Shown here: positions 1-64,000 of the stretch, in pieces | Layout: the number at the start of each line of letters is the position of its first letter | Numbering within the stretch: the stretch's first letter is position 1 | Assembly (NCBI GenBank): GCA_002862745.1 | Contig: PKDX01000017.1 | Location: forward strand, 1-64,000 | From: Bacteroidota bacterium | GTDB taxonomy: Bacteria > Bacteroidota > Bacteroidia > Chitinophagales > UBA8649 | DNA: 64,000 nt | Reading direction: 5' to 3' | Made by a program: the position numbers and the translations under genes | The notes under the pieces: model-generated | Databases searched by the model: none | What the model was told of the DNA's origin: nothing | The model's input: only the letters and a program-made list of their open reading frames with translations

Positions 1-381
1 GTTATATCGGGGAGTTTAGCGGGTGTAGACCTTGCTTCGGAAAAACTAAAAGAATTGGGTGCTAAACGAGTCGTGCCACTCCCGGTGAGTGGGGCTTTTC
101 ACTCACCTTTCATGGAGCCTGCTCGTGCAGCGCTTGCTGATAAGATTGAAGCCACCAAGTTTTATAGACCCACTTGTCCCATTTATCAGAATGTTACCGC
201 AAAACCTACTCAGGATCCTGAGTTGATTCAAAAGCAATTGATCGCCCAATTAACTTCTCCTGTATTATGGACTCAGTCGGTACAACAAATGCTTGCAGAT
301 GGTGCGTCTGATTTTCTTGAAATTGGACCAGGTAAAGTCTTGACAGGGCTTATTCGCAAAGTACAGCGCTCCACAACGTAA
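1..381 (+). CDS. fabD: Malonyl-CoA:ACP transacylase, C-terminal part
   Basis: The gene is cut by the left edge; the open frame runs from base 1 in phase. FabD transfers malonyl from CoA to acyl carrier protein, starting fatty-acid elongation in the cytoplasm. The visible part begins with VISG, the family's segment after the small ferredoxin-like subdomain, then VPLPVSGAFHSPFM, which contains the catalytic His of the GAFHS motif, and ends with FLEIGPGKVLTGL, the usual C-terminal signature. An internal TTG at 55 is not a start because coding continues upstream. lgt follows after 8 bases, so both are probably cotranscribed. Confidence 0.95.
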   Translation, partial: VISGSLAGVDLASEKLKELGAKRVVPLPVSGAFHSPFMEPARAALADKIEATKFYRPTCPIYQNVTAKPTQDPELIQKQLIAQLTSPVLWTQSVQQMLADGASDFLEIGPGKVLTGLIRKVQRSTT

Positions 382-389
382 GTATTTTT

Positions 390-1184
390 ATGGGCTATCT
401 TGCTGCCATCACGTGGAATCCTGACCCTGTCGCTTTTGAATTGTTTGGGCCGTTGGCCTTTACATGGTATGGCTTGACTTGGTCACTATCAATGCTTGTC
501 GGTTACTACCTTGCCACGTGGATGTTTACGCGGGAAAAGATAGATGCTGTGGATCCTTCCAATGTGGTGACAACCATCTTTTTGAGTTGTCTTGTAGGGG
601 CGAGATTAGGTCAGGTAATCTTCTATGACTTGGATTATTTTGTAGAGTACCCTTCAGAAATTTTTAAAGTATGGAATGGGGGGCTCGCAAGCCATGGAGC
701 GGTCATTGCCGCTATACTATCCGTGTATTATCTCTCGAAGAAGTATGCAAAAATCAACTTCTTATGGCTGGTTGATCGGATGGCGATTATCGTACTTGCT
801 GCAGGAAGTTTTATTCGATTTGGGAACTTTATGAATTCAGAATTATACGGTACGCCAACCGGTAGTGATTATGGTGTGATATTCACGATGCACGATAGCA
901 TCCCAAGGCATCCAGTCCAGCTCTACGAGTCCGTGTGGTTGATGGTGTGTTTTTTGTCCTTTATGGTGCTCTACACGAGGCTCAAGGCTTGGAAAGATGG
1001 CTTTTTTGCCTGCTTATTTCTATCTGTTGTATTTACAGGCCGACTCCTTCTTGAGTTTATGAAGGAAAGTCCTGATCTAGCCCTCGGATTGAGCCGTACG
1101 CAATGGCTCAGTGTACCGATGATATTGATCGGCTTAGGTGGTTTGATTTACCTGAATCGTAAAGAGATACATGCTCAAGATTAA
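390..1184 (+). CDS. lgt: Prolipoprotein diacylglyceryl transferase
   Basis: Lgt moves diacylglyceryl from phosphatidylglycerol to the lipobox cysteine of prelipoproteins, in the inner membrane. The 264-residue length is normal. Visible are about seven hydrophobic segments, an HGAVIAA segment around residue 105, the signature RFGNFMNSELYG (family GRxxNFxNxExxG) around residue 147, and HPVQLYES around 175. It starts 8 bases after fabD. At least one lipoprotein substrate, the fasciclin-domain protein at 42992-44035, is encoded in this window. Confidence 0.97.
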   Translation: MGYLAAITWNPDPVAFELFGPLAFTWYGLTWSLSMLVGYYLATWMFTREKIDAVDPSNVVTTIFLSCLVGARLGQVIFYDLDYFVEYPSEIFKVWNGGLASHGAVIAAILSVYYLSKKYAKINFLWLVDRMAIIVLAAGSFIRFGNFMNSELYGTPTGSDYGVIFTMHDSIPRHPVQLYESVWLMVCFLSFMVLYTRLKAWKDGFFACLFLSVVFTGRLLLEFMKESPDLALGLSRTQWLSVPMILIGLGGLIYLNRKEIHAQD

Positions 1185-1220
1185 ACTATCTCAACTATCT
1201 AATCCGACCGTTTATACCAA

Positions 1221-2798
1221 TTAGTGGTCGTGACCATCGCCTTCAAAATGCCCTTCATCTTCTCCTGCTTCGCGCTGACGACGTAACTCTTCGATAAGAT
1301 CTTTGAGTGGTCCAAAATCATTTTCCGCGCGTTCAAACCGCGCACGGTCATTAGTCGACCAATAACTTCGAATAAATTGTTCGATTTGCTCGACGCCAAG
1401 GCGTTTACCTATGATTTGTTTGTTTACATCGAGCACGAAGACTACAGGTGTGGCGGATAAATCATAGTTGTCGCGCATGCCACGGTTGTTGAATAGGTCA
1501 GCGACGTTGTAAAACTTCTCTAGTCCCTTGGATTCGATGAATTCATGCCATTCAGCTACTTGGGCTGAATCATGGACGGTGGTGGATACAGCATATACAC
1601 TAATGTCGTAGTCTATGAATTTTTCATAAAAGTCAACCAGTTTTGGGGTGGCCTTTTTGCAGTGCCCACAATCAGGATCATAAATAAAGAGAATGGTGTA
1701 GTCTGATTCTATATTGTCGAGGCATACTTCATTAAGTCGATTAGCTGGAAAAGTAAAGTTGTGGTCATATAAGCACATCTCTGGAGCAACCTGTCCACAA
1801 ACAATAGGTGCTAAGGCCATACCTCGCTCTACAATCTTTGCATTTTGCGCGCTGTCCGTCCAATACGCTAATCCTGTTTTGTAATAGCGCATGACAAGTT
1901 CCACATAGATTTTATCCATGCAGACAATTTCTGAATTTGCGTATTTATTAAGGACTTGTACCAGAACATATTGAAAAACGTCATCATTAGCTCTAGACAA
2001 TTCCACGAGGTTAACTGCAGCCTTCATCAAGGAATCGGGGACTTGCTCAGTCGCCTTGTCCAAATAATTCATCATTTTGTTGTGAAAGACCGGAGTACGG
2101 ATGATTCCTGGATCTGAAAAGTCAATATAATCTAAGAAGTGGTCATGATAGTATTGGAACTTTATTCGATTATCTGCTTCGCTAAGCCAATCTGGAATTT
2201 CTGTTTCCTGCATTACACCGAGCAGGGTAGCATAAAATAGGGTAGAGTGCTCACGCATAAGCGCTGCACGTGAGGCTTTAATGGTCTGGCTTAGTACTTC
2301 GATTTGATCTCGAAGGACTTTCTTTTGTTCTGCATCGGCTCCTTGGATTTGGGCGTTGAGTGCATTGGCCTGCTTACTAAGCGCAGCCATTTGATCCATG
2401 TCTTGATAGAATACATCATTTTCTGCACTTCCTTGGAAGGCGAGGTTATCGACGACATTGTCTGCCGAAGTCCGAATGTCAAAGGATTCATTACCGGATA
2501 CGATAAACTCAAAATAGATATTGCCTAGTTCTGGGAAGACTGCCAGATAGACTCCCCTTGGAATGTCTTCAATGTGATTCCATACGGCGCGACCTCTGCC
2601 ATCTGTAAACAAACTGTCTTCGATATAGTGTTTGCCCTGTTGATGATAGGCTAATGTGATTTTTTCATTGGGATAACCATCAATTTGAAAGGATATATCA
2701 TGACTCTTCTGACGTTTTTGTGCCTGGCTAAACAGCGGTAGAGTACAGAGTACAACAAGTACAAGTCTTTTAAACAATAGTTTGGAGCGAGGGTGCAT
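1221..2798 (-). CDS. Thioredoxin-fold protein with DUF4369/DUF5106-type N-terminus
   Basis: A 525-residue exported protein: signal peptide of about 26 residues ending in SQA, a beta-rich DUF4369-like domain (about 30-130), a helical DUF5106-like middle (about 130-350), then an AhpC/TSA-type thioredoxin domain with the redox site DPDCGHCKK around residue 376. The family is typical of Bacteroidota and is presumed to act in the periplasm as a thiol:disulfide oxidoreductase; the substrate is unknown. The extreme C-terminus is charged and histidine-rich (ends EGDGHDH), which could bind metal. It is the last gene of a minus-strand run and starts 4 bases after gldC. Confidence 0.85.
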   Translation of the reverse strand: MHPRSKLLFKRLVLVVLCTLPLFSQAQKRQKSHDISFQIDGYPNEKITLAYHQQGKHYIEDSLFTDGRGRAVWNHIEDIPRGVYLAVFPELGNIYFEFIVSGNESFDIRTSADNVVDNLAFQGSAENDVFYQDMDQMAALSKQANALNAQIQGADAEQKKVLRDQIEVLSQTIKASRAALMREHSTLFYATLLGVMQETEIPDWLSEADNRIKFQYYHDHFLDYIDFSDPGIIRTPVFHNKMMNYLDKATEQVPDSLMKAAVNLVELSRANDDVFQYVLVQVLNKYANSEIVCMDKIYVELVMRYYKTGLAYWTDSAQNAKIVERGMALAPIVCGQVAPEMCLYDHNFTFPANRLNEVCLDNIESDYTILFIYDPDCGHCKKATPKLVDFYEKFIDYDISVYAVSTTVHDSAQVAEWHEFIESKGLEKFYNVADLFNNRGMRDNYDLSATPVVFVLDVNKQIIGKRLGVEQIEQFIRSYWSTNDRARFERAENDFGPLKDLIEELRRQREAGEDEGHFEGDGHDH

Positions 2799-2802
2799 AG
2801 GT

Positions 2803-3150
2803 CTACGATTTAAGCTTATTTGTTTCTTCCATTAGATTTTGACAGAAGGTCTTCATCATATTTTGTGCCAAAGGATTTTTTGTGGCATCCACATAGGATT
2901 TTGTGAGGTTTAATAGGTTGCGCACATAATGCATATTCATCTCGTCAACCGTCATTGAATTTGTCCATAGATTAATGCTTAGAGAGTTGTTTTCAACGGG
3001 ATCCCAAATGCCTAAGTTAAAGGCCTTACAGTCTTTGACTCCTTGTGCTGAGTTGGCGCTCGCTGACCATTTTAAATCAACGGGTAAGTTGTCTTCATTG
3101 AGACCAACTTTGATCTTGACTTCTTCCCAATTTTTAACCTCTTTTTTCAT
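2803..3150 (-). CDS. gldC: Gliding motility protein GldC
   Basis: A 115-residue soluble protein without signal peptide. Its pattern matches GldC: a basic start, LNEDNLPVDLKWSAS, then CKAFNLGIWDP, SLSINLWTNSMTVDEMN and a helical tail. GldC is needed for, or improves, gliding and type IX secretion function in flavobacteria, though its molecular role is unclear. It lies between thioredoxin-like genes and belongs to the minus-strand run that also holds RNA-modification genes. It supports a T9SS/gliding lifestyle together with porQ and PorP/SprF further on. Confidence 0.85.
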   Translation of the reverse strand: MKKEVKNWEEVKIKVGLNEDNLPVDLKWSASANSAQGVKDCKAFNLGIWDPVENNSLSINLWTNSMTVDEMNMHYVRNLLNLTKSYVDATKNPLAQNMMKTFCQNLMEETNKLKS

Positions 3151-3216
3151 AAGGGAAAGGTACGCAAGTCGAAGGTAATAGTGTGAAGATTCAAAGCGAA
3201 TCCTAAGAACAATGTA

Positions 3217-3804
3217 TTATTTAATCGATTGGACTCCTTCAATCCAGTCCTTTTGAATCGTTTCTCCTTGATCCCTGAGGTACCATTGAGTTGCCCTTTT
3301 GAGTTTTTCTTCTTTCGTTATCCCTTTGCTAAGCCACTCCTTTACTAGGCTCTGCAGGGTAGATGGCCTTGGCCCCCATGTCCACAAAATACCTTCGGTA
3401 TCATCGGCAATTAGGACTTTGGGGATGGCTCTAGCTTCATGGGTTAAATGGTTATTCATAATTTCTGGGGAAGCATCCCTGTAGATCATTCTCAATTCAA
3501 TAAGACCGGGGTTCACTTCGGCAAAACATTCTAATGCAGGAAGAGTAAAGGCAGCATCTCCACACCAAGGTTCCGTAATACAATAGATTGTGAGGCTTTG
3601 ATCAAGAGCTATAAGTAGATTGTATAGCTTTTTATTGAGACGAAATCGACTGCCAAAGCGCTGCATGCGTTCGTAGTTAGCCCGCGTATAGTCCAACCAA
3701 TAAGGACTGTCGTAGAATGATTTTTCACTCTTGCCTTCTACGATCGATTTAAAATCTTGTAGATAGGCATCATAGCTAATGCTGTGTTTTCGGAGTGTGC
3801 CCAT
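3217..3804 (-). CDS. Thioredoxin family protein (WCGDA type)
   Basis: About 195 residues, cytoplasmic, no signal peptide. It matches the Bacteroidota thioredoxin-like family whose active-site region reads WCGDAA rather than WCGPC; here EPWCGDAAFTLP lies near residue 75, so only one active-site cysteine is present and a normal dithiol cycle is unlikely. A cis-Pro-like segment RAIPKVLIAD follows. The frame is open to an ATG at 3834 that would overlap the upstream rluA-type gene; I prefer the ATG at 3804, which leaves 10 bases and gives the usual family N-terminus. Function unknown. Confidence 0.8.
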   Translation of the reverse strand: MGTLRKHSISYDAYLQDFKSIVEGKSEKSFYDSPYWLDYTRANYERMQRFGSRFRLNKKLYNLLIALDQSLTIYCITEPWCGDAAFTLPALECFAEVNPGLIELRMIYRDASPEIMNNHLTHEARAIPKVLIADDTEGILWTWGPRPSTLQSLVKEWLSKGITKEEKLKRATQWYLRDQGETIQKDWIEGVQSIK

Positions 3805-3814
3805 TGGTATATAT

Positions 3815-4585
3815 TTATATGGTAGCGTAACCATCGATTCCCTCTTCTAGTTCTTGAAAAGGGCTATGGTTTTTAAGCTGTTTATGTAGTGCTCGAAAAT
3901 CCTTGGGCCAAGGAGCAGTAATAGTTATCGAATCTGAGTTCATCGGGTGGGATAGGGTAATGCTGTGGGCATGTAAAGTCAAGCGTTGGATGAACGGCCG
4001 TTCATCGCGCTTTCCCTTGTAATTTGATTTAACACTAGATAGATAAAATGAATCTTTTGGGCCATAGAGCTCATCAACAAGCAGGGGAGTCCCTAGAGCT
4101 TTAGCATGGACACGAATTTGATGACTTCGCCCTGTTTTGGGTTGGAAGGCAATGAGTGTTATCTGTCCGTAGCGTGCCAGGCAATGATAATCGGTATGAG
4201 CTTTCTGGCCATTGGAATCGATCTTGTAGACATTACCCTTTGAGGATCTTTCTGCTATTCGAAAATCGATGTAACCCTTAGCTTGTTTCGGAAAGCCATG
4301 GACAAAGGCATGGTAGGTTTTTCCCACACTACGGTGCTGAAATTGCAGGCTAAGATGACGATGACTTTCGGCGTCTTTGGCGAACACAATGACACCTGAG
4401 GTTCCTCGATCTAGCCTATGTACACTGTAGACGGATTCATATCGCTGGTCAGCCCATGTTTTTACATCCTTAACCACAATTTGGCCTTGAGGGAAACGCC
4501 CGGGTACTGTGAGCCAGGTAGCTGGCTTATTCAAGACAAGAATAGCGTCATCTTCAAAGAGCACAGAAGGAGTGATGGCTTTCAT
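3815..4585 (-). CDS. RluA-family RNA pseudouridine synthase
   Basis: Isomerises uridine to pseudouridine in rRNA or tRNA. The catalytic-aspartate motif HRLDRGTSGVIVFAK is near residue 82, and the RluA-type GRSHQIRVHAKALG motif is near 165. There is no S4 domain at the N-terminus, as in the short RluA/RluD-like forms, so the exact target base cannot be named. The frame extends to an ATG at 4633 that would overlap the upstream gene by 41 bases; the ATG at 4585, 7 bases after that gene, fits better. Confidence 0.88.
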   Translation of the reverse strand: MKAITPSVLFEDDAILVLNKPATWLTVPGRFPQGQIVVKDVKTWADQRYESVYSVHRLDRGTSGVIVFAKDAESHRHLSLQFQHRSVGKTYHAFVHGFPKQAKGYIDFRIAERSSKGNVYKIDSNGQKAHTDYHCLARYGQITLIAFQPKTGRSHQIRVHAKALGTPLLVDELYGPKDSFYLSSVKSNYKGKRDERPFIQRLTLHAHSITLSHPMNSDSITITAPWPKDFRALHKQLKNHSPFQELEEGIDGYATI

Positions 4586-4592
4586 TGTGAGA

Positions 4593-5246
4593 CTATATTT
4601 CGTATTTGCTGAGTTTTTGCAGGAATTCTCCATGGGGCATTTCCATTACGTCTCCAGATTGAAGGCCGTCAATATCGAAAGGCCCAATGCTCCAACGCAC
4701 AAGGCGTAGTGCTGGAAATCCGACGGCAGCACACATTCTTCGTACTTGTCTATTTTTTCCTTCTCGTATAGTTACCTCAATCCACGAGGTAGGGATGTTC
4801 GCTCGAAATCGAACTGGAGGATTCCTTTCCCATAGATTAACGTTGTCAAGACGTTTTACTTGAGCAGGTAGCGTCGTTACGGCTTTTCCTTTGATCGAAA
4901 AGGTAACCCCTAAATTGAAGCTTCGAATCGCATCATCGCTAAACTCTCCCTCAACTTGACACCAATAGGTCTTAGCAATATGATTTCTTGGATGTAAAAT
5001 GCGTTGATTGAGGGAAGGATCATTAGTGAGCAGGAGTAGACCTTCTGAGTCTCTATCGAGCCGCCCAAGGGAATAAACATCTTTTGGTACATAAAGCAAC
5101 TCCTTAAGGCCTGGGTGATTTCCCTCTGAGGTAAACTGACTCAAATAGCCATAGGGCTTATTGAGTAGATAGGTTTTGTAATGCCTTGTGGTGACCCCTT
5201 TGCCGCGGCTTCGGCGATCTCTGTTGTCTCTAAACGGTTTACGCAT
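4593..5246 (-). CDS. rluE: RsuA/RluE-family 23S rRNA pseudouridine synthase
   Basis: A 217-residue enzyme with a basic, arginine-rich N-terminus and no S4 domain, as in RluE. The catalytic region reads YSLGRLDRDSEGLLLLTND near residue 70, and GKNRQVRRMCAAVG near residue 180 is the RsuA-family C-terminal signature. RluE of E. coli modifies U2457 of 23S rRNA; the same target is likely but not shown. It precedes the RluA-type synthase in the same direction, giving a tandem pair of pseudouridine synthases. Confidence 0.8.
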   Translation of the reverse strand: MRKPFRDNRDRRSRGKGVTTRHYKTYLLNKPYGYLSQFTSEGNHPGLKELLYVPKDVYSLGRLDRDSEGLLLLTNDPSLNQRILHPRNHIAKTYWCQVEGEFSDDAIRSFNLGVTFSIKGKAVTTLPAQVKRLDNVNLWERNPPVRFRANIPTSWIEVTIREGKNRQVRRMCAAVGFPALRLVRWSIGPFDIDGLQSGDVMEMPHGEFLQKLSKYEI

Positions 5247-5300
5247 AACACGAAGGTAGGAAGATTCATAAGTCTCTCTAGCATAGTTTGCGTCGAGCGC

Positions 5301-6041
5301 TTATTGTTCCATTAATGCATCATAGGCTTCTTGGATTGCTCGAAACTTTTCTGCATCAGACTTACCGCCATTTCGGTCTGGGTGATATTGCAGGACGAGT
5401 TTTCTGTACGCCTTCCTTATCTGGGTTTTATCAGCATTAGGTGGTATGCCCAAGACGGCGTAATAACGCGCATTATTGGTCTGGTTTTGAACACTCTTTG
5501 TATAGATGAAGGGACGTTGACTTTGCTGAAATCCTCTTTTGGCTTCCTCTGGACTAAGGCCAAGTCCTCTGCCTATTAACAATGTTTTTTGCAGCTCAGT
5601 TTGCGTTAATGTTGGTTGTATTTTTCGAACTCTGCAAAACATCAAGTACACTTGAAGCCTTGAGTTTGGGTTGAGTAGGGAGACCAGTTTTTCTGCTGCA
5701 TGGGCAATGCGCGATGCGGTAGGATTTGTTTGTCGAGAAAGAAGGTATAAAGCATCTCCTTCTTGAATTCCATAGCGTTTGCGAAACTCCTGCCGTATAT
5801 ACCGCCATTGTTGTTGTTGGATTTCCGTGGAGTGTGTGATGGCAGCATGAAGCAACACGGCAATTTCTTGCAGGGCAATGCGGTAGTCCTGACCTTGTTG
5901 GTCATCAGAAGGGTTACCATTGGGTAACCAATGTTTTTCTAGGTAGTGTCCAGCAGCAAAGGACATAAAGGCTAATCCAGGCCCTCCAAACTGCCATCCT
6001 ACAGCAAAACAAAGCCATTTGAGCCAACCACTGCCTACCAT
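5301..6041 (-). CDS. TerB-like/J-domain membrane co-chaperone (DjlA type)
   Basis: A 246-residue protein with one N-terminal hydrophobic segment, a helical TerB-like middle (about 50-150) and a C-terminal J domain of about 65 residues with the HPD motif (LQYHPDRNGG). This architecture is that of DjlA: an inner-membrane-anchored DnaJ-like protein that stimulates DnaK. The start codon overlaps the end of the upstream T9SS cargo gene by 7 bases, suggesting translational coupling. Confidence 0.85.
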   Translation of the reverse strand: MVGSGWLKWLCFAVGWQFGGPGLAFMSFAAGHYLEKHWLPNGNPSDDQQGQDYRIALQEIAVLLHAAITHSTEIQQQQWRYIRQEFRKRYGIQEGDALYLLSRQTNPTASRIAHAAEKLVSLLNPNSRLQVYLMFCRVRKIQPTLTQTELQKTLLIGRGLGLSPEEAKRGFQQSQRPFIYTKSVQNQTNNARYYAVLGIPPNADKTQIRKAYRKLVLQYHPDRNGGKSDAEKFRAIQEAYDALMEQ

Positions 6042-7678
6042 TTAAGCCAGCTTCCTAGGTAGAGATTTTGTCCTTGGCCGATCACGCCAGTAATCGTGTA
6101 ATATCCTTGCGCTAGATTACTTGTGTTCAGGGTATGGTTAAAGGAGACCGTATTGGATACGTCTTTTGTATACACGACCTGTCCTAAATGATCGATAATA
6201 TGGATCGTGGAAAGGGATTTCTTGCTTTGTATAGTAATAACTTCTCGCCCAGGATTCGGATAGATATAGGCCGATGCGCGGTATACATCTTCTACAGAGG
6301 TGCAGGGCACAACATTGACATATACTTCGGCTGTATCGCAGTCTGATGAATCAAGAGGAGAGCACTTGGCATAGGTGAATACTTCTGTTCCAATAAACGT
6401 GGCATTTGAACTAATGGCTATTTTGCCATCCTGGAGTACTTGAGCGACTACATTTACTGGACTGTCAAGGAGTATTGGAATGAGTTCGCAGTTCGAATCA
6501 TTGATACCTACCTCATAAACTTCTACGTCATCGAGGCAAAGATTTACAGATACATCTCCTGCTTGACAAGAGGGAATGGGCGAAACTTGGAGAGCAACCT
6601 CTGCGGTATCGCATTGGTTGGCCATATCACAAACAGCATATTCTAAGAAATCACTTCCTAGATATCCCTGATTGGAGGTGTACACCACTTGACTACCCAA
6701 TATTGAAGCGCTTCCTGATGAAGGAGGTGTTATAATATTAACGGTATAGGCTCCCGATGAACACAGAACATCATTTACTAAGACATTAATAGTGTCTTCT
6801 ATTTCGCTGTAAACGGTTTGCTGATCGTCGTTAGCGATAGGGGGTAGGTCACCTGTATACATGGCAATATCGAGCTGATCGATGATTAAGGTTGACCCAT
6901 TATTTCCCGTGAAATCACTATTTAGCTGAAAATTTCCGCCTTCTAATGTGAGATCGAGGTTTGAAGCGCATATAAAAACGACCATGCTATCTACCGCATC
7001 ACAACTGATATAGGTAAGGTCACCACCAATTTCTCCCCAAAGGTTGGATGGAGTAGATCCAATTTTTTGAAGACTGTAACCAATAATTTGATTATTTCTC
7101 TTAGCTGCAATGGCGACAATGGCCGAATCCCTAGAGACTCCTTGATATTCATAGCGCATAGACCACGACTTAGGGCGGTTATTCACAGGAACTCCTGTAT
7201 TAGGATAGGTAAAGGGATTGAATACATCAAGACTTCCGAGGGCAATGAAGTCCTCAATGAGTCCGAGGTCAATATCAAAAACACCATTGACCATCATCCC
7301 GGGTGCAACATTGGAAATGGTTTGAGGACCAAAGGCCGTTTCCACCGTAATGTCAAGGGCTCGAGAAGAGATACTGACTCCGGTATCACTGAGAAAGCCT
7401 GGTAATTTCGGACGCACTAAGGTGTCATTTCCAAGACTATCTGCTGTGGAAAGTTGATTAATGGTCGACCATCCGGTGGGGTCGGCATATTCAGCCCTTC
7501 CTATTATTGCGTAAGGTACACCAAGTATGGTACCGCTTTGATTGATGACATTAACCCGGTCATCCCATGCTTCAAAATCATAGAATATATTACTCTGGGC
7601 AATGCATGATATACCATGAGCTAAAAGGAATACAACAAGGAGTTGATGTCGAAAAGGGAAAGGCTGAAAACGTATCAT
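6035..7678 (-). CDS. T9SS type A cargo protein with PCMD-like domain
   Basis: A 547-residue secreted protein. A signal peptide ends near residue 27 (CIAQ). Residues about 30-270 resemble the putative carbohydrate metabolism domain (PCMD): a conserved FEAW start, PTGWSTINQL, SRALDI, and an ending near STLIIDQLDIAMY. Two Ig-like/cadherin-like segments follow (VNDVLC... and VGINDSN...), with many cysteines. The last 75 residues are a T9SS type A sorting domain (YIYPNP... YYTITGV). It should be exported by SecYEG and then by T9SS to the surface. Ligand unknown. Confidence 0.8.
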   Translation of the reverse strand: MIRFQPFPFRHQLLVVFLLAHGISCIAQSNIFYDFEAWDDRVNVINQSGTILGVPYAIIGRAEYADPTGWSTINQLSTADSLGNDTLVRPKLPGFLSDTGVSISSRALDITVETAFGPQTISNVAPGMMVNGVFDIDLGLIEDFIALGSLDVFNPFTYPNTGVPVNNRPKSWSMRYEYQGVSRDSAIVAIAAKRNNQIIGYSLQKIGSTPSNLWGEIGGDLTYISCDAVDSMVVFICASNLDLTLEGGNFQLNSDFTGNNGSTLIIDQLDIAMYTGDLPPIANDDQQTVYSEIEDTINVLVNDVLCSSGAYTVNIITPPSSGSASILGSQVVYTSNQGYLGSDFLEYAVCDMANQCDTAEVALQVSPIPSCQAGDVSVNLCLDDVEVYEVGINDSNCELIPILLDSPVNVVAQVLQDGKIAISSNATFIGTEVFTYAKCSPLDSSDCDTAEVYVNVVPCTSVEDVYRASAYIYPNPGREVITIQSKKSLSTIHIIDHLGQVVYTKDVSNTVSFNHTLNTSNLAQGYYTITGVIGQGQNLYLGSWLKW

Positions 7679-7815
7679 AAGCGAAAGATAGAGAATGCAA
7701 GATGATATACTTGTTAACTATGCGATGAGATATGTGGATATAAATTTACCTTCTCTTGACGAACAATACAGCTGCTTGATGCATTATTGCATATAAATTA
7801 ACAAATACACAAATC

Positions 7816-8445
7816 ATGGCAATAGTAGGAAAAAAAGCGCCTCATTTTTCTTGTAAGGCAGTAGCGGATGGAGGAGACTTTATTGAAAATTTTTCTCTTG
7901 AACAGTTTATCGGAAAAAAGAATGTGATATTCTTTTTCTATCCATTGGATTTTACCTTTGTTTGTCCAACAGAAATCCTGGCATTCCAAGAGCGTTTAGC
8001 GGATTTCGAAGCGCGAGAAACAGCTGTAGTTGGATGCTCTGTGGATTCTCATCAAAGTCACTGGGCTTGGTTAAATACTCCTAAAGATCAAGGAGGAATT
8101 CAGGGTGTGACCTATCCGATTGTATCGGATTTATCGAAAACCATCTCTATGAATTACGGTGTACTTGCTGGCGATTATGACATGGATGAAGAGGGGAACT
8201 GGACCTTTGAAGGGGTACCTCAATCGTATCGCGGATTATTTTTAATCGATAAGGAAGGGGTTGTTCGTCATGAATTGGTCAATGATTTTCCTCTTGGCCG
8301 GAGTATCGATGAAGCACTGCGTCTCGTTGATGCTTTGCGTTTTCATGAAGAGCATGGTGAAGTGTGCCCTGCGAACTGGGAAGAAGGAAAGGATACAATG
8401 AAAGAGACCCACGAAAGTGTGGCAGACTATTTAAGCAAGCACTAG
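7816..8445 (+). CDS. Typical 2-Cys peroxiredoxin (AhpC/Prx family)
   Basis: Reduces hydrogen peroxide and organic peroxides in the cytoplasm. The peroxidatic cysteine is C50 in DFTFVCPTE and the resolving cysteine is about C184 in GEVCPANW; length (209) fits Prx1/AhpC-type enzymes. No ahpF lies beside it, so reduction probably comes from thioredoxin. It is monocistronic: 137 bases upstream are non-coding and a strong hairpin terminator follows. The upstream gap holds a small inverted repeat (atgcattattgcat, about 7781-7794) that could be regulatory, though this is weak. Confidence 0.95.
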   Translation: MAIVGKKAPHFSCKAVADGGDFIENFSLEQFIGKKNVIFFFYPLDFTFVCPTEILAFQERLADFEARETAVVGCSVDSHQSHWAWLNTPKDQGGIQGVTYPIVSDLSKTISMNYGVLAGDYDMDEEGNWTFEGVPQSYRGLFLIDKEGVVRHELVNDFPLGRSIDEALRLVDALRFHEEHGEVCPANWEEGKDTMKETHESVADYLSKH

Positions 8446-8469
8446 TATTTTTGCAATTTTAAACAGTAC

Positions 8470-8494
8470 AGCCCAACTTCTGTTGGGCTTTTTT
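8470..8494 (+). terminator. Rho-independent terminator of the peroxiredoxin gene
   Basis: An 8-base perfect stem (agcccaac / gttgggct) with loop ttct is followed by a run of T. It lies 25 bases after the peroxiredoxin stop codon and just before the convergent beta-barrel gene. Confidence 0.9.
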
Positions 8495-8503
8495 ATTGGT
8501 TGA

Positions 8504-9541
8504 TTACTTTTTTCCTAAACTGTAGCGCAGGCCAAGTTGAAAAGTTGCCGTGTGGTATGGGTCTTTAAATGAAAGACGCTCAAGGGCTTCATCTCTTCGT
8601 TCGACACTGTAGCTTGAATTGCTGTTTTGGTCCAGCGTATTTTGATAAGAGATCTCTCGTATAATCATGGGTAGGTCGGCTTCAGTGTAGACATCTTTTA
8701 ATGTGGTGTATCCCAGCGCTCTTCCGAATTCAATCTGTGCTGGAGTGCCTTGTAAAGTGGCCTGAGTAATGGTTGTTTTTAAGGAGGGTACAGCAAGTGC
8801 TATAAAGTCTACTTGGGCTAAAATTCCAATTCTTGGAGATAATGCGTAGTCAAATCCTGCCTTACTCTTAAAGCCAAGGCTCAAACCACCTCTTGTTTTT
8901 GCTTGAATATCCACGTCAATAATGATACTCGTTCCAAGGGCCTCGGTATCTTCGTTAAGGCCTTGAAGTGCTGGGTCAATTAGCGGTAAGTATGTTTCTG
9001 CTAATAAGCCCGTTTCGTCATATAGATCAAGCTCCACCCAAGTCTGTCCAAAAACGGGTAGATAAGGCCCAAAGCTGATGTAAGGCCTGAACTTTCCAAG
9101 ATTCGTAGATATTTCTACATAGGGAGATAGGCTTACCATTTGTGTGTAACTATCTTGCCTTCCTCGGTATTCTATAAATCCAGTATCAATGACTCGTTCT
9201 GCATTAAACACTTTAGAAGACCGTAATGCATTGCATTCTAACCCTAAGGATAGACCCGGTACTTTTTTCAAGGGCCAGCTCATATTAAGAGAAAACATAG
9301 CCCCAGCACCTCGACTCCCTCTCTCTTCCTTAAAAGTGTATCCACTTTGGTTTTGAATGTAGGTAAAGCGTGTTATCTCATCAATTGGGGATCCAATGTT
9401 GCTTTGTAAGGCCGGAATTCCATATCCAGCAAGAAATTGGAGTCTAGGTTTGCTTTGATGATTATCCGTTTGGCTGTGAATCGGCGACCACACAGCCTGT
9501 ATCGCAAGGAAAAAGACAAATCGTAGTAGTTTTGGACGCAT
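8504..9541 (-). CDS. Outer-membrane beta-barrel-like protein, function unknown
   Basis: About 345 residues with a signal peptide ending near SPIHSQ and repeated amphipathic beta-strand patterns (for example YISFGPYLPVFG, YALSPRIGILAQVDF), ending in QLGLRYSLGKK. This looks like a PorV/OmpA-barrel-type outer-membrane protein, common in Bacteroidota as outer membrane beta-barrel domain proteins. The frame is open to an ATG at 9613; ATG at 9541 (or 9550) gives a clean signal peptide. It is divergent from the CAP-like gene. No substrate can be inferred. Confidence 0.65.
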   Translation of the reverse strand: MRPKLLRFVFFLAIQAVWSPIHSQTDNHQSKPRLQFLAGYGIPALQSNIGSPIDEITRFTYIQNQSGYTFKEERGSRGAGAMFSLNMSWPLKKVPGLSLGLECNALRSSKVFNAERVIDTGFIEYRGRQDSYTQMVSLSPYVEISTNLGKFRPYISFGPYLPVFGQTWVELDLYDETGLLAETYLPLIDPALQGLNEDTEALGTSIIIDVDIQAKTRGGLSLGFKSKAGFDYALSPRIGILAQVDFIALAVPSLKTTITQATLQGTPAQIEFGRALGYTTLKDVYTEADLPMIIREISYQNTLDQNSNSSYSVERRDEALERLSFKDPYHTATFQLGLRYSLGKK

Positions 9542-9599
9542 AAGTGGCATTAACTTTGATTTAGAAAGCATGTTCTTCGATAAAATACAAGAAAAATTG

Positions 9600-10373
9600 A
9601 TGAGGTCAAGCAAAATTTATAGATCAATGCAATACATTCTCGTATTGTTTGCTACCCTGTTTGTTTTCCCATTGTATGCTCAACAAGTTAGTCGGGACAG
9701 CCCAATTGTATTACACGACAAAGAATGTCCAATAATCCAAAAAGATTGTTCCATGGATTATCAATACTTAGCGCACTGTGTGATGATTGAAATCAATCAT
9801 ATGCGAAGAAGGGAAGGTCTTGATACACTTCGCTATTCACCAACCCTAACAGTCCGTGTTGCCGATAGTTTATTACGCGTAAGCGCCAAAAGAGGAAAGT
9901 CATACACCATAGAGACGTTGCCTAATATTATCCGTTATGCCAAACCTCGCTTCCAACGTGCTTTGCAAAGAGAAACAGGTAATCAGGCAGCGGATGTTCA
10001 ATCGTTCTTTTACAAAACAAGGAATGAATATGGCCATCAGATTAATCACGAATACGTGGCGGCACCAAATAATCAAGAGGAGCTAGTGGTCATGAAAACG
10101 GTGGATATATCATCATATCGAACCACCGCAAAGGGAATTGTGGATGAATGGAAAAAAAATCAAGCCGCCCTGAAGCTCTTGTTGTCTTCGTCAAATCGTG
10201 GATTGCGCTTTGGCCTTGGTATTCGCATGATTAACGACGCGAAGGTCATTGGGTATGCATCCATGGGGCAGAGTGGTTATCAAATGGTGTCGGGTATTGT
10301 CGGGATGAAGGGGCAGTATGAGGCCCTCTTTGCGACGAAATTCGATATTATACTTTTGGTGGAAAAGCCTTAA
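9600..10373 (+). CDS. CAP-superfamily-like secreted protein
   Basis: Signal peptide at the start (ends LYAQQ), then a region resembling the CAP/SCP fold: MIEINHMRRREGLDTLRYS matches the first CAP helix, and TAKGIVDEWKKNQAALKLLL followed by GLRFGLGIRM matches the Trp-Met/His box plus the GVG strand. The histidine normally found in the SPGH position is replaced, so any metal-dependent activity is doubtful. The open frame starts at 9570; ATG 9600 gives the better signal peptide. Function unknown. Confidence 0.55.
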   Translation: MRSSKIYRSMQYILVLFATLFVFPLYAQQVSRDSPIVLHDKECPIIQKDCSMDYQYLAHCVMIEINHMRRREGLDTLRYSPTLTVRVADSLLRVSAKRGKSYTIETLPNIIRYAKPRFQRALQRETGNQAADVQSFFYKTRNEYGHQINHEYVAAPNNQEELVVMKTVDISSYRTTAKGIVDEWKKNQAALKLLLSSSNRGLRFGLGIRMINDAKVIGYASMGQSGYQMVSGIVGMKGQYEALFATKFDIILLVEKP

Positions 10374-10397
10374 CCAAGTCTCAGAACGATAAGGAGA

Positions 10398-10760
10398 CTA
10401 CTTTCTAAGATTTTTACGCCATTTCCCAAGCATAAAACCAAAAAGGCTTCCAAGAAGACCGTGGAGTCCACCAAGAATGGCAGTGAGTAAGAATGGATTT
10501 AGCGGTAAGATCTTCCCTTCCACAAATCGATGATAAAGGATGTGCTGATTTTGTGCTGACATGATGAAACTGATACCTGCCCACAGCGCAGCACCAAGTA
10601 GTAGTCCCAAAAGCAATTCCTGCCATAAGGGTTTTACGAACAGAAGTGCACCAAAAGCAAAAACAACAGCTAGACCCCACCAGGGAAGATAACCAATGGC
10701 TAAGGCACTCCCTGTGATGTAGAAGAAAACCATGATGAGTATGTTTTTATTTTTTTTCAT
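10398..10760 (-). CDS. Small membrane protein, function unknown
   Basis: 120 residues with four hydrophobic segments (roughly 7-25, 27-43, 47-68, 93-113) and a basic C-terminus (KWRKNLRK), consistent with a small inner-membrane protein. Its ATG overlaps the stop of the penicillin acylase gene by 3-4 bases (ATGA arrangement), so the two are translationally coupled. I do not recognise the family; the linkage with the acylase may be lineage-specific. Confidence 0.7.
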   Translation of the reverse strand: MKKNKNILIMVFFYITGSALAIGYLPWWGLAVVFAFGALLFVKPLWQELLLGLLLGAALWAGISFIMSAQNQHILYHRFVEGKILPLNPFLLTAILGGLHGLLGSLFGFMLGKWRKNLRK

Positions 10761-13201
10761 GGCAGTAATACGGTCTTCTTAAATGCTTTGTCCTCTTGAA
10801 AAAAGGACGAACTTTCCATAACAAAGGAGTGATACGTTTTATTTAACCAATCATCGACAAATTCCATGTATCGTGCACTTCCAGGATTTCCTGATTGCCC
10901 TCCAGGATAATGCCCATGCCCTTGTATTTTTTCTCCTGAAAAATCTAAAATCATACGCCATGAAGGGCCCGTTGATGTCTTGCTTGCATTGAGAATATGC
11001 TCTCCGCCACCAGCAGAAGGTAAGCCATAGCTAAATCCATCAATACGCAATAAATGATTGATGGTTGAGCCTTTAAACTGTCCCCATTGAGAGGAGTCCG
11101 CATCCCAGTCTTGAACGGTGCAGAGCACATCAAATGTGGTATTCAGTAGCTTTTTCTGAGCAGCCAGAACATCTCCTTCTAAAAAAGGATGACGAATACT
11201 ATCCTTAAGCTGGAAGTAGGTCTGATAATCATTAGGCTTTACCCATATGCTGTCAAATTTGTCATTCTTGTACAGGGAGTCTGTATATAGTGTGTACCAA
11301 AGGTGAAATTGACTAGGAGCAACTTTTTCTGCATCGGCCATGAAATCCCATGCCTGCATAGATCGAGCGACAGGATTTACCAATTTATCGGTATCCAAGT
11401 AGGACAACATGAGCGGTAGCATTTCCGAGGCAAATAGATCATAATTGTCGTACTGCATGCTGACCATGTCCTCGATACTTGCTTTATGCAAGTTGTCCAA
11501 CAAGCTATTTAGGCGCCGATTGCGATAGTGTTCAAATTCTCCATGCGTGTAATATGGGTAATCTGGGCTCACGGCATGTTGGTTAGCTGATGAGGCATAC
11601 TGCGACGCAGGGTTGTACAGAGTAGGCATATCCTCAAATGGAATACTTTCTTTCCAATCAAAACGCGAAGAGGTGCCATCCATAACAAAATACCCTTGCC
11701 CCTCCTCTAATATGGCGAAATCACCCTGCTGACGTAATCCAATATCACCCTGAAGCGAGGCAAAAATGAAGTTTTGGGCAGGACAGCTGTAATAGCTTAG
11801 AGCATTCAGAAAGTCGCCCCAGTTCTTGGCTTTATTTATCTGATAAAATGCATAAAACTCTTCGGTTGGGTCATGCGCTCTCCATCGCAAGGCCAAGTCA
11901 CCGGAGAATTGCTCTGACGGGAAGGTAGACATTTCATAAACCATAGGTCCGTGATGGGAATAGGGAATGTTTAGAATGACATCTTCACCACCTCGGCAAT
12001 GAATTACTTCTTTGCGATAGGTTAGGTCTTTCCATACCGAATCATGGTAGTATTGTGTCCGATTATCGTTGATTGTTAACTGATACCAATCCTTCACATC
12101 TCGGCCCGCATTAGTAACACCCCATCCAATGGAATCATTACATCCTATAATGATTCCTGGAGCCCCTGGAAAACTTACCCCATACGCGTTGTATCCAGGA
12201 CAACTAATTTGCATTTCCACCCAGATACAAGGTGCATTGAAACTCAAGTGAGGATCGTTGGCAAGTAAGGGCATTCCTGATTTGCTGCGCTCTTTGTGGA
12301 TTACCCAATTGTTGCTGCCAATGTTTTTATCCGGTGGACTATTCAAACGATGAGGCATAGCTAAATCCAAAGACGCCGGATGGGCGTTTTGTTGAGGACT
12401 ATTATGATTTGTGGAATCACTCCTAGGGTAAGTTGAAGAAGGGAAGATGGGCTCCATTGGGTGATAATATTCTCCATAAAGTGTAAAGAACATCTCTTCG
12501 CCAAGCGCATTTTTTAGATTGGTGTATTCTAAATCGAATTCTCGATCAGTCAAGTCCTTACTCATAGCCATTAACAATAAGCAGGAATTGAGGTTGGTCC
12601 AAGGGCTGGGTTGGTAATCGAGTAACTTATACTCCAAAGGATAGTCTTCGTACTTCAGGGAATTGATGTAGGTGTTAACTCCGTTGGTATATGCATCGAG
12701 TAAGGCAAGGGCTTCTGGGTTTTTTTTAATGGCTTGAAGTTTGTTTTCAGCACCATAGATCATACCCATTCTGCGTTGATTGATGTCAAACTCTAGAATC
12801 TTATCTCGAAGATTAGGGTCGTCGCCAAGGATTTCTGAGAGTCGACCGGCCGCTGCAAAAATGGTGAATTCCATTTGCCAAAGGCGGAGCGAGGCCTCTA
12901 CATACCCTTGAGCAAAGAACATATCGTGCTCATTTTGGGCAAAAATGTGTGGGATGTATTGGTCATCCCAATAGACCGATACTTCGCCACGAAGTCCTTT
13001 GGCCTGGGTTACAGGTTCCATGGGTAAAGCATCAAGGATTTCCGCCTGTTGCCAAATACCAGAAGTGGGGTAAAGAAGATTGCCTAAAGGGGGGATCGGA
13101 CCATCATTAAGGGTGATTCGATGGGACCCTAAGTAACTGAGGGCTACAAAACATGCTCCACATAGAACGGTTAAAACAAATTGTAAAGCTTTATTTTGCA
13201 A
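10757..13201 (-). CDS. Penicillin acylase family N-terminal-nucleophile hydrolase
   Basis: An 814-residue precursor with an N-terminal signal/anchor. The family is made as one chain and self-cleaves before a nucleophilic serine; here GSNNW (Ser about 296) is the beta-chain start, preceded by an alpha-chain region with DDQYIPHIFA and QGYVEASLRLWQM. Later GWGVTNAGRDVKDWY and the C-terminal GGQSGNPGS are also family signatures. It hydrolyses amide bonds of acylated compounds, in nature often N-acyl-homoserine lactones or related amides, in the periplasm or outside. The substrate is not predictable here. Confidence 0.92.
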   Translation of the reverse strand: MQNKALQFVLTVLCGACFVALSYLGSHRITLNDGPIPPLGNLLYPTSGIWQQAEILDALPMEPVTQAKGLRGEVSVYWDDQYIPHIFAQNEHDMFFAQGYVEASLRLWQMEFTIFAAAGRLSEILGDDPNLRDKILEFDINQRRMGMIYGAENKLQAIKKNPEALALLDAYTNGVNTYINSLKYEDYPLEYKLLDYQPSPWTNLNSCLLLMAMSKDLTDREFDLEYTNLKNALGEEMFFTLYGEYYHPMEPIFPSSTYPRSDSTNHNSPQQNAHPASLDLAMPHRLNSPPDKNIGSNNWVIHKERSKSGMPLLANDPHLSFNAPCIWVEMQISCPGYNAYGVSFPGAPGIIIGCNDSIGWGVTNAGRDVKDWYQLTINDNRTQYYHDSVWKDLTYRKEVIHCRGGEDVILNIPYSHHGPMVYEMSTFPSEQFSGDLALRWRAHDPTEEFYAFYQINKAKNWGDFLNALSYYSCPAQNFIFASLQGDIGLRQQGDFAILEEGQGYFVMDGTSSRFDWKESIPFEDMPTLYNPASQYASSANQHAVSPDYPYYTHGEFEHYRNRRLNSLLDNLHKASIEDMVSMQYDNYDLFASEMLPLMLSYLDTDKLVNPVARSMQAWDFMADAEKVAPSQFHLWYTLYTDSLYKNDKFDSIWVKPNDYQTYFQLKDSIRHPFLEGDVLAAQKKLLNTTFDVLCTVQDWDADSSQWGQFKGSTINHLLRIDGFSYGLPSAGGGEHILNASKTSTGPSWRMILDFSGEKIQGHGHYPGGQSGNPGSARYMEFVDDWLNKTYHSFVMESSSFFQEDKAFKKTVLLP

Positions 13202-13240
13202 AGGTTAAATCGTTTATTCAATTGCTCACGAATATAGGTA

Positions 13241-13897
13241 ATGCGTCATAACTCGTCGTTGGAAAGAGAACGCAAGTTCTTGCTTTTTTCGCTTCTTCAG
13301 TCCCTCGTTTTTTCGTTGGTTTTTTGGCTGATCTATGCGATGAATAGTGAGGATACCATCGCGTCGTTTCATCGTTATGGCTTAATCCCTTATCAAGATG
13401 CTGAATATTGGCGTTGGATTACGATGCACTTCATACACAGTGACCTCAGCCATATATGGAACAATACTTTACTGCTCGTACCGCTAGTCTTTGGCATTCG
13501 GATGCAGAACAGAAAGGTTTTTGTTCTATTGCTTGTGAGTGTTGTGTTTGGAAGTGCGGCCTTCATTTATTGGGTCGGCAGTCCTCAGTCAATACATGGT
13601 GGAGCAAGTACACTTGTCTATGGCTTTTCGTTCTATCTTTTCAGTCATGGTGTTTTGAGCCGGAGGCCAGAAGCCATAGGAATGGCACTTACCGTGATAT
13701 TAATAGCTTCAGGCTTGTTTTGGGGTTTGTTTCCCAATGCAGTTGCTCAAGTTTCATGGGAAGGGCATGTCGGCGGAGCGCTTAGTGGCTTCATTGTGGC
13801 ACTAGTCTATTATGTTTTGTTTAAGCCTTTGCCGAGTAAATTTGACCAAGTTCACCCCGAATCCATCCACTTTTTTGAAGAAAATCCGTTAACATAA
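13241..13897 (+). CDS. Rhomboid family intramembrane serine protease
   Basis: A 218-residue membrane protein with six hydrophobic segments. Active-site features are visible: FIHSDLSHIWNN (66-75) in the second helix region, the GxSx motif HGGASTLVYG with nucleophile Ser123, and WEGHVGGALSG with catalytic His176. It should cleave transmembrane substrates within the inner membrane. It is divergent from penicillin acylase and 25 bases upstream of a T9SS-sorted protease gene. Confidence 0.88.
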   Translation: MRHNSSLERERKFLLFSLLQSLVFSLVFWLIYAMNSEDTIASFHRYGLIPYQDAEYWRWITMHFIHSDLSHIWNNTLLLVPLVFGIRMQNRKVFVLLLVSVVFGSAAFIYWVGSPQSIHGGASTLVYGFSFYLFSHGVLSRRPEAIGMALTVILIASGLFWGLFPNAVAQVSWEGHVGGALSGFIVALVYYVLFKPLPSKFDQVHPESIHFFEENPLT

Positions 13898-13922
13898 GCG
13901 GTGAGAGTGTTATCTTTTCGAC

Positions 13923-15887
13923 ATGTTAAGAAATTGTAAGATTAGGTTTACAGCATTTCTAAGTGCTGCTATGATGCTGACCTCGATTGAAGGTCAGGCT
14001 CAGGTAAGCGTTGGAGGTACTCCATTGTCTTGGACGAACGTGCTTACGGCAAGTAATACAGCAATCGTTTTGCCTGCAGTTGATGAAGTAGCCCTTTTGT
14101 TAGAAGACGAAGCTCGTCTCATGAATGGAGAAAAGACAACTCGTTTTGGATATAACCATGACGTTACAATTGACGTAATATCCTCTTGCGAATGGCAAAC
14201 TACCTCTTCGCACGAGATTGGTCGGTTAGCTATTCAAAGTGATAGAGCGCGAAGTATTAACCTTATTTTCAATGACTTTTATCTTGAAGATGATGTTTCC
14301 CTCTTTCTGTACAATGAATCAAAGGAGGATGTCATAGGAGCTTTTACGTCGGCAAATAACAAAGCCTACAGAACATTTAGCACCCTTCCTTTACCAGGCG
14401 ATGTACTCATTTTAGAGATCAATGCTCCATTGGGTAGTCGAACAGACGTAACTGCCATGCAATTAGAAACGGTTACGCATGCTTACAAAGACCTATTTAC
14501 TCAATCACTTGACAAAGGGCTTGGTCAGTCAGGTTCTTGTAATGTAAATGTTAATTGTCCTGAAGCAGCAGGCTGGGAGGATCAGCGTCGTTCCGTAGCG
14601 AGGATTGTAGTGAATGGAAATGACCACTGTACAGGAGCCTTAATCAATAATACGGGCAATGATGCAACACCCTATTTCTTAACGGCTAATCACTGCCTAA
14701 CTGGGAATGTCTCAAACTGGGTTTTTTGGTTTAATTGGGAGAGCCCAACGTGCAATCCAACACAGAATTCTTCATATGACGGTGTTTCAGGTTCTACTTT
14801 ACTTGCAAGTTGTTCAAGTTCGGATTTTGCCCTGCTTGAGTTGAGCCAGGAGGTACCCTTGGAATATAATCCATACTACGCGGGTTGGTCTGCGGTGAAT
14901 ACTGCGCCAACATCTGCTGTGGGCATCCACCATCCTTCGGGTGACATCAAAAAGTGGTCCTATGATGGTGATGCGTCAGTGTCCTCTGAGTGGGGAGGTT
15001 GGGGTAATAGCGGTACAAATACTCACTGGGAGGTTCTTGATTGGGATATTGGAACAACAGAAGGTGGTTCGTCGGGTAGTCCGTTGTTTGATCAGAATAA
15101 ACGCATTGTAGGCCAATTACATGGTGGCGCTGCACTATGTGGAAATGATTTCTCTGATCTCTATGGAAAAGTGGCCTATTCATGGGATTGTCAAAGTCAA
15201 AATTCAGGACGATTAGATATTTATCTAGATCCGAATAATTCTGGATTAACCTTACTGGACGGCTTCGATCCGAATTCAGATGTTTATGCCAACGATGCTA
15301 TGGCTGGAGAAGTTCTCGGTTTTGAGGATTCCTGTGCATCAGGTGCTATCGCACAATTAGTGTTAGTCAATGCAGGAACTGATCCTCTAACCAGCGCTGA
15401 TATTCTTTATGGTCTCAATGGTTCGGTCCAACAAACCTTGATTTGGACTGGAAATCTTGCACCAGGAAGTTCTGAGGTTGTTGATCTTGAGCTGGTATCA
15501 CTCAATCCTGGTTCGCTACTCTATGAGGCACGTGTCAGTAACCCCAATGGAGTAACGGATGAAAATTCAGCAAACAACTTAGCCTTTGTAAATCAAACCA
15601 TCTTAGGATCAGCAGGATGTACTTCGACGTCAATCCTTGACTTAGACGAAGGTGGAATATTCCTTGCTCCAAACCCTGTTGATCACATGTTGTCGTTGTC
15701 GCGAGTTCATGCGGAGCATTCCGTGGTGCGCGTATATAATGCCAAGGGACAATTGATGGCACAAAGGGAATGGTTAGGTAATACGCTTTCCCTTGACGTA
15801 TCTCAATGGACAAATGGTGTGTACGTCATGCAGTCTCAATCCGTCGTGACAGGAAAAGAAAGTCGAATTTCCTTTGTAAAACAATAG
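13923..15887 (+). CDS. T9SS-sorted trypsin-like (lysyl-endopeptidase type) serine protease
   Basis: A 654-residue secreted protease: signal peptide, a propeptide-like N-terminal region (about 25-190), a family S1 domain with His about 256 (TANHC), Asp about 301 (SSDFALLEL) and Ser about 384 (GGSSGSPLF), a CARDB-like Ig domain (about 460-560), then a T9SS type A sorting domain (FLAPNPVDH ... GVYVMQ). The CTGALINNT and GIHHPSGD segments resemble Achromobacter protease I-type lysyl endopeptidases. It is a likely surface or extracellular protein-degrading enzyme. Confidence 0.9.
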   Translation: MLRNCKIRFTAFLSAAMMLTSIEGQAQVSVGGTPLSWTNVLTASNTAIVLPAVDEVALLLEDEARLMNGEKTTRFGYNHDVTIDVISSCEWQTTSSHEIGRLAIQSDRARSINLIFNDFYLEDDVSLFLYNESKEDVIGAFTSANNKAYRTFSTLPLPGDVLILEINAPLGSRTDVTAMQLETVTHAYKDLFTQSLDKGLGQSGSCNVNVNCPEAAGWEDQRRSVARIVVNGNDHCTGALINNTGNDATPYFLTANHCLTGNVSNWVFWFNWESPTCNPTQNSSYDGVSGSTLLASCSSSDFALLELSQEVPLEYNPYYAGWSAVNTAPTSAVGIHHPSGDIKKWSYDGDASVSSEWGGWGNSGTNTHWEVLDWDIGTTEGGSSGSPLFDQNKRIVGQLHGGAALCGNDFSDLYGKVAYSWDCQSQNSGRLDIYLDPNNSGLTLLDGFDPNSDVYANDAMAGEVLGFEDSCASGAIAQLVLVNAGTDPLTSADILYGLNGSVQQTLIWTGNLAPGSSEVVDLELVSLNPGSLLYEARVSNPNGVTDENSANNLAFVNQTILGSAGCTSTSILDLDEGGIFLAPNPVDHMLSLSRVHAEHSVVRVYNAKGQLMAQREWLGNTLSLDVSQWTNGVYVMQSQSVVTGKESRISFVKQ

Positions 15888-15944
15888 AGAAGCGCCATAA
15901 TGGCACCTTAGTCGCCTTGGAATAGCTTTTGCTAGGTTAGCCAC

Positions 15945-18599
15945 ATGTTTCCTGGTGATTTAAACTTCTCTCAAAAGGCAATGGCTGCTATTGCAGGTGC
16001 ACAGCAGGTGGCTGCCTCAAAACGTCATAAGCAAATCAATACCTGTCATTTGCTCCATGGAATATTGGATGTCAATGACGAGGTGCTAAACTATGCATTG
16101 GCTACCAAGCGTGTAAATGATCAAGCGCTCAAGGAGGGTTTGCCGAATCTCTTTAATGCAGAAGCTTCCTCAGAAAAGGAAAGCGCTTTTCAAATGCCAT
16201 CGCCGGCCTTAGGTCAGACGATTCTCAGAGCCAAATCGATTTCAGAAAGAACTACGGATTCGCTGATTGAAGTTCACCATTTGTTTTTGGCACTTATGGA
16301 AAACAACGATGGTGTGACGAAAATGCTTAAGGAAGTTGATCTTTTGGCAGATGATGTGCGCAAAGCGGTCAATGCACTAAATGAATCGGATAAAAAGGAT
16401 AAATCTTCCCCAAAGGATGACCCTGCCACCCCAATCTATGCCAACCTAGACAAATATGCTGATAACCTGAACGTGCTAGCTTCAGACGGAAAACTTGATC
16501 CGGTCATTGGACGAGAAGATGAGATTCGAAGCGTACTCAATGTGTTAGCGCGAAGAACGAAAAACAACCCCTTATTGGTTGGTGAGGCTGGGGTTGGGAA
16601 GACGGCAATTGCTGAAGCAATTGCCTTGCGTTTAGCCCATGGCGATGTGCCAAGAACCTTGGATAAAAAGATACTCTATCGTCTTGATCTGGCCACCATT
16701 ATGGCCGGAACAAAATACCGCGGTGAGTTCGAAGAGCGTATCAAAATGATTCTTAATGATATCCGGCGAGCTGCTGGAGAAATCATACTTTTTGTTGATG
16801 AAATGCACATGCTAATGGGTGCGGGAAAGGTAGAAGGAGGAAGCATGGATGCCGCAAATCTTCTAAAACCAGCTCTTGCACGAGGGGACTTGCGCTTAAT
16901 CGGTGCGACGACCTCTCAGGAATATGAAAAGCATATTGTGCAAGACAAAGCTATGGAGCGGAGGTTTCAAGTGATTTTGGTCGATGAGCCCAGCAAGGAA
17001 GATGCCGTTTCGATCCTTCGAGGGTTAAAAGATCGGTATGAAAACCATCATAAGGTGCAATATTTAGATGATGCTCTTGTGGCTGCAGTAGATCTTTCTG
17101 TTCGGTACTTGCCCCATCGTCAGTTACCGGATAAGGCAATTGACTTGCTAGACGAGGCGGGAGCTAGACTCCGCCTAGAATTGGATTCTATGCCTGAAGA
17201 AATTGAGCACTTGTCGCGTCGTATAAAACAACTTGAAATTGAGAAGGCCGGCCAAGAAAAAGATGGTAGTTCTGCTTCTTTAAAGGCTATCAATGCTTCT
17301 CTTAAAGAAAAACAAAAGGAACTTAAAGAATTATCGGCCCTTTGGAAACGTGAAAAAGAATGGTTGGATGCTATCCAAGTGGGGCGTGCAAATCTTGAGG
17401 AGGCGAAGCTGGAAGCAGATAAGGCAGAAAGACAAGGCGAGTTCGCAAGAGTGGCAGAAATACGATATGGTGAAATGGCAGCAATACAACAACGTATTGA
17501 TGATGCAGAGCGCATGCTCCATGATATTCCAGATTCGGAGCGGATGTTAAAGGAAGTCGTTGATGCGGAAGCCGTTACAGAGATCATAGCGAAATGGACA
17601 GGTATTCCTCTCAAAAAAATGATTCGCACGGAGCTCGACACCTTGATGCATTTGGAATCGATTTTAGAAGATCGAGTCAAAGGGCAGCATCAAGCGTTAT
17701 CGGCTTTATCCAATGCAATACGAAGAAACCGTGCAGGTCTAAATGACATCAATCGCCCTATTGGTACCTTCTTGTTTGTTGGAGGATCTGGTGTAGGTAA
17801 AACTGAAACGGCAAAGGCTCTTGCTTCTACCTTGTTTAGCAGTGAAGAATCTTTATTGACCATTGATATGTCCGAATATCAAGAGGCGCACAGTGTTTCA
17901 CGGCTTATTGGGTCTCCTCCGGGATATGTGGGGCATGATGATGGCGGATTACTTACCAAGCCAGTAAAACAAAGGCCGTATTCCGTGGTGCTGCTCGATG
18001 AAATTGATAAGGCTCATCCCGATGTGCTCAATATTCTTTTACAAGTAATGGAAGAAGGGCGTCTCACGGATAGCAGGGGAGAGGAAGTAAACTTCAAAAA
18101 CACGGTACTTGTCATGACAGCCAATATTGGCGCAAAGGCACTTAGTGATCACTATGCCAATGCAGCGTTGGATACGGAGGAGAGCTTTAAAAAGGCACAA
18201 GATATTGTGCTTTATGCCATTGAAAATCAATTAAGACCGGAGTTTGTCAATCGTATTGATGAGGTCATTGTTTTTCGACAATTGGATCAAGACCCGTTGC
18301 TATCGATCGCACAGGGCATGTTTGATGAAATTGCCACTAGGGCTAAGAGTAAGGGGTATCAGATATCCATTACTGAGGAGGCCTTAAAATGTTTAGCAGA
18401 AGCTGGAATGGATCCGCTCTATGGCGCACGACCTTTACGTCGTCTTTTACAACGCTCGGTTACCGATGAATTAGCCCTTAAAATTATGGCTAGAGAAGAG
18501 GATGTTCACTTCGAATGGATTGTGGATGCCTTTGACGGAAAACTAATTCTTCGCCAAGACAATGTACAAGATGACGTAATTAGCTCGTTGGGTCTCTAG
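15945..18599 (+). CDS. clpB: ATP-dependent disaggregase ClpB
   Basis: An 884-residue AAA+ chaperone that works with DnaK to pull apart aggregated proteins. In order: Clp N-domain (1-145), AAA-1 with Walker A GEAGVGKT and pore loop KYRGEFEER, the coiled-coil M domain (about 405-525) that separates ClpB from ClpA/C, then AAA-2 with GGSGVGKTE, pore loop GYVG and IDKAHPDV. There is no ClpP-binding loop visible. The conserved TSNLGS segment appears as TANIGAK. lon follows in the same direction 43 bases on, making a proteostasis pair. Confidence 0.95.
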   Translation: MFPGDLNFSQKAMAAIAGAQQVAASKRHKQINTCHLLHGILDVNDEVLNYALATKRVNDQALKEGLPNLFNAEASSEKESAFQMPSPALGQTILRAKSISERTTDSLIEVHHLFLALMENNDGVTKMLKEVDLLADDVRKAVNALNESDKKDKSSPKDDPATPIYANLDKYADNLNVLASDGKLDPVIGREDEIRSVLNVLARRTKNNPLLVGEAGVGKTAIAEAIALRLAHGDVPRTLDKKILYRLDLATIMAGTKYRGEFEERIKMILNDIRRAAGEIILFVDEMHMLMGAGKVEGGSMDAANLLKPALARGDLRLIGATTSQEYEKHIVQDKAMERRFQVILVDEPSKEDAVSILRGLKDRYENHHKVQYLDDALVAAVDLSVRYLPHRQLPDKAIDLLDEAGARLRLELDSMPEEIEHLSRRIKQLEIEKAGQEKDGSSASLKAINASLKEKQKELKELSALWKREKEWLDAIQVGRANLEEAKLEADKAERQGEFARVAEIRYGEMAAIQQRIDDAERMLHDIPDSERMLKEVVDAEAVTEIIAKWTGIPLKKMIRTELDTLMHLESILEDRVKGQHQALSALSNAIRRNRAGLNDINRPIGTFLFVGGSGVGKTETAKALASTLFSSEESLLTIDMSEYQEAHSVSRLIGSPPGYVGHDDGGLLTKPVKQRPYSVVLLDEIDKAHPDVLNILLQVMEEGRLTDSRGEEVNFKNTVLVMTANIGAKALSDHYANAALDTEESFKKAQDIVLYAIENQLRPEFVNRIDEVIVFRQLDQDPLLSIAQGMFDEIATRAKSKGYQISITEEALKCLAEAGMDPLYGARPLRRLLQRSVTDELALKIMAREEDVHFEWIVDAFDGKLILRQDNVQDDVISSLGL

Positions 18600-18642
18600 A
18601 AAGTGTCGAAAGAATTTCTCACCTTTATAAAGAATAACAAGC

Positions 18643-21033
18643 TTGGCAAACTCCCAAAACAAATCATCTTCTAAGAAGAATAATCTTGAATCAAGTAAGC
18701 ACCATGTGCTTTCGGAAGGGGTATACGATCGCCTACCGATTCTCCCATTAAAGCGCGCTGTCATGTTTCCAAAGGTCTCCTTGCCAATTGCTATGACAAG
18801 GCAAAAGTCTATTGAAGCGTGTCAAGCAGCCTATCGAAAAGACAAGTGGATTTTGGCGCTCACTCAGCGCGAGGAAACGGATGCTGAACCGGATGTAAAT
18901 CAACTTTTCGAAGTAGGGACTCTGTGTTCAATCGATAAAATTGTTCGCCTACCTCAAGGTGGTATGAATGCTATAATACGTGGTCATCAGCGCGTCAAAT
19001 TAAATCGTATTCATAGCAATACGCTTTACTATGAAGGAAAAATAGAGGCGTACGAGGAGGAAAATACCATGGATGACAAATCCTTTATGGCCCTGATGGA
19101 AGAGGTCAGGGACTCCACGCTCGAATTGATGCATAGCAGCAATGATATCAAAGCCGAGGCCTTGTATACGCTGAAAAACATTAACGACCCACTTCATCTT
19201 TTAAACTTTGTGGTGGTTTCTCTTCCTATGCCAAGCAATGAAAAGCAAGAACTTCTCAGGGAATCTACTATCGTAAAGCGATTGGAAGCAATCCAAGAGC
19301 GTTTGAGTAATGAGTTGCAAATCATTGAGCTAAAGCGAATGATTCATGAAAAGACAAGGGAAGACATTGAACAACAACAGCGCAACTTCTTTTTAACACA
19401 ACAATTGAAAACGATTCAAGAGGAGTTAGGGACGGGTCAAAATCACGATGTAGAACGTTTTAAAGAAGATTTAGCTGGTTTAGAGATTACTGATCAACAA
19501 CTCAAGGCTCACTTCGATAGAGAGCTTCAAAAGCTCGAACGAATGCATACCGGGTCTCCGGAATATGGAAGTCAAACGGCCTATTTAGAATTCGCACTAA
19601 AACTTCCTTGGAATCAATCCACAAAGGACTCTTTTGATTTAAAACATACGCGTCAAGTTCTCGACAAGCATCATTTTGGCTTAAAGCACGTCAAAGAACG
19701 GATTGTTGAGTATCTGGCTGTGCTTAAGCTAAAACAGGATGCTAAAGCGCCAATCCTATGCTTAGTGGGCCCACCAGGTGTTGGAAAAACATCATTAGGC
19801 CAATCTATTGCCGAAGCTCTTGGTCGATCCTATACGCGAATGGCCTTCGGAGGTTTACATGATGAAGCAGAAATACGGGGACACCGTAAAACATACATCG
19901 GAGCGAAACCTGGAAGAATTCTCCAATCACTCAAACGTGCAGAATGCAATAATCCAGTGTTCGTACTTGATGAGATCGACAAAATTGGTAAGGACTTTCG
20001 CGGTGATCCGTCGTCAGCCTTGCTTGAAATGTTGGATCCTGAGCAGAATGTCAAGTTCTACGACAATTATCTGGAATACGAATTTGACCTCTCCAATGTG
20101 TTTTTTATTGCCACAGCAAATGATTTGAGTTCAATTCCACTTGCTCTGCGAGATCGTCTAGAAATCATCGAGGTTCAGGGGTATTCCATTGAGGAAAAAC
20201 TTGAAATTGCCACGCAACACTTGATCCCTCAGCAACGGGAAAACCATGGTTTGTCGGGTAAACAGATAAAAATAGACCGTAAGATCTTGCCGGACCTTAT
20301 CCAAGGGTATACAAGAGAGTCTGGAGTGCGTCAACTCAATCGAGTAATTGGTTCGCTCATGCGCTCAAAGGCAAAAGACATTGTAGAAGAATTACCATCT
20401 AAATGCTTGATTCGAAAGCCTTACCTCGTTGAGCGATTAGGACCACCTAAGTTCGCTCATGAGACGGCACTAACTCAAAGCAAAATTGGTGTTGCTACGG
20501 GCTTGGCCTACACACCAGTAGGAGGGGATTTGCTTTTTATTGAGGCATCATTGCACCGAGGAGAGCAAAAGCTCAAACTAACAGGCAATCTTGGAAATGT
20601 AATGAAAGAGTCTGCACAAGCGGCTTACACCTTTCTCCAATCTTTCTACAGAACAGATAAGGAGGTTATGCGCTTGTTAGACGAATACTCTATTCATATC
20701 CACGTGCCAGCAGGAGCTACACCCAAAGACGGTCCTTCGGCAGGAATCGCCTTGTTAGTATGTATGGCTTCCCTTTTGACGAAACGACCGGTAAACCATA
20801 AACTCGCCTTTTCGGGAGAGATAACACTGCGCGGTGATGTTCTTCCTGTCGGTGGTATTCGAGAAAAGTTATTGGCTGCCCGTAGATATGGAGTGTCTGA
20901 AGTTCTCCTGTGTGCATCGAATGCGCATGATGTTGAAGAGATTGATAAAGCACATCTTCTTGACCTCGAAGTAACTTATGTAGAACACATGGATGAAGTA
21001 ATTCGTGCCGCTTTACTTAATGCTAATGCCTAA
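18643..21033 (+). CDS. lon: ATP-dependent protease Lon, TTG start
   Basis: A 796-residue cytoplasmic protease. It has an N-terminal substrate-binding LON domain (about 30-235), AAA+ module with Walker A GPPGVGKT near 376, and protease domain with the catalytic dyad Ser699 (DGPSAG) and Lys742 (GGIREKLL), the same 43-residue spacing as E. coli Lon. An in-frame TAA at 18628 and absence of any ATG before residue 41 make the TTG at 18643 the likely start; this could reduce expression. The stop overlaps the porQ start. Confidence 0.95.
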
Positions 21034-22099
21034 GTCTTTTTCTAACGTCTATCGATTTCTTGTAGTCCTATGCTTCTATTGCGGGATGGCTAGCATTTCC
21101 TATGGGCAAATAGGAGGACGAAATGCTTTTGGCTTTACCTCGATGGCTTTTGAGCCACACGTAAGTAGTTTGGGTGGAATGGTGCTTGGGCAAACGACCA
21201 CATCGATGTCTGGTATGGATTTTCCGTCCGTTCTTCAAAATGGACAAAAAGAGGTGAATATTGGTTACACCTCACTTTATGGTTCATCTTCAGCATTTGC
21301 CGTGCAATACATAATGCCTCATAAGCGCCTTGGCGTCTTACAAGTTGGCACGCGGTATCTGACCCATGGTCTGCTTGACCGACGCGATGCCTTAAATACA
21401 TATCAAGGAAAATTTTCGGCCAATGAAGTAGATCTCTATGCCGGCACAGCATTTACATGGGAGAATTATCGGTTTGGGGTCAATGTTCATGGCTTGATTG
21501 GGCAATTAGAGGCACAGAATAGCTTGGGGTTGGCGGTCGATTTTACTGCATTTTGGGAAGATAGTTCGGGCTTGACGACTATGGGCTTTGCATTACGCAA
21601 TCTTGGAGGTGAGATTATTCCGTATGCTGGTAAGCGAAGAGCTACTCCAACCGATTTGCAGTTTGGCTTTAGTCGAAAACTGAAATATCTTCCTCTGAGA
21701 ATTCACTGTACGCTGCATGATCTGTATCGGTGGAATTTACGATTTGAGGATAGCTTGTCGTCAAATTCATCTAATCTTTTTGGTCTACCGGAAGATCAAT
21801 CTATTGGAGGCTTTGGGAAATTTACGGATAACTTTTTTCGTCACGTCAACTTTGGATTGGATATCAATATGTTTCAAGACAAGTTTTGGTTTGCTTTAGG
21901 TTACAACCATCAACGAAGAATGGAGATGGCTATTCCCAATCGAAATGGTTTTGCTGGCTTCTCTTTGGGCTTTGGTATGGAGCTTAATCGTTGGGCTTTT
22001 GGATACAGTTATGCAAAGCATCATTTAGCCTCAGGTTTTCATGGCATTCGGACGACTTTACGGTTTCATAAAAAAGCTAAAAATTCAGTCGAGAACTAG
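21026..22099 (+). CDS. porQ: Type IX secretion system protein PorQ
   Basis: A predicted outer-membrane barrel of the FadL/PorV type, 357 residues with signal peptide (ends SYGQ). The start IGGRNAFGFTSM and the segments LGLAVDFTAFW, ALRNLGGEIIPY and DLQFGFSRKLKYLPLRIHCTLHDLY match PorQ. PorQ helps shuttle or attach T9SS cargo at the cell surface. ATG 21026 (or 21020) overlaps the lon stop codon, so translation is probably coupled to lon. Confidence 0.85.
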   Translation: MPKSFSNVYRFLVVLCFYCGMASISYGQIGGRNAFGFTSMAFEPHVSSLGGMVLGQTTTSMSGMDFPSVLQNGQKEVNIGYTSLYGSSSAFAVQYIMPHKRLGVLQVGTRYLTHGLLDRRDALNTYQGKFSANEVDLYAGTAFTWENYRFGVNVHGLIGQLEAQNSLGLAVDFTAFWEDSSGLTTMGFALRNLGGEIIPYAGKRRATPTDLQFGFSRKLKYLPLRIHCTLHDLYRWNLRFEDSLSSNSSNLFGLPEDQSIGGFGKFTDNFFRHVNFGLDINMFQDKFWFALGYNHQRRMEMAIPNRNGFAGFSLGFGMELNRWAFGYSYAKHHLASGFHGIRTTLRFHKKAKNSVEN

Positions 22100-22222
22100 A
22101 TTAATTGTCTTACTTTCGCATCTTAAATTTTTGTTAACCCTGGATTGGGTGTAAAACTCTTGTAGGCTTGGAGCATTTCAACCTTCAAGTTTAAGAGCCG
22201 CGCAGTCCAAATTTTGAAGATT

Positions 22223-24541
22223 ATGATGTACGATGACAATGCCTTTGATCTGAATAGTGATCAATTTTTTCCTGAAGGTGATGAGCCTTCCAACCAAGAG
22301 GAAGCAGCTGAAGAAGCACCAGCAGCAGAGGAAGTAGCTGAAGAAGCACCAGCAGCAGAGGAAGTAGCTGAAGAAGCACCAGCAGCAGAGGAAGTAGCTG
22401 AAGAAGCACCAGCAGCAGAGGAAGTAGCTGAAGAAGCACCAACAGCAGAGGAAGTAGCTGAAGAAGCACCAGCAGCAGAGGAAGTAGCTGAAGAAGCACC
22501 AGCAGCTGAAGAAGCACCAGCAGCTGAGGAAGCAGCCGAAGAAGCACCAGCAGCTGAGGAAGCAGCCGAAGAAGCACCAGAAGACGTTGATGAAATGCCT
22601 AAACTAAAAGTTAAAAAAGAAGATTCAGGAACAAGCCATGACGATTTTGATTGGTCAAAAGGTAAGCGTAACGTTACAGAATACAGTGCTGACATTATTC
22701 AGGAAATGGAAGCTCAGTACACTAAAGACCTTAAGATCCTTGAAGAAAATGTGATCGTAACAGGAACTGTAGTTTCTGTAACTAGCACAGACGTTGTACT
22801 AAACATCGGATTTAAGTCTGATGGAATGGTGCCAATCAATGAGTTTCGCGATATGGAGGAGCTCAAGCAAGGAATGGAAGTAGATGTATATGTGTCTACA
22901 CTAGAAAATGCTAAAGGTCAATTGGAACTTTCTCGTCGTAAGGCGAAGTTACTGAAAGCATGGGATGCCTTGGTTCAAGCGCATACTAACGATACCATTG
23001 TTAAAGGAACAGTTGCTTCGAAAACAAAAGGTGGGCTTATTGTGAATATCGGAGGCCTTGAAACCTTCTTACCTGGATCTCAAATTGACGTCAAGCCTGT
23101 CGTTGATTATGATGAGTATGTAGGTAAGCAAATGGAACTCAAAGTGGTCAAGGTTAACGAAACAATTAAAAATGCCGTTGTTTCTCATAAAGCCTTGATT
23201 GAAAGTGATATTGAAGAGCAACGCCTAGAGATTATAGCCGGTCTTGAAAAAGGACAGGTTCTCGAAGGAATTATTAAGAATATCACAGACTTCGGTGCCT
23301 TCATCGATCTTGGTGGTATTGATGGCCTTCTTTACATTACTGATATTTCTTGGGGACGCATAAATCATCCTAATGAAGTATTGGCTATCAATGAAAGCAT
23401 TAATGTAGTTGTGCTTGACTTTGATGATAATAAAAAACGAATTTCTTTAGGGCTAAAGCAATTGCAAGAGCACCCATGGACTGCCTTCATGGATACTGTT
23501 AACGTTGGCGATAAGGTTAAAGGAAAGATTGTTAATGTTGAAGATTATGGAGCCTTCTTGGAGATTCAGCCAGGGGTTGAAGGACTCATCCACGTGAGTG
23601 AGATAAGTTGGTCTTCAGAGCAAATCAATTCGCGCAAATTCTTCAAAATAGGTGAAGAGCACGAAGCGGTCATCATGACGGTAGGTGCTGAGGAGCGTAA
23701 GATGAGTTTATCCATCAAGCGTCTTGTTCCAGATCCATGGGAAATTGTTGCTGAGCGCTATGCAGTAGATACAAAGCATACTGGTCAAATTCGAAACATC
23801 ACTCCTTATGGTGTGTTTGTTGAACTTGAAGAAGGTATTGGTGGAATGGTGCACGTCTCAGATCTTTCTTGGACGAAGCGATTCAACCACCCATCTGAGT
23901 ATGTCAAATCAGGAGAAACTCTTGAGGTTATGGTCTTAGAGATAGATGATGAAAATCGCAAGCTATCTCTCGGACATAAGCAACTTGAAGAAGATCCATG
24001 GTCTACCTTTGAAACGGTTTTCCCAGTCGGATCAGTTCATGAAGGATTGGTTGTTAGTGCCGATTCAAAAGGCGGTGTAGTTATGCTTCAGCATGGTCTT
24101 GAAGGATATATGCCTTCACGTCATATGAAGAAGGAAAATAACGAGTTAGCTGTAGTCGATGATAAAATCGAGGTTAAAGTAATCGAGTTTAATCAGCGTG
24201 ATAAGCGAATTATCCTATCGCATACTAAGGTATGGTCAGATGAAGTAATTAAGGAGAAGCGTAAGTCGGCAAGCGACACTAATAAGCAAGTGAAGAAGCT
24301 TCAAGGCAATATCGAGGCTACGACTCTTGGTGATATCTCGGCACTTGCTGATCTTCAAGCGAAGCTCAAAGACGAAGAGCAGACCACTGAAGAAAAGCCT
24401 AAGGCTAAAAAAGCACCAGCTAAGAAAGCAGCTGCTAAGAAAACGACGAAAAAGGCAAAAAAGGAAGTTGCTAAGGATGATGCAGCTCCATCGGAAGATG
24501 CTCCTGCTTCTGATGAATCCACGGAATCATCAGAAGAGTAA
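22223..24541 (+). CDS. rpsA: 30S ribosomal protein S1 with repeat-rich N-terminal extension
   Basis: About 772 residues. The core (about 165-690) has six S1 RNA-binding domains, for example GIIKNITDFGAFIDLG and GKIVNVEDYGAFLEI. S1 binds mRNA on the ribosome. In front is a roughly 115-residue acidic segment of decapeptide repeats (AEEAPAAEEV), and behind is a Lys/Ala-rich tail (AKKAPAKKAAAKK) ending in an acidic stretch. The tag-like ends are unusual in length. The open frame reaches a TTG at 22214; ATG 22223 or 22226 is preferred. A strong terminator follows. Confidence 0.93.
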   Translation: MMYDDNAFDLNSDQFFPEGDEPSNQEEAAEEAPAAEEVAEEAPAAEEVAEEAPAAEEVAEEAPAAEEVAEEAPTAEEVAEEAPAAEEVAEEAPAAEEAPAAEEAAEEAPAAEEAAEEAPEDVDEMPKLKVKKEDSGTSHDDFDWSKGKRNVTEYSADIIQEMEAQYTKDLKILEENVIVTGTVVSVTSTDVVLNIGFKSDGMVPINEFRDMEELKQGMEVDVYVSTLENAKGQLELSRRKAKLLKAWDALVQAHTNDTIVKGTVASKTKGGLIVNIGGLETFLPGSQIDVKPVVDYDEYVGKQMELKVVKVNETIKNAVVSHKALIESDIEEQRLEIIAGLEKGQVLEGIIKNITDFGAFIDLGGIDGLLYITDISWGRINHPNEVLAINESINVVVLDFDDNKKRISLGLKQLQEHPWTAFMDTVNVGDKVKGKIVNVEDYGAFLEIQPGVEGLIHVSEISWSSEQINSRKFFKIGEEHEAVIMTVGAEERKMSLSIKRLVPDPWEIVAERYAVDTKHTGQIRNITPYGVFVELEEGIGGMVHVSDLSWTKRFNHPSEYVKSGETLEVMVLEIDDENRKLSLGHKQLEEDPWSTFETVFPVGSVHEGLVVSADSKGGVVMLQHGLEGYMPSRHMKKENNELAVVDDKIEVKVIEFNQRDKRIILSHTKVWSDEVIKEKRKSASDTNKQVKKLQGNIEATTLGDISALADLQAKLKDEEQTTEEKPKAKKAPAKKAAAKKTTKKAKKEVAKDDAAPSEDAPASDESTESSEE
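22303..22580 (+). repeat. 30-bp in-frame tandem repeat in rpsA
   Basis: Six contiguous 30-base units (22321-22500) differ at a single base (g to a near 22442, giving Thr for Ala). Each encodes AEEAPAAEEV. Degenerate partial units flank them on both sides, including a second variant (gccgaagaagcaccagcagc) present twice. Near-identity at DNA level, including silent positions, points to recent expansion or repeat homogenisation. Confidence 0.95.
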
Positions 24542-24570
24542 GGTCTTCTTAACCTTTTCTAATGTTCAAA

Positions 24571-24608
24571 CAAGGGCTACAGGAAACTGTGGCCTTTGTT
24601 GTTTTACG
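24571..24608 (+). terminator. Rho-independent terminator of rpsA
   Basis: A 12-base stem (24571-24582 with 24587-24598, two G-T pairs) closes a GAAA tetraloop and is followed by ttgttgtttta. It begins 30 bases after the rpsA stop codon. Confidence 0.88.
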
Positions 24609-24696
24609 CCGTCTTGTACAGAATGGTCTACTTCTTATAAATGATCTTTAACGCATAGATGCTTCGAGTATTGAGCACCTGTAGACATCCTTTAAC

Positions 24697-25656
24697 TTAG
24701 TATCCAAAGAGGTTGTCTCTAAAGTCATAGGAAATATGGACTTCATGAATTTGGCCAAGGGCTGCTCGATTATTCGATAAATTCATGTCATAGGCATAAC
24801 CAATCGAGAAACGGTCTAATACCGTAAATCCTCCTAAGAACATTAAGTGAGAGGTCGATCGATAGCCAAGACCAACGCTGAGAAGGGATTCCATACTATA
24901 TCGAAGGCTACCTGTAACTTGAGGAGGTGCACCAATGACATAGTGAAGGTTTAAATCTGGGTCAAGGGAGATATCCCTTGCGCTGTAATTGTCTTGCAGA
25001 GAAATCTTACCCCCGATTCCGAAGTGGTAATGTTGCATTTTGCTAAAGTTTGTTGTGCGGCCATTGCGTCCTTCAAAAGGGACAGACAATTGCAGTAATT
25101 GGGGTATGGCCGCTGCGATATAATATTTACCACCCTCATAGAGTACACCAAAGGAGGCGTCAGGATATATTTTTGATTCGGTATTGGCTAAAATTCCCGG
25201 ATCATCGGGTTGATCCAATTGTAACAAACCTGCATTGAGTCGATAACTATTGGCTCCAAGACTAAGCCCGAAGGATAATGCTTTTCTTGCTCTTTGACGC
25301 GAAAGTCCTTTGTCTAGTATAATTCGGTAGGAAAAGCTTCCTGAAATCCCACTATAACTGGTAGGGCCAGTAAAGTCATTAAATACTGACGCTCCAAGAT
25401 TGATGCGTTTGTTTCGAAGTGGCGTATGAAATCCAATATTCGCGGTAAAGGGAGAGCCCTCAATTTTTCCCCATTGTGATCGAAAGGTAGAAAAGATATA
25501 CATCCCCTGAGCATGGCCCGCAACTGAAGGATTATACAGAAACATACTTTCCTTAGAGAAGGAAAAATCAGGCAACTGCTGTGCGTAGGTCTTCCCTCCG
25601 TTGAGCATGAAGAGTATCCCTATGATTAAGAATGTATACGTAGTGCGAGCCTTCAT
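24697..25656 (-). CDS. PorP/SprF family type IX secretion membrane protein
   Basis: 319 residues with signal peptide and a barrel-like pattern. PorP/SprF signatures visible are FSKESMFLYNPSVAGHAQGMY near residue 35, FRSQWGKIEGSPFT, and the final strand SYDFRDNLFGY. PorP/SprF proteins are outer-membrane partners that secure or deliver particular T9SS type B cargo. It lies 12 bases downstream of exactly such a cargo gene on the same strand, the usual pairing. Confidence 0.92.
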   Translation of the reverse strand: MKARTTYTFLIIGILFMLNGGKTYAQQLPDFSFSKESMFLYNPSVAGHAQGMYIFSTFRSQWGKIEGSPFTANIGFHTPLRNKRINLGASVFNDFTGPTSYSGISGSFSYRIILDKGLSRQRARKALSFGLSLGANSYRLNAGLLQLDQPDDPGILANTESKIYPDASFGVLYEGGKYYIAAAIPQLLQLSVPFEGRNGRTTNFSKMQHYHFGIGGKISLQDNYSARDISLDPDLNLHYVIGAPPQVTGSLRYSMESLLSVGLGYRSTSHLMFLGGFTVLDRFSIGYAYDMNLSNNRAALGQIHEVHISYDFRDNLFGY

Positions 25657-25668
25657 AGATTATTGCAG

Positions 25669-27123
25669 TTATTCGACCAGCGTTATGTGCCCGGTATAGG
25701 TTTGCTGGGTCTGACCAGACTCATTAAGGTTAAGAATGTAGTAATAGGTTCCCGCTGGAAGTTGTTGCCCTTTCCATGTTCCTCTCCAATCATTGTTGTA
25801 GGGAGCTGCCTTATATACCACGTCACCCCATCGATTTACAATACTCACCGAGTTGTCCGGGAATTGGTAAAGCCATCGGATATACCAAAAATCATTTAAC
25901 CCATCACCGTTCATCGTCAGTCCGTTGGGAATAAAAGGATCTTCGTCAAAGCGGTCATCTACAAAGATGGTTATGGAATCGACATCCTTACAACTTCGAT
26001 CATTTTCTACTAAAACAACATAGCTCGTGGTTGAATCGTGGAAGAAGAATGGGTCGGGACAGTTGTCACAGCTCAGATAATCAGCAGGCGTCCATGTATA
26101 GTCGATTCCTCCACTCGCCATAAGATAGGCGGTGTCTAACAAGTAAATCGTCGTGTCATTACCCGCTTGGGCAAACGGCCCCGTGGTTTCCGATAGTGCA
26201 AAGTTTTCGGAGAGATCGTCTTTCCAAGGATTCAGGCGTATCACGCGCTGATTAGTACTGATGTCGGTTGAAGAAAATGATGGTGCAATTTCCCATTGTG
26301 GTAGATTTCTCCAGTGGACAATATCATTGAAATCTCCATCTTCCAATGGATTAAATGTGAAGTCGATGGCCACAGAGTCCGTGCCTAATTCTTCCCAAAT
26401 TTTATGATAAAATCGATCATTGATAGAACATATAAGGAGATCTCTTTCTTCTCGATTTAAGTTATCTAGGTTAGGGTCATTTTCAACTAATCGCACACGG
26501 TAGGTGTAACTTCCTGAGGCAGTAGGAACGATGTCTACTGGCCGGTAGATAGTATCTCCTCCTAATTCAAAGCCTACTGGGAAAACGTAGGTATTCGTAG
26601 CGTTTAATGTGCGCTCAATGCCTCCATTGCCCAATGCGCGAATGAAGCCTTGATTGCGATTTACGACATTGGATTCTGTGTTAAACACAAAAATCGTATT
26701 CGTGTCCAAGTCAAACTGGCGGTCTCCAAGGTCTAAGAGACTATCGACTTCAACATTGATCGTGGCATACTTAGTGCCACTGTTCTCTAAGAAAAGATTG
26801 TGAAATCTTGTGATGGAGTTACCTGTAACCGTTTGATCCTCTCCATCGAGATAGACATATCCTGTTAAGTTGGGATCAAAGCCAAGTCCATTGCTTTCAT
26901 TAATCCAATCCCCTTGATTGCGTATGGTGTCTTCGTTGAAAAATACGGTGTTGACGTCGATGCGAATGTCGCCATCGACGTTCAGTAAAGCTTCATCCTT
27001 TATACTGACATAGCCCTCGCTTACAGAGAACATCGGTTGCGCAAAGATGGTCGCAGCGCTCAAGCAAGCAATACATCCAATAATCAAAAAAATGTGCCGA
27101 ATGTTGGAAGTTGTAATCGTCAT
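25669..27123 (-). CDS. T9SS type B cargo protein (gliding-motility-associated C-terminal domain)
   Basis: 484 residues from the preferred ATG at 27123 (the frame runs to 27153). After a signal peptide (ending IFAQ) comes a beta-rich region with hints of a right-handed helix (VSIKDEALLNVDGDI), a possible Ig-like domain with paired cysteines (YLSCDNCPDPF), then the CHU_C/type B sorting domain: FIPNGLTMNGDGLNDFW, IVNRWGDVVY, WKGQQLPAGTYYYIL. It should be translocated by T9SS with help from the adjacent PorP/SprF protein. The function of the passenger part is unknown. Confidence 0.9.
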   Translation of the reverse strand: MTITTSNIRHIFLIIGCIACLSAATIFAQPMFSVSEGYVSIKDEALLNVDGDIRIDVNTVFFNEDTIRNQGDWINESNGLGFDPNLTGYVYLDGEDQTVTGNSITRFHNLFLENSGTKYATINVEVDSLLDLGDRQFDLDTNTIFVFNTESNVVNRNQGFIRALGNGGIERTLNATNTYVFPVGFELGGDTIYRPVDIVPTASGSYTYRVRLVENDPNLDNLNREERDLLICSINDRFYHKIWEELGTDSVAIDFTFNPLEDGDFNDIVHWRNLPQWEIAPSFSSTDISTNQRVIRLNPWKDDLSENFALSETTGPFAQAGNDTTIYLLDTAYLMASGGIDYTWTPADYLSCDNCPDPFFFHDSTTSYVVLVENDRSCKDVDSITIFVDDRFDEDPFIPNGLTMNGDGLNDFWYIRWLYQFPDNSVSIVNRWGDVVYKAAPYNNDWRGTWKGQQLPAGTYYYILNLNESGQTQQTYTGHITLVE

Positions 27124-27186
27124 ACTTGATTTATCCCCTTCTAATTTACGCAATGTTCGTATTATTGTTTAAGTCAAATACGCGTA

Positions 27187-28695
27187 ATGATTAAACAGTG
27201 CAAAAACCATGGGCTACTGCTGAGTCTTTTCTTAGTAATTGCCTCGTCTACACTTGCTCAAGTGGGAATCAATATTCAAGAGCCCGACTCTTCAGCAATT
27301 CTTCATTTGGAGTCTATTGACAGAGGATTACTGCTACCTCGTCTCGATGATGCGCAAATGAATGGTATAAACAACCCGGCAGAGGGATTGGTGTTGTACA
27401 ACACGGAGGATAGTTTGGTTGAGTATTGGAACGGAGAATGTTGGATAAAGCCTTATCAACGTACTTGCGATGATTGTGAATTCATTATGACGATTGACCA
27501 AACCCAAGCAGTAATCGATCGAGCCGTTACGGATAGCGCTTCGTTTACGCTTACTGTAGAGCAGACCAATGGTACGGATGACATCAACTTAGTTATACTA
27601 ACCTCGCTTCCCTCTGGTGTTACGTACTCGGCAGATAGCTTTGTGATTGACAGCTTTGGAACGTCGACCATTACTGTGACAGCAGACATCTTTGCTCAAC
27701 CTGGAACGTTCCCGGTTATTGTGCAGGCTGTTTGTGGACAGTTTACTCAATTTATAGCCTTTACTGTTATCGTAGAACCTTGTGAGCTCGTGCCGTTAAA
27801 TGCGAGTACAGATAACTTCTTGCTCTCGGATAATGTCAACCGCGGTCTTCCTGGAGACCCTGCTTGTATTATTGTAGATATAGCCGATGGAGTAGAAATT
27901 GGCTCAACAGATGCAGGACAACCAGCCTTTAATACGGGGAACCTTGATCTTCAGTCTCATGTTGGATTTATTCATGAAGGGTCAATTCTTGGCCGAGGTG
28001 GTAATGGAGGGGGAGTTGGTAATATTATCCAATTACAATTCGGTGAAGATGGCGAAGATGGGGGAGACGCAATCAATCTCACCACAAGGGCAACTTTTGA
28101 CCTAGGTGGGGAAATTTATGCCGGTGGTGGTGGTGGAGCTGGAGTTGGTGTGGGGCTAACCATTCCTTTAAGCCAAATTCCTATCATTAGTTTTCCTGAT
28201 CTCTTCCTAGGCTTTGGCTTTGGTGGAGGTGGTGGATCGGAGTCCGGTATTGGTGGACAGATTCCGTCAGGAGTTACCGTTATCGGTCAGCTTGATCCTG
28301 GTCAGGATGCAACGGCTTCTGTTTTTTCCATTCCTGGGGATGGCGCCAACTTTGCGGTTAATCTTGATTTACTTAATCTCTTAGGTATACCGAGCTCGAT
28401 TAATGCTGGAATAGGATCGATTAACTTTACAGCGGCTATTGGTGGCCAAATCAATGCAGGGGATGGTGGTGCCTTTGGTCAGGCTGGACAGGCGTCAAGT
28501 GCGAACGTATCTGCTACGCTAGCTGCAGAATTATGTGTGATTTTTATTGGTTGTACAGATATTTTCAACTTCAATCCTACCTTTCCAATTGGTATAGCTA
28601 ATGGAGGGCAAAGTGGTCTTGCGGTAAGAACAAACGGGAATGCGGTCAACAATCTACAGGTTCCCAATCTCTTTATTTTAGGAAACATACAATAA
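27187..28695 (+). CDS. Secreted protein with tail-fibre-like glycine-rich C-terminal region
   Basis: A 502-residue secreted protein (signal peptide ends TLAQ). Residues 25-95 form a module (VGINIQEPDSSAILHLES...GLLLPRL...YWNGECW) shared with the N-terminus of the S74 protein at 59349-62591. An Ig-like segment follows (about 100-200). The last 300 residues are glycine-rich with phrases such as HEGSILGRGGNGGG, GEIYAGGGGGAG and SGLAVRTNGNAVNN, resembling glycine-rich tips of phage tail fibres. No T9SS sorting domain is seen. Likely a surface adhesin; this is inference. Confidence 0.7.
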   Translation: MIKQCKNHGLLLSLFLVIASSTLAQVGINIQEPDSSAILHLESIDRGLLLPRLDDAQMNGINNPAEGLVLYNTEDSLVEYWNGECWIKPYQRTCDDCEFIMTIDQTQAVIDRAVTDSASFTLTVEQTNGTDDINLVILTSLPSGVTYSADSFVIDSFGTSTITVTADIFAQPGTFPVIVQAVCGQFTQFIAFTVIVEPCELVPLNASTDNFLLSDNVNRGLPGDPACIIVDIADGVEIGSTDAGQPAFNTGNLDLQSHVGFIHEGSILGRGGNGGGVGNIIQLQFGEDGEDGGDAINLTTRATFDLGGEIYAGGGGGAGVGVGLTIPLSQIPIISFPDLFLGFGFGGGGGSESGIGGQIPSGVTVIGQLDPGQDATASVFSIPGDGANFAVNLDLLNLLGIPSSINAGIGSINFTAAIGGQINAGDGGAFGQAGQASSANVSATLAAELCVIFIGCTDIFNFNPTFPIGIANGGQSGLAVRTNGNAVNNLQVPNLFILGNIQ

Positions 28696-28696
28696 C

Positions 28697-29353
28697 ATGA
28701 GAACAGTATTTACGATTTGCTTATTGCTTACAGCTGGATCCATCCTGGCACAATTTACAGGACAAATTGAATTTGATTTAGAAGGTATTAACCCAAACAC
28801 CGATGAATTAGAGTCGAGTCATTGGTCCATGCACGTTGGGCAGAAGAATTTGACCATGGAGTTGCATAATGTCGACGAAAGTGGTGGAAGCTTAATTTTC
28901 GTACCCAATACAGGTAATGGTGATTTACATCTTTACAGTACAGCAAACGGAACCGAAGTATTCTTTACCTCAAAAGGAGGTCAGCGAAGCGCTACTTCTT
29001 CATTGATGGATCGCGGTTTTCGAATGACAAAGACATCCGCAACGGATAATGTACTAGGGATAGCTTGTGATGTTTGGTCTGTAGTAAATGAAAACCTCGA
29101 AGGAGAATTTTGCATCGCTCCTTCCATAGACGTCGATTTTGCCCCATACATTGATATGTTTGTAGACAATGTTTTTATGCGTTCAATGCAAGTCAATGGG
29201 GTTAATGGTTTTCCGATGTCTTGGGAAGTCGTTGATCGATATGATAGCTCAATTTACAGAAAAGGAAATGTGACAGCGATTTCTGCTGAAGCCAAGCAAG
29301 ATTTACTTGTTCTGCCATCTCATCTAAAGTCCATTGAAACAATGATGGAATAA
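28697..29353 (+). CDS. Secreted DUF4412-like protein
   Basis: 218 residues with signal peptide (ends ILAQ). Its pattern of a beta-rich domain starting [11 protein letters not shown], followed by a segment about the protein's own salt state ([14 protein letters not shown]) and [12 protein letters not shown], resembles DUF4412 proteins of Bacteroidota, which are periplasmic or surface proteins of unknown role. It starts one base after the stop of the tail-fibre-like gene, so the two form an operon and may act together. Confidence 0.6.
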
Positions 29354-29474
29354 TATTTTCCATTCAGTTCCAAATACCATTTATTTTTTCGATATTTGCA
29401 TCCCGAAAGAAAAGTGTTTTGACTTTGAATCGGTATACCGGTTAGCAATAACCAAAACTTTAGAGGATAAAACT

Positions 29475-29729
29475 ATGGCACGATTTTGTGAACTTACTGG
29501 CAAGGGTCCTTTAGTAGGAAATCACGTTTCGCATTCGAATAGAAAGACGAAACGACGGTTTCTTCCAAACTTGCAAACAAAGAAATTCTACATCCCAGAA
29601 CTTGATCGTTGGGTTACATTACGCGTTGCAGCAAGCACGATACGTACCATCGATAAGATTGGTATCTATAAGTACCTCACGGACTTAGAGAAAAAGGGAT
29701 TGATTACGATAGTTGAAGAAAACGATTAA
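29475..29729 (+). CDS. rpmB: 50S ribosomal protein L28
   Basis: 84 residues beginning [22 protein letters not shown], the L28 signature, then a basic region. It binds 23S rRNA in the large subunit. rpmG follows after 2 bases and a DUF4295 gene after that, the standard Bacteroidota rpmB-rpmG-DUF4295-ftsY order. The 121-base gap upstream carries tttcgatatttgcatccc (about 29389), which partly resembles the Bacteroidota -7 promoter box. Confidence 0.97.
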
Positions 29730-29731
29730 TC

Positions 29732-29920
29732 ATGGCGAAGAAAAGTAAAGAGGCCAGAGGCCAAGTCATTCTCGAATGCACGGAGCACAAGGCATCAGGC
29801 ATGCCTGGTACTTCGCGATACGTGACGCAAAAAAATCGCAGAAATACTCCTGATCGATTAGAGCTTAAGAAGTTCAATCCTATTCTTAAGAAGTATACGG
29901 TTCACAAGGAGATTAAATAA
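29732..29920 (+). CDS. rpmG: 50S ribosomal protein L33
   Basis: 62 residues, basic, containing [31 protein letters not shown] and [13 protein letters not shown], all typical L33. Only one cysteine is present, so this is the zinc-free (C-minus) type. It sits between rpmB and the DUF4295 gene. Confidence 0.97.
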
Positions 29921-29944
29921 TCCATTAACTAGAAAGATAATATC

Positions 29945-30112
29945 ATGGGTAAAGTTTCGAAAAACGCCAAAACAAACCGTAAAGCACAGGAAGGTTCTAA
30001 AGACTATGTTCGTGTGATCAAGGCGGTTAAGACGAAAAAAAGTAGCAGCTACAGCTTCGCTGAAAAAATTGTTCACAAGGACAAGGTGAAGGATTTCTTG
30101 GCGAAAGACTAA
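29945..30112 (+). CDS. DUF4295 small basic protein
   Basis: A 55-residue ORF: starts MGKVSKNAKTNRK and ends KDKVKDFLAKD, with central VRVIKAVKTKKSSSYSFAEKIV. This matches DUF4295, a Bacteroidota-specific short basic protein regularly encoded after rpmG; a ribosome-linked role is suspected from position only. It is the last gene before a strong terminator. Confidence 0.9.
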   Translation: MGKVSKNAKTNRKAQEGSKDYVRVIKAVKTKKSSSYSFAEKIVHKDKVKDFLAKD

Positions 30113-30135
30113 TTAGAAAAATTACCAATTAATAC

Positions 30136-30164
30136 AAAGGGCTTTTCACAAAAGCCCTTTTTTT
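30136..30164 (+). terminator. Terminator after the ribosomal-protein operon
   Basis: Stem aaagggctttt / aaaagcccttt with a 3-base loop (cac), followed by a T run. It ends the rpmB-rpmG-DUF4295 unit and lies just before the GTG start of ftsY, so ftsY either has its own promoter or depends on read-through. Confidence 0.92.
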
Positions 30165-30179
30165 GTTCAAAGAAGCAGC

Positions 30180-31088
30180 GTGGAACGACAGAAAAAAACT
30201 GGATTTTTTAGCAAACTAAAAAGAGTTATTGCTGGCCGTAAAAAGGTCGATGATGACTTCTTAGACAACGTCGAAGAGGTATTGCTGACAAGTGACGTAG
30301 GATTGGATACTACCGTTAAGATTGTAGAAGCGATTGAGCATAATGCTGAAATGAGTCGAGCAAGTACTGAAGATGAATTGATGGCCATTGTAAAAGCTTC
30401 GGTTATGTCCATTTTTGATCACCAAGAATCTTATGACCCTAACCGTTTCCTGCCAGCCAACAGGCCCTCGCCCTATGTCCTAATGGTCGTAGGCGTAAAT
30501 GGTGTGGGAAAAACAACGACTATTGGCAAGCTCGCTTACCGGTTGCAAAAACAAGGATTATCGGTCGTACTAGGAGCAGCGGACACTTTTCGCGCGGCGG
30601 CTGTAGCTCAACTGCGTATTTGGGCTGATCGTTCAGGAGCTGATTTTGTTGAGAAAGGGCAGAATGCTGATCCGGCAAGTGTAGCCTTTGATGCAATCAA
30701 TGCGGGGAAAGCTCGTAATGCGGATGTGATTATAATTGACACGGCAGGTAGGCTTCATAATCAGGTTGGTTTGATGAATGAGTTGACTAAGATTCGCAAG
30801 GTGATGGATCGAGGAATTCCTAAAGCTCCTCATGACGTAATGCTTGTGCTTGACGCGTCTACAGGACAAAATGCCTTTGAACAGGCTAAGCAGTTTACCA
30901 AAGCTACCGATGTCTCTTGTTTAGCGCTAACGAAGATGGATGGTACAGCAAAAGGTGGTGTGGCGCTGGGAATAACCGATCAGTTTAGTATTCCTATTCG
31001 CTATATGGGATTAGGGGAAGGAGAAGAGGATTTAAAGCCTTTCGACGTCAATTATTTTATTGATTCAATGTTTAAAGAAATGCAATGA
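30180..31088 (+). CDS. ftsY: Signal recognition particle receptor FtsY, GTG start
   Basis: 302 residues, GTP-binding SRP receptor that docks ribosome-SRP complexes to the inner membrane. Visible: short basic N-terminal helix (no long acidic A domain), NG domain with P-loop GVNGVGKTTT (105-114), DTFRAAAVAQLRIW, DTAGRLHN, TKMDGTAKGG and GLGEGEEDLKPF. No ATG lies at the start; GTG 30180 gives the canonical length. pdxJ overlaps the stop by 4 bases. Confidence 0.97.
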   Translation: MERQKKTGFFSKLKRVIAGRKKVDDDFLDNVEEVLLTSDVGLDTTVKIVEAIEHNAEMSRASTEDELMAIVKASVMSIFDHQESYDPNRFLPANRPSPYVLMVVGVNGVGKTTTIGKLAYRLQKQGLSVVLGAADTFRAAAVAQLRIWADRSGADFVEKGQNADPASVAFDAINAGKARNADVIIIDTAGRLHNQVGLMNELTKIRKVMDRGIPKAPHDVMLVLDASTGQNAFEQAKQFTKATDVSCLALTKMDGTAKGGVALGITDQFSIPIRYMGLGEGEEDLKPFDVNYFIDSMFKEMQ

Positions 31089-31813
31089 CGCGCTTATCGA
31101 TTAATATCAATAAAGTGGCGCTTATGCGCAACGCTCGAGGTGGTAACCTTCCCAATGTAGAGGCCTTTGCCAAGCATCTCATGGATTTTAATGTTGATGG
31201 CATTACGGTTCATCCTAGACCAGATGCTCGCCATATTCGCTGGTCTGATATTGAAATGCTCAAACGGACGATGAGTAACTACCATGGTGAACTAAACATT
31301 GAGGGCTACCCAACTGATGATTTTATTCAATTTGTCTGTGATATCCAACCTGAGCAATGCACCCTCGTTCCCGATGCACCTGATCAGTTGACAAGCAATC
31401 ACGGATGGGACATAGCATCTCACAGAGACTTTCTTAAGCAAGTAACGTTGAAACTCCATACTTACGGCATTCGGGTAAGTTTATTTATGGATGCTGATGC
31501 TTCGAAGTATGATGGGCTCCAAGATGTAGGAGTGGACGCTGTAGAAATCTATACAGGGCCCTATGCCGAAGATTTTGCCCATGAAGGGGAAGGAGCGCTC
31601 GCCAAGCTCAGTGAAGCGGTGGACAAATTACGCAGTCTTAATCTCTCTATTCATGCTGGCCACGATTTGAACCTTCAAAACCTTGGTCCGCTAATTAAGG
31701 CCTACCCTGATATCAAAGAGGTTTCCATCGGTCAGGCATTTATCGCGGATTGCTTGTATTATGGATTGGAAAATACCCACGGTCTTTATAAACGAGCCAT
31801 TGCTATGATATGA
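31085..31813 (+). CDS. pdxJ: Pyridoxine 5'-phosphate synthase
   Basis: Condenses 1-deoxy-xylulose 5-phosphate with 3-amino-2-oxopropyl phosphate to form pyridoxine phosphate (vitamin B6). 242 residues with LSININKVALMRNARGG, ITVHPRPDARHI, QCTLVPDAPDQLTSNHGWD, and SIGQAFIADCLYYGL, all PdxJ signatures. Start overlaps ftsY by 4 bases and its end overlaps the acyltransferase by 4, a coupled ftsY-pdxJ-plsC unit. Confidence 0.97.
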   Translation: MTRLSININKVALMRNARGGNLPNVEAFAKHLMDFNVDGITVHPRPDARHIRWSDIEMLKRTMSNYHGELNIEGYPTDDFIQFVCDIQPEQCTLVPDAPDQLTSNHGWDIASHRDFLKQVTLKLHTYGIRVSLFMDADASKYDGLQDVGVDAVEIYTGPYAEDFAHEGEGALAKLSEAVDKLRSLNLSIHAGHDLNLQNLGPLIKAYPDIKEVSIGQAFIADCLYYGLENTHGLYKRAIAMI

Positions 31814-32547
31814 TGCTCTTGCGCCGCATATGGGGATACTGGGGGTTTGTCTGGTTTGGCTTCATCTGCGGTCTTGCGTTAGTCTTAATATTGCCTTTCC
31901 ATCTTTTTTGTCCTGCATCGTATGATAAGTATTTTCAGCGTTACTGGTACCAAGTATTGGGCAGATTTGTACTCTACGGTTCGGGAATCTTTGTGCGTCG
32001 TCATGGCGCTACCAACTACGAGGATAAAGCTTACATGATTTTAGCCAATCATAGGACAGCAATGGATATTCCCATCCAAGCAATTGGTATTCCAAGCGCC
32101 ATTCCCTTTAAATTTCTTGCCAAATCAAGTGTTTCAAAAATTCCTGTATTGTCCTCTATAGCGGCGCGCTGCGCTATTTTGGTTGATCGTCATTCTACAG
32201 AGAGTCGGCAAGCCGCAAAGCAAGCACTTGTCGAGGCTATTCAGGGAGGACAGTCGGTGTTGATCTATCCTGAGGGTGGCCGTAATCGCACTGCATCGCC
32301 ATTAGCTCCTTTTAAAATGGGAAGCTTAGTCTTGGCCTATGAGCATAACTTTCCTGTAGTTGTGAATACCGTAGTGGGCGCTCATCGGTTGAATCCCGTA
32401 GGGAAGTATCTTGAACTTCGACCTGGTATAGTGGATAGTCACTGGAGTGAGGTCATCGAACCCAAGCGTTACGATTCAGCGCTCGCATTTCGTCAAGGGA
32501 TTGAGGAGATGATGCTAAATATTTTAGAAGAGCAGGGGAGAAGCTAG
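31810..32547 (+). CDS. plsC: 1-acyl-sn-glycerol-3-phosphate acyltransferase (PlsC type)
   Basis: A 245-residue membrane-anchored acyltransferase that makes phosphatidic acid from lysophosphatidic acid. An N-terminal hydrophobic segment is followed by NHRTAMD (NHxxxxD catalytic box, about 79) and YPEGGRNR (about 156), the substrate-binding box, here EGGR rather than EGTR. It overlaps the end of pdxJ and its stop meets the convergent DUF4105 gene in a 4-base overlap. Confidence 0.9.
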   Translation: MMLLRRIWGYWGFVWFGFICGLALVLILPFHLFCPASYDKYFQRYWYQVLGRFVLYGSGIFVRRHGATNYEDKAYMILANHRTAMDIPIQAIGIPSAIPFKFLAKSSVSKIPVLSSIAARCAILVDRHSTESRQAAKQALVEAIQGGQSVLIYPEGGRNRTASPLAPFKMGSLVLAYEHNFPVVVNTVVGAHRLNPVGKYLELRPGIVDSHWSEVIEPKRYDSALAFRQGIEEMMLNILEEQGRS

Positions 32548-33740
32548 TTTGCGAATCGAAGAATTCGATAGCCTCGTAAACCATTGATCAATGCGATTAG
32601 GTAAACCATGGGCGCCATGTGCTGCCATCCAAATAGTCCCACAATAATCACCAAGATGGGAGACCAAAGAAGCATACTTCCAACATAACGGGCAAAGGAT
32701 GTTCTTAACAGAAAGATACCTAGGATAGCTAAGGGATTAGCCCAAAGCATGTTCAGGTTTGCATAGGTCGACCAATGCGTCGTTCCAGTCCACATAAAGA
32801 GAAAGAGGCATCCAATGACTCCGGTAACTAAAAGCCATAAAATATCAACTGCCCAAAACCACTTGCCGTAGCGGTATTCTATAAAAAACAGGCTAAGCAT
32901 GATCAGCAGTAGGAGAGAGCATGCAGTCATGGGGCCAGTCAATCCAGTAGGTTCTTCTAAAGGCGAGCCGGGATTGAGTATCCTTGTTTCTTTAACCAGC
33001 TTTGATTTTTGATCACTTGGGATATAGGTATTTTCATAGGCCTTCATCATATTATCGGGTAAAAACATTCTATCCCTGAACGTGGCATGCTGTGATGCGG
33101 AATAGCCCAAAATGATATCCGTACCAAATTGAAGCCATGGTTTTCTTTCGACAAAAGGCTCAATCAGGTCAACAAAGGATTCATTGGAGTATTTTACCTC
33201 GCTTGACACTCCCCAAGAATAGATCAGGCTGTCTGCATAGCATGTTTCGATTAAATCGCGAATTCGCGTGGCGCAGTTGTCTTTAAAGTGGTCATAGCGA
33301 TACACGCGGTTCTCAGGAAGGAGATTTACATTGATGAGGTCTAGCAGGGTATTCTTTTTTGCAATGCTTAAGTTGAGCACTTGCTCGGTTAGGCGTTGGT
33401 CGCGCTCTAGATAGTTCACCATAAAAGAATTGTAGGGTTCAATACCTAATGAGTAGGGGAGTACTCCGCGTATAAACTTGGAGACAAAGTGCTCTGTTCG
33501 ATAATCAAACATCCCATAGTTAATCACAAGGTCTTGACGAGTTGTACCATTTAATGAACGAAGTCGAAGGGCAGAGTGTCCCCATGTTCCATAGACCAGA
33601 TCCGAAGGGGCTGCAGTGATAAGAGAAACTTCAAGATCATCAAGATTATCAAAGTATTGATGGAGATCGATGTTCTGTCCATAAGAAGCAAGGTCTAAAC
33701 TCAGTAGCACATAGAATAGTATGGCAGTAAATCGTTTCAT
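32544..33740 (-). CDS. DUF4105 domain membrane protein
   Basis: 398 residues from the ATG at 33740: signal peptide (ends SYGQ), a periplasmic DUF4105 domain (about 22-200) with LVYGTWGHSALRLRS, NYGMFDYRT, and a YRYDHFKDNCATRIRD segment with conserved His and Cys, then about four hydrophobic helices at the C-terminus. The NlpC/P60-like cysteine-histidine pattern suggests a papain-fold peptidase or lipase-like enzyme, but activity is unproven. It follows the YqgE gene by 5 bases. Confidence 0.82.
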   Translation of the reverse strand: MKRFTAILFYVLLSLDLASYGQNIDLHQYFDNLDDLEVSLITAAPSDLVYGTWGHSALRLRSLNGTTRQDLVINYGMFDYRTEHFVSKFIRGVLPYSLGIEPYNSFMVNYLERDQRLTEQVLNLSIAKKNTLLDLINVNLLPENRVYRYDHFKDNCATRIRDLIETCYADSLIYSWGVSSEVKYSNESFVDLIEPFVERKPWLQFGTDIILGYSASQHATFRDRMFLPDNMMKAYENTYIPSDQKSKLVKETRILNPGSPLEEPTGLTGPMTACSLLLLIMLSLFFIEYRYGKWFWAVDILWLLVTGVIGCLFLFMWTGTTHWSTYANLNMLWANPLAILGIFLLRTSFARYVGSMLLWSPILVIIVGLFGWQHMAPMVYLIALINGLRGYRILRFAN

Positions 33741-33745
33741 TAGGC

Positions 33746-34324
33746 TCAGTTCAATGAGGGGTCTATTGGCATGTTGGCCATTGATTCGTAAGGGTCTCCC
33801 ATGGAGGCCATAATTGACTTCCACATCGCTGGAGTTGAATAGTCAAAAGGGTTTACGGCGTCCAAGTGATTGATGATCCATGAATTGTCAATGATCTCCT
33901 TCCTTAATTGGCCTGCATCCCAACCCGAATATCCCAGAAAGAGTCTGACGCAATTAGGATCAGTACTTTCCTCTTGTAAAGTCGCTAGCAATTGTTCGTG
34001 AGATCCTCCATATTGCCAGCCGTTGGCAATCGGCATAGTCCCTTCGATTAAGGGAAGATTTCTATGAATAAATAACAGGGTATCCTGAGCCACGGGACCA
34101 CCGCTATATATGGGAAAGCTATTGGGCGTTTCAATGTCTAAGATGTCGTGGAGTTGGACCTTAAGCGGCCGATTAAGGATAAATCCCATGGAACCCTCTT
34201 GTTTGTCATGAAAGCATAGCAGGCTTACGCTTCGTGCGAATTCACTATCCTTTAAAAAGGGTTCAGAGAGTAACAATGAACCCTGGTTGAGCGGTTTTCG
34301 TATTTCTTTTCTGTAGTCCCACAT
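33746..34324 (-). CDS. YqgE/AlgH family (UPF0301) protein
   Basis: 192 residues: starts MWDYRKEI then GSLLLSEPFLKDSEFARSV, GSMGFILNRPL, YSGGPVAQDTLLFIHR, FLGYSGWDAGQLRKEI and WIINHLD, the full set of UPF0301 signatures. Cytoplasmic; the molecular function is unresolved in the family. The frame extends upstream to 34387, but ATG 34324 gives the family N-terminus. Confidence 0.93.
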   Translation of the reverse strand: MWDYRKEIRKPLNQGSLLLSEPFLKDSEFARSVSLLCFHDKQEGSMGFILNRPLKVQLHDILDIETPNSFPIYSGGPVAQDTLLFIHRNLPLIEGTMPIANGWQYGGSHEQLLATLQEESTDPNCVRLFLGYSGWDAGQLRKEIIDNSWIINHLDAVNPFDYSTPAMWKSIMASMGDPYESMANMPIDPSLN

Positions 34325-34479
34325 ATTTGACCTCCAATATAATGAAGCAATCGCAAGCTGAGGTGCTTGATGGATTTTTCCACACATTTTTTAAAAAACG
34401 ACAAAAAATGATATTCAAGTCTTAAAAGAATTGCTTACCAAGTCTTAGTTTTGCTATGTTTCTCAATAGACCGAGCCCT

Positions 34480-36159
34480 ATGAAGCGAACCCTTAGAAAT
34501 ATCTTAACGCTTGTGTTGTTCAACCTTGTTGCAACACCTATGTTTGCTGCTGACGATAGCGTGTCCAATGTTATTGTTTTTTCTTCTCTTGCCTTTGTCA
34601 TTGTTCTCCTGATCTTTCTGGCGCTTATAATGGGTGATCAGTCCATTCGTATGAGCCGCTCGACGCTTGCCAAGGATGAACAAGATCTTCCTCCATCATT
34701 TATCCCTTCGAAAAAAGAGATTTTTGGAATCAATGATGATCCAATAGCAGGTGATGCTAAAGTTCACGTCTTAGACCGAGGGCACGAGATTAAACTTGAT
34801 GGGCGTGCTGATGTCACCTTGCAGCATCCAGAAATCAAGTTAGTGAGTGTCCGTCCGACAGATTATGTAGGTATGCAGCCTATTCCAAAGATGTTAGTAG
34901 CAGAAGGTGATTCAGTGAAGATCGGTCAAAAACTTTTTCATGATCGTAAGCGAGATAGCTTCTTCTTTACTTCTCCTGTAGCGGGAAAAGTAAAAGAGAT
35001 TCGCCGAGGAGCGAAGAGAGCAATTACCGATGTAATTATCGAAGTATCTAAGCGAAACTCTTATGTTGACTTTGGTAGCGGTGATCCCAAATCAATGGAT
35101 CGAGAAGGTGTGGTTGAAAAGCTTATTGAAAGTGGTCTGTGGGTAAACTTTATCGAGCGACCATTTGGTATTGTGCCTAATCGAAGTACGCAACCAGACG
35201 CTATTTATATTTCAACATTTGATACGGCGCCTTTGGCACCGGATTACAACCAGATTCTTGCGTGGCAAGGGAAAGAAGGAAGAGCCCATTTCCAAAAAGG
35301 TTTAGACGCCTTAAATGTTCTTGCCCCTGAACAAGTTCATCTTGGACTTAATGCGGGTGAGCAACCTCATGCCGCGTTCACAGAAGCTAAAAATGCTACA
35401 AAGCACTGGTTTAAGGGAATTCATCCAGCAGGGAATCCTGGCGTTCAATTGCATCATGTTCGTCCGATTGGACCAAATGATAAAGTCTGGACTCTCCGTC
35501 CAGACGATGTAATTATGATAGGCCGTTTATTTGAAACCGGCAAATTGCACGCAAAACGCATTGTGGCGCTAACTGGCGATTGTCTCTCAGATAAAGCCTA
35601 CATCGAGGTTCCTTCAGGATCTTCAATCGGTGATCTAGTTAAGGATCGATTTGATTCCTACATGGCAACTGATGATCGCGATGCTGAAGAAAAGTCGGAA
35701 ATAAGTTATCGTATGGTAAGTGGTAATGTGTTATCGGGCTTGCAAATTGAGGGTGAGGGATTCCTCCGCAATGCTGATGCGCATGTCACTGTGCTCGAAG
35801 AAGGCGATAAGCATGAGATGTTTGGATGGCTTCTGCCTTCCTACCCAAGGCCATCGATTAACCCAACGATTCCTTGGTCGTTGTTTTCCTTTATGACCTT
35901 TAAGGCCAACACCAATACCCATGGTGAGCGAAGAGCTTTCGTGGTGTCAGGCCAGTATGAATCGGTGATGCCTATGGATTTATATCCTCAGCACTTATTG
36001 AAGTCCATACTTGCAGAGGATTTTGAGAGTATTGAAGGTCTTGGAATCTACGAAGTCTTAGAAGAGGATTTAGCCTTGTGTGAATTCGTTTGCACGTCTA
36101 AGCAACCCGTACAAGAAACCCTACGTCAGGGATTGAATTTTATCATGTCCCAACGCTAA
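34480..36159 (+). CDS. nqrA: Na+-NQR subunit A with extra N-terminal membrane anchor
   Basis: NqrA is the cytoplasmic quinone-site subunit of the sodium pump. The canonical domain begins around residue 92 (HVLDRGHEIKLDG; YVGMQPIPKMLVAEGDSV; FFTSPVAGKVKEIRRG) and continues normally to the end. Ahead of it is an additional stretch: a signal-peptide-like segment (NLVATPMFA) then a hydrophobic helix (about 36-57) followed by basic residues, predicted to anchor NqrA with its domain inside. Start at 34456 is also open. Total about 559 residues against roughly 450 in the family. First gene of nqrABCDEF-apbE. Confidence 0.92.
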   Translation: MKRTLRNILTLVLFNLVATPMFAADDSVSNVIVFSSLAFVIVLLIFLALIMGDQSIRMSRSTLAKDEQDLPPSFIPSKKEIFGINDDPIAGDAKVHVLDRGHEIKLDGRADVTLQHPEIKLVSVRPTDYVGMQPIPKMLVAEGDSVKIGQKLFHDRKRDSFFFTSPVAGKVKEIRRGAKRAITDVIIEVSKRNSYVDFGSGDPKSMDREGVVEKLIESGLWVNFIERPFGIVPNRSTQPDAIYISTFDTAPLAPDYNQILAWQGKEGRAHFQKGLDALNVLAPEQVHLGLNAGEQPHAAFTEAKNATKHWFKGIHPAGNPGVQLHHVRPIGPNDKVWTLRPDDVIMIGRLFETGKLHAKRIVALTGDCLSDKAYIEVPSGSSIGDLVKDRFDSYMATDDRDAEEKSEISYRMVSGNVLSGLQIEGEGFLRNADAHVTVLEEGDKHEMFGWLLPSYPRPSINPTIPWSLFSFMTFKANTNTHGERRAFVVSGQYESVMPMDLYPQHLLKSILAEDFESIEGLGIYEVLEEDLALCEFVCTSKQPVQETLRQGLNFIMSQR

Positions 36160-36168
36160 TAAGAGATT

Positions 36169-37524
36169 ATGAAATTGATTAGAAATTTTCTTGATCGTAT
36201 TGAACCAGACAAAAAGTCAAGTCCCTTTCTTCATACCCTATGGGATGGTTTCGATACCTTTTTATATGCTCCTGCCTTAGTAACGAAAAATGGCGTACAC
36301 ATACGTGATGGAATGGACCTAAAACGGACCATGATTCACGTAGTGTTGGCTATGCAGCTTGCTTTTATTGCAGGAGTTGTTAATATCGGTCACCAACATT
36401 ATACGGCCTTCGGGATGTATGGTGGTGCCTTCCAAGGAATTGGATGGAAATTTGCTTACGGCTTGCTGCAAATGCTACCTCTTATCATTGTAGTTCATGT
36501 TGTAGGATTAGGTATTGAATTCTTTTTTGCAGCGAAAAAAGGCCATTCTATTGAAGAAGGCTTTTTGGTGAGTGCCTTTTTGATTCCAATGATTATGCCT
36601 CCAGATGTTCCGCTCTGGATGGTAGCTATCGCCACAGCTTTTGCTGTTATCGTAGCGAAAGAGGCCTTTGGGGGTACGGGAATGAATATTTTGAATATTG
36701 CGTTAACAGCAAGGGTCTTTGTATTCTTTGCTTATCCTTCAGAAATTTCAGGTGAGATTTGTTGGATATCGTACGATTATAATGTCTTGCACAGCCTGTT
36801 AGGTATTAAAGCGCATACCGTTGATTATTTGGCCAATCTTCCCAATGGTGGAGTAGCCTTTGATTCGATGTTCGATGAAGCGGGGCAGTTTATGGCGAAT
36901 TCATCCGTATTGATCGATGGATGGTCAGGTGCAACTCCTTTAGGCTTAGCGGCAAATGGCGGTTGGTCTGCCGTGCAGGAAGCGAGTTATACGATTATTG
37001 ACCCTGTAACGAACAAGGCAGAAGTCTTTCAACAGTACTCAACGACTAATTTATTATTGGGTGTAATGCCTGGTTCTATTGGCGAAATGAATAAACTTGC
37101 TGTCATTGCAGGAGCGCTCATCCTCGCAGTATCGGGCATTGGTAGTTGGAGAATCATGCTATCCATGGTCTTAGGAGCAGTCGCGGTGGCTATTCTCATG
37201 AATATCCTAGGTGAGACACTTTATCCGAATCAGGATCATTTCATTAAAGTGCCTTGGTACTATCAGTTGTTTATGGGAAGCTTCTTGTTTGCCATGGCCT
37301 TTATGGCAACCGATCCGGTAACAGCAAGTGGTACAGACTTAGGTAAGTTATTTTATGGATTCGGTATCGGAGCTGTGGGGATGGTAGTCCGTGTGCTTAA
37401 TCCAGCCTATCCTGAAGGATGGATGTTGGCCATTCTATTTATGAATGTTTTCGCGCCACTCATCGATTACTTCGTATTACAATCAAACATCAAAAGAAGA
37501 GAAGCTCGTGTCCAAGTTCAATAA
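36169..37524 (+). CDS. nqrB: Na+-NQR subunit B
   Basis: A 451-residue membrane subunit with about ten hydrophobic segments. It carries a covalently bound FMN attached to Thr in DGWSGATPLG (Thr256), and GxxxNP-like and FMATDPVTASG motifs near the C-terminus. It passes electrons and takes part in Na+ movement across the inner membrane. Nine bases after nqrA. apbE in this operon supplies the FMN. Confidence 0.97.
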   Translation: MKLIRNFLDRIEPDKKSSPFLHTLWDGFDTFLYAPALVTKNGVHIRDGMDLKRTMIHVVLAMQLAFIAGVVNIGHQHYTAFGMYGGAFQGIGWKFAYGLLQMLPLIIVVHVVGLGIEFFFAAKKGHSIEEGFLVSAFLIPMIMPPDVPLWMVAIATAFAVIVAKEAFGGTGMNILNIALTARVFVFFAYPSEISGEICWISYDYNVLHSLLGIKAHTVDYLANLPNGGVAFDSMFDEAGQFMANSSVLIDGWSGATPLGLAANGGWSAVQEASYTIIDPVTNKAEVFQQYSTTNLLLGVMPGSIGEMNKLAVIAGALILAVSGIGSWRIMLSMVLGAVAVAILMNILGETLYPNQDHFIKVPWYYQLFMGSFLFAMAFMATDPVTASGTDLGKLFYGFGIGAVGMVVRVLNPAYPEGWMLAILFMNVFAPLIDYFVLQSNIKRREARVQVQ

Positions 37525-38236
37525 AGATTCCAATGTATACACCATAGGCTTTCTAGCGGTTTTAGCCTTGGTGGTCGCCCTCGTGCTCGGTGTGCTTAGT
37601 CAATCCCTCAAGCCGTTGTCTGATGCTAATATCAAGTTAGATACTCGCAAGAAGATTCTTATGTCTTGTGTGAGTGATCCTAATATGGTAGCAAACAAAG
37701 ATGAAGCATGGATTAACGGTACCTATGAAAACTCAATTTCAGGTATTCTCATCGACGTGAACGGCGATACAGTAGCTGATGTGGTTCCTGAAGGTTCGTA
37801 TGATTTCCGAAATGAGGTAAAGAATAAGGGAGAAGAGCGTCAAATTCCAATCTACTCCTACACTGATGAGAAGGATTCTACCTATTATATCCTTCAGATG
37901 ATCGGTATGGGGCTATGGGACGAAATCAACGGTTATCTCTGTATTGGTTCCGATTGGAATACAATCAAAGGAGTTGCATTCGACCACAAAGGAGAAACAC
38001 CAGGTCTTGGCGCAGAGTTGGTTAAGCCATGGTTTACGAATCAATTTATCAATAAGAAACTTTTTGACGACGAAGGGAATTATGCCTTCAAAGTATACAA
38101 AGCTGGAAAATACACATCTGGTGAGAATGGCGTGGACGGTATGTCTGGTGCCACGTTAACCACTGAAGGCGTCGATATGATGGTACAAGCAACCGTAGAG
38201 ATGTACGCCTCTAAATTCAACCCTGTAAACCTTTAA
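37508..38236 (+). CDS. nqrC: Na+-NQR subunit C, GTG start
   Basis: 242 residues from GTG 37508, which overlaps the nqrB stop by 17 bases; the frame is open further upstream to 37445 but that would be inside nqrB. One N-terminal transmembrane helix, then a periplasmic FMN-binding domain; FMN is attached to Thr in DGMSGATLTT near residue 216, an ApbE target motif. The GTG start gives the usual MSKFNKDSN beginning. Confidence 0.95.
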   Translation: MSKFNKDSNVYTIGFLAVLALVVALVLGVLSQSLKPLSDANIKLDTRKKILMSCVSDPNMVANKDEAWINGTYENSISGILIDVNGDTVADVVPEGSYDFRNEVKNKGEERQIPIYSYTDEKDSTYYILQMIGMGLWDEINGYLCIGSDWNTIKGVAFDHKGETPGLGAELVKPWFTNQFINKKLFDDEGNYAFKVYKAGKYTSGENGVDGMSGATLTTEGVDMMVQATVEMYASKFNPVNL

Positions 38237-38238
38237 TT

Positions 38239-38892
38239 ATGGCAGAAGTAGCATCAAGAAAGCCTTTGTTAAGCAAGCAGGATCGAAAATTAGTATCCGA
38301 TCCATTAAATGATAACAACCCAATTACTGTTCAGGTACTCGGTGTCTGTTCTGCGCTTGCTGTAACATCTAATCTGGCAAATTCGATTGTAATGGCCGTT
38401 GCAGTAATTCTGGTAACAGCAGCTGCTAATATTACGATTTCCTCAATTCGGAACTTTATCCCAACGCGCGTTCGGATGATTGTACAACTTGTTGTAATTG
38501 CCGCATTGGTGATTGCGGTGCGTGAAGCACTTCAAGCTTTTGCCTTTCCGGTCTACAAAGAATTAGCGGTATATGTTGGCCTAATCATTACCAACTGTAT
38601 TGTAATGGGACGCCTTGAGGCCTTTGCTATGGCCAATCGCCCATTTCCTGCTTTACTTGATGGTATAGGTAATGGCTTAGGATATGGTGTTATTCTGATT
38701 GCTGTAGGGTTTTTTAGAGAGCTTTTCGGCGCAGGAAAACTACTCGGGTATGAGGTTATTCCAAGTGCGGTCTATGATTTTGGCTACACAGACAATGGAA
38801 TCATGATTTTACCGATTGCTTCAATCTTTCTCATTGGAATCTTTATTTGGGTGCAGAGAAGCTTTAATAAGGACCTAATTGACATTTCTTAA
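38239..38892 (+). CDS. nqrD: Na+-NQR subunit D
   Basis: 217 residues, six hydrophobic segments. LGVCSALAVTSNL near residue 34 and TNCIVMGRLEAFAM near residue 127 are the NqrD/RnfE-type signatures; the conserved Cys lies in the membrane beside NqrE. Two bases after nqrC. Inner-membrane subunit of the sodium pump. Confidence 0.97.
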   Translation: MAEVASRKPLLSKQDRKLVSDPLNDNNPITVQVLGVCSALAVTSNLANSIVMAVAVILVTAAANITISSIRNFIPTRVRMIVQLVVIAALVIAVREALQAFAFPVYKELAVYVGLIITNCIVMGRLEAFAMANRPFPALLDGIGNGLGYGVILIAVGFFRELFGAGKLLGYEVIPSAVYDFGYTDNGIMILPIASIFLIGIFIWVQRSFNKDLIDIS

Positions 38893-38901
38893 ACCGGACC
38901 T

Positions 38902-39477
38902 ATGGATTTGATTAACATTTTTATAAAAGCGGCCTTTGTCGAAAACATGGTACTCATATACTTTCTTGGTATGTGTTCATTTCTCGCGGTGTCCAAGACA
39001 GTAAAGACTGCGCTTGGGCTTGGTGCTGCAGTAGTTTTTGTTTTAGGAATTACGGCTCCAATTAATTGGCTTATTCGAGAATACATCCTTGTACCTAATG
39101 AGTTGCTATTCCTTGATTTGATTGTCTATATCGCAGTTATTGCCTCAATGGTGCAGATCGTTGAGATGGTCGTTGAGAAGTTCTCTCCTTCGCTCTACAT
39201 GGCGCTCGGTATCTTCTTGCCGCTTATCACGGTAAACTGCTCTATTCTTGGGGGAACGTTGTTTATGATTACCAAAGAATACAATCTTGTGGAGAGCACC
39301 GTGTTTGGCATCGGTTCTGGTTTTGGTTTTTTCCTTGCCATCATCGCACTAGCGGCAATCCGAGAGAAAATTAAGTATTCAGCGGTTCCACCAGCACTTC
39401 GCGGACTTGGAATGGCTTTTATTATTACAGGACTTATGGGCTTAGCTTTTATGAGCCTAATGGGATTAAAACTCTAA
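38902..39477 (+). CDS. nqrE: Na+-NQR subunit E
   Basis: 191 residues, six hydrophobic segments. [18 protein letters not shown] near residue 14 and [16 protein letters not shown] near residue 110 are NqrE/RnfA signatures; these Cys residues and those of NqrD are known in the family to hold the membrane [2Fe-2S] center. Ten bases after nqrD. Confidence 0.97.
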
Positions 39478-39490
39478 AATCTAACTAACT

Positions 39491-40819
39491 ATGACCTATA
39501 TGTTGGCAATGAATATTGGAAATCTTATGATGGGGGTCGTCCTTTTTGCAGCGATCCTTTTTGCTCTCGCGGGAATCCTACTATACCTTAAATCGGTATT
39601 GATCCCTGCAGGTAATGTTAAGATTATTGTAAATGGTGATACAGAGAACCCAATTGAGGTTGCTCCAGGTGCATCACTGTTAACGGCACTTTCTACGAAG
39701 AACATTTTTCTTCCTTCTGCATGTGGAGGGGGAGGAACCTGTGCGATGTGTACCTGCCAGGTATCAGAAGGGGGAGGAGATATCTTACCTACGGAGCTAA
39801 ACCACATTAGCAGAAAAGATGCGAAAGATAACTGGCGCTTGAGTTGCCAGGTCAAGGTTAAAAATGATATGGAGGTGCATGTTCCTGAGGAGATCTTCGG
39901 AATTAAGAAGTGGGAATGTGAAGTGGTGTCAAACTATAACGTATCATCCTTTATCAAAGAATTTGTGGTGAAACTTCCAGAAGGGGACAGCCTAGACTTC
40001 GAAGCGGGTGGTTATATCCAAATTGATGTACCTGAAATGGTAGTGGATTACAAGGATATTGATATTGCAGCCCACCCAGACCACCATGGGGATGATCTTA
40101 TGAAGTTCCAAGAGGAGTGGGATAAGTTTGGATTATGGCAGTTCAAGATGGTCAATGATGAGCCTATTTTTCGTGCATACTCTATGGCTAACCACCCAGC
40201 AGAAGGAAATATCATCATGCTAACAATACGTGTAGCCACACCACCATGGGATCGAAAGGCCAATAAGTGGATGGATGTTAATCCAGGGATCTGTTCAAGC
40301 TATGTCTTCGGATGCAAGCCAGGCGACAAGGTGACGATATCTGGACCTTATGGTGAGTTCTTTATCAAAGAGACTGATCGTGAAATGCTGTACATCGGTG
40401 GTGGAGCGGGTATGGCTCCAATGCGCTCTCACTTATTCCATTTATTCCACACCTTGAATACAGGTCGTAAAGTAAATTACTGGTACGGTGGTCGTTCAAA
40501 AAGAGAGTTATTCTATATCGATGACTTTAGACAAATTGAGAAGAAGTTTCCAAACTTCAAATTCCATATTGCCCTTAGTGAGCCTTTAGAAGAGGATAAC
40601 TGGGTAACCAAGGAAGATGTTAATGACACGAAGGGAGATGGATTTATTGGATTTGTTCACCAATGTGTTATTGATCAATACCTTAGTAAGCACGAGGAGC
40701 CAGAGGAAATCGAAGTGTATTTCTGTGGACCACCGCTTATGAACCAAGCCGTCATCAAAATGTGTGATGATTGGGGCATTCCAGAGGACCAAGTAGCCTT
40801 TGACGATTTCGGAGGATAG
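39491..40819 (+). CDS. nqrF: Na+-NQR subunit F, NADH-oxidising subunit
   Basis: 442 residues: N-terminal helix (about 10-36), ferredoxin [2Fe-2S] domain with Cys78, Cys84, Cys87 and Cys119 (spacing 6-3-32 as in characterised NqrF), then FAD domain with RAYSMANHP and NADH domain with [15 protein letters not shown]. Electrons enter the complex here from NADH. Contains an acidic insert near residues 196-222 between the reductase strands. 13 bases after nqrE. Confidence 0.97.
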
Positions 40820-40828
40820 ATAGTTCAA

Positions 40829-41869
40829 ATGAACTTATTACGTCTTGTAAACATCTTATGTTTTTTAGGCATTACGCTGCTCACACAGTGTATTACGCAT
40901 GTTGAGGAAAATACAAGTGCAACATGGACTTATACCTTCCCTACGATGGGTACAATGGGGTATGTTAGTATAGCCTTAGATTCTATTGAAGATGTAGACA
41001 CTATAGCTATCATTGATGCTATTCAGGCGGAACTACAGGCCATCAATGAATCGGTTAATACATGGGATCCTACTTCCTACCTTAGCCGGTATAATGCGGG
41101 TGATACTTCATTACATCCTTTTAAGGATAAGGAATACGTTCTGATAGATAACATCCTAGCTAGCAAACGCTTTCACAAATTATCCTTTGGAGCATTTAAT
41201 CCGGCAGTAATGGACTTAGTGTCTTTTTACAAGGAGCGTGATGTCCATGAATTGCTGAGTGACGAAGAGCAGTTTATAGTAGATTCGATAGTTGAGGCAA
41301 TTGCTAATTTTCCAATGATTTTTGAACATCAAGGCGATGTTTTTCTTCCGTTAGATTTTTCGGCTATAGCCAAAGGCTATGGGGTAGATGCGATTGCCGG
41401 AGCGCTTAATACCCTAGGAATCGAAAACTACCTGGTTGAAGTAGGGGGTGAAGTGGTCACTAAAGGGTTCAATGATCGGAATGCGCAATGGGTGCTCGGC
41501 ATTGAGACGCCGAATACTTCTCTGGCAACCGATATCTATGCTAAAGTGTCGCTTAGCAACTTTGCCATGGCTACTTCTGGGAATTACCACAATTACAGAG
41601 AAGGAGATGATGGTAGCAAATGGGTACACATTATAGATCCAAGGGATGGCAAAAACAAACAAACTGCCTTGCTTAGTGCTACGATTGTGGCTAGAGACTG
41701 TATGACAGCTGACGCACTAGCTACTGCGAGCATGGTGCTTGGTGAGAAGGATGCACTCAACATGGTTGAGCAACTTCCCAATACAGAGGTCTTGCTAATC
41801 CTTTCTGCTCCGAATGGACAATATCGAACGGTAATGTCTTCAGGTTTTGAGAGCTTCTTGGCCGATTGA
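40829..41869 (+). CDS. apbE: FAD:protein FMN transferase
   Basis: ApbE attaches FMN to threonines of NqrB and NqrC. 346 residues with a signal peptide and possible lipobox (TLLTQC), FPTMGTMGYVSI, NESVNTWDPTSYLSRYN, DFSAIAKGYGVDA and GGEVVTKG, ATSGNYHNYR, HIIDPRDG: the ApbE set including the Mg-binding residues. Nine bases after nqrF, so the flavin cofactor loader is in the same operon as its two substrates. Confidence 0.96.
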   Translation: MNLLRLVNILCFLGITLLTQCITHVEENTSATWTYTFPTMGTMGYVSIALDSIEDVDTIAIIDAIQAELQAINESVNTWDPTSYLSRYNAGDTSLHPFKDKEYVLIDNILASKRFHKLSFGAFNPAVMDLVSFYKERDVHELLSDEEQFIVDSIVEAIANFPMIFEHQGDVFLPLDFSAIAKGYGVDAIAGALNTLGIENYLVEVGGEVVTKGFNDRNAQWVLGIETPNTSLATDIYAKVSLSNFAMATSGNYHNYREGDDGSKWVHIIDPRDGKNKQTALLSATIVARDCMTADALATASMVLGEKDALNMVEQLPNTEVLLILSAPNGQYRTVMSSGFESFLAD

Positions 41870-41877
41870 CTTAGGCC

Positions 41878-42093
41878 TCAGCCAATTTTTGGAAGCGTAC
41901 TTTCTTCAGGATTATCACAGTCTTCTGGCGTTTTGCCGCAGAGTGTGCATTCACCAAGTTCATTGCGAAGCATAGGGTTGTTTGAAGCACATCCTCCTCG
42001 AAACTCTCCATTCTTTTGAAAAACGATGCGTATAGCCATTCCAAAGATTACTAAGGATAGGACAAGGAAACTCCCTATGATTGTTTGTAACAT
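41878..42093 (-). CDS. nqrM: NqrM-like Na+-NQR maturation factor (DUF539 type)
   Basis: 71 residues: an N-terminal membrane helix (about 5-25) followed by a soluble tail with Cys in FRGGCASNN and GECTLCGKTPEDC. NqrM of vibrios is a small membrane protein with conserved cysteines required to assemble the NqrD/E iron-sulfur cluster, and this length and Cys pattern fit. It is encoded convergently on the opposite strand, just after apbE, an arrangement that keeps it with nqr though not in the operon. Confidence 0.8.
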   Translation of the reverse strand: MLQTIIGSFLVLSLVIFGMAIRIVFQKNGEFRGGCASNNPMLRNELGECTLCGKTPEDCDNPEESTLPKIG

Positions 42094-42154
42094 AGGACGA
42101 AGTTAAGGGCTTTCAACATATATCTTTCCTAGTATTGAGTAAAATACACTACGG

Positions 42155-42973
42155 ATGCAGGATAAGGCTAAGGCGTTTTTGCGATTACTTGAGATAATGG
42201 ACGATTTAAGGGCTCAATGTCCTTGGGACATGAAGCAGACTAAAGAAAGTCTGCGATTACTTACCATAGAAGAAACCTATGAGTTAAGCGATGCGATTCT
42301 AAAGAACGATTTACAGGCTGTTAAAGAAGAGTTAGGAGATCTAATGCTCCATATGGTGTTTTACAGCAAAATAGGTGAGGAGGAAAAGGCCTTTGACGTA
42401 GCTGACGTGCTTCACGCTGTATGCGATAAACTCATTCGTAGGCATCCACATATCTATGGAGATGTTACCGTGGACGGAGAAGAGGACGTAAAGGCCAATT
42501 GGGAAGATATTAAACGGAAAGAAAAGCTTGCCAAAGGGGAGGAAGGCTCAGACAACAGGGTCAAATCAGTCTTAGCTGGAGTTCCTGATGCCATGCCATC
42601 CTTGATAAAAGCATATCGCTTACAGGAAAAAACCGCTCAATTTGGTTTTGAATGGGATGAAATAGCCGAGGTAAAAGCTAAGGTAGAGGAAGAATTATCC
42701 GAGCTTGACGAAGCGATTCGAATGGGTATACAAGAAGATGTCGAGGCCGAGTATGGCGATGTTCTTTTTGCCTTGGTGAATTATAGCAGGTACTTGAAGC
42801 TTGATCCTGAGGCAGCGCTTGAACAAAGCAACCGAAAGTTTAAGCATCGCTTTCAATACATAGAAGAGCAAGCCCAATTGCAAAGCAAAGATCTAAAGGA
42901 TATGACGCTGGCAGAAATGGATGCTCTCTGGAATGAGGCAAAAAAAAAGGCGGTCAACACGGACCGCCTTTAA
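42155..42973 (+). CDS. mazG: Nucleoside triphosphate pyrophosphohydrolase MazG
   Basis: 272 residues with tandem MazG domains. Domain 1: LRAQCPWDMKQTKESL, TIEETYEL and KEELGDLMLHM with the EExxE...ExxD Mg-binding residues; domain 2: KVEEELSELDEAI and EAEYGDVLFALVNYSRYL. It hydrolyses non-canonical or excess NTPs. Its last codons double as half of a terminator for the fasciclin gene on the other strand. Confidence 0.95.
   Translation: MQDKAKAFLRLLEIMDDLRAQCPWDMKQTKESLRLLTIEETYELSDAILKNDLQAVKEELGDLMLHMVFYSKIGEEEKAFDVADVLHAVCDKLIRRHPHIYGDVTVDGEEDVKANWEDIKRKEKLAKGEEGSDNRVKSVLAGVPDAMPSLIKAYRLQEKTAQFGFEWDEIAEVKAKVEEELSELDEAIRMGIQEDVEAEYGDVLFALVNYSRYLKLDPEAALEQSNRKFKHRFQYIEEQAQLQSKDLKDMTLAEMDALWNEAKKKAVNTDRL
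42940..42971 (-). terminator. Terminator of the fasciclin-domain gene, inside the mazG 3' end
   Basis: On the minus strand the sequence is stem aaaggcggtc / gaccgccttt around a 6-base loop, followed by eight T (the A run at 42941-42948 on plus). It lies within the last codons of mazG and 21 bases past the fasciclin stop; it may also stop mazG transcription in the plus direction only weakly, since no T run follows on that strand. Confidence 0.85.
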
Positions 42974-42991
42974 AGTTATTGTGTGATTGGA

Positions 42992-44035
42992 TTAGAATCC
43001 GATGACACCATCGAGAACGTGGATTGCACCGTTTGTAGCACAAATATCTAAACCACCAGCATTAAGCGCTGCACCACCTACAGTAAGTGCGCTGGCGTCA
43101 AAAGCTTGTCCAGTGCCAGAAGTCATAGTGATAGTTTGACCATCGGTTAACTCACTGCTAAGCACCATGTCGCCAATTACGAAGTGATTGGCTAATACAC
43201 CAAATACTGCGTCAGCCCCTAGTGAGTTTAGGTCATCTGCGTCTACGTCTCCATCTTGATCTGTATCTAAAGATGCCTCAAAAGCTGCGTTGTTAGGAGC
43301 AAATAGGGTAAAAGCAGCATCTGGGTTTGAGAGCGCTACTACTAAATCCCCGTACGTGTTTTGTGAAGAAGTTGAACCGAACTCCAATGCCGCTACAAGT
43401 GTAGCGAATTCAGGGTTAGCCGTTAACATCTGACCTATACCGCCAGGTACAACTACATTGTCAACAATATGGATTACTCCATTGTCACACTGAATATCGG
43501 TAACTACGATATTGGCTGCTGCGAATGGGATTCTTGAAACGCCTCCGGCTGCATCGGGAAGAAGTACCTCCCCAGCTTGGGCAACGGTAGGACCTGCTGT
43601 ATTGACGAAAAGGTCTACGTGCTCATTGGGAGTCCAGTCAGTACTTACAGGGCGATTAGATTCTACATAACCTGTTGCTAAATCTGCCGCATATACTTCA
43701 CCTATTAATACATGTGTCAGTAAGACACTTGATAGCGTATCTGCACCAACTTCTGTTGGATCCGTCGCTCCAAAGAGACCTATAGCTGCACTAACTGCGT
43801 CATTTGCTGGAACAAATACTGTGAATGGACCGTCTCCACTTAACGTTGAAGTTAAACCGCATGCATCAATTGCTGCTACGAAATCAGTGTAACCTTGATC
43901 TGCAGCGACTCCTAATATGCTGTTGTCTGCGGATGGTGGGGGAGTTGTTCCTCCTCCATCATCCTCGCCACAAGACGTTAGAGAAATTGCCATGACAGCA
44001 AAGCCGCCAAAGAATAGAGTTGATAAATATTTCAT
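42992..44035 (-). CDS. Lipoprotein with two fasciclin (FAS1) domains
   Basis: 347 residues from the ATG at 44035. A lipoprotein signal (ISLTSC) gives a predicted N-terminus CGEDDGGG, acid-rich after the cysteine as in Bacteroidota surface-lipoprotein export signals. Two FAS1 domains follow: about 40-200 (PFTVFVPANDAVSAAIG; GVIHIVDNVVVP) and about 210-345 (FTLFAPNNAAFEAS; GAIHVLDGVI). FAS1 domains mediate adhesion. Domain 2 contains an inserted DTDQDGDVDADDL segment resembling an EF-hand/dockerin calcium loop. Confidence 0.9.
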   Translation of the reverse strand: MKYLSTLFFGGFAVMAISLTSCGEDDGGGTTPPPSADNSILGVAADQGYTDFVAAIDACGLTSTLSGDGPFTVFVPANDAVSAAIGLFGATDPTEVGADTLSSVLLTHVLIGEVYAADLATGYVESNRPVSTDWTPNEHVDLFVNTAGPTVAQAGEVLLPDAAGGVSRIPFAAANIVVTDIQCDNGVIHIVDNVVVPGGIGQMLTANPEFATLVAALEFGSTSSQNTYGDLVVALSNPDAAFTLFAPNNAAFEASLDTDQDGDVDADDLNSLGADAVFGVLANHFVIGDMVLSSELTDGQTITMTSGTGQAFDASALTVGGAALNAGGLDICATNGAIHVLDGVIGF

Positions 44036-44092
44036 GTGTTTTATTTTATGAGGGTTAAACATACTAAATCTTAAGTTAGTTTAATTAGAACA

Positions 44093-44557
44093 TCATTTTT
44101 TCGATATTTCTTCCACAAGAATTTGCCATGAAGAGATCCATGATATTGTTTTCGTATCATAGATTGCCGTTTGTTGCCCGTTGGACCAACCTATAAATCG
44201 ACTTTTCAGGAGGGATTGGTAGTTTAGAAGTTGATCTATTGCGGTAGAATTGATTGAAACTTTAGGGCTTTTGCACTCCAAAAGAAGGCACGGTTGCTCA
44301 TAAGAGGTGATCAAAACATCAAAGCGAAATTTTCTTTCGGCATTTTGGATGCTTCCTTCTACTTGAAACCTACTTTTGGGAATTTTCCAATCTTCTACCA
44401 ACAAATGGATAATATGCTGTCGTACCATCTCTTCCTTTGTCCATGCCACCCATTTTTTTCGGATAATGTCGAAAACCTCTCGGTAATTTTCATTCTTGCG
44501 AAAGCGAAAGGCTCTTTCTTTAGGTTCTAGTGGTAGAAAGTGTATTTTACGACTCAT
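44093..44557 (-). CDS. HsdR_N-type nuclease-fold protein (standalone)
   Basis: 154 residues from ATG 44557: family HSDR_N_2 (type I restriction HsdR N-terminal-like). The fold's catalytic pattern is visible: FRFDVLI with Asp, and CLLLECKSP (ExK), i.e. PD-(D/E)xK. There is no helicase region and no hsdM or hsdS nearby, so this is not a restriction system as such. Its start codon overlaps that of holA head-to-head by two bases. Function unknown; the neighbourhood is a known Bacteroidota arrangement from memory. Confidence 0.82.
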   Translation of the reverse strand: MSRKIHFLPLEPKERAFRFRKNENYREVFDIIRKKWVAWTKEEMVRQHIIHLLVEDWKIPKSRFQVEGSIQNAERKFRFDVLITSYEQPCLLLECKSPKVSINSTAIDQLLNYQSLLKSRFIGWSNGQQTAIYDTKTISWISSWQILVEEISKK

Positions 44558-45629
44558 GGCTGTGAACCTCACAACAATACGAAATGATGTGCAAAATGGA
44601 AAGTTTGCACCGATTTACTTGCTCTATGGAGATGAACCTTTTTTTATTGATCAAGCGGTGTCCGTTATCGATGAGCATGTCTTAACTGAGGCTGAACGCG
44701 GCTTTAATCAGGCGGTGTTTTATGGGGCGGATATCGAAGGACAAAAGCTCAATGAGGTATGTGCACGCCTTCCTATGATGGCAACGCGCAGTTACGTCTT
44801 AGTAAAAGAGGCACAGGATATCCCAGCAGAATCTATAGCTCATTTATTGGATTATATGCTCAAGCCAAATCCACAAACGGTTTTGGTGCTGGCGTGGAAA
44901 CGGAAAATTGATAAGCGTCGTGAATTCTACACGAAAGGCGTTAAGAAAAGTGAGCATCTATGCATTTTGGAATCCAAAGCAATAAAGGACTATAAATTGG
45001 AAGAGTGGCTTGCCAATTATGCGCAATCTGTGGGCTTCCGTTTAGACAATAAATCGGTATCGCTTCTGGCCGAGTTTCTAGGCAATGATCTAAGTACCAT
45101 CCATCAAGCCTTTGAGAAACTTAAGCTCGTACTTCCGGAAAACGCTCACATCGATGCTGATATCATTGAGCAATACATTGGAATATCAAAGGAATACAAC
45201 AACTTTGAGTTGAAAGATGCCCTTGGAAATCGAGACACAGAGCGTGTAATGCGTATCCTTTCTTATTATCGAGGAAACCATAAAGCCTTATATCTGCCGC
45301 TCATCCTAGCTACGATATATAATCATATGGTTGTCTTGTATCAGCTTAAGATGATTTCATCACCGACGGTTCATGATGTTAAGGCCATTGCGAATATTCA
45401 TGCTTTTCCGGTTCAACAGTCGATATTGCGCCAGGTTTCGAGTTATTCCTTGCCTGAATTGTCCAGAGTGCTCATGCTGTTATCTTCCTATGAACCAAAA
45501 GCTAAAGGTATTGGAGTACGCAATAGTCCTACAAAGTCCATTGAGCTGCTTACAGAATTCTGTATGATAGTAGTTAACCCTTCCTTACTGGCTGCTTCCA
45601 AGAACTTGAGCGTAGCGCGTACGGCATAA
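44556..45629 (+). CDS. holA: DNA polymerase III subunit delta
   Basis: 357 residues from ATG 44556 (frame open to 44496). The clamp-loader subunit that opens the beta clamp at replication forks. Visible: KFAPIYLLYGDEPFFIDQAV, LVKEAQDI, KKSEHLCILESKAIKDYKLEEWL, and the C-terminal RQVSSYSLPELSRVLMLL. Its 3' end overlaps the convergent ribF by 45 bases. Confidence 0.92.
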   Translation: MAVNLTTIRNDVQNGKFAPIYLLYGDEPFFIDQAVSVIDEHVLTEAERGFNQAVFYGADIEGQKLNEVCARLPMMATRSYVLVKEAQDIPAESIAHLLDYMLKPNPQTVLVLAWKRKIDKRREFYTKGVKKSEHLCILESKAIKDYKLEEWLANYAQSVGFRLDNKSVSLLAEFLGNDLSTIHQAFEKLKLVLPENAHIDADIIEQYIGISKEYNNFELKDALGNRDTERVMRILSYYRGNHKALYLPLILATIYNHMVVLYQLKMISSPTVHDVKAIANIHAFPVQQSILRQVSSYSLPELSRVLMLLSSYEPKAKGIGVRNSPTKSIELLTEFCMIVVNPSLLAASKNLSVARTA

Positions 45630-46532
45630 TTGTTCGTCTGCCTGCAATTGAGATTTTAATGCATTTGAATTGTCAAATGGTTGCTCATCACGTATGCGTT
45701 CCATAAAGGAAACGCGAAGGTTGGATCCATAGAGATCACCTTCCCAATCAAGAATATGAACTTCCACTTTTAATGCGCCATTATCATAGGTAGGGCGATG
45801 GCCGATGTTTACCATTACGCAATACTCCTGATTGTCGATATTGGAAACTCCCCAATACACACCGGGTTTAGGAATAAGCTTTTTACCGTCTTGTAAAAGG
45901 AGATTAGCTGTTGGATAGTCCAATTGCCTTCCTCTTTTTTCTCCGTGCACAACGATACCTTCTAATTCAAAAGCATAGCCCAACAGCCTATTGGCTTCGG
46001 ATATCGCACCATTAGCCAAGGCTTCACGTATTCTTGTCGAGCTTATTTTTAGCTCGGTGACTTTTTGTGCATCGATAACATCAACTTCAAAAGAATAGGC
46101 TCTCCCAAGGCGAGCCAAGAGAGAAGCATCACCACTGCGTTGGTATCCAAATCGATGATCGAATCCAATGACAACTCGCTTGGGTTTAAAAGCGTTTGCT
46201 ATATATTGCTCAACATAGGCTAGAGGTTGCATCTCCGATAGATCGCGCGTGAAGGGAATGATGGCGAGATGGTCTAACCCAAGTTGCTCTAAGCGTCTGA
46301 CTCTCTCCTTCATCGTGGTAATCAGCTCTATTAGTTTGCCATCTCTTCCTAGGACGGATCGTGGATGAGGGTGGAAGGTGAGCATGGCAGAGTCAGTCTT
46401 AGATGCCTTGGCCAATTGTGTTACTTTTTTTATCAAGGCTTGATGACCTATATGCAGGCCATCAAAGCTTCCTATAGTCAGGATGCAATGCTCAAGAATA
46501 TTGAGCTCCTCTAGTTTCGTATAAACCTTCAC
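45585..46532 (-). CDS. ribF: Bifunctional riboflavin kinase/FAD synthetase, GTG start
   Basis: About 315 residues. Converts riboflavin to FMN and FAD, the cofactors that Nqr, ApbE and others in this window need. N-terminal nucleotidyltransferase domain with TIGSFDGLHIGHQALI and RVVIGFDHRFGYQRSG; C-terminal kinase domain with GEKRGRQLDYPTANLL and GVYWGVSNI. The frame runs to 46571, but GTG 46532 gives the family start KVYTKLEELN and overlaps the truB stop as GTGA, typical coupling. Confidence 0.95.
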   Translation of the reverse strand: MKVYTKLEELNILEHCILTIGSFDGLHIGHQALIKKVTQLAKASKTDSAMLTFHPHPRSVLGRDGKLIELITTMKERVRRLEQLGLDHLAIIPFTRDLSEMQPLAYVEQYIANAFKPKRVVIGFDHRFGYQRSGDASLLARLGRAYSFEVDVIDAQKVTELKISSTRIREALANGAISEANRLLGYAFELEGIVVHGEKRGRQLDYPTANLLLQDGKKLIPKPGVYWGVSNIDNQEYCVMVNIGHRPTYDNGALKVEVHILDWEGDLYGSNLRVSFMERIRDEQPFDNSNALKSQLQADEQLCRTRYAQVLGSSQ

Positions 46533-47272
46533 GATGCCAAGGTATTGTTTCTCTCTAACATTGCGATGCAATCTTCGATTTCAAAGCAGTCTTCAAGCTG
46601 AACCTCACCAACAGCGGTTCGCGTTAGCTGAATCAAATGAGCACCATTCCCCAAACTCGTACCCATATCTCTTGCTAAGCTGCGTATATAAGTTCCTTTG
46701 CTACAGGTCAATGAAAACGCTAAGCAATCCACATCGTGTGGCGTTAGTACTAAATCTTGTATTTCCACGGGTCTTGGTGCTAATTCAAAGATTTCACCTT
46801 TTCTGGCTTGTTTATAAGCCCGTTGGCCATCAATCTGAATGGCTGAATGGCGGGGAGGTCGTTGTTGAAGTTCTCCCGTAAATTCTCGGATCAGCTGTGA
46901 AATGTTTTCCTGTGTTAACTCAGGTATCGCATACGTGTTGTCAATGGCAGTCTCGAGATCAAAACTTGGTGTGGTGACACCAAATCGAATGATTCCAGAA
47001 TATGCCTTGCTTGTTGCCATCCAAGATTCAATCGTTTTGGTCGCTTTTCCAACGCATAAAACAAGAACTCCTGTAGCAAGAGGGTCGAGCGTTCCGGCAT
47101 GACCTACCTTAAACTTCTTCACCCCCAATCGTTTTCGGATTACCCATCGTATCTTATTTACAACATCAAAGGATGTCCAACCAAGGGGCTTTTTGATGGC
47201 TAATACTGCACCACTTCTCAGTTCCTCTTCAGAGAGGAAGGCGGTGGATTTAGCTGTTAAAGTATTTGCCAT
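46529..47272 (-). CDS. truB: tRNA pseudouridine(55) synthase TruB
   Basis: 247 residues from ATG 47272. Makes pseudouridine 55 in the T loop of tRNAs. Signatures: KPLGWTSFDVVNKIRW, VGHAGTLDPLATGVLVLCVG (with catalytic Asp), SKAYSGIIRFG and GTYIRSLARDMG. The frame is open to 47413 but that would lie within uppP; ATG 47272 overlaps the uppP stop by 16 bases. ribF follows by a GTGA overlap. Confidence 0.95.
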   Translation of the reverse strand: MANTLTAKSTAFLSEEELRSGAVLAIKKPLGWTSFDVVNKIRWVIRKRLGVKKFKVGHAGTLDPLATGVLVLCVGKATKTIESWMATSKAYSGIIRFGVTTPSFDLETAIDNTYAIPELTQENISQLIREFTGELQQRPPRHSAIQIDGQRAYKQARKGEIFELAPRPVEIQDLVLTPHDVDCLAFSLTCSKGTYIRSLARDMGTSLGNGAHLIQLTRTAVGEVQLEDCFEIEDCIAMLERNNTLAS

Positions 47273-48051
47273 AACATAGTGGCTATTCCAACGATTGCGC
47301 AATACGCTGCGAAGTAGACCAATTTGTTCCGGAGAACGAGCTGGACCATAATACGACAGGCAATTACACCGACAAGGAAGGCACTGAGACCTCCAGCAAG
47401 TAAAATGCCCCATGGAACGGCATCAACCGCATCAAGTTGGACAAGATCATTGATTTCTAGGATGGAGGCACCAAGTATAGGCGGAATGGCCATGAGAAAG
47501 GAAAAGCTTGCTACTTTTTTCCGGTCAGTTCCCAAGACAAGTCCGGTGGAGATGGTAGCCCCCGATCGAGATATACCGGGTAAGACGGCAAAGGCCTGAG
47601 CAATCCCCATGATAAAAGCACCAACATAGCTTAAATTACCATTGTAAGGACTTGTTCTTATTGTGACCAGTAATAGGAGTGCTGTTAGACAAAGCATAGC
47701 GCCAACCAAGACAAGGTTGCCATTAAAAATGGCTTCTACTTGGTCTTTTAAGAAAAGTCCAACAAATAAGACGGGTAACATGCTGATAATGATGAGGGTT
47801 GCATATTGGATATCAATGGTGCTGCCTTTTGATACTCCTTTAATACGCCCTAATATTTCATCCCAAAAAACGACAATGGTACTTAAGACAGTTCCTAGAT
47901 GAACAGCTATTGAAAAAGCTAGGTCGTACTCTCCGATGTCAACACCCAGTAATGCTTGTCCGATTTCAATATGCCCACTGCTTGAGATAGGTAGAAATTC
48001 GGCAATTCCTTGAAGGATACCTAGGAGTATTGCTTTAAGGGTCTCAGCCAA
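47257..48051 (-). CDS. uppP: Undecaprenyl-diphosphatase
   Basis: 264 residues with about eight hydrophobic segments. Recycles undecaprenyl diphosphate for cell-wall and other glycan synthesis at the inner membrane. Visible: GILQGIAEFLPISSSGHI near residue 12 (catalytic Glu, SSSGH) and LPGISRSGATIST near residue 158. Precedes truB with overlap. Confidence 0.97.
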   Translation of the reverse strand: MAETLKAILLGILQGIAEFLPISSSGHIEIGQALLGVDIGEYDLAFSIAVHLGTVLSTIVVFWDEILGRIKGVSKGSTIDIQYATLIIISMLPVLFVGLFLKDQVEAIFNGNLVLVGAMLCLTALLLLVTIRTSPYNGNLSYVGAFIMGIAQAFAVLPGISRSGATISTGLVLGTDRKKVASFSFLMAIPPILGASILEINDLVQLDAVDAVPWGILLAGGLSAFLVGVIACRIMVQLVLRNKLVYFAAYCAIVGIATMLWQIL

Positions 48052-48065
48052 TGGTAAAAATCAAA

Positions 48066-48353
48066 TTATGCCTCAGACTTAGGGGCTTTGTAAAATATGG
48101 CAAACACTTCTACGATGAAACCTAAAACAACCAGAATAGGCGCAAGAACAATGCGTTGGTCACTGTAGATCGATGAATCAAACGTTTCGGCAGTATTCGC
48201 TTCCCCTGATAGCTCTGCGCCTCCTCCAGACATGAGAATAAATCCAGCGGTTATCAGCAACGCACCGATGATCATGAGTTTATAATTCATGGAACCAAAG
48301 AGTAAAACATTCGAGGATACTTTTTTCGAAGATTGCTTCGTAGAGTTAGCCAT
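48066..48353 (-). CDS. DUF3098 small membrane protein
   Basis: 95 residues: N-terminal basic tail, then two hydrophobic helices (about 28-44 and 69-88), joined by a polar loop with EANTAETFDSSIYS. Matches DUF3098, a Bacteroidota protein regularly encoded between ftsX and uppP. Its start overlaps the end of ftsX by 8 bases. Role unknown, maybe linked to division or envelope by position. Confidence 0.88.
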   Translation of the reverse strand: MANSTKQSSKKVSSNVLLFGSMNYKLMIIGALLITAGFILMSGGGAELSGEANTAETFDSSIYSDQRIVLAPILVVLGFIVEVFAIFYKAPKSEA

Positions 48354-49227
48354 AATATGAATATAAGTTTTCCAAACGCATACGAAGATAGCGATTAACT
48401 GAACGATAGGTGCTAATTAATGAAACGAATATGCTAAATGACAAAATAGTGGCTACGAGAAGACCCAATTTGTCGTAGGAGTGAAGCAGTTGAATGGGGT
48501 AGTTGGATTGTTCGATAGCATACAACGTACCTATAAGCAGACCAATGCCCAAAACGGCACTGAATAACCCTCTCAATAACCCTCTCCAAAGGAAGGGTCT
48601 TTTTATAAAGGAGCTCGTAGCTCCAACAAGCTGCATAGATCGTATGAGAAACCTTCGGCTGTAAAGGGATAGTCGAATGGAGTGGTCTAGTAATACTAAG
48701 GATACAAATAAAAAGAGTAATCCAAGACCACCGGTAATCAAGGCCCCGCGCTTGAGATTAGCATTAACAACATCCAAGTTGACCTCAGGAATAAAGACGT
48801 AGGATACCCCATCAATTCCTTCTAAACTTCCTTTGATTGTTGCCAATTGATTATTACTTACAAACTGATGATGTAAATGCACGGTAAATGTCGGATACAA
48901 TGAGTCACCAATTAACTCTCCAATATCATCACCCAAATCAGCACGGACAACTTCCGCTGCTTCCGCTCTAGATACAAAAACAGCTTCTTTTATTTCTTGT
49001 TGGTCCATTAGCCGCTGTCGCATTGATGGTGCGTTAGTCTCATTAAAGGTTGGTGTAAGTTCTACAATAAGCGGCAGCCGTTCTTTTAAAGTTTGCGTAA
49101 AAGGCCTGTATTCCAAGTATACAGAAAAGCTTATGCCAAGAAGCCACAGCATAAGTGACATACTAAGCACGGAGGAAAGGCCTCGGATCTGCCATCTTTT
49201 TTTCTGACTGGAATGTTGTTTACCCAC
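48346..49227 (-). CDS. ftsX: Cell division ABC transporter-like permease FtsX
   Basis: 293 residues: N-terminal helix, a periplasmic domain (PSMRQRLMDQQEIKEAVFVSRAEAAE), then three membrane helices at the C-terminus with LYSRRFLIRSMQLVGATSSFIKRPFLWRG, the FtsX coupling-helix motif. FtsX with ATPase FtsE activates cell-wall hydrolases at division. No ftsE is present in the window; separation of the two genes is inferred to be normal in Bacteroidota. Confidence 0.92.
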   Translation of the reverse strand: MGKQHSSQKKRWQIRGLSSVLSMSLMLWLLGISFSVYLEYRPFTQTLKERLPLIVELTPTFNETNAPSMRQRLMDQQEIKEAVFVSRAEAAEVVRADLGDDIGELIGDSLYPTFTVHLHHQFVSNNQLATIKGSLEGIDGVSYVFIPEVNLDVVNANLKRGALITGGLGLLFLFVSLVLLDHSIRLSLYSRRFLIRSMQLVGATSSFIKRPFLWRGLLRGLFSAVLGIGLLIGTLYAIEQSNYPIQLLHSYDKLGLLVATILSFSIFVSLISTYRSVNRYLRMRLENLYSYYG

Positions 49228-49360
49228 GAGATAAAGGTACTGATTGTATCCATGCGATTTGAGCTTTTACTCCATCCTGTGGACAATAACCTTTATTTTG
49301 TGCAATTACTTTTTAATTTTTGCAGAAATCATAGCAAAAGCTATAACTAATCCATATTGA

Positions 49361-52123
49361 ATGCATTATCCATTTAACGAAGCACAAAAGGCGGTCAGAT
49401 CCTCTTGGGAAGAGGCCGGTATTTACCGTTGTGTAGAAGATGCTTCCAAACCAAAATACTATGTTCTTGATATGTTTCCGTATCCCTCTGGATCGGGCCT
49501 TCATGTTGGACACCCTCTGGGATATATTGCTTCGGATATCTATGCGCGTTACAAGCGACAAAAAGGATTTAATGTGCTTCATCCCATGGGCTTTGACTCC
49601 TTCGGCCTTCCTGCTGAGCAATATGCTATCCAGACGGGGAAACACCCAAGGGATACCACGAAGGAAAATAAAGCACACTTCAAAGATCAATTGGCTAATC
49701 TCGATTTGAGTTATGATTGGTCTCGGGAAGTAACCACATCTTCACCTTCCTATTATCGGTGGACACAATCTATTTTCTTAAAACTCTTTAATCACTATTA
49801 CTGTACTTCGTTAGATAAAGCATTGCCAATCGATGGACTAATTAAGATTTTTGAGCAACATGGTAATCTGGACGTAATTGCAGCTTGTGATGAGAACACA
49901 CCTCATTTTACTGCTGACCAATGGCAATCTATGAACGAAAAGCAACAAGCGGACATCCTCATGAAGTACCGTTTAGCGTATCGTAAGGAGTCAATGGTGA
50001 ATTGGTGTGAGGCGCTTGGAACTGTTTTAGCAAACGATGAAGTTGTGCAAGGAGTCTCTGAGCGAGGGGGACACCCAGTTGTCAAAAAACCCATGGTTCA
50101 ATGGACGTTACGGATAACAGCCTATGCTGAACGTTTGTACAAGGCAATAGATGGATTAGATTGGCCGGATGCACTAAAGGCAATGCAACGAAATTGGATT
50201 GGTAAATCCATCGGAGCAAACCTCACGTTTCCAATAGAGGGCAGTGATGAAGGTATCGAAGTGTTTACGACACGTCCAGATACAATATATGGAGTCACCT
50301 TTATGGTGTTAGCACCGGAACACCCTTTAGTTGCTCAATTAACTACTTCAGAAAATAGTAAAGAGGTTGAGGCCTATAAAGATGCAGTAAGTCGTAAATC
50401 GAGCATTGAACGACAGCAGGATAAATCAGTGGATGGCCGTTTTACAGGAAGTTTTGCTGTTCACCCATTAACAGGCGACAAGATTCCTATCTATATCAGC
50501 GCTTATGTCCTCATTGACTATGGAAAAGGAGCTGTAATGGCTGTGCCTGCTGAGGACGATAGAGATAATGCCTTTGCCAAACATTTTAGTCTTGCAATTC
50601 AAGAAGTTATTGATCGAAGTAACTCAGGAGGAGAACGAGGGGATAAGCAAGGGCAAATGACAAATTCAGCTTCATTGGATGGTCTTGCACCTATGGAAGC
50701 GATTCAACGCGGTATTGAAATTATACAGGGCAAGGGGATAGGTGATGCTGCATCAACATGGAAACTTCGTGATGCAAATTTTAGTCGCCAACGCTATTGG
50801 GGAGAGCCGTTTCCAATCTATTATAGAGAGGGGATAGCTTGTCCTGTAGATGAAGCGGACTTACCTCTCCAATTGCCTGATACAGAAGATTTTACGCCCA
50901 AAGGTGGAGAAGGGCCTTTGTCACGCGTTGACGACTGGACCTACAAAGGGTTTCCTTTAGAGACAGATACGATGCCAGGTTATGCGGGATCAAGTTGGTA
51001 TTTTCTTCGATTTATGGACCCAACCAATACCGATTTCTTTCTGACTAAGGATAAGGCAGACTATTGGCAAGATGTAGATTTCTATGTAGGAGGTACGGAA
51101 CATGCCGTAGGTCACTTATTGTATGCCCGCTTTTGGCATAAGTTTTTGTTTGATCTTGGTTTAGTAGCCACAGAAGAGCCGTTTAAGCGATTATTTAATC
51201 AGGGGATGATTCAAGGGCAAACATGTTTTATCTATCGAGATGCACAGGAAGCAAACACCTATTTTAGCGCGGACCACCCATCGGTGAATGACAGTTGTCA
51301 ACGGATTCGAATCCTGGCGAGTTTAGCGAATGATAAGGGCGAAGTTGATATTGATGAACTATCCTGTTGGAGACCGGAGTTTCATGATGCTACTTTTCAC
51401 GGTAATGACAAAGGGTTGTTTCTTGGGGAGTTTGAGACGGAAAAAATGTCGAAGTCTAAACATAATGTGGTCAATCCCGATGATATTGTTACTCGTTACG
51501 GAAGCGACTGTTTTCGTCTGTACTCCATGTTTCTAGGACCAATTGAGGAGCATAAACCTTGGAATAATCAAGGAATCGACGGCGTCTATCGCTTTATGAA
51601 TAAGTTTTGGAGGCTGATCAAGGCATCTAAGGATGTTATACTCGAGGCTTCCGAGGCTAAGTCAAGTTTGCAAATACTACATACGTTAATCGATAAGGTA
51701 GATCGGGATTTGTCCAAACTAAGCTTGAATACCTGTGTTAGTGCGTTTATGATTGCAGTGAATGATTGGCAAAAGCTAGATAAGCTTCCTCAAGAGACCA
51801 TGAAAGAAGCCTTACGTTTGATAGCACCTTTTGCACCTGTTTATGCGCAGTATGGATGGGAATTACTTGATGGAGAAGGTTACGTGCTCGATCAGGGCTG
51901 GCCAGAATTTGATGCAACGCATCTTCAAAAAGATTCAATAACACTTGCCTTAAGTTTTAATGGGAAACGTCGAGGTGAAATAGAGATTGACGCGAAGGCG
52001 GATCAACAAACAATAGAATCCATAGCGCTTTCCTCAGAGGTGGCCAAGAAATGGACAGAAGGTAAAGTAGTTGTAAAAGTAATTGTAGTGCCGGGTCGTA
52101 TGGTCAATGTTGTAATGCGTTAA
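49361..52123 (+). CDS. leuS: Leucyl-tRNA synthetase
   Basis: 920 residues, charges tRNA-Leu. HIGH motif appears as HVGHPLGY near residue 48; editing domain with TTRPDT (near 306) and GAVMAVPAEDDRD; KMSKS as EKMSKSKHNVV near residue 698. An insert between about 600 and 690 (QGQTCFIYRDAQ...) is longer than in E. coli and typical of the Bacteroidota form. Monocistronic with a hairpin after the stop. Confidence 0.97.
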   Translation: MHYPFNEAQKAVRSSWEEAGIYRCVEDASKPKYYVLDMFPYPSGSGLHVGHPLGYIASDIYARYKRQKGFNVLHPMGFDSFGLPAEQYAIQTGKHPRDTTKENKAHFKDQLANLDLSYDWSREVTTSSPSYYRWTQSIFLKLFNHYYCTSLDKALPIDGLIKIFEQHGNLDVIAACDENTPHFTADQWQSMNEKQQADILMKYRLAYRKESMVNWCEALGTVLANDEVVQGVSERGGHPVVKKPMVQWTLRITAYAERLYKAIDGLDWPDALKAMQRNWIGKSIGANLTFPIEGSDEGIEVFTTRPDTIYGVTFMVLAPEHPLVAQLTTSENSKEVEAYKDAVSRKSSIERQQDKSVDGRFTGSFAVHPLTGDKIPIYISAYVLIDYGKGAVMAVPAEDDRDNAFAKHFSLAIQEVIDRSNSGGERGDKQGQMTNSASLDGLAPMEAIQRGIEIIQGKGIGDAASTWKLRDANFSRQRYWGEPFPIYYREGIACPVDEADLPLQLPDTEDFTPKGGEGPLSRVDDWTYKGFPLETDTMPGYAGSSWYFLRFMDPTNTDFFLTKDKADYWQDVDFYVGGTEHAVGHLLYARFWHKFLFDLGLVATEEPFKRLFNQGMIQGQTCFIYRDAQEANTYFSADHPSVNDSCQRIRILASLANDKGEVDIDELSCWRPEFHDATFHGNDKGLFLGEFETEKMSKSKHNVVNPDDIVTRYGSDCFRLYSMFLGPIEEHKPWNNQGIDGVYRFMNKFWRLIKASKDVILEASEAKSSLQILHTLIDKVDRDLSKLSLNTCVSAFMIAVNDWQKLDKLPQETMKEALRLIAPFAPVYAQYGWELLDGEGYVLDQGWPEFDATHLQKDSITLALSFNGKRRGEIEIDAKADQQTIESIALSSEVAKKWTEGKVVVKVIVVPGRMVNVVMR

Positions 52124-52171
52124 TGCGTATCTCAAGTATTATATCTCTCTATTTGATAACTTTTCAACGCC

Positions 52172-52198
52172 AAAAGGGGACCGAAGTCCCCTGTACTT
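52172..52198. terminator. Bidirectional terminator between leuS and the PID-CTERM-like gene
   Basis: Seven-base perfect stem aggggac / gtcccct. On plus the loop is cgaa and a T-rich tail follows (gtacttttta). On minus it is a stable C-UUCG-G tetraloop followed by tttt. It serves leuS (plus) and the small gene (minus). Confidence 0.85.
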
Positions 52199-52218
52199 TT
52201 TAGTTTAAATATAATCCC

Positions 52219-52425
52219 TTAGGAGTTTTTACTAGCGCGAAAAACTCGGCTACCTACAAAAGTGATTATTCCAGCAAGTAATGCAAAAAGACCTCCGTCT
52301 AACGGCACACCCGCTGCAGGCGGTGGTGGCGGTGGCGGTGGCGGTTGCGCACTTGCAATTGAGACTAGGGTTGCTAATACAACCGTTGCGAAGAGGGTTA
52401 ATTTGGCGTTATTTGAAGAATTCAT
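52219..52425 (-). CDS. PID-CTERM-like polyproline mini-protein
   Basis: 68 residues: signal peptide (ends IASA), nine prolines in a row, then VPLDGGLFALLAG, a hydrophobic helix and a basic tail SRVFRASKNS. This is the layout of the PID-CTERM protein-sorting domain family (motif P[IL]DGG, helix, basic end). The mature protein would be little more than the polyproline linker and sorting tail. The partner sorting enzyme is not in this window, and surface fate is unproven. Confidence 0.8.
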   Translation of the reverse strand: MNSSNNAKLTLFATVVLATLVSIASAQPPPPPPPPPAAGVPLDGGLFALLAGIITFVGSRVFRASKNS

Positions 52426-52473
52426 ACTTCTTGTTTATAATGTAAATATATAAATAATTACCGGATGAAAAAT

Positions 52474-53751
52474 CTAAAATTTTACTTCTTGTCGAAATTT
52501 TATTGATCCGCCTTCATAGTGTACGTTGAAATTGGCAAATGGTAACGGTTTTCCTGAGATACTTTGAGTATTGATATGGCTCACTAGATTACCAAGTTTA
52601 CTCTGACACATATTGTGCTCATCTAAGAAACTTTTCATCCAATGCTTTTTTGAAAGCTTATCTACGTTTTGATGTACCAGGGTTAGGGTTGTTGCGCTTC
52701 GAGATACTTGGAGAACCTTTATGCCTAACCTGTCAAACTGTTCTAGGATTTCCTTTAGTGAAGCAAGAGAAATATAGCTGTAATCCTTGGTTTCGAGTTG
52801 AGTAACAATGATGTTATCAGTGAGTGTTTCCATTGTTGATGGTATTTCTTCCGCGTCTATCTCCTTAGTTTGAACAATTTTACTTCCTTCCTTTTCGGGT
52901 GACAAAAAGGACCGTACATGGAGTTCGATGTCTCGATCGACTAGGGGTTGAATGGTTTTAGAGTGAAGAACTTTGGCTCCGAAAAACGTGAACTCAACGG
53001 CTTCTCGAAAACTTACTTCAGGAAGCTGAACTGCATCTTCAAATGTGTTGGGGTCTTTACTCCAAATACCATCTACATCCTTCCAAAAGGTGAGTTTGTT
53101 GGCTTGTAACATATTGGCAAACAAGGCAGCACTGTAATCACTTCCTTCTCTACCTAGGGTAGTCGAAATTCCTTCTTCACTCCCGCCTATAAATCCTTGG
53201 GTGACAAAACATGAATAACTGTACTTCTCCAAGGCCTTCTGAAGATTTTTTTGAGATAATCGAAGATCTACTTTGGCAGAGCGATAGTCATTGTTTGTGG
53301 TGATAATACGTCGCGCATCAAGCCATTGATTATGAATTCCACGTGCATTTAAAAAATCGCTAAGAATTCGACTTGAGGCCAATTCACCCAATACTGCGAC
53401 CTGATCATAGATGTAGTCATTATGATGAACTGGTACATGTTGCATGAAACTCAGCGTTTGATCAAAAAGTGCATGGATTTTATGAAAAACCGTATCGTTT
53501 TTTTGAAAGAGTTGCTCAGCCACCATCAGGTGGTATTGTCGGACTTGCTCAAAAAGTTCTAAATAGTGGTCATCTCCATCAAGAAATGTCTTGAGTACTT
53601 CTTCAAGTGCATTAGTCGTCTTACCCATGGCAGAAACGACAATCATACGCTTTTCAGCGGGAAACTTTTCCATAAGAAAAGCCACGTTCATTAATCGCTT
53701 AGCGTCTTTCACAGAGGCTCCTCCAAACTTGTTGACTTCCCAGTTTGCCAT
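52474..53751 (-). CDS. lysC: Monofunctional aspartate kinase
   Basis: 425 residues. Phosphorylates aspartate, first step to lysine, threonine and methionine. Visible: KFGGASVKD at the N-terminus, VVSAMGKTTNALEEVL, GREGSDYSAALFANML near 205, and FTFFGAKVLHSKTIQP near 255, then ACT-like regulatory region (about 300-425), so feedback inhibition is expected. Single gene, with a gap of 82 bases to rnhA on the same strand. Confidence 0.93.
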   Translation of the reverse strand: MANWEVNKFGGASVKDAKRLMNVAFLMEKFPAEKRMIVVSAMGKTTNALEEVLKTFLDGDDHYLELFEQVRQYHLMVAEQLFQKNDTVFHKIHALFDQTLSFMQHVPVHHNDYIYDQVAVLGELASSRILSDFLNARGIHNQWLDARRIITTNNDYRSAKVDLRLSQKNLQKALEKYSYSCFVTQGFIGGSEEGISTTLGREGSDYSAALFANMLQANKLTFWKDVDGIWSKDPNTFEDAVQLPEVSFREAVEFTFFGAKVLHSKTIQPLVDRDIELHVRSFLSPEKEGSKIVQTKEIDAEEIPSTMETLTDNIIVTQLETKDYSYISLASLKEILEQFDRLGIKVLQVSRSATTLTLVHQNVDKLSKKHWMKSFLDEHNMCQSKLGNLVSHINTQSISGKPLPFANFNVHYEGGSIKFRQEVKF

Positions 53752-53833
53752 AATTTCTGATTTAAGTGGTAAGATAACGCGGATTGTGCTTAGAAGTTGG
53801 TAATTGTGCGCGCAAATTATTCATAGTATAGAT

Positions 53834-54280
53834 CTATCCTAGATACCCATGATCTTCTAAGAGATTACTTCCATGGCTAGCTTCTACTGCGAGCTCATCA
53901 CAACGCTCGTTTTCAGGGTGGCCATTATGACCTTTAATCCATTGAAAGGTGATGGAATGTTTCGCGTGAACGGATAGATATCTTTTCCATAAGTCTGTAT
54001 TTTTCTTATCCTTAAAATTCTTTTTTACCCAGTTAAAGACCCAGCCTTTGGACACGGCATCGACGACATACTTGCTATCACTTGCTACGGTAACCTGGGC
54101 ACCCTCTACCTTGATCGCCTCAAGCCCAACAATGACCGCTAACAATTCCATACGGTTATTGGTCGTATACCTATATCCCTCGGATAACTCCTTGTAATGG
54201 GTGCCACTTTTTAGCACAACACCATAACCCCCAGGACCGGGATTGCCTCGAGCTGCGCCATCCGTATAGAGATAAATCAT
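53834..54280 (-). CDS. rnhA: Ribonuclease HI
   Basis: 148 residues from ATG 54280 (open to 54328). Degrades the RNA of RNA-DNA hybrids, needing Mg. Catalytic residues visible in IYLYTDGAARGNPG (Asp), NNRMELLAVIVG (Glu), VASDSKYVVDAV (Asp) and the GHNGHPENERCDELAV tail (Asp with His). Divergent from the queuosine-precursor transporter by 40 bases. Confidence 0.97.
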   Translation of the reverse strand: MIYLYTDGAARGNPGPGGYGVVLKSGTHYKELSEGYRYTTNNRMELLAVIVGLEAIKVEGAQVTVASDSKYVVDAVSKGWVFNWVKKNFKDKKNTDLWKRYLSVHAKHSITFQWIKGHNGHPENERCDELAVEASHGSNLLEDHGYLG

Positions 54281-54320
54281 AGTGTGAAGGTATTGAATAC
54301 TTCTGCATACCTTTAATGGT

Positions 54321-55025
54321 ATGGACATTTCCTTTGATAAGTCGCCTAAGGCCTTGCGTATTTATGTCACCTTAGTCGGTGTATTTATTGCTGCTTTAGT
54401 ATTGACTAATCTCATTGCAGGGCGCTTTTTTACCATAGGTTCATGGACCTTGTCCTCGGGCGTTATTGCTTACCCTGTAACCTTTTTAGTCACTGACTTA
54501 ATCTCGGAAATCTACGGAAGAAAACGGGCTGATTTAGCGGTTAAAGTAGGTTTTGTGGCTAGTGTTTTTGTAACAATTGTCCTCCTTATTGCCTTACAAA
54601 CCCAAATTGCTGAGGACTCCTATGTTACGGAAGAATCCTTTCTCAATGTTTTTGGTCTTGCACCGGGTATTGTCTTTGGATCGATGTGTGCCTATCTCGC
54701 AGCTCAATTTGTCGACGTGCGTATCTATGAATTTTGGAAGAAACTCACAGGAGGGAAATACTTATGGTTGCGAAACAATGGCTCAACCATACTAAGTCAG
54801 CTTTTAGATACTTCGATTGTCGTTATTGTTGCGTTAATCATCTACCCATCAATGGATGGTATAACCAGTACTGAGCCCATTACCTGGACGTTAGCCGGGG
54901 AATTAATCATTGCTCAATATGGATTTAAAGCGCTTCTTGCTCTAATTGACACGCCGCTTATGTATTTGTTTACATGGCGCATCTCAAAGGTGATTCAAGA
55001 CGATGTTGCCGCAAAGGCTAAATAA
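54321..55025 (+). CDS. Queuosine-precursor transporter (YhhQ family)
   Basis: 234 residues, about six hydrophobic segments; the VUT/DUF165 family. Visible signatures: LTNLIAGRFFTIG, YPVTFLVTDLISEIYGRKRADLAVKVGF near 50-75, and LRNNGSTILSQLLDTSIVVIV near 150. YhhQ imports queuosine precursors for tRNA modification in E. coli; the substrate is inferred from family. It is convergent with the DUF1295 gene. Confidence 0.93.
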   Translation: MDISFDKSPKALRIYVTLVGVFIAALVLTNLIAGRFFTIGSWTLSSGVIAYPVTFLVTDLISEIYGRKRADLAVKVGFVASVFVTIVLLIALQTQIAEDSYVTEESFLNVFGLAPGIVFGSMCAYLAAQFVDVRIYEFWKKLTGGKYLWLRNNGSTILSQLLDTSIVVIVALIIYPSMDGITSTEPITWTLAGELIIAQYGFKALLALIDTPLMYLFTWRISKVIQDDVAAKAK

Positions 55026-55038
55026 CCCGTTTTTTGAG

Positions 55039-55932
55039 TTAAAACAACTTGGGGAAGAGACGCCCTGTGCGCTTCATGTATTCATCAAAGCCTGGTCGGC
55101 GCTCTAACGAACGTCGGTCCATCCACGGAATGGAAACGCCGTAGAACATTACAAGAATGGCAATGGCTCCACATCCTGTCCACCAATAACTTGGATTATA
55201 GGCTAGAATTAAAATCCATAGGCCTATCCAGGTTGAGCATTCTCCAAGGTAATTGGGATGGCGATTACGACTCCAAAGACCCTGATCCATAGTTTTGCCT
55301 TTGTTTTCAGGGTTTCTGCGGAAATTGCGCATTTGCTCGTCAGCAACAAAAGCAAGCAAAACAGAGCCATAGAGAACAACCCATCCCAAAATGGAAAGAA
55401 TTAGATAGCTATCACCTCCTGTATTTTCAGCTGCAAAGAGATAGAATGCAGGAAGACAGCCCATAAATACCTGAACGGTAGGGAAGAAGTGGATTCCAGA
55501 TAGACTTACGAGCCAATAGGCTTTTCCGCTTTTCTCTGCCAAATCCTTATAACGCCAATCCTCATGGGATAATCCAGGCCAGTCTCGATAGAAATTGGAG
55601 GTGAGACGAAGACCATACAATTGCATGCCGATCACAGTAATCCATTGATGGGTAGTCACATTTTCAATACCATAGGCTGCTACAAGGCCTGCTCCAAAGA
55701 CCATGGGTTGTACACTCCAAAACGGGTCATACATGCTTGAATTTTTAAGCAGATAGCTCATGATAAATATGAAGAAGGTCGCAATGGCGGCAGTTACCAT
55801 AAACTTGGGCATCATTTCCCAATGCTCTGGCATTCGCATGTAGCTTACAAAGCATAAAACTGTGGCGGCGATATAAGAGGATAGGCTAACTATGATGCTA
55901 TCTCTTCGTCCTAATTGTGCTGATTTACTCAT
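55039..55932 (-). CDS. DUF1295/steroid 5-alpha-reductase-like membrane protein
   Basis: 297 residues from ATG 55932 (frame open to 56046). About seven hydrophobic segments, with YDPFWSVQPMVFG, RLTSNFYRDWPGLSHEDWRY, GLWSRNRHPNYLGECSTWIG and RRSLERRPGFDEYMKRTGRL, all DUF1295 signatures. The family resembles lipid methyltransferases and steroid reductases, using the RHPNYLGE helix for cofactor contact. Substrate unknown. Follows rocD by 37 bases. Confidence 0.9.
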   Translation of the reverse strand: MSKSAQLGRRDSIIVSLSSYIAATVLCFVSYMRMPEHWEMMPKFMVTAAIATFFIFIMSYLLKNSSMYDPFWSVQPMVFGAGLVAAYGIENVTTHQWITVIGMQLYGLRLTSNFYRDWPGLSHEDWRYKDLAEKSGKAYWLVSLSGIHFFPTVQVFMGCLPAFYLFAAENTGGDSYLILSILGWVVLYGSVLLAFVADEQMRNFRRNPENKGKTMDQGLWSRNRHPNYLGECSTWIGLWILILAYNPSYWWTGCGAIAILVMFYGVSIPWMDRRSLERRPGFDEYMKRTGRLFPKLF

Positions 55933-55969
55933 AATGTTTCCTTTCTTTTTCCCATCTGGAGGTGAGAAG

Positions 55970-57238
55970 TTATTCTTCGGTGTATTCCATAAAGGTTTTG
56001 CGAATAATAGCAAGGCAGTCATCGATTTCTTGTTTTGTAATGACAAGAGGAGGTGCTAAGCGAATGATGGTGTCATGTGTGGGTTTAGCCAGCAATCCAT
56101 TATCTCTCAGTTTCATACAGATATTCCAAGCAGTCTCTTTTGACTTCGCATTGACCAAGATGGCATTGAGTAGTCCTGCGCCTCGAACTCCTTCGATCCA
56201 CGGACTATCAATCTTGTTTAATTCTAATCGTAAGTAGCGTCCAAGAAGTTGTGAATTGTCTGTAAGTGACTCATCTTTAAGGATTTGTAAGGCCTCCATA
56301 GCAACTCGGCAAGCCAAAGGATTTCCTCCATAGGTCGATCCGTGCTCTCCTGGACGAATGCAAAGCATGACGTCATCATCAGCTAAAACAGCGGATACAG
56401 GCATCATTCCACCGCTAAGTGCTTTTCCTAAAATCAAAATGTCTGGGCGTGTTTCATAGTTGTTTTCGCACCAAACATTACACGAGCAGTTTCCGCAGGT
56501 CGCTAAGAGCTTACCCGTTCGTGCCAAGCCGGTTTGAACTTCATCCGCCATAAAGAGGACATTCTTTTGCTTGCAAAGCGCGTGCGCTTTAACGAGATAG
56601 TTTTCGTCAGGCACTACAACACCAGCCTCTCCTTGTATGGGCTCGACTAAAAAGCCAGCGACATTGGGATCTTCCAAGGCTTTCTCTAAAGCAGGGTAGT
56701 CGTTGTAAGGAATTACCACGATTCCCGGAAGGTATGGGCCGAATTCTGCCTTGCTATCCGGATCGGTGGAAGCAGAGATGATACCAAGGGTCCGTCCATG
56801 GAAGTTATTTTCTACAAAAATGATTTTTGCTTGATTATCTGCGATACCTTTTTTACGATAGGCCCACTTTCGACAGAGTTTAATCGCGGTTTCTACAGCT
56901 TCCACGCCCGTGTTCATCGCTAGCACCTTGTCAAAGCCGAAGTACGCCGTAATGTATTCCTCGAATTCGCCAAGTAAGGAATTGTAAAACGCACGAGAGG
57001 TAAGGGTTAGCTCTTGGATTTGATCCTGCATGACATCGATAAGTCTTGGATGGCAGTGTCCTTGGTTTACCGCAGAGTAGGCACTTAAAAAGTCAAAGTA
57101 TTCCTTGCCTTCGACATCCCATACACGCGTTCCTTTGCCCTTTTTTAGGACAACCGGTAGAGGGTGGTAGTTATGGGCGCCATATTGATCTTCTTTGGCG
57201 ATGGCACGTTGGCTTGCAGTAAGTTCTGGAGTATTCAT
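55970..57238 (-). CDS. rocD: Ornithine aminotransferase, with cysteine-cluster insertion
   Basis: 422 residues from ATG 57238. Moves the delta-amino group of ornithine to 2-oxoglutarate with PLP, in arginine/proline catabolism. Visible: [30 protein letters not shown], the PLP lysine in [15 protein letters not shown], and [16 protein letters not shown]. Between the Asp-containing [18 protein letters not shown] and the Lys motif there is an insertion [13 protein letters not shown] that I do not expect in standard enzymes. Follows cdd by 19 bases. Confidence 0.93.
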
Positions 57239-57257
57239 GTGGATACTAATTCGAGAG

Positions 57258-57743
57258 TTAGATGAGATTGCTTTTGCTAAATCCAAGAGGGAGTAAGTCC
57301 CTAATGGAATTAAAGAGGTAGATGGAGGAATCGTTGCATTGGGCTATGATTCGCATTGTTTGGTCAAATCGATCGGCGTATTCAAGTAAGGCTTGTCGGC
57401 AGACTCCGCATGGCGTGGCTACAGGTTTGGTTACGGCAGCACCTCGGGCATAGACTGCGACTTCTACTACGGCAACGTCCGGATACTTTGCAGAAGCATA
57501 CCCCAGTGCTCCGCGTTCGGCGCATTGGCATACTGTGTAGGCAGCATTTTCTTGGTTTGAGCCATTGATGACCTCGCCGTTGGCAAGACGTAGGGCGCAT
57601 CCCACATGAAAATTTGAATAGGGTGCATAGGCTAATTTGGAGGCTTCAATCGCTTGATTTAACAGGCTTTGATCATCTTGAGAAAGATTAGCCAATTGAG
57701 AAACGACTTGATAGTCTATGTGAATGCTACGCGATTCTGACAT
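57258..57743 (-). CDS. cdd: Cytidine deaminase
   Basis: 161 residues from ATG 57743 (the frame runs further up). Deaminates cytidine and deoxycytidine in pyrimidine salvage. Zinc site visible in QCAERGAL (Cys and catalytic Glu) and [12 protein letters not shown] (two Cys); preceding [17 protein letters not shown] and GSNQENAAY match the substrate pocket. Followed by rocD, giving a nucleoside/amino-acid catabolic unit. Confidence 0.95.
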
Positions 57744-57976
57744 AGGGTTAAAGGTAAGGATTTGTGCCGTTTTATACCGTAAAATCTTTAGGATGGGTGG
57801 AATGGTAGTTGGGTGATTATGAATGAGATAGCGTGGGATTTTGTGTGTTGGCACCCCATTCGGCCCCCTTCCGTGGGCAAAAAACAAACCTCCATCCTTG
57901 GGTTATCCACTAATTATGCTACACCACCTCACCGCGAGTGTAGGTAAGCCATGAAATATTAAGTACTTTCAACGCC
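57744..57976. other. 233-base divergent intergenic region between cdd and the saccharopine dehydrogenase gene
   Basis: The longest gap in the window. It must hold both promoters. I see no good ORF and no tRNA. The segments aggatgg (near 57790) and ccatcct (near 57891) could close a long hairpin with a C-rich interior (caccccattcggccccc), so a structured transcript is possible, but the pairing is short and unproven. Confidence 0.3.
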
Positions 57977-57994
57977 ATGAGGGATTTATCGTCA

Positions 57995-59341
57995 ATGGCC
58001 AAGATTTTACTTCTTGGCGCTGGGAAAAGCGCTACCGTGCTTATTGAGGAATTAGCGAAATGGGAAAAAGATGGCCGGGTTAAGCTTACGCTCTGTGATC
58101 CAAACTATAAACAGCTCAAGCCTCAATTCGAGCAAATCATTCAACATAACCTTCAATGGAATGACTTAGATGTAACCAATGAGAAAGCCCTAAGCGAAGC
58201 AATTATGGCCAATGATTTGGTGATTTCGATGGTGCCAGCGCGTTTCCATCCCATTGTCGCTCGATGGTGTTTACATCATCGTTGCCACCTCATAACGCCT
58301 TCCTACACTTCCCAAGACATGAAGGATATGCATAATGAAGTAAAGGCGAATGACCTCATTTTTATCAATGAAATGGGACTTGATCCAGGAATCGATCATA
58401 TGAGTGCTATGGAAATGCTAGATGATTTGCGATCAGCTGGAGGGGAAATCAAGGGGTTTCGATCCTTTACGGGTGGCCTTGTGGCTCCTGAGTCGGATAC
58501 GAATCCTTGGCACTATAAGTTTACCTGGAATCCACGCAATGTTGTACTTGCTGGGCAAGGTCCTGCCGTTGCCTTTAAGCAGGAGGGAAGATTGAAATAC
58601 ATCCCGTATCACAGATTGTTTGATCGCACGGAACGCATTGATATTGAAGGATATGGCACCTTTGAAGGATACGCCAATCGTGATTCATTATCCTACAGAT
58701 CAATTTATGGACTGGAAGATATCGATACCATGTATCGCGGTACCTTCCGAAGACCTCCATTTTGTTCAGGATGGCACATGCTTGTGCAGTTGGGTATGAC
58801 GGATGATTCTTATGAGATGCTTATCGAGGAGGGGATGACCTACAGAGACTTTACCAATCTCTTTTTAAAGTATCGCGACTATGATTCGGTAGAGCTAAAA
58901 ATGGCGCATTATCTCGATACCAAGGTAAATTCAGAGCCCATGCAATTACTTGAATGGTTAGGCCTGTTTTCCGATCAGCTCGTTCAACGTAAGAAGGCTT
59001 CTCCAGCCAGAATACTGCAAGATTTGTTAGAGGAAAAGTGGCGCTTAGAGCCCGAGGACAAGGATATGATTGTAATGTGGCATGATGTACGCTACACCAA
59101 AGACCATACAGGAGATGTCGAGCAACGCATGACAAGCAGCCTCGTAGTGATTGGCGAAGATCAGATGCGAACTGCGATGGCGAAAACCGTAGGCTTACCC
59201 ATTGTAATTGCTGCCAAGCTGATAATCGATAAGCAATTAATGGAGCGTGGCGTTTTAATGCCAACCCTCCCGAGCATCTATACGCCTTCTTTACAATATC
59301 TTGAGTCCAAGGGCATATCCTTTAATCACAAGATAGAGTAG
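57995..59341 (+). CDS. Saccharopine dehydrogenase family protein
   Basis: 448 residues from ATG 57995 (an ATG at 57977 is also open). N-terminal Rossmann nucleotide site AKILLLGAGKSATVL, then LVISMVPARFHPIVARWC, TPSYTSQDM and EMGLDPGIDHMSAMEML, followed by IKGFRSFTGGLVAPESDTNPWHYKF split over the catalytic region. These match saccharopine dehydrogenase (lysine-linked oxidoreductase). Whether it forms lysine or breaks it down is not clear; aspartokinase is 4 kb away but not in the same unit. Confidence 0.88.
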   Translation: MAKILLLGAGKSATVLIEELAKWEKDGRVKLTLCDPNYKQLKPQFEQIIQHNLQWNDLDVTNEKALSEAIMANDLVISMVPARFHPIVARWCLHHRCHLITPSYTSQDMKDMHNEVKANDLIFINEMGLDPGIDHMSAMEMLDDLRSAGGEIKGFRSFTGGLVAPESDTNPWHYKFTWNPRNVVLAGQGPAVAFKQEGRLKYIPYHRLFDRTERIDIEGYGTFEGYANRDSLSYRSIYGLEDIDTMYRGTFRRPPFCSGWHMLVQLGMTDDSYEMLIEEGMTYRDFTNLFLKYRDYDSVELKMAHYLDTKVNSEPMQLLEWLGLFSDQLVQRKKASPARILQDLLEEKWRLEPEDKDMIVMWHDVRYTKDHTGDVEQRMTSSLVVIGEDQMRTAMAKTVGLPIVIAAKLIIDKQLMERGVLMPTLPSIYTPSLQYLESKGISFNHKIE

Positions 59342-59348
59342 GGCGTGC

Positions 59349-62300
59349 CTACTTGATTCCATTTTGCTCCAATAATGCTTTAACTTCCTTGAGCTCTGCC
59401 TTTAGGGATTCAATCATCTCTTGTTGCTCTTGGATGGCTTTGACAATAACAGGGGTGAACTCATGATAGCTCATTCCAAGAAGAGGCATAGGTTCTAAAG
59501 CAAACTCGCCAGGACGATCTTCGCTGATTGGCATCCAATTATGTGTTTGCACAATCTCGGGAAGTACTTCCATGACTTCTTGAGCAATAAACCCAAGTTT
59601 CACCTCTTTTTCAGCACTACTTATTGGCGTAATTCCTATATGTGTTTTATTCCACTTAAAAGAAACAGGATTAAGTTTGAGTAAATCATTAAGTCCATAT
59701 GTCAAACTTTGAATGGACTCTTTTTCTGTGCGGTCTGAAGTTTGTATCACACCATTTGTGGCATATACATCATCCCATCTTAGCGCTGAAGATCCTAAAT
59801 CTCTAATATTATCTGTCGAAGGAGCAAAATTATTATTTATTGTAGTGAGACTAGAAGCGTCCAGAAGATATTCAATTGATCCAATACCAATCGCCGTACC
59901 TGTTGAAGCACCAACATCCATATCTATCACATAGTCCACTAAAATATTGTTTACTGAATCTCCATTATTATTTGTTTGACCTTGAGCAAAGCCGAAATTT
60001 GTTCCAATCCTTACTAAATCATCTTCGGCATCGACAAACAACGCATACTCTCTAGTATCTGATTCTACTCTGAAATTGTGGTCCACAGTTCCCGACTCAT
60101 TGTATACCATGTCTCCATTCCAGTATCCATTTCCTACGAAATATCCGGCATATCCATTTGAGGCTGTATTCGTGCCGTAAACCGCTCTGTTCCCATCGCC
60201 AAAAGCACTGAAATAACCTCCATAGTGCGTGCCGGTACCAGAACTGCTTACAGAGGAGTATACACCGTAAATACTACTAGTATTGCTAGCAGCAGGTGTT
60301 ACTAGGTTATAAGAACCTGTTAAAGCCCCATCGCCACCCGAAACCGAATTATATGTCCCTCTTTTAGTTGAGGGGCCATCATTTGAAATACGGTTGTATG
60401 TGCTATATATTATGCCAGTGGATGTACCATTATCGAAATAATTATATACTCCGTATTTGGCCCCATCAATATCAGCAAATTCGTTCCTTACGCCATATTT
60501 AGTGCCAGTTCCAGATTGCATATTATTATACACTCCATATTGGCTTCCACTTCCAGTAGCTTCTAACGAATTATAGGTACCATATCGGATATTACTTCCG
60601 TCTCCCTCAATTTGATTGTACTGGCCATATACAAAACCTGCTCCCCCTGTTGAGGAGCTAGTATTCATTTCGTTAAACTCACCATAGCTCCTATTTGCTC
60701 CAAAGTCAACATCATTGTACTCCCCGTAGACATCTCCCGAGTAATCAATTGCAGCCACATCGGTTTCGTTGTAAGAAGCATAGTTTGCATTACTTGCGAT
60801 TGTTCCCTGTACATTTAAATAGTTATAGCTTCCTCTATGAACGCCAGATCCATAAGAGGATACGTAATTATGCATTCCTGTTCCAGATCCATTTGAGTTG
60901 TTGTTCATGTAAACCTGGTTAAAGATCCCCGTCCGATTACCTGTTCCATTAAACCCAACCGTACTGAACAAACCATATTTAGTTCCATTGCCCCCTCCGT
61001 TTTGAAAGATTCTTACGCCATAGAGTGTGGATACATCTGCTAGGCCTATATTAGCATATACACGAGCAGAATTATCGGTTGTTCCTATACCTATATTGCC
61101 ATTGGTGTTAATGCGCATGTTCTCTACTCCATTCGTTCGAAAGACTAGGTCCTGATTATCATTGGTTCCAAGGTAATTGGTGTTTTCATCTGTACCTGTA
61201 TTGCCGAGCAATGCCCAGTCATCTGAAGAGGTAAGACTTGATAAGTCAATGGTTTCTGAAGTACCCCCTTCAATACCTATGGTTAGGATATTTCCCGCTA
61301 AACCAGAGCCAGAGATATTTTGATCATCTGTGCCTCCTGGGCCGGCAGGACCAGCAGGACCTGGAGCACCATCTGCACCTGGAGGTCCAGCAGGGCCTGG
61401 GGCACCGTCTGCTCCATCGACACCGTCTGCACCATCCGCACCTGGAGGTCCAGCAGGGCCTGGGGCACCGTCAATACCATCTGCGCCGTCAGCGCCATCT
61501 GCACCCGGAGGGCCAGCAGGGCCTGGGGCACCGTCAACACCATCTGCGCCATCAATGCCAGCTAATGATGATAGATCAATGGTCTCTGAGGTACCCCCTT
61601 CAATACCTATTGTTAGAATATTACCAGCAAGTCCAGATCCTTGTATATTTTGATCATCTGTTCCACCACTGGTAGATAGCGAACTTAAGTCTACATTAAC
61701 AGAACTCCCATTTTCTATGTTAATTTCTAGAATATTACCAGTCAGTATAGCTGAAGTGAGGTTTTGGTCATCAGATCCAGCAGGACCTGGAGGTCCAGCA
61801 GGGCCTGGGGCACCATCTGCACCGTCAACACCATCTGCACCTGGAGGTCCAGCAGGGCCCGGGGCACCATCTGCACCGTCAACACCATCTGCGCCATCTG
61901 CACCTGGAGGGCCAGCGGGGCCTGGGGCGCCATCTGCACCGTCGATACCGTCTGCACCATCTGCACCTGGAGGGCCAGCAGGGCCCGGGGCACCATCTGC
62001 ACCGTCAACACCATCCGCGCCATCTGCACCTGGAGGGCCAGCAGGGCCTGGGGCACCATCTGCACCGTCGATACCGTCTGCACCATCTGCACCGTCAACA
62101 CCATCTGCGCCATCTGCACCTGGAGGGCCAGCGGGGCCTGGGGCACCATCTGCGCCATCTGCACCGTCAATACCATCTGCGCCATCTGCACCTGGAGGGC
62201 CCGCGGGGCCTATTGCAGCAAGAGGGGCTAAGTCAACGGTTGCGGAATTTCCATTGCTTATAAATACTTCAAGAATACTTCCTGTAAGGACTACAGAATC

Positions 62301-62591
62301 GATATCCTGCTCATCTAAGTCTATGGGCATAGGAAGCCATGCACTGCCATCCCAGTAATAAAAGAGATTGTCCGTTTGATCATAGACAAGCAGCCCACTT
62401 TCGACATTGGTTAGACCAACAATCGCTGCTCGTTGGGCTGCATCTAAACGTGGAATCAAAAGACCTTTATCATTGGACTCAATATCAAGGGCAGCATTGG
62501 GGTTGGGAGTAAGCGTTCCGACACCAACATTATCCTGTGCTGATAGTGAAAACGAGATGAAAAGTAAAGCTAGAGCTATAAAATATCGCAT
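59349..62591 (-). CDS. Giant secreted tail-fibre-like protein: collagen repeats and S74 chaperone domain
   Basis: 1080 residues from ATG 62591 (frame open to 62696). Order: signal peptide (ends LSAQ); module DIESNDKGLLIPRLDAA...YYWDGSAW (about 25-90) shared with 27187-28695; four copies of a 35-residue repeat (DDQN...GNIL.I.IE.G....DLSSL); two collagen blocks of 48 and 25 Gly-X-Y triplets; a middle with many YGxYN repeats; then a C-terminal peptidase S74 domain (TSDRTEKESI with Ser and Lys of the self-cleaving dyad, FIAQEVMEVLPEIV) and a coiled coil. Likely trimeric fibre. No T9SS sorting tail. Confidence 0.9.
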   Translation of the reverse strand: MRYFIALALLFISFSLSAQDNVGVGTLTPNPNAALDIESNDKGLLIPRLDAAQRAAIVGLTNVESGLLVYDQTDNLFYYWDGSAWLPMPIDLDEQDIDSVVLTGSILEVFISNGNSATVDLAPLAAIGPAGPPGADGADGIDGADGADGAPGPAGPPGADGADGVDGADGADGIDGADGAPGPAGPPGADGADGVDGADGAPGPAGPPGADGADGIDGADGAPGPAGPPGADGADGVDGADGAPGPAGPPGADGVDGADGAPGPAGPPGPAGSDDQNLTSAILTGNILEINIENGSSVNVDLSSLSTSGGTDDQNIQGSGLAGNILTIGIEGGTSETIDLSSLAGIDGADGVDGAPGPAGPPGADGADGADGIDGAPGPAGPPGADGADGVDGADGAPGPAGPPGADGAPGPAGPAGPGGTDDQNISGSGLAGNILTIGIEGGTSETIDLSSLTSSDDWALLGNTGTDENTNYLGTNDNQDLVFRTNGVENMRINTNGNIGIGTTDNSARVYANIGLADVSTLYGVRIFQNGGGNGTKYGLFSTVGFNGTGNRTGIFNQVYMNNNSNGSGTGMHNYVSSYGSGVHRGSYNYLNVQGTIASNANYASYNETDVAAIDYSGDVYGEYNDVDFGANRSYGEFNEMNTSSSTGGAGFVYGQYNQIEGDGSNIRYGTYNSLEATGSGSQYGVYNNMQSGTGTKYGVRNEFADIDGAKYGVYNYFDNGTSTGIIYSTYNRISNDGPSTKRGTYNSVSGGDGALTGSYNLVTPAASNTSSIYGVYSSVSSSGTGTHYGGYFSAFGDGNRAVYGTNTASNGYAGYFVGNGYWNGDMVYNESGTVDHNFRVESDTREYALFVDAEDDLVRIGTNFGFAQGQTNNNGDSVNNILVDYVIDMDVGASTGTAIGIGSIEYLLDASSLTTINNNFAPSTDNIRDLGSSALRWDDVYATNGVIQTSDRTEKESIQSLTYGLNDLLKLNPVSFKWNKTHIGITPISSAEKEVKLGFIAQEVMEVLPEIVQTHNWMPISEDRPGEFALEPMPLLGMSYHEFTPVIVKAIQEQQEMIESLKAELKEVKALLEQNGIK
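60100..61030 (-). repeat. YGxYN-type degenerate repeat region
   Basis: In the fibre protein about 15 units of roughly 17-22 residues contain Y(G/S)xY/F(N/S) followed by a Gly/Ser/Thr-rich turn, for example YGVYNNMQSG, YGTYNSLEAT, YGQYNQIEGD, YGVYNYFDNG. They probably form a regular beta-structure (beta-helix or stacked beta prism); each unit is different at DNA level, so the repeat is old. Confidence 0.8.
61336..61560 (-). repeat. Collagen-triplet block 2 (about 25 Gly-X-Y)
   Basis: Codes 25 triplets, mostly GAD, GID, GVD, GAP, GPA and GPP, within the fibre protein. The DNA contains recurring 9- and 27-base segments such as ggtccagcagggcctgg with few silent differences, which indicates local duplication. 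Confidence 0.9.
61770..62214 (-). repeat. Collagen-triplet block 1 (about 48 Gly-X-Y)
   Basis: 48 triplets arranged as higher-order units GPA-GPP-GAD-GAD-G(V/I)D-GAD-GAP repeated about five times with small length changes. The DNA is much richer in G+C than the flanks and strongly repetitive, so length is likely variable among strains. Confidence 0.92.
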
Positions 62592-62649
62592 AATCTTGTT
62601 GTTCTTAATGTATAAGATAAGATTAAAAGCGTATTTAGAGGTTGCAATG

Positions 62650-63261
62650 TTAATTACTCGTTGGTAAATCTCTTGAGACCTTAAGCAAGCTTGCAATGCT
62701 TAGGGCATCCATGATCTCACCGCGGTCAATCATAGATAGCGCATCATCTAATGAAATGCACTTTTGCGTTAGGTTTTCAGTGTCTTCAGGCCTTGCCTCA
62801 GATTGAGTAAGTCCAGTGGCAAGATAGGTGATGGATAGCTCGTCAGTTACTGAGTTAGACGTCGCCATACGAAGTATTTCTTTCCATTGCCTTGCCTCAA
62901 GTCCGCATTCTTCAAGTAATTCTCGTTTGGCTGCCTCTAGTGGCGCTTCATCCGCAGGACATCCACCTTCAGGAATCTCCCATTCATAGCTATTCAATGT
63001 AAAGCGAAACTGTCCGACAAGATGAACATTCTGTGCTTCATCTAAGGCGACTATAGCTATCGCTATATTCTTAAAATGAACAACACCATAGATTCCCTCA
63101 CTTCCCGATGGATTCATTACCTCATAATGGCCAACCTCGATCCACGCATTCTCATAGGCAGTGCGTCGATGATTGATTTTCCAATCACCATGAGGTTTAG
63201 GTGGGTCAAATCTTCCATTATCCTTAAACGATGGTTTTTCCATAGATTGATTGTCTTTCAT
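62650..63261 (-). CDS. Nudix hydrolase, ADP-ribose pyrophosphatase type
   Basis: 203 residues. The Nudix box is complete from Gly of IPEGG through REL..EEC.GL near residues 107-127, preceded by NSYEWEIPEGG, the layout of ADP-ribose pyrophosphatases (NudF type). It hydrolyses ADP-ribose or related nucleoside-diphosphate compounds. It starts 6 bases after the cobB stop codon, so cotranscribed with the sirtuin. Confidence 0.85.
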   Translation of the reverse strand: MKDNQSMEKPSFKDNGRFDPPKPHGDWKINHRRTAYENAWIEVGHYEVMNPSGSEGIYGVVHFKNIAIAIVALDEAQNVHLVGQFRFTLNSYEWEIPEGGCPADEAPLEAAKRELLEECGLEARQWKEILRMATSNSVTDELSITYLATGLTQSEARPEDTENLTQKCISLDDALSMIDRGEIMDALSIASLLKVSRDLPTSN

Positions 63262-63267
63262 AGTTGA

Positions 63268-63957
63268 TTACTTCACTCGCTTTAGTTGATTGATCCATTC
63301 TTGAATTCCCTCGCACGCCTTCATAGGGTAGACTGTAAGTCGAGGAATGGTAAGGTGTTGAGGAGGGTAGGGGTCTATTAAAATATGTTCTGTGTGCGAG
63401 GCAGTATAGTAAATAAGATTGGCGGCGGGATACACTTGAAGAGAGGTTCCAATCACAACAAAATAATCGGCTTTTCTTGTCCATTCAATCGCTGTGGGAA
63501 TGGCGGGAACATCCTCTCCAAACCACACAATATGTGGCCTTAGCGGAAGACCGTCACCTCCAAGATCGGAAAGGGTTAAATCGTTATCCCATGTACGAAT
63601 ACCATCTCCTCGTTGGTTGCGCACTTTACGTAATTCACCATGGAGGTGTAAGATATTCTGAGAACCAGCACGCTCATGTAAGTCATCGACATTTTGTGTT
63701 ATAATTTGTACGTCATAATCATCTTCTAGTTGGGCTAAGGCCTTGTGTCCGTCATTTGGCGTTACCTCAAAAAGCTGCTTTCTGCGTGCATTGTAAAAGG
63801 TATTGACCAACTGCGGATTAGCCTGCCATCCCTCAGGAGATGCCACTTCTGTAATGTCATGGCCTTCCCAAAGCCCATCCGCACCACGAAAGGTGGAAAG
63901 GCCGCTTTCTTCACTCATTCCGGCCCCAGTTAGTATTACGATTAAGGGTTTGGCCAT
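63268..63957 (-). CDS. cobB: NAD-dependent protein deacylase, class III sirtuin
   Basis: 229 residues. Removes acyl groups from lysines using NAD and releases O-acyl-ADP-ribose. Visible: ILTGAGMSEESGLSTFRGADGLW, TQNVDDLHERAG, HLHGEL (catalytic His) and VVIGTSLQVYPAANL. The YNARR segment near residue 56 matches the Tyr/Arg pair of SIRT5-type desuccinylases. After HLHGEL no Cys-X2-Cys pairs are visible, so the structural zinc site is absent. Confidence 0.93.
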   Translation of the reverse strand: MAKPLIVILTGAGMSEESGLSTFRGADGLWEGHDITEVASPEGWQANPQLVNTFYNARRKQLFEVTPNDGHKALAQLEDDYDVQIITQNVDDLHERAGSQNILHLHGELRKVRNQRGDGIRTWDNDLTLSDLGGDGLPLRPHIVWFGEDVPAIPTAIEWTRKADYFVVIGTSLQVYPAANLIYYTASHTEHILIDPYPPQHLTIPRLTVYPMKACEGIQEWINQLKRVK

Positions 63958-64000
63958 ACCTCAATGATTCGCTGAATATTGGTGAGGAAATAAGTGTATT
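63942..64000 (-). CDS. Possible C-terminal end of a gene upstream of cobB
   Basis: One minus-strand frame is open from the right edge to a TAA that overlaps the first bases of cobB; its last residues would be NIQRIIEVWPNP, reasonable as a helical C-terminus. The piece is too short to name. Other frames in the 43 bases are also open, so this is tentative. Confidence 0.25.
   Translation of the reverse strand, partial: YTYFLTNIQRIIEVWPNP

Follow-up and report, generated by a model that had tools for sequence, protein, structure and literature searches.

An N-terminal extension with a predicted signal peptide and transmembrane helix is conserved on NqrA in an order of Bacteroidota

The current picture of Na+-NQR comes from a few enzymes, chiefly that of V. 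cholerae, in which 24 helices span the membrane and NqrA is hydrophilic. In the Na+-NQR structures, NqrA lacks a transmembrane helix and binds NqrB tightly, its C-terminal region being intertwined with NqrB residues 34–53, and NqrC and NqrF have one anchor helix each (PMC9325719, PMC10643135). An evolutionary survey likewise described NqrA as cytosolic and free of transmembrane segments (PMC4014512). Whether its role is purely structural or involves quinone binding is debated (PMC4014512, PMC9325719). In contrast to V. cholerae NqrA, the NqrA encoded in the window (the whole stretch of 64,000 nucleotides that was analysed) carried approximately 97 residues, comprising a signal peptide, a helix and a linker, ahead of the core.

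The open reading frame at 34480–36159 on the forward strand contained the complete NqrA core, preceded in frame by these residues. The gene headed an nqrABCDEF-apbE cluster, in which nqrC to nqrF and apbE were named by eye, and was the single NqrA gene in a genome of 2.06 Mb rated 99% complete. The features were as follows.

34446–34453, forward strand: match TAGTTTTG to TAnnTTTG, a weak assignment; a congener has TAGCTTTA, without the final G
34480–34548, forward strand: signal peptide of NqrA (residues 1–23, MKRTLRNILTLVLFNLVATPMFA), predicted cleavage after A23
34549–34569, forward strand: short predicted periplasmic segment (residues 24–30, ADDSVSN)
34570–34635, forward strand: transmembrane helix (residues 31–52, VIVFSSLAFVIVLLIFLALIMG), predicted N-out/C-in, from hydropathy and an AlphaFold2 helix
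34636–34770, forward strand: predicted cytoplasmic linker (residues 53–97) with the conserved post-helix motif
34771–36159, forward strand: NqrA core and stop codon (residues 98–559), matching TIGR01936, PF05896, PF24836 and V. cholerae NqrA in PDB
36169–37524, forward strand: nqrB, with the N-terminal NqrA-clasping segment kept
37445–38236, forward strand: nqrC, the longest frame from the ORF finder, identified by eye from its sequence and its place among the genes; translation probably begins about 60 bases inside this frame
38239–38892, forward strand: nqrD, named by eye
38902–39477, forward strand: nqrE, named by eye
39491–40819, forward strand: nqrF, including the N-terminal transmembrane helix typical of NqrF, named by eye
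40829–41869, forward strand: apbE-like flavin transferase gene 3' of nqrF, named by eye

The whole protein scored 388.3 bits with TIGR01936 (NqrA), above the curated cut-off of 321.05, and narrowly missed that of the sister NqrA model NF003761 (443.8 vs 450). The Pfam domains PF05896 (NQRA_N, 84.9 vs 25) and PF24836 (NQRA_2nd, 143.1 vs 25) were both above their cut-offs. PF11973 (NQRA_SLBB) reached 18.8 vs 27, yet the entire C-terminal half aligned to V. cholerae NqrA. Family-model matches began at residues 98–101 and the V. cholerae alignment at residue 100. The core was homologous over its full length to V. cholerae NqrA (PDB 7xk3, 8a1u, 4u9o; phmmer E 7e-75), which was also the top Foldseek match of the predicted model (E 4e-34). 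Identity as RnfC, a paralogous family with a similar fold, was rejected, the TIGR01945 score of 40.9 being far below the cut-off of 245.95. Other Bacteroidota NqrA (approximately 450 residues) had cores about 35–50% identical, with nqrB adjoining where read, and were without the extension in the loci inspected outside the order.

The sequence-only reading had described about 90 residues ahead of the NqrA domain, running from MKRTLRNILTLVLFNLVATPMFA through a hydrophobic helix and basic residues to a linker with PPSFIPSKK. This layout and its coordinates were correct, and the 92 codons at 34480–34755 were open and in frame with NqrA. The extension began with basic residues and a hydrophobic stretch that ended in PMFA; a 7-residue spacer, a strongly hydrophobic segment of 22 residues and a polar linker of 45 residues followed. 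The Kyte-Doolittle mean of the helix was 3.16 over 19 residues. AlphaFold2 (12 sequences) gave helices at residues 2–21 and 28–63 and the NqrA fold (mean pLDDT 62), with low confidence in the extension, linker included (block means 30–69). Hydropathy, charge and alignment were the basis for assigning the signal peptide and the topology. Searches of the extension against Pfam, NCBIfam and PDB sequences returned no significant family, and a literature search, with most subscription journals outside its reach, found no described N-terminal extension of NqrA.

NqrA was searched among relatives, in the order, class and phylum, and in one named collection, and the frames of 165 loci were read. The 114 distinct loci of the order were classified by hydropathy (two corrected by eye): 72 had signal peptide and helix, nine had the helix only and 33 had neither; a few members of the last class, drawn from the named collection, may not belong to the order (L030 falls with a different one in the tree). 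The signal peptide-helix architecture recurred in approximately 40 genera. Extension-bearing NqrA occurred in groups f1, f5, f10, f13, f18 (67 of 74), f19 and f22, and plain NqrA in f2, f6, f9, f11, f12, f14 and f17; named extension-bearing matches were labelled Saprospirales, Chitinophagales, Saprospiraceae or Bacteroidetes MAGs. None of the 42 class loci outside the order had the signal peptide-helix structure, the in-frame open stretch 5' of NqrA being a median of 15 codons. The open frames of other class and phylum matches, judged by length, were mostly 445–490 and too short for an extension. This comparison of N-termini over Bacteroidota placed the extension as conserved in a clade and not confined to this genome. 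Within the order it was lost in some lineages (genera g223 and g270 of f18), and therefore appears dispensable there. Three loci of genus g43 (L024, L128, L149) kept signal peptide and helix with a much shorter linker that had no FPxxxEIF. In family f33, genus g95 (L157 in G113; also G252 and G274), an insertion of about 50 residues split the NqrA match near query residues 281–297.

The closest comparison was with the one usable congener (94% identity), which kept the whole extension with 22 synonymous and seven nonsynonymous changes over 100 codons, counted from the ATG at 34456. The dN/dS of this pair was 0.077 for the extension and 0.045 for the NqrA core. By part, and with few changes in each, it was 0.21 for the signal peptide, about 0.04 for spacer and helix (residues 24–52) and 0.024 for the next 40 residues, the linker, where constraint was strongest within the extension. 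Ten further close pairs gave 0.06–0.16 for the extension. These substitutions indicate strong purifying selection on the extension.

On the sequence evidence, a known subunit is present here in a real, conserved form with a variant topology. We consider it a genuine clade-wide form in which NqrA is probably a single-pass membrane protein, with a tether that would serve assembly or retention. Its N-terminus would act as a Sec signal, residues 1–23 would probably be removed by signal peptidase I, and helix 31–52 would stop translocation, leaving a short periplasmic tail outside and the NqrA core in the cytoplasm. The core would then dock on NqrB and NqrF as usual. By the most likely reading, helix and conserved linker would keep NqrA tied next to the membrane subunits and so help its capture or retention during Na+-NQR assembly, a role that we liken to that of the single helices of NqrC and NqrF for those subunits. 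The NqrC and NqrF anchors likewise tie a soluble redox domain to the complex by one helix, but the domains are other ones (PMC9325719, PMC10643135).

NqrB was confirmed beside NqrA in relatives, and its NqrA-holding segment is kept in the window and in the relatives. Within the order, NqrB N-termini measured 43–48 residues with the NqrA extension and mostly 44–49 without it; an anchor that offsets a shortened NqrB clasp was ruled out by this near-equal length. Since the docking segment is kept, the anchor would add to normal docking and not replace it. The suggestions that a tethered NqrA would be held independent of NqrB and that it could change assembly or quinone access go further than the sequence data. 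NqrM (PF04400) was uninformative: the genome had no match, but neither did the control genomes.

The conserved motif behind the helix, with the consensus DNLLxIEA ... FPxxxEIF ... PxY (DQSIRMSR ... FIPSKKEIF in the window), suggests some specific contact too. Linker and helix could be read as a functional element that makes contact with NqrB, NqrC or a further respiratory complex, tethering being secondary. This reading is possible, if clearly less probable than the tether, and overlaps with it, the tether explanation being one of topology. It would fit the constraint on the linker in the closest pair and the sharing of DNLLxIEA and FPxxxEIF by most of the clade, but several lineages (g43; L124, L145) have eroded motifs, and the linker is modelled with low confidence. 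More tentatively still, helix and linker may add to Na+-NQR a 25th transmembrane helix peculiar to this lineage and in contact with NqrB or a different respiratory complex; supercomplex formation, the docking of NqrF or the access of quinone could then be affected, and the element would be more than a leash.

In the 72 aligned extensions, the residue at −1 of the predicted cleavage site was Ala, Ser or Gly in 71, and Gln was found at +1 in 70. The two exceptions at +1 were the window and its congener, both with Ala (Ala-Ala vs Ala-Gln across the site). In Bacteroidetes, Gln is reported at +1 of most substrates of signal peptidase I, inner-membrane proteins not having been tested for cyclisation of this residue (Bochtler et al., PMC5837995). 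Lys and Arg were absent from the 12 residues ahead of the helix in 62 of the 72 extensions (mean 0.17), and averaged 2.6 in the 20 residues behind it. Because of the +1 Gln pattern and this charge bias, a cleaved signal peptide and an N-out/C-in topology with a cytoplasmic NqrA core are predicted. Together with order-wide conservation and purifying selection, the same two features uphold the earlier proposals that the extension is native and that it comprises a signal peptide and a transmembrane anchor.

In helix-only genes the start lay no more than a few residues from the helix and, as a rule, shortly after stop codons; lineages without the signal peptide kept the helix and, mostly, the linker motif. 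Since the helix persists in these genes, the function that was kept appears to be that of the helix and not that of the signal peptide. If the signal peptide instead stayed uncleaved, NqrA would be held by a two-helix hairpin (N-in, C-in), again with a cytoplasmic core. Both hydrophobic segments are modelled as helices, the +1 residue in the window's genus is Ala and not Gln, and constraint is weakest in the signal-peptide segment, all of which would agree with a hairpin. We nevertheless hold it to be unlikely, given that Gln at +1 in nearly all extensions follows the Q-rule of signal peptidase I (PMC5837995) and that loss of the first segment is possible, as in the helix-only variants.

In-frame ATGs were present at residues 21, 51 and 58 of the extension and 24 bases upstream of it (34456). 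The initial description, of an undisrupted frame with no better start inside it, was right about the open frame, with the correction that ATGs do occur in it. The congener has Ile at residues 21 and 58, which are therefore not conserved starts; it also keeps the upstream ATG. The likely start of NqrA is the ATG at 34480. TAnnTTTG is a promoter element of Bacteroidota, and the match at 34446–34453 would set a transcription start near 34460, just before this ATG, weakly favouring 34480. The inner ATGs and a second TAnnTTTG match within the signal-peptide region, at 34539, could be taken to mean that the extension is untranslated, NqrA starting near residue 58 or later behind a frame open by chance. 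This is highly improbable in view of the codon-level selection along the extension, its conservation in the order and the Ile residues of the congener, and such a late start was ruled out by conservation and selection.

Least probable of all is export of NqrA to the periplasm or beyond for another role: a signal peptide is present, but a helix with a positive cytoplasmic flank comes next, the gene is the only NqrA of a nearly complete genome and heads an operon containing all other subunits, and known structures place NqrA docking on the cytoplasmic side (PMC9325719).

In a tree of the NqrA core, with the extension left out, the presence or absence of the extension required five changes, and three after thinning and dropping one very divergent row. 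In the thinned tree, the extension-bearing rows and three local losses (L109, L119, L112) were placed on one side of one branch, with an SH-aLRT value of only 70 for the extension-bearing grouping. A single gain with two or more losses would account for this pattern, which is no proof of it. Genus g241 of family f18 (L139, L140, L142, L144) had plain NqrA grouping with other orders, as did the neighbouring NqrB type where read, which suggests a horizontal replacement of the nqr operon. Another plain NqrA, L025 (G001, in the window's genus group), was the sole NqrA found in a 78% complete genome; it was 30% identical and on a very long branch, and may represent contamination or gene replacement.

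An order-wide anchored NqrA would mean that the subunit topology of Na+-NQR is not fixed, and homology models of this clade's enzyme based on V. cholerae would miss a helix. The natural variants (signal peptide and helix, helix only, lost) could be used to probe the role of NqrA. A profile of the extension, searched for a donor gene in 61 relatives, matched NqrA strongly and then CcoP and CcmD weakly, near noise; the best E-value, obtained in a single genome, was 6e-6. As an unrelated membrane protein encoded in the window likewise matched weakly (4e-4), common ancestry with CcoP and CcmD is not claimed. Bacteroidota CcoP and CcmD have the same style of N-terminus, with a signal-peptide-like segment, a short spacer and one helix. 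CcmD-like small proteins and CcoP proteins with a signal peptide-single helix N-terminus were seen at L202 (1495–1722), L203 (1498–1731), L204 (1255–2442) and L210 (369–1391). Over the whole window, TANNTTTG was depleted, with 22 occurrences observed vs approximately 54 expected from shuffles.
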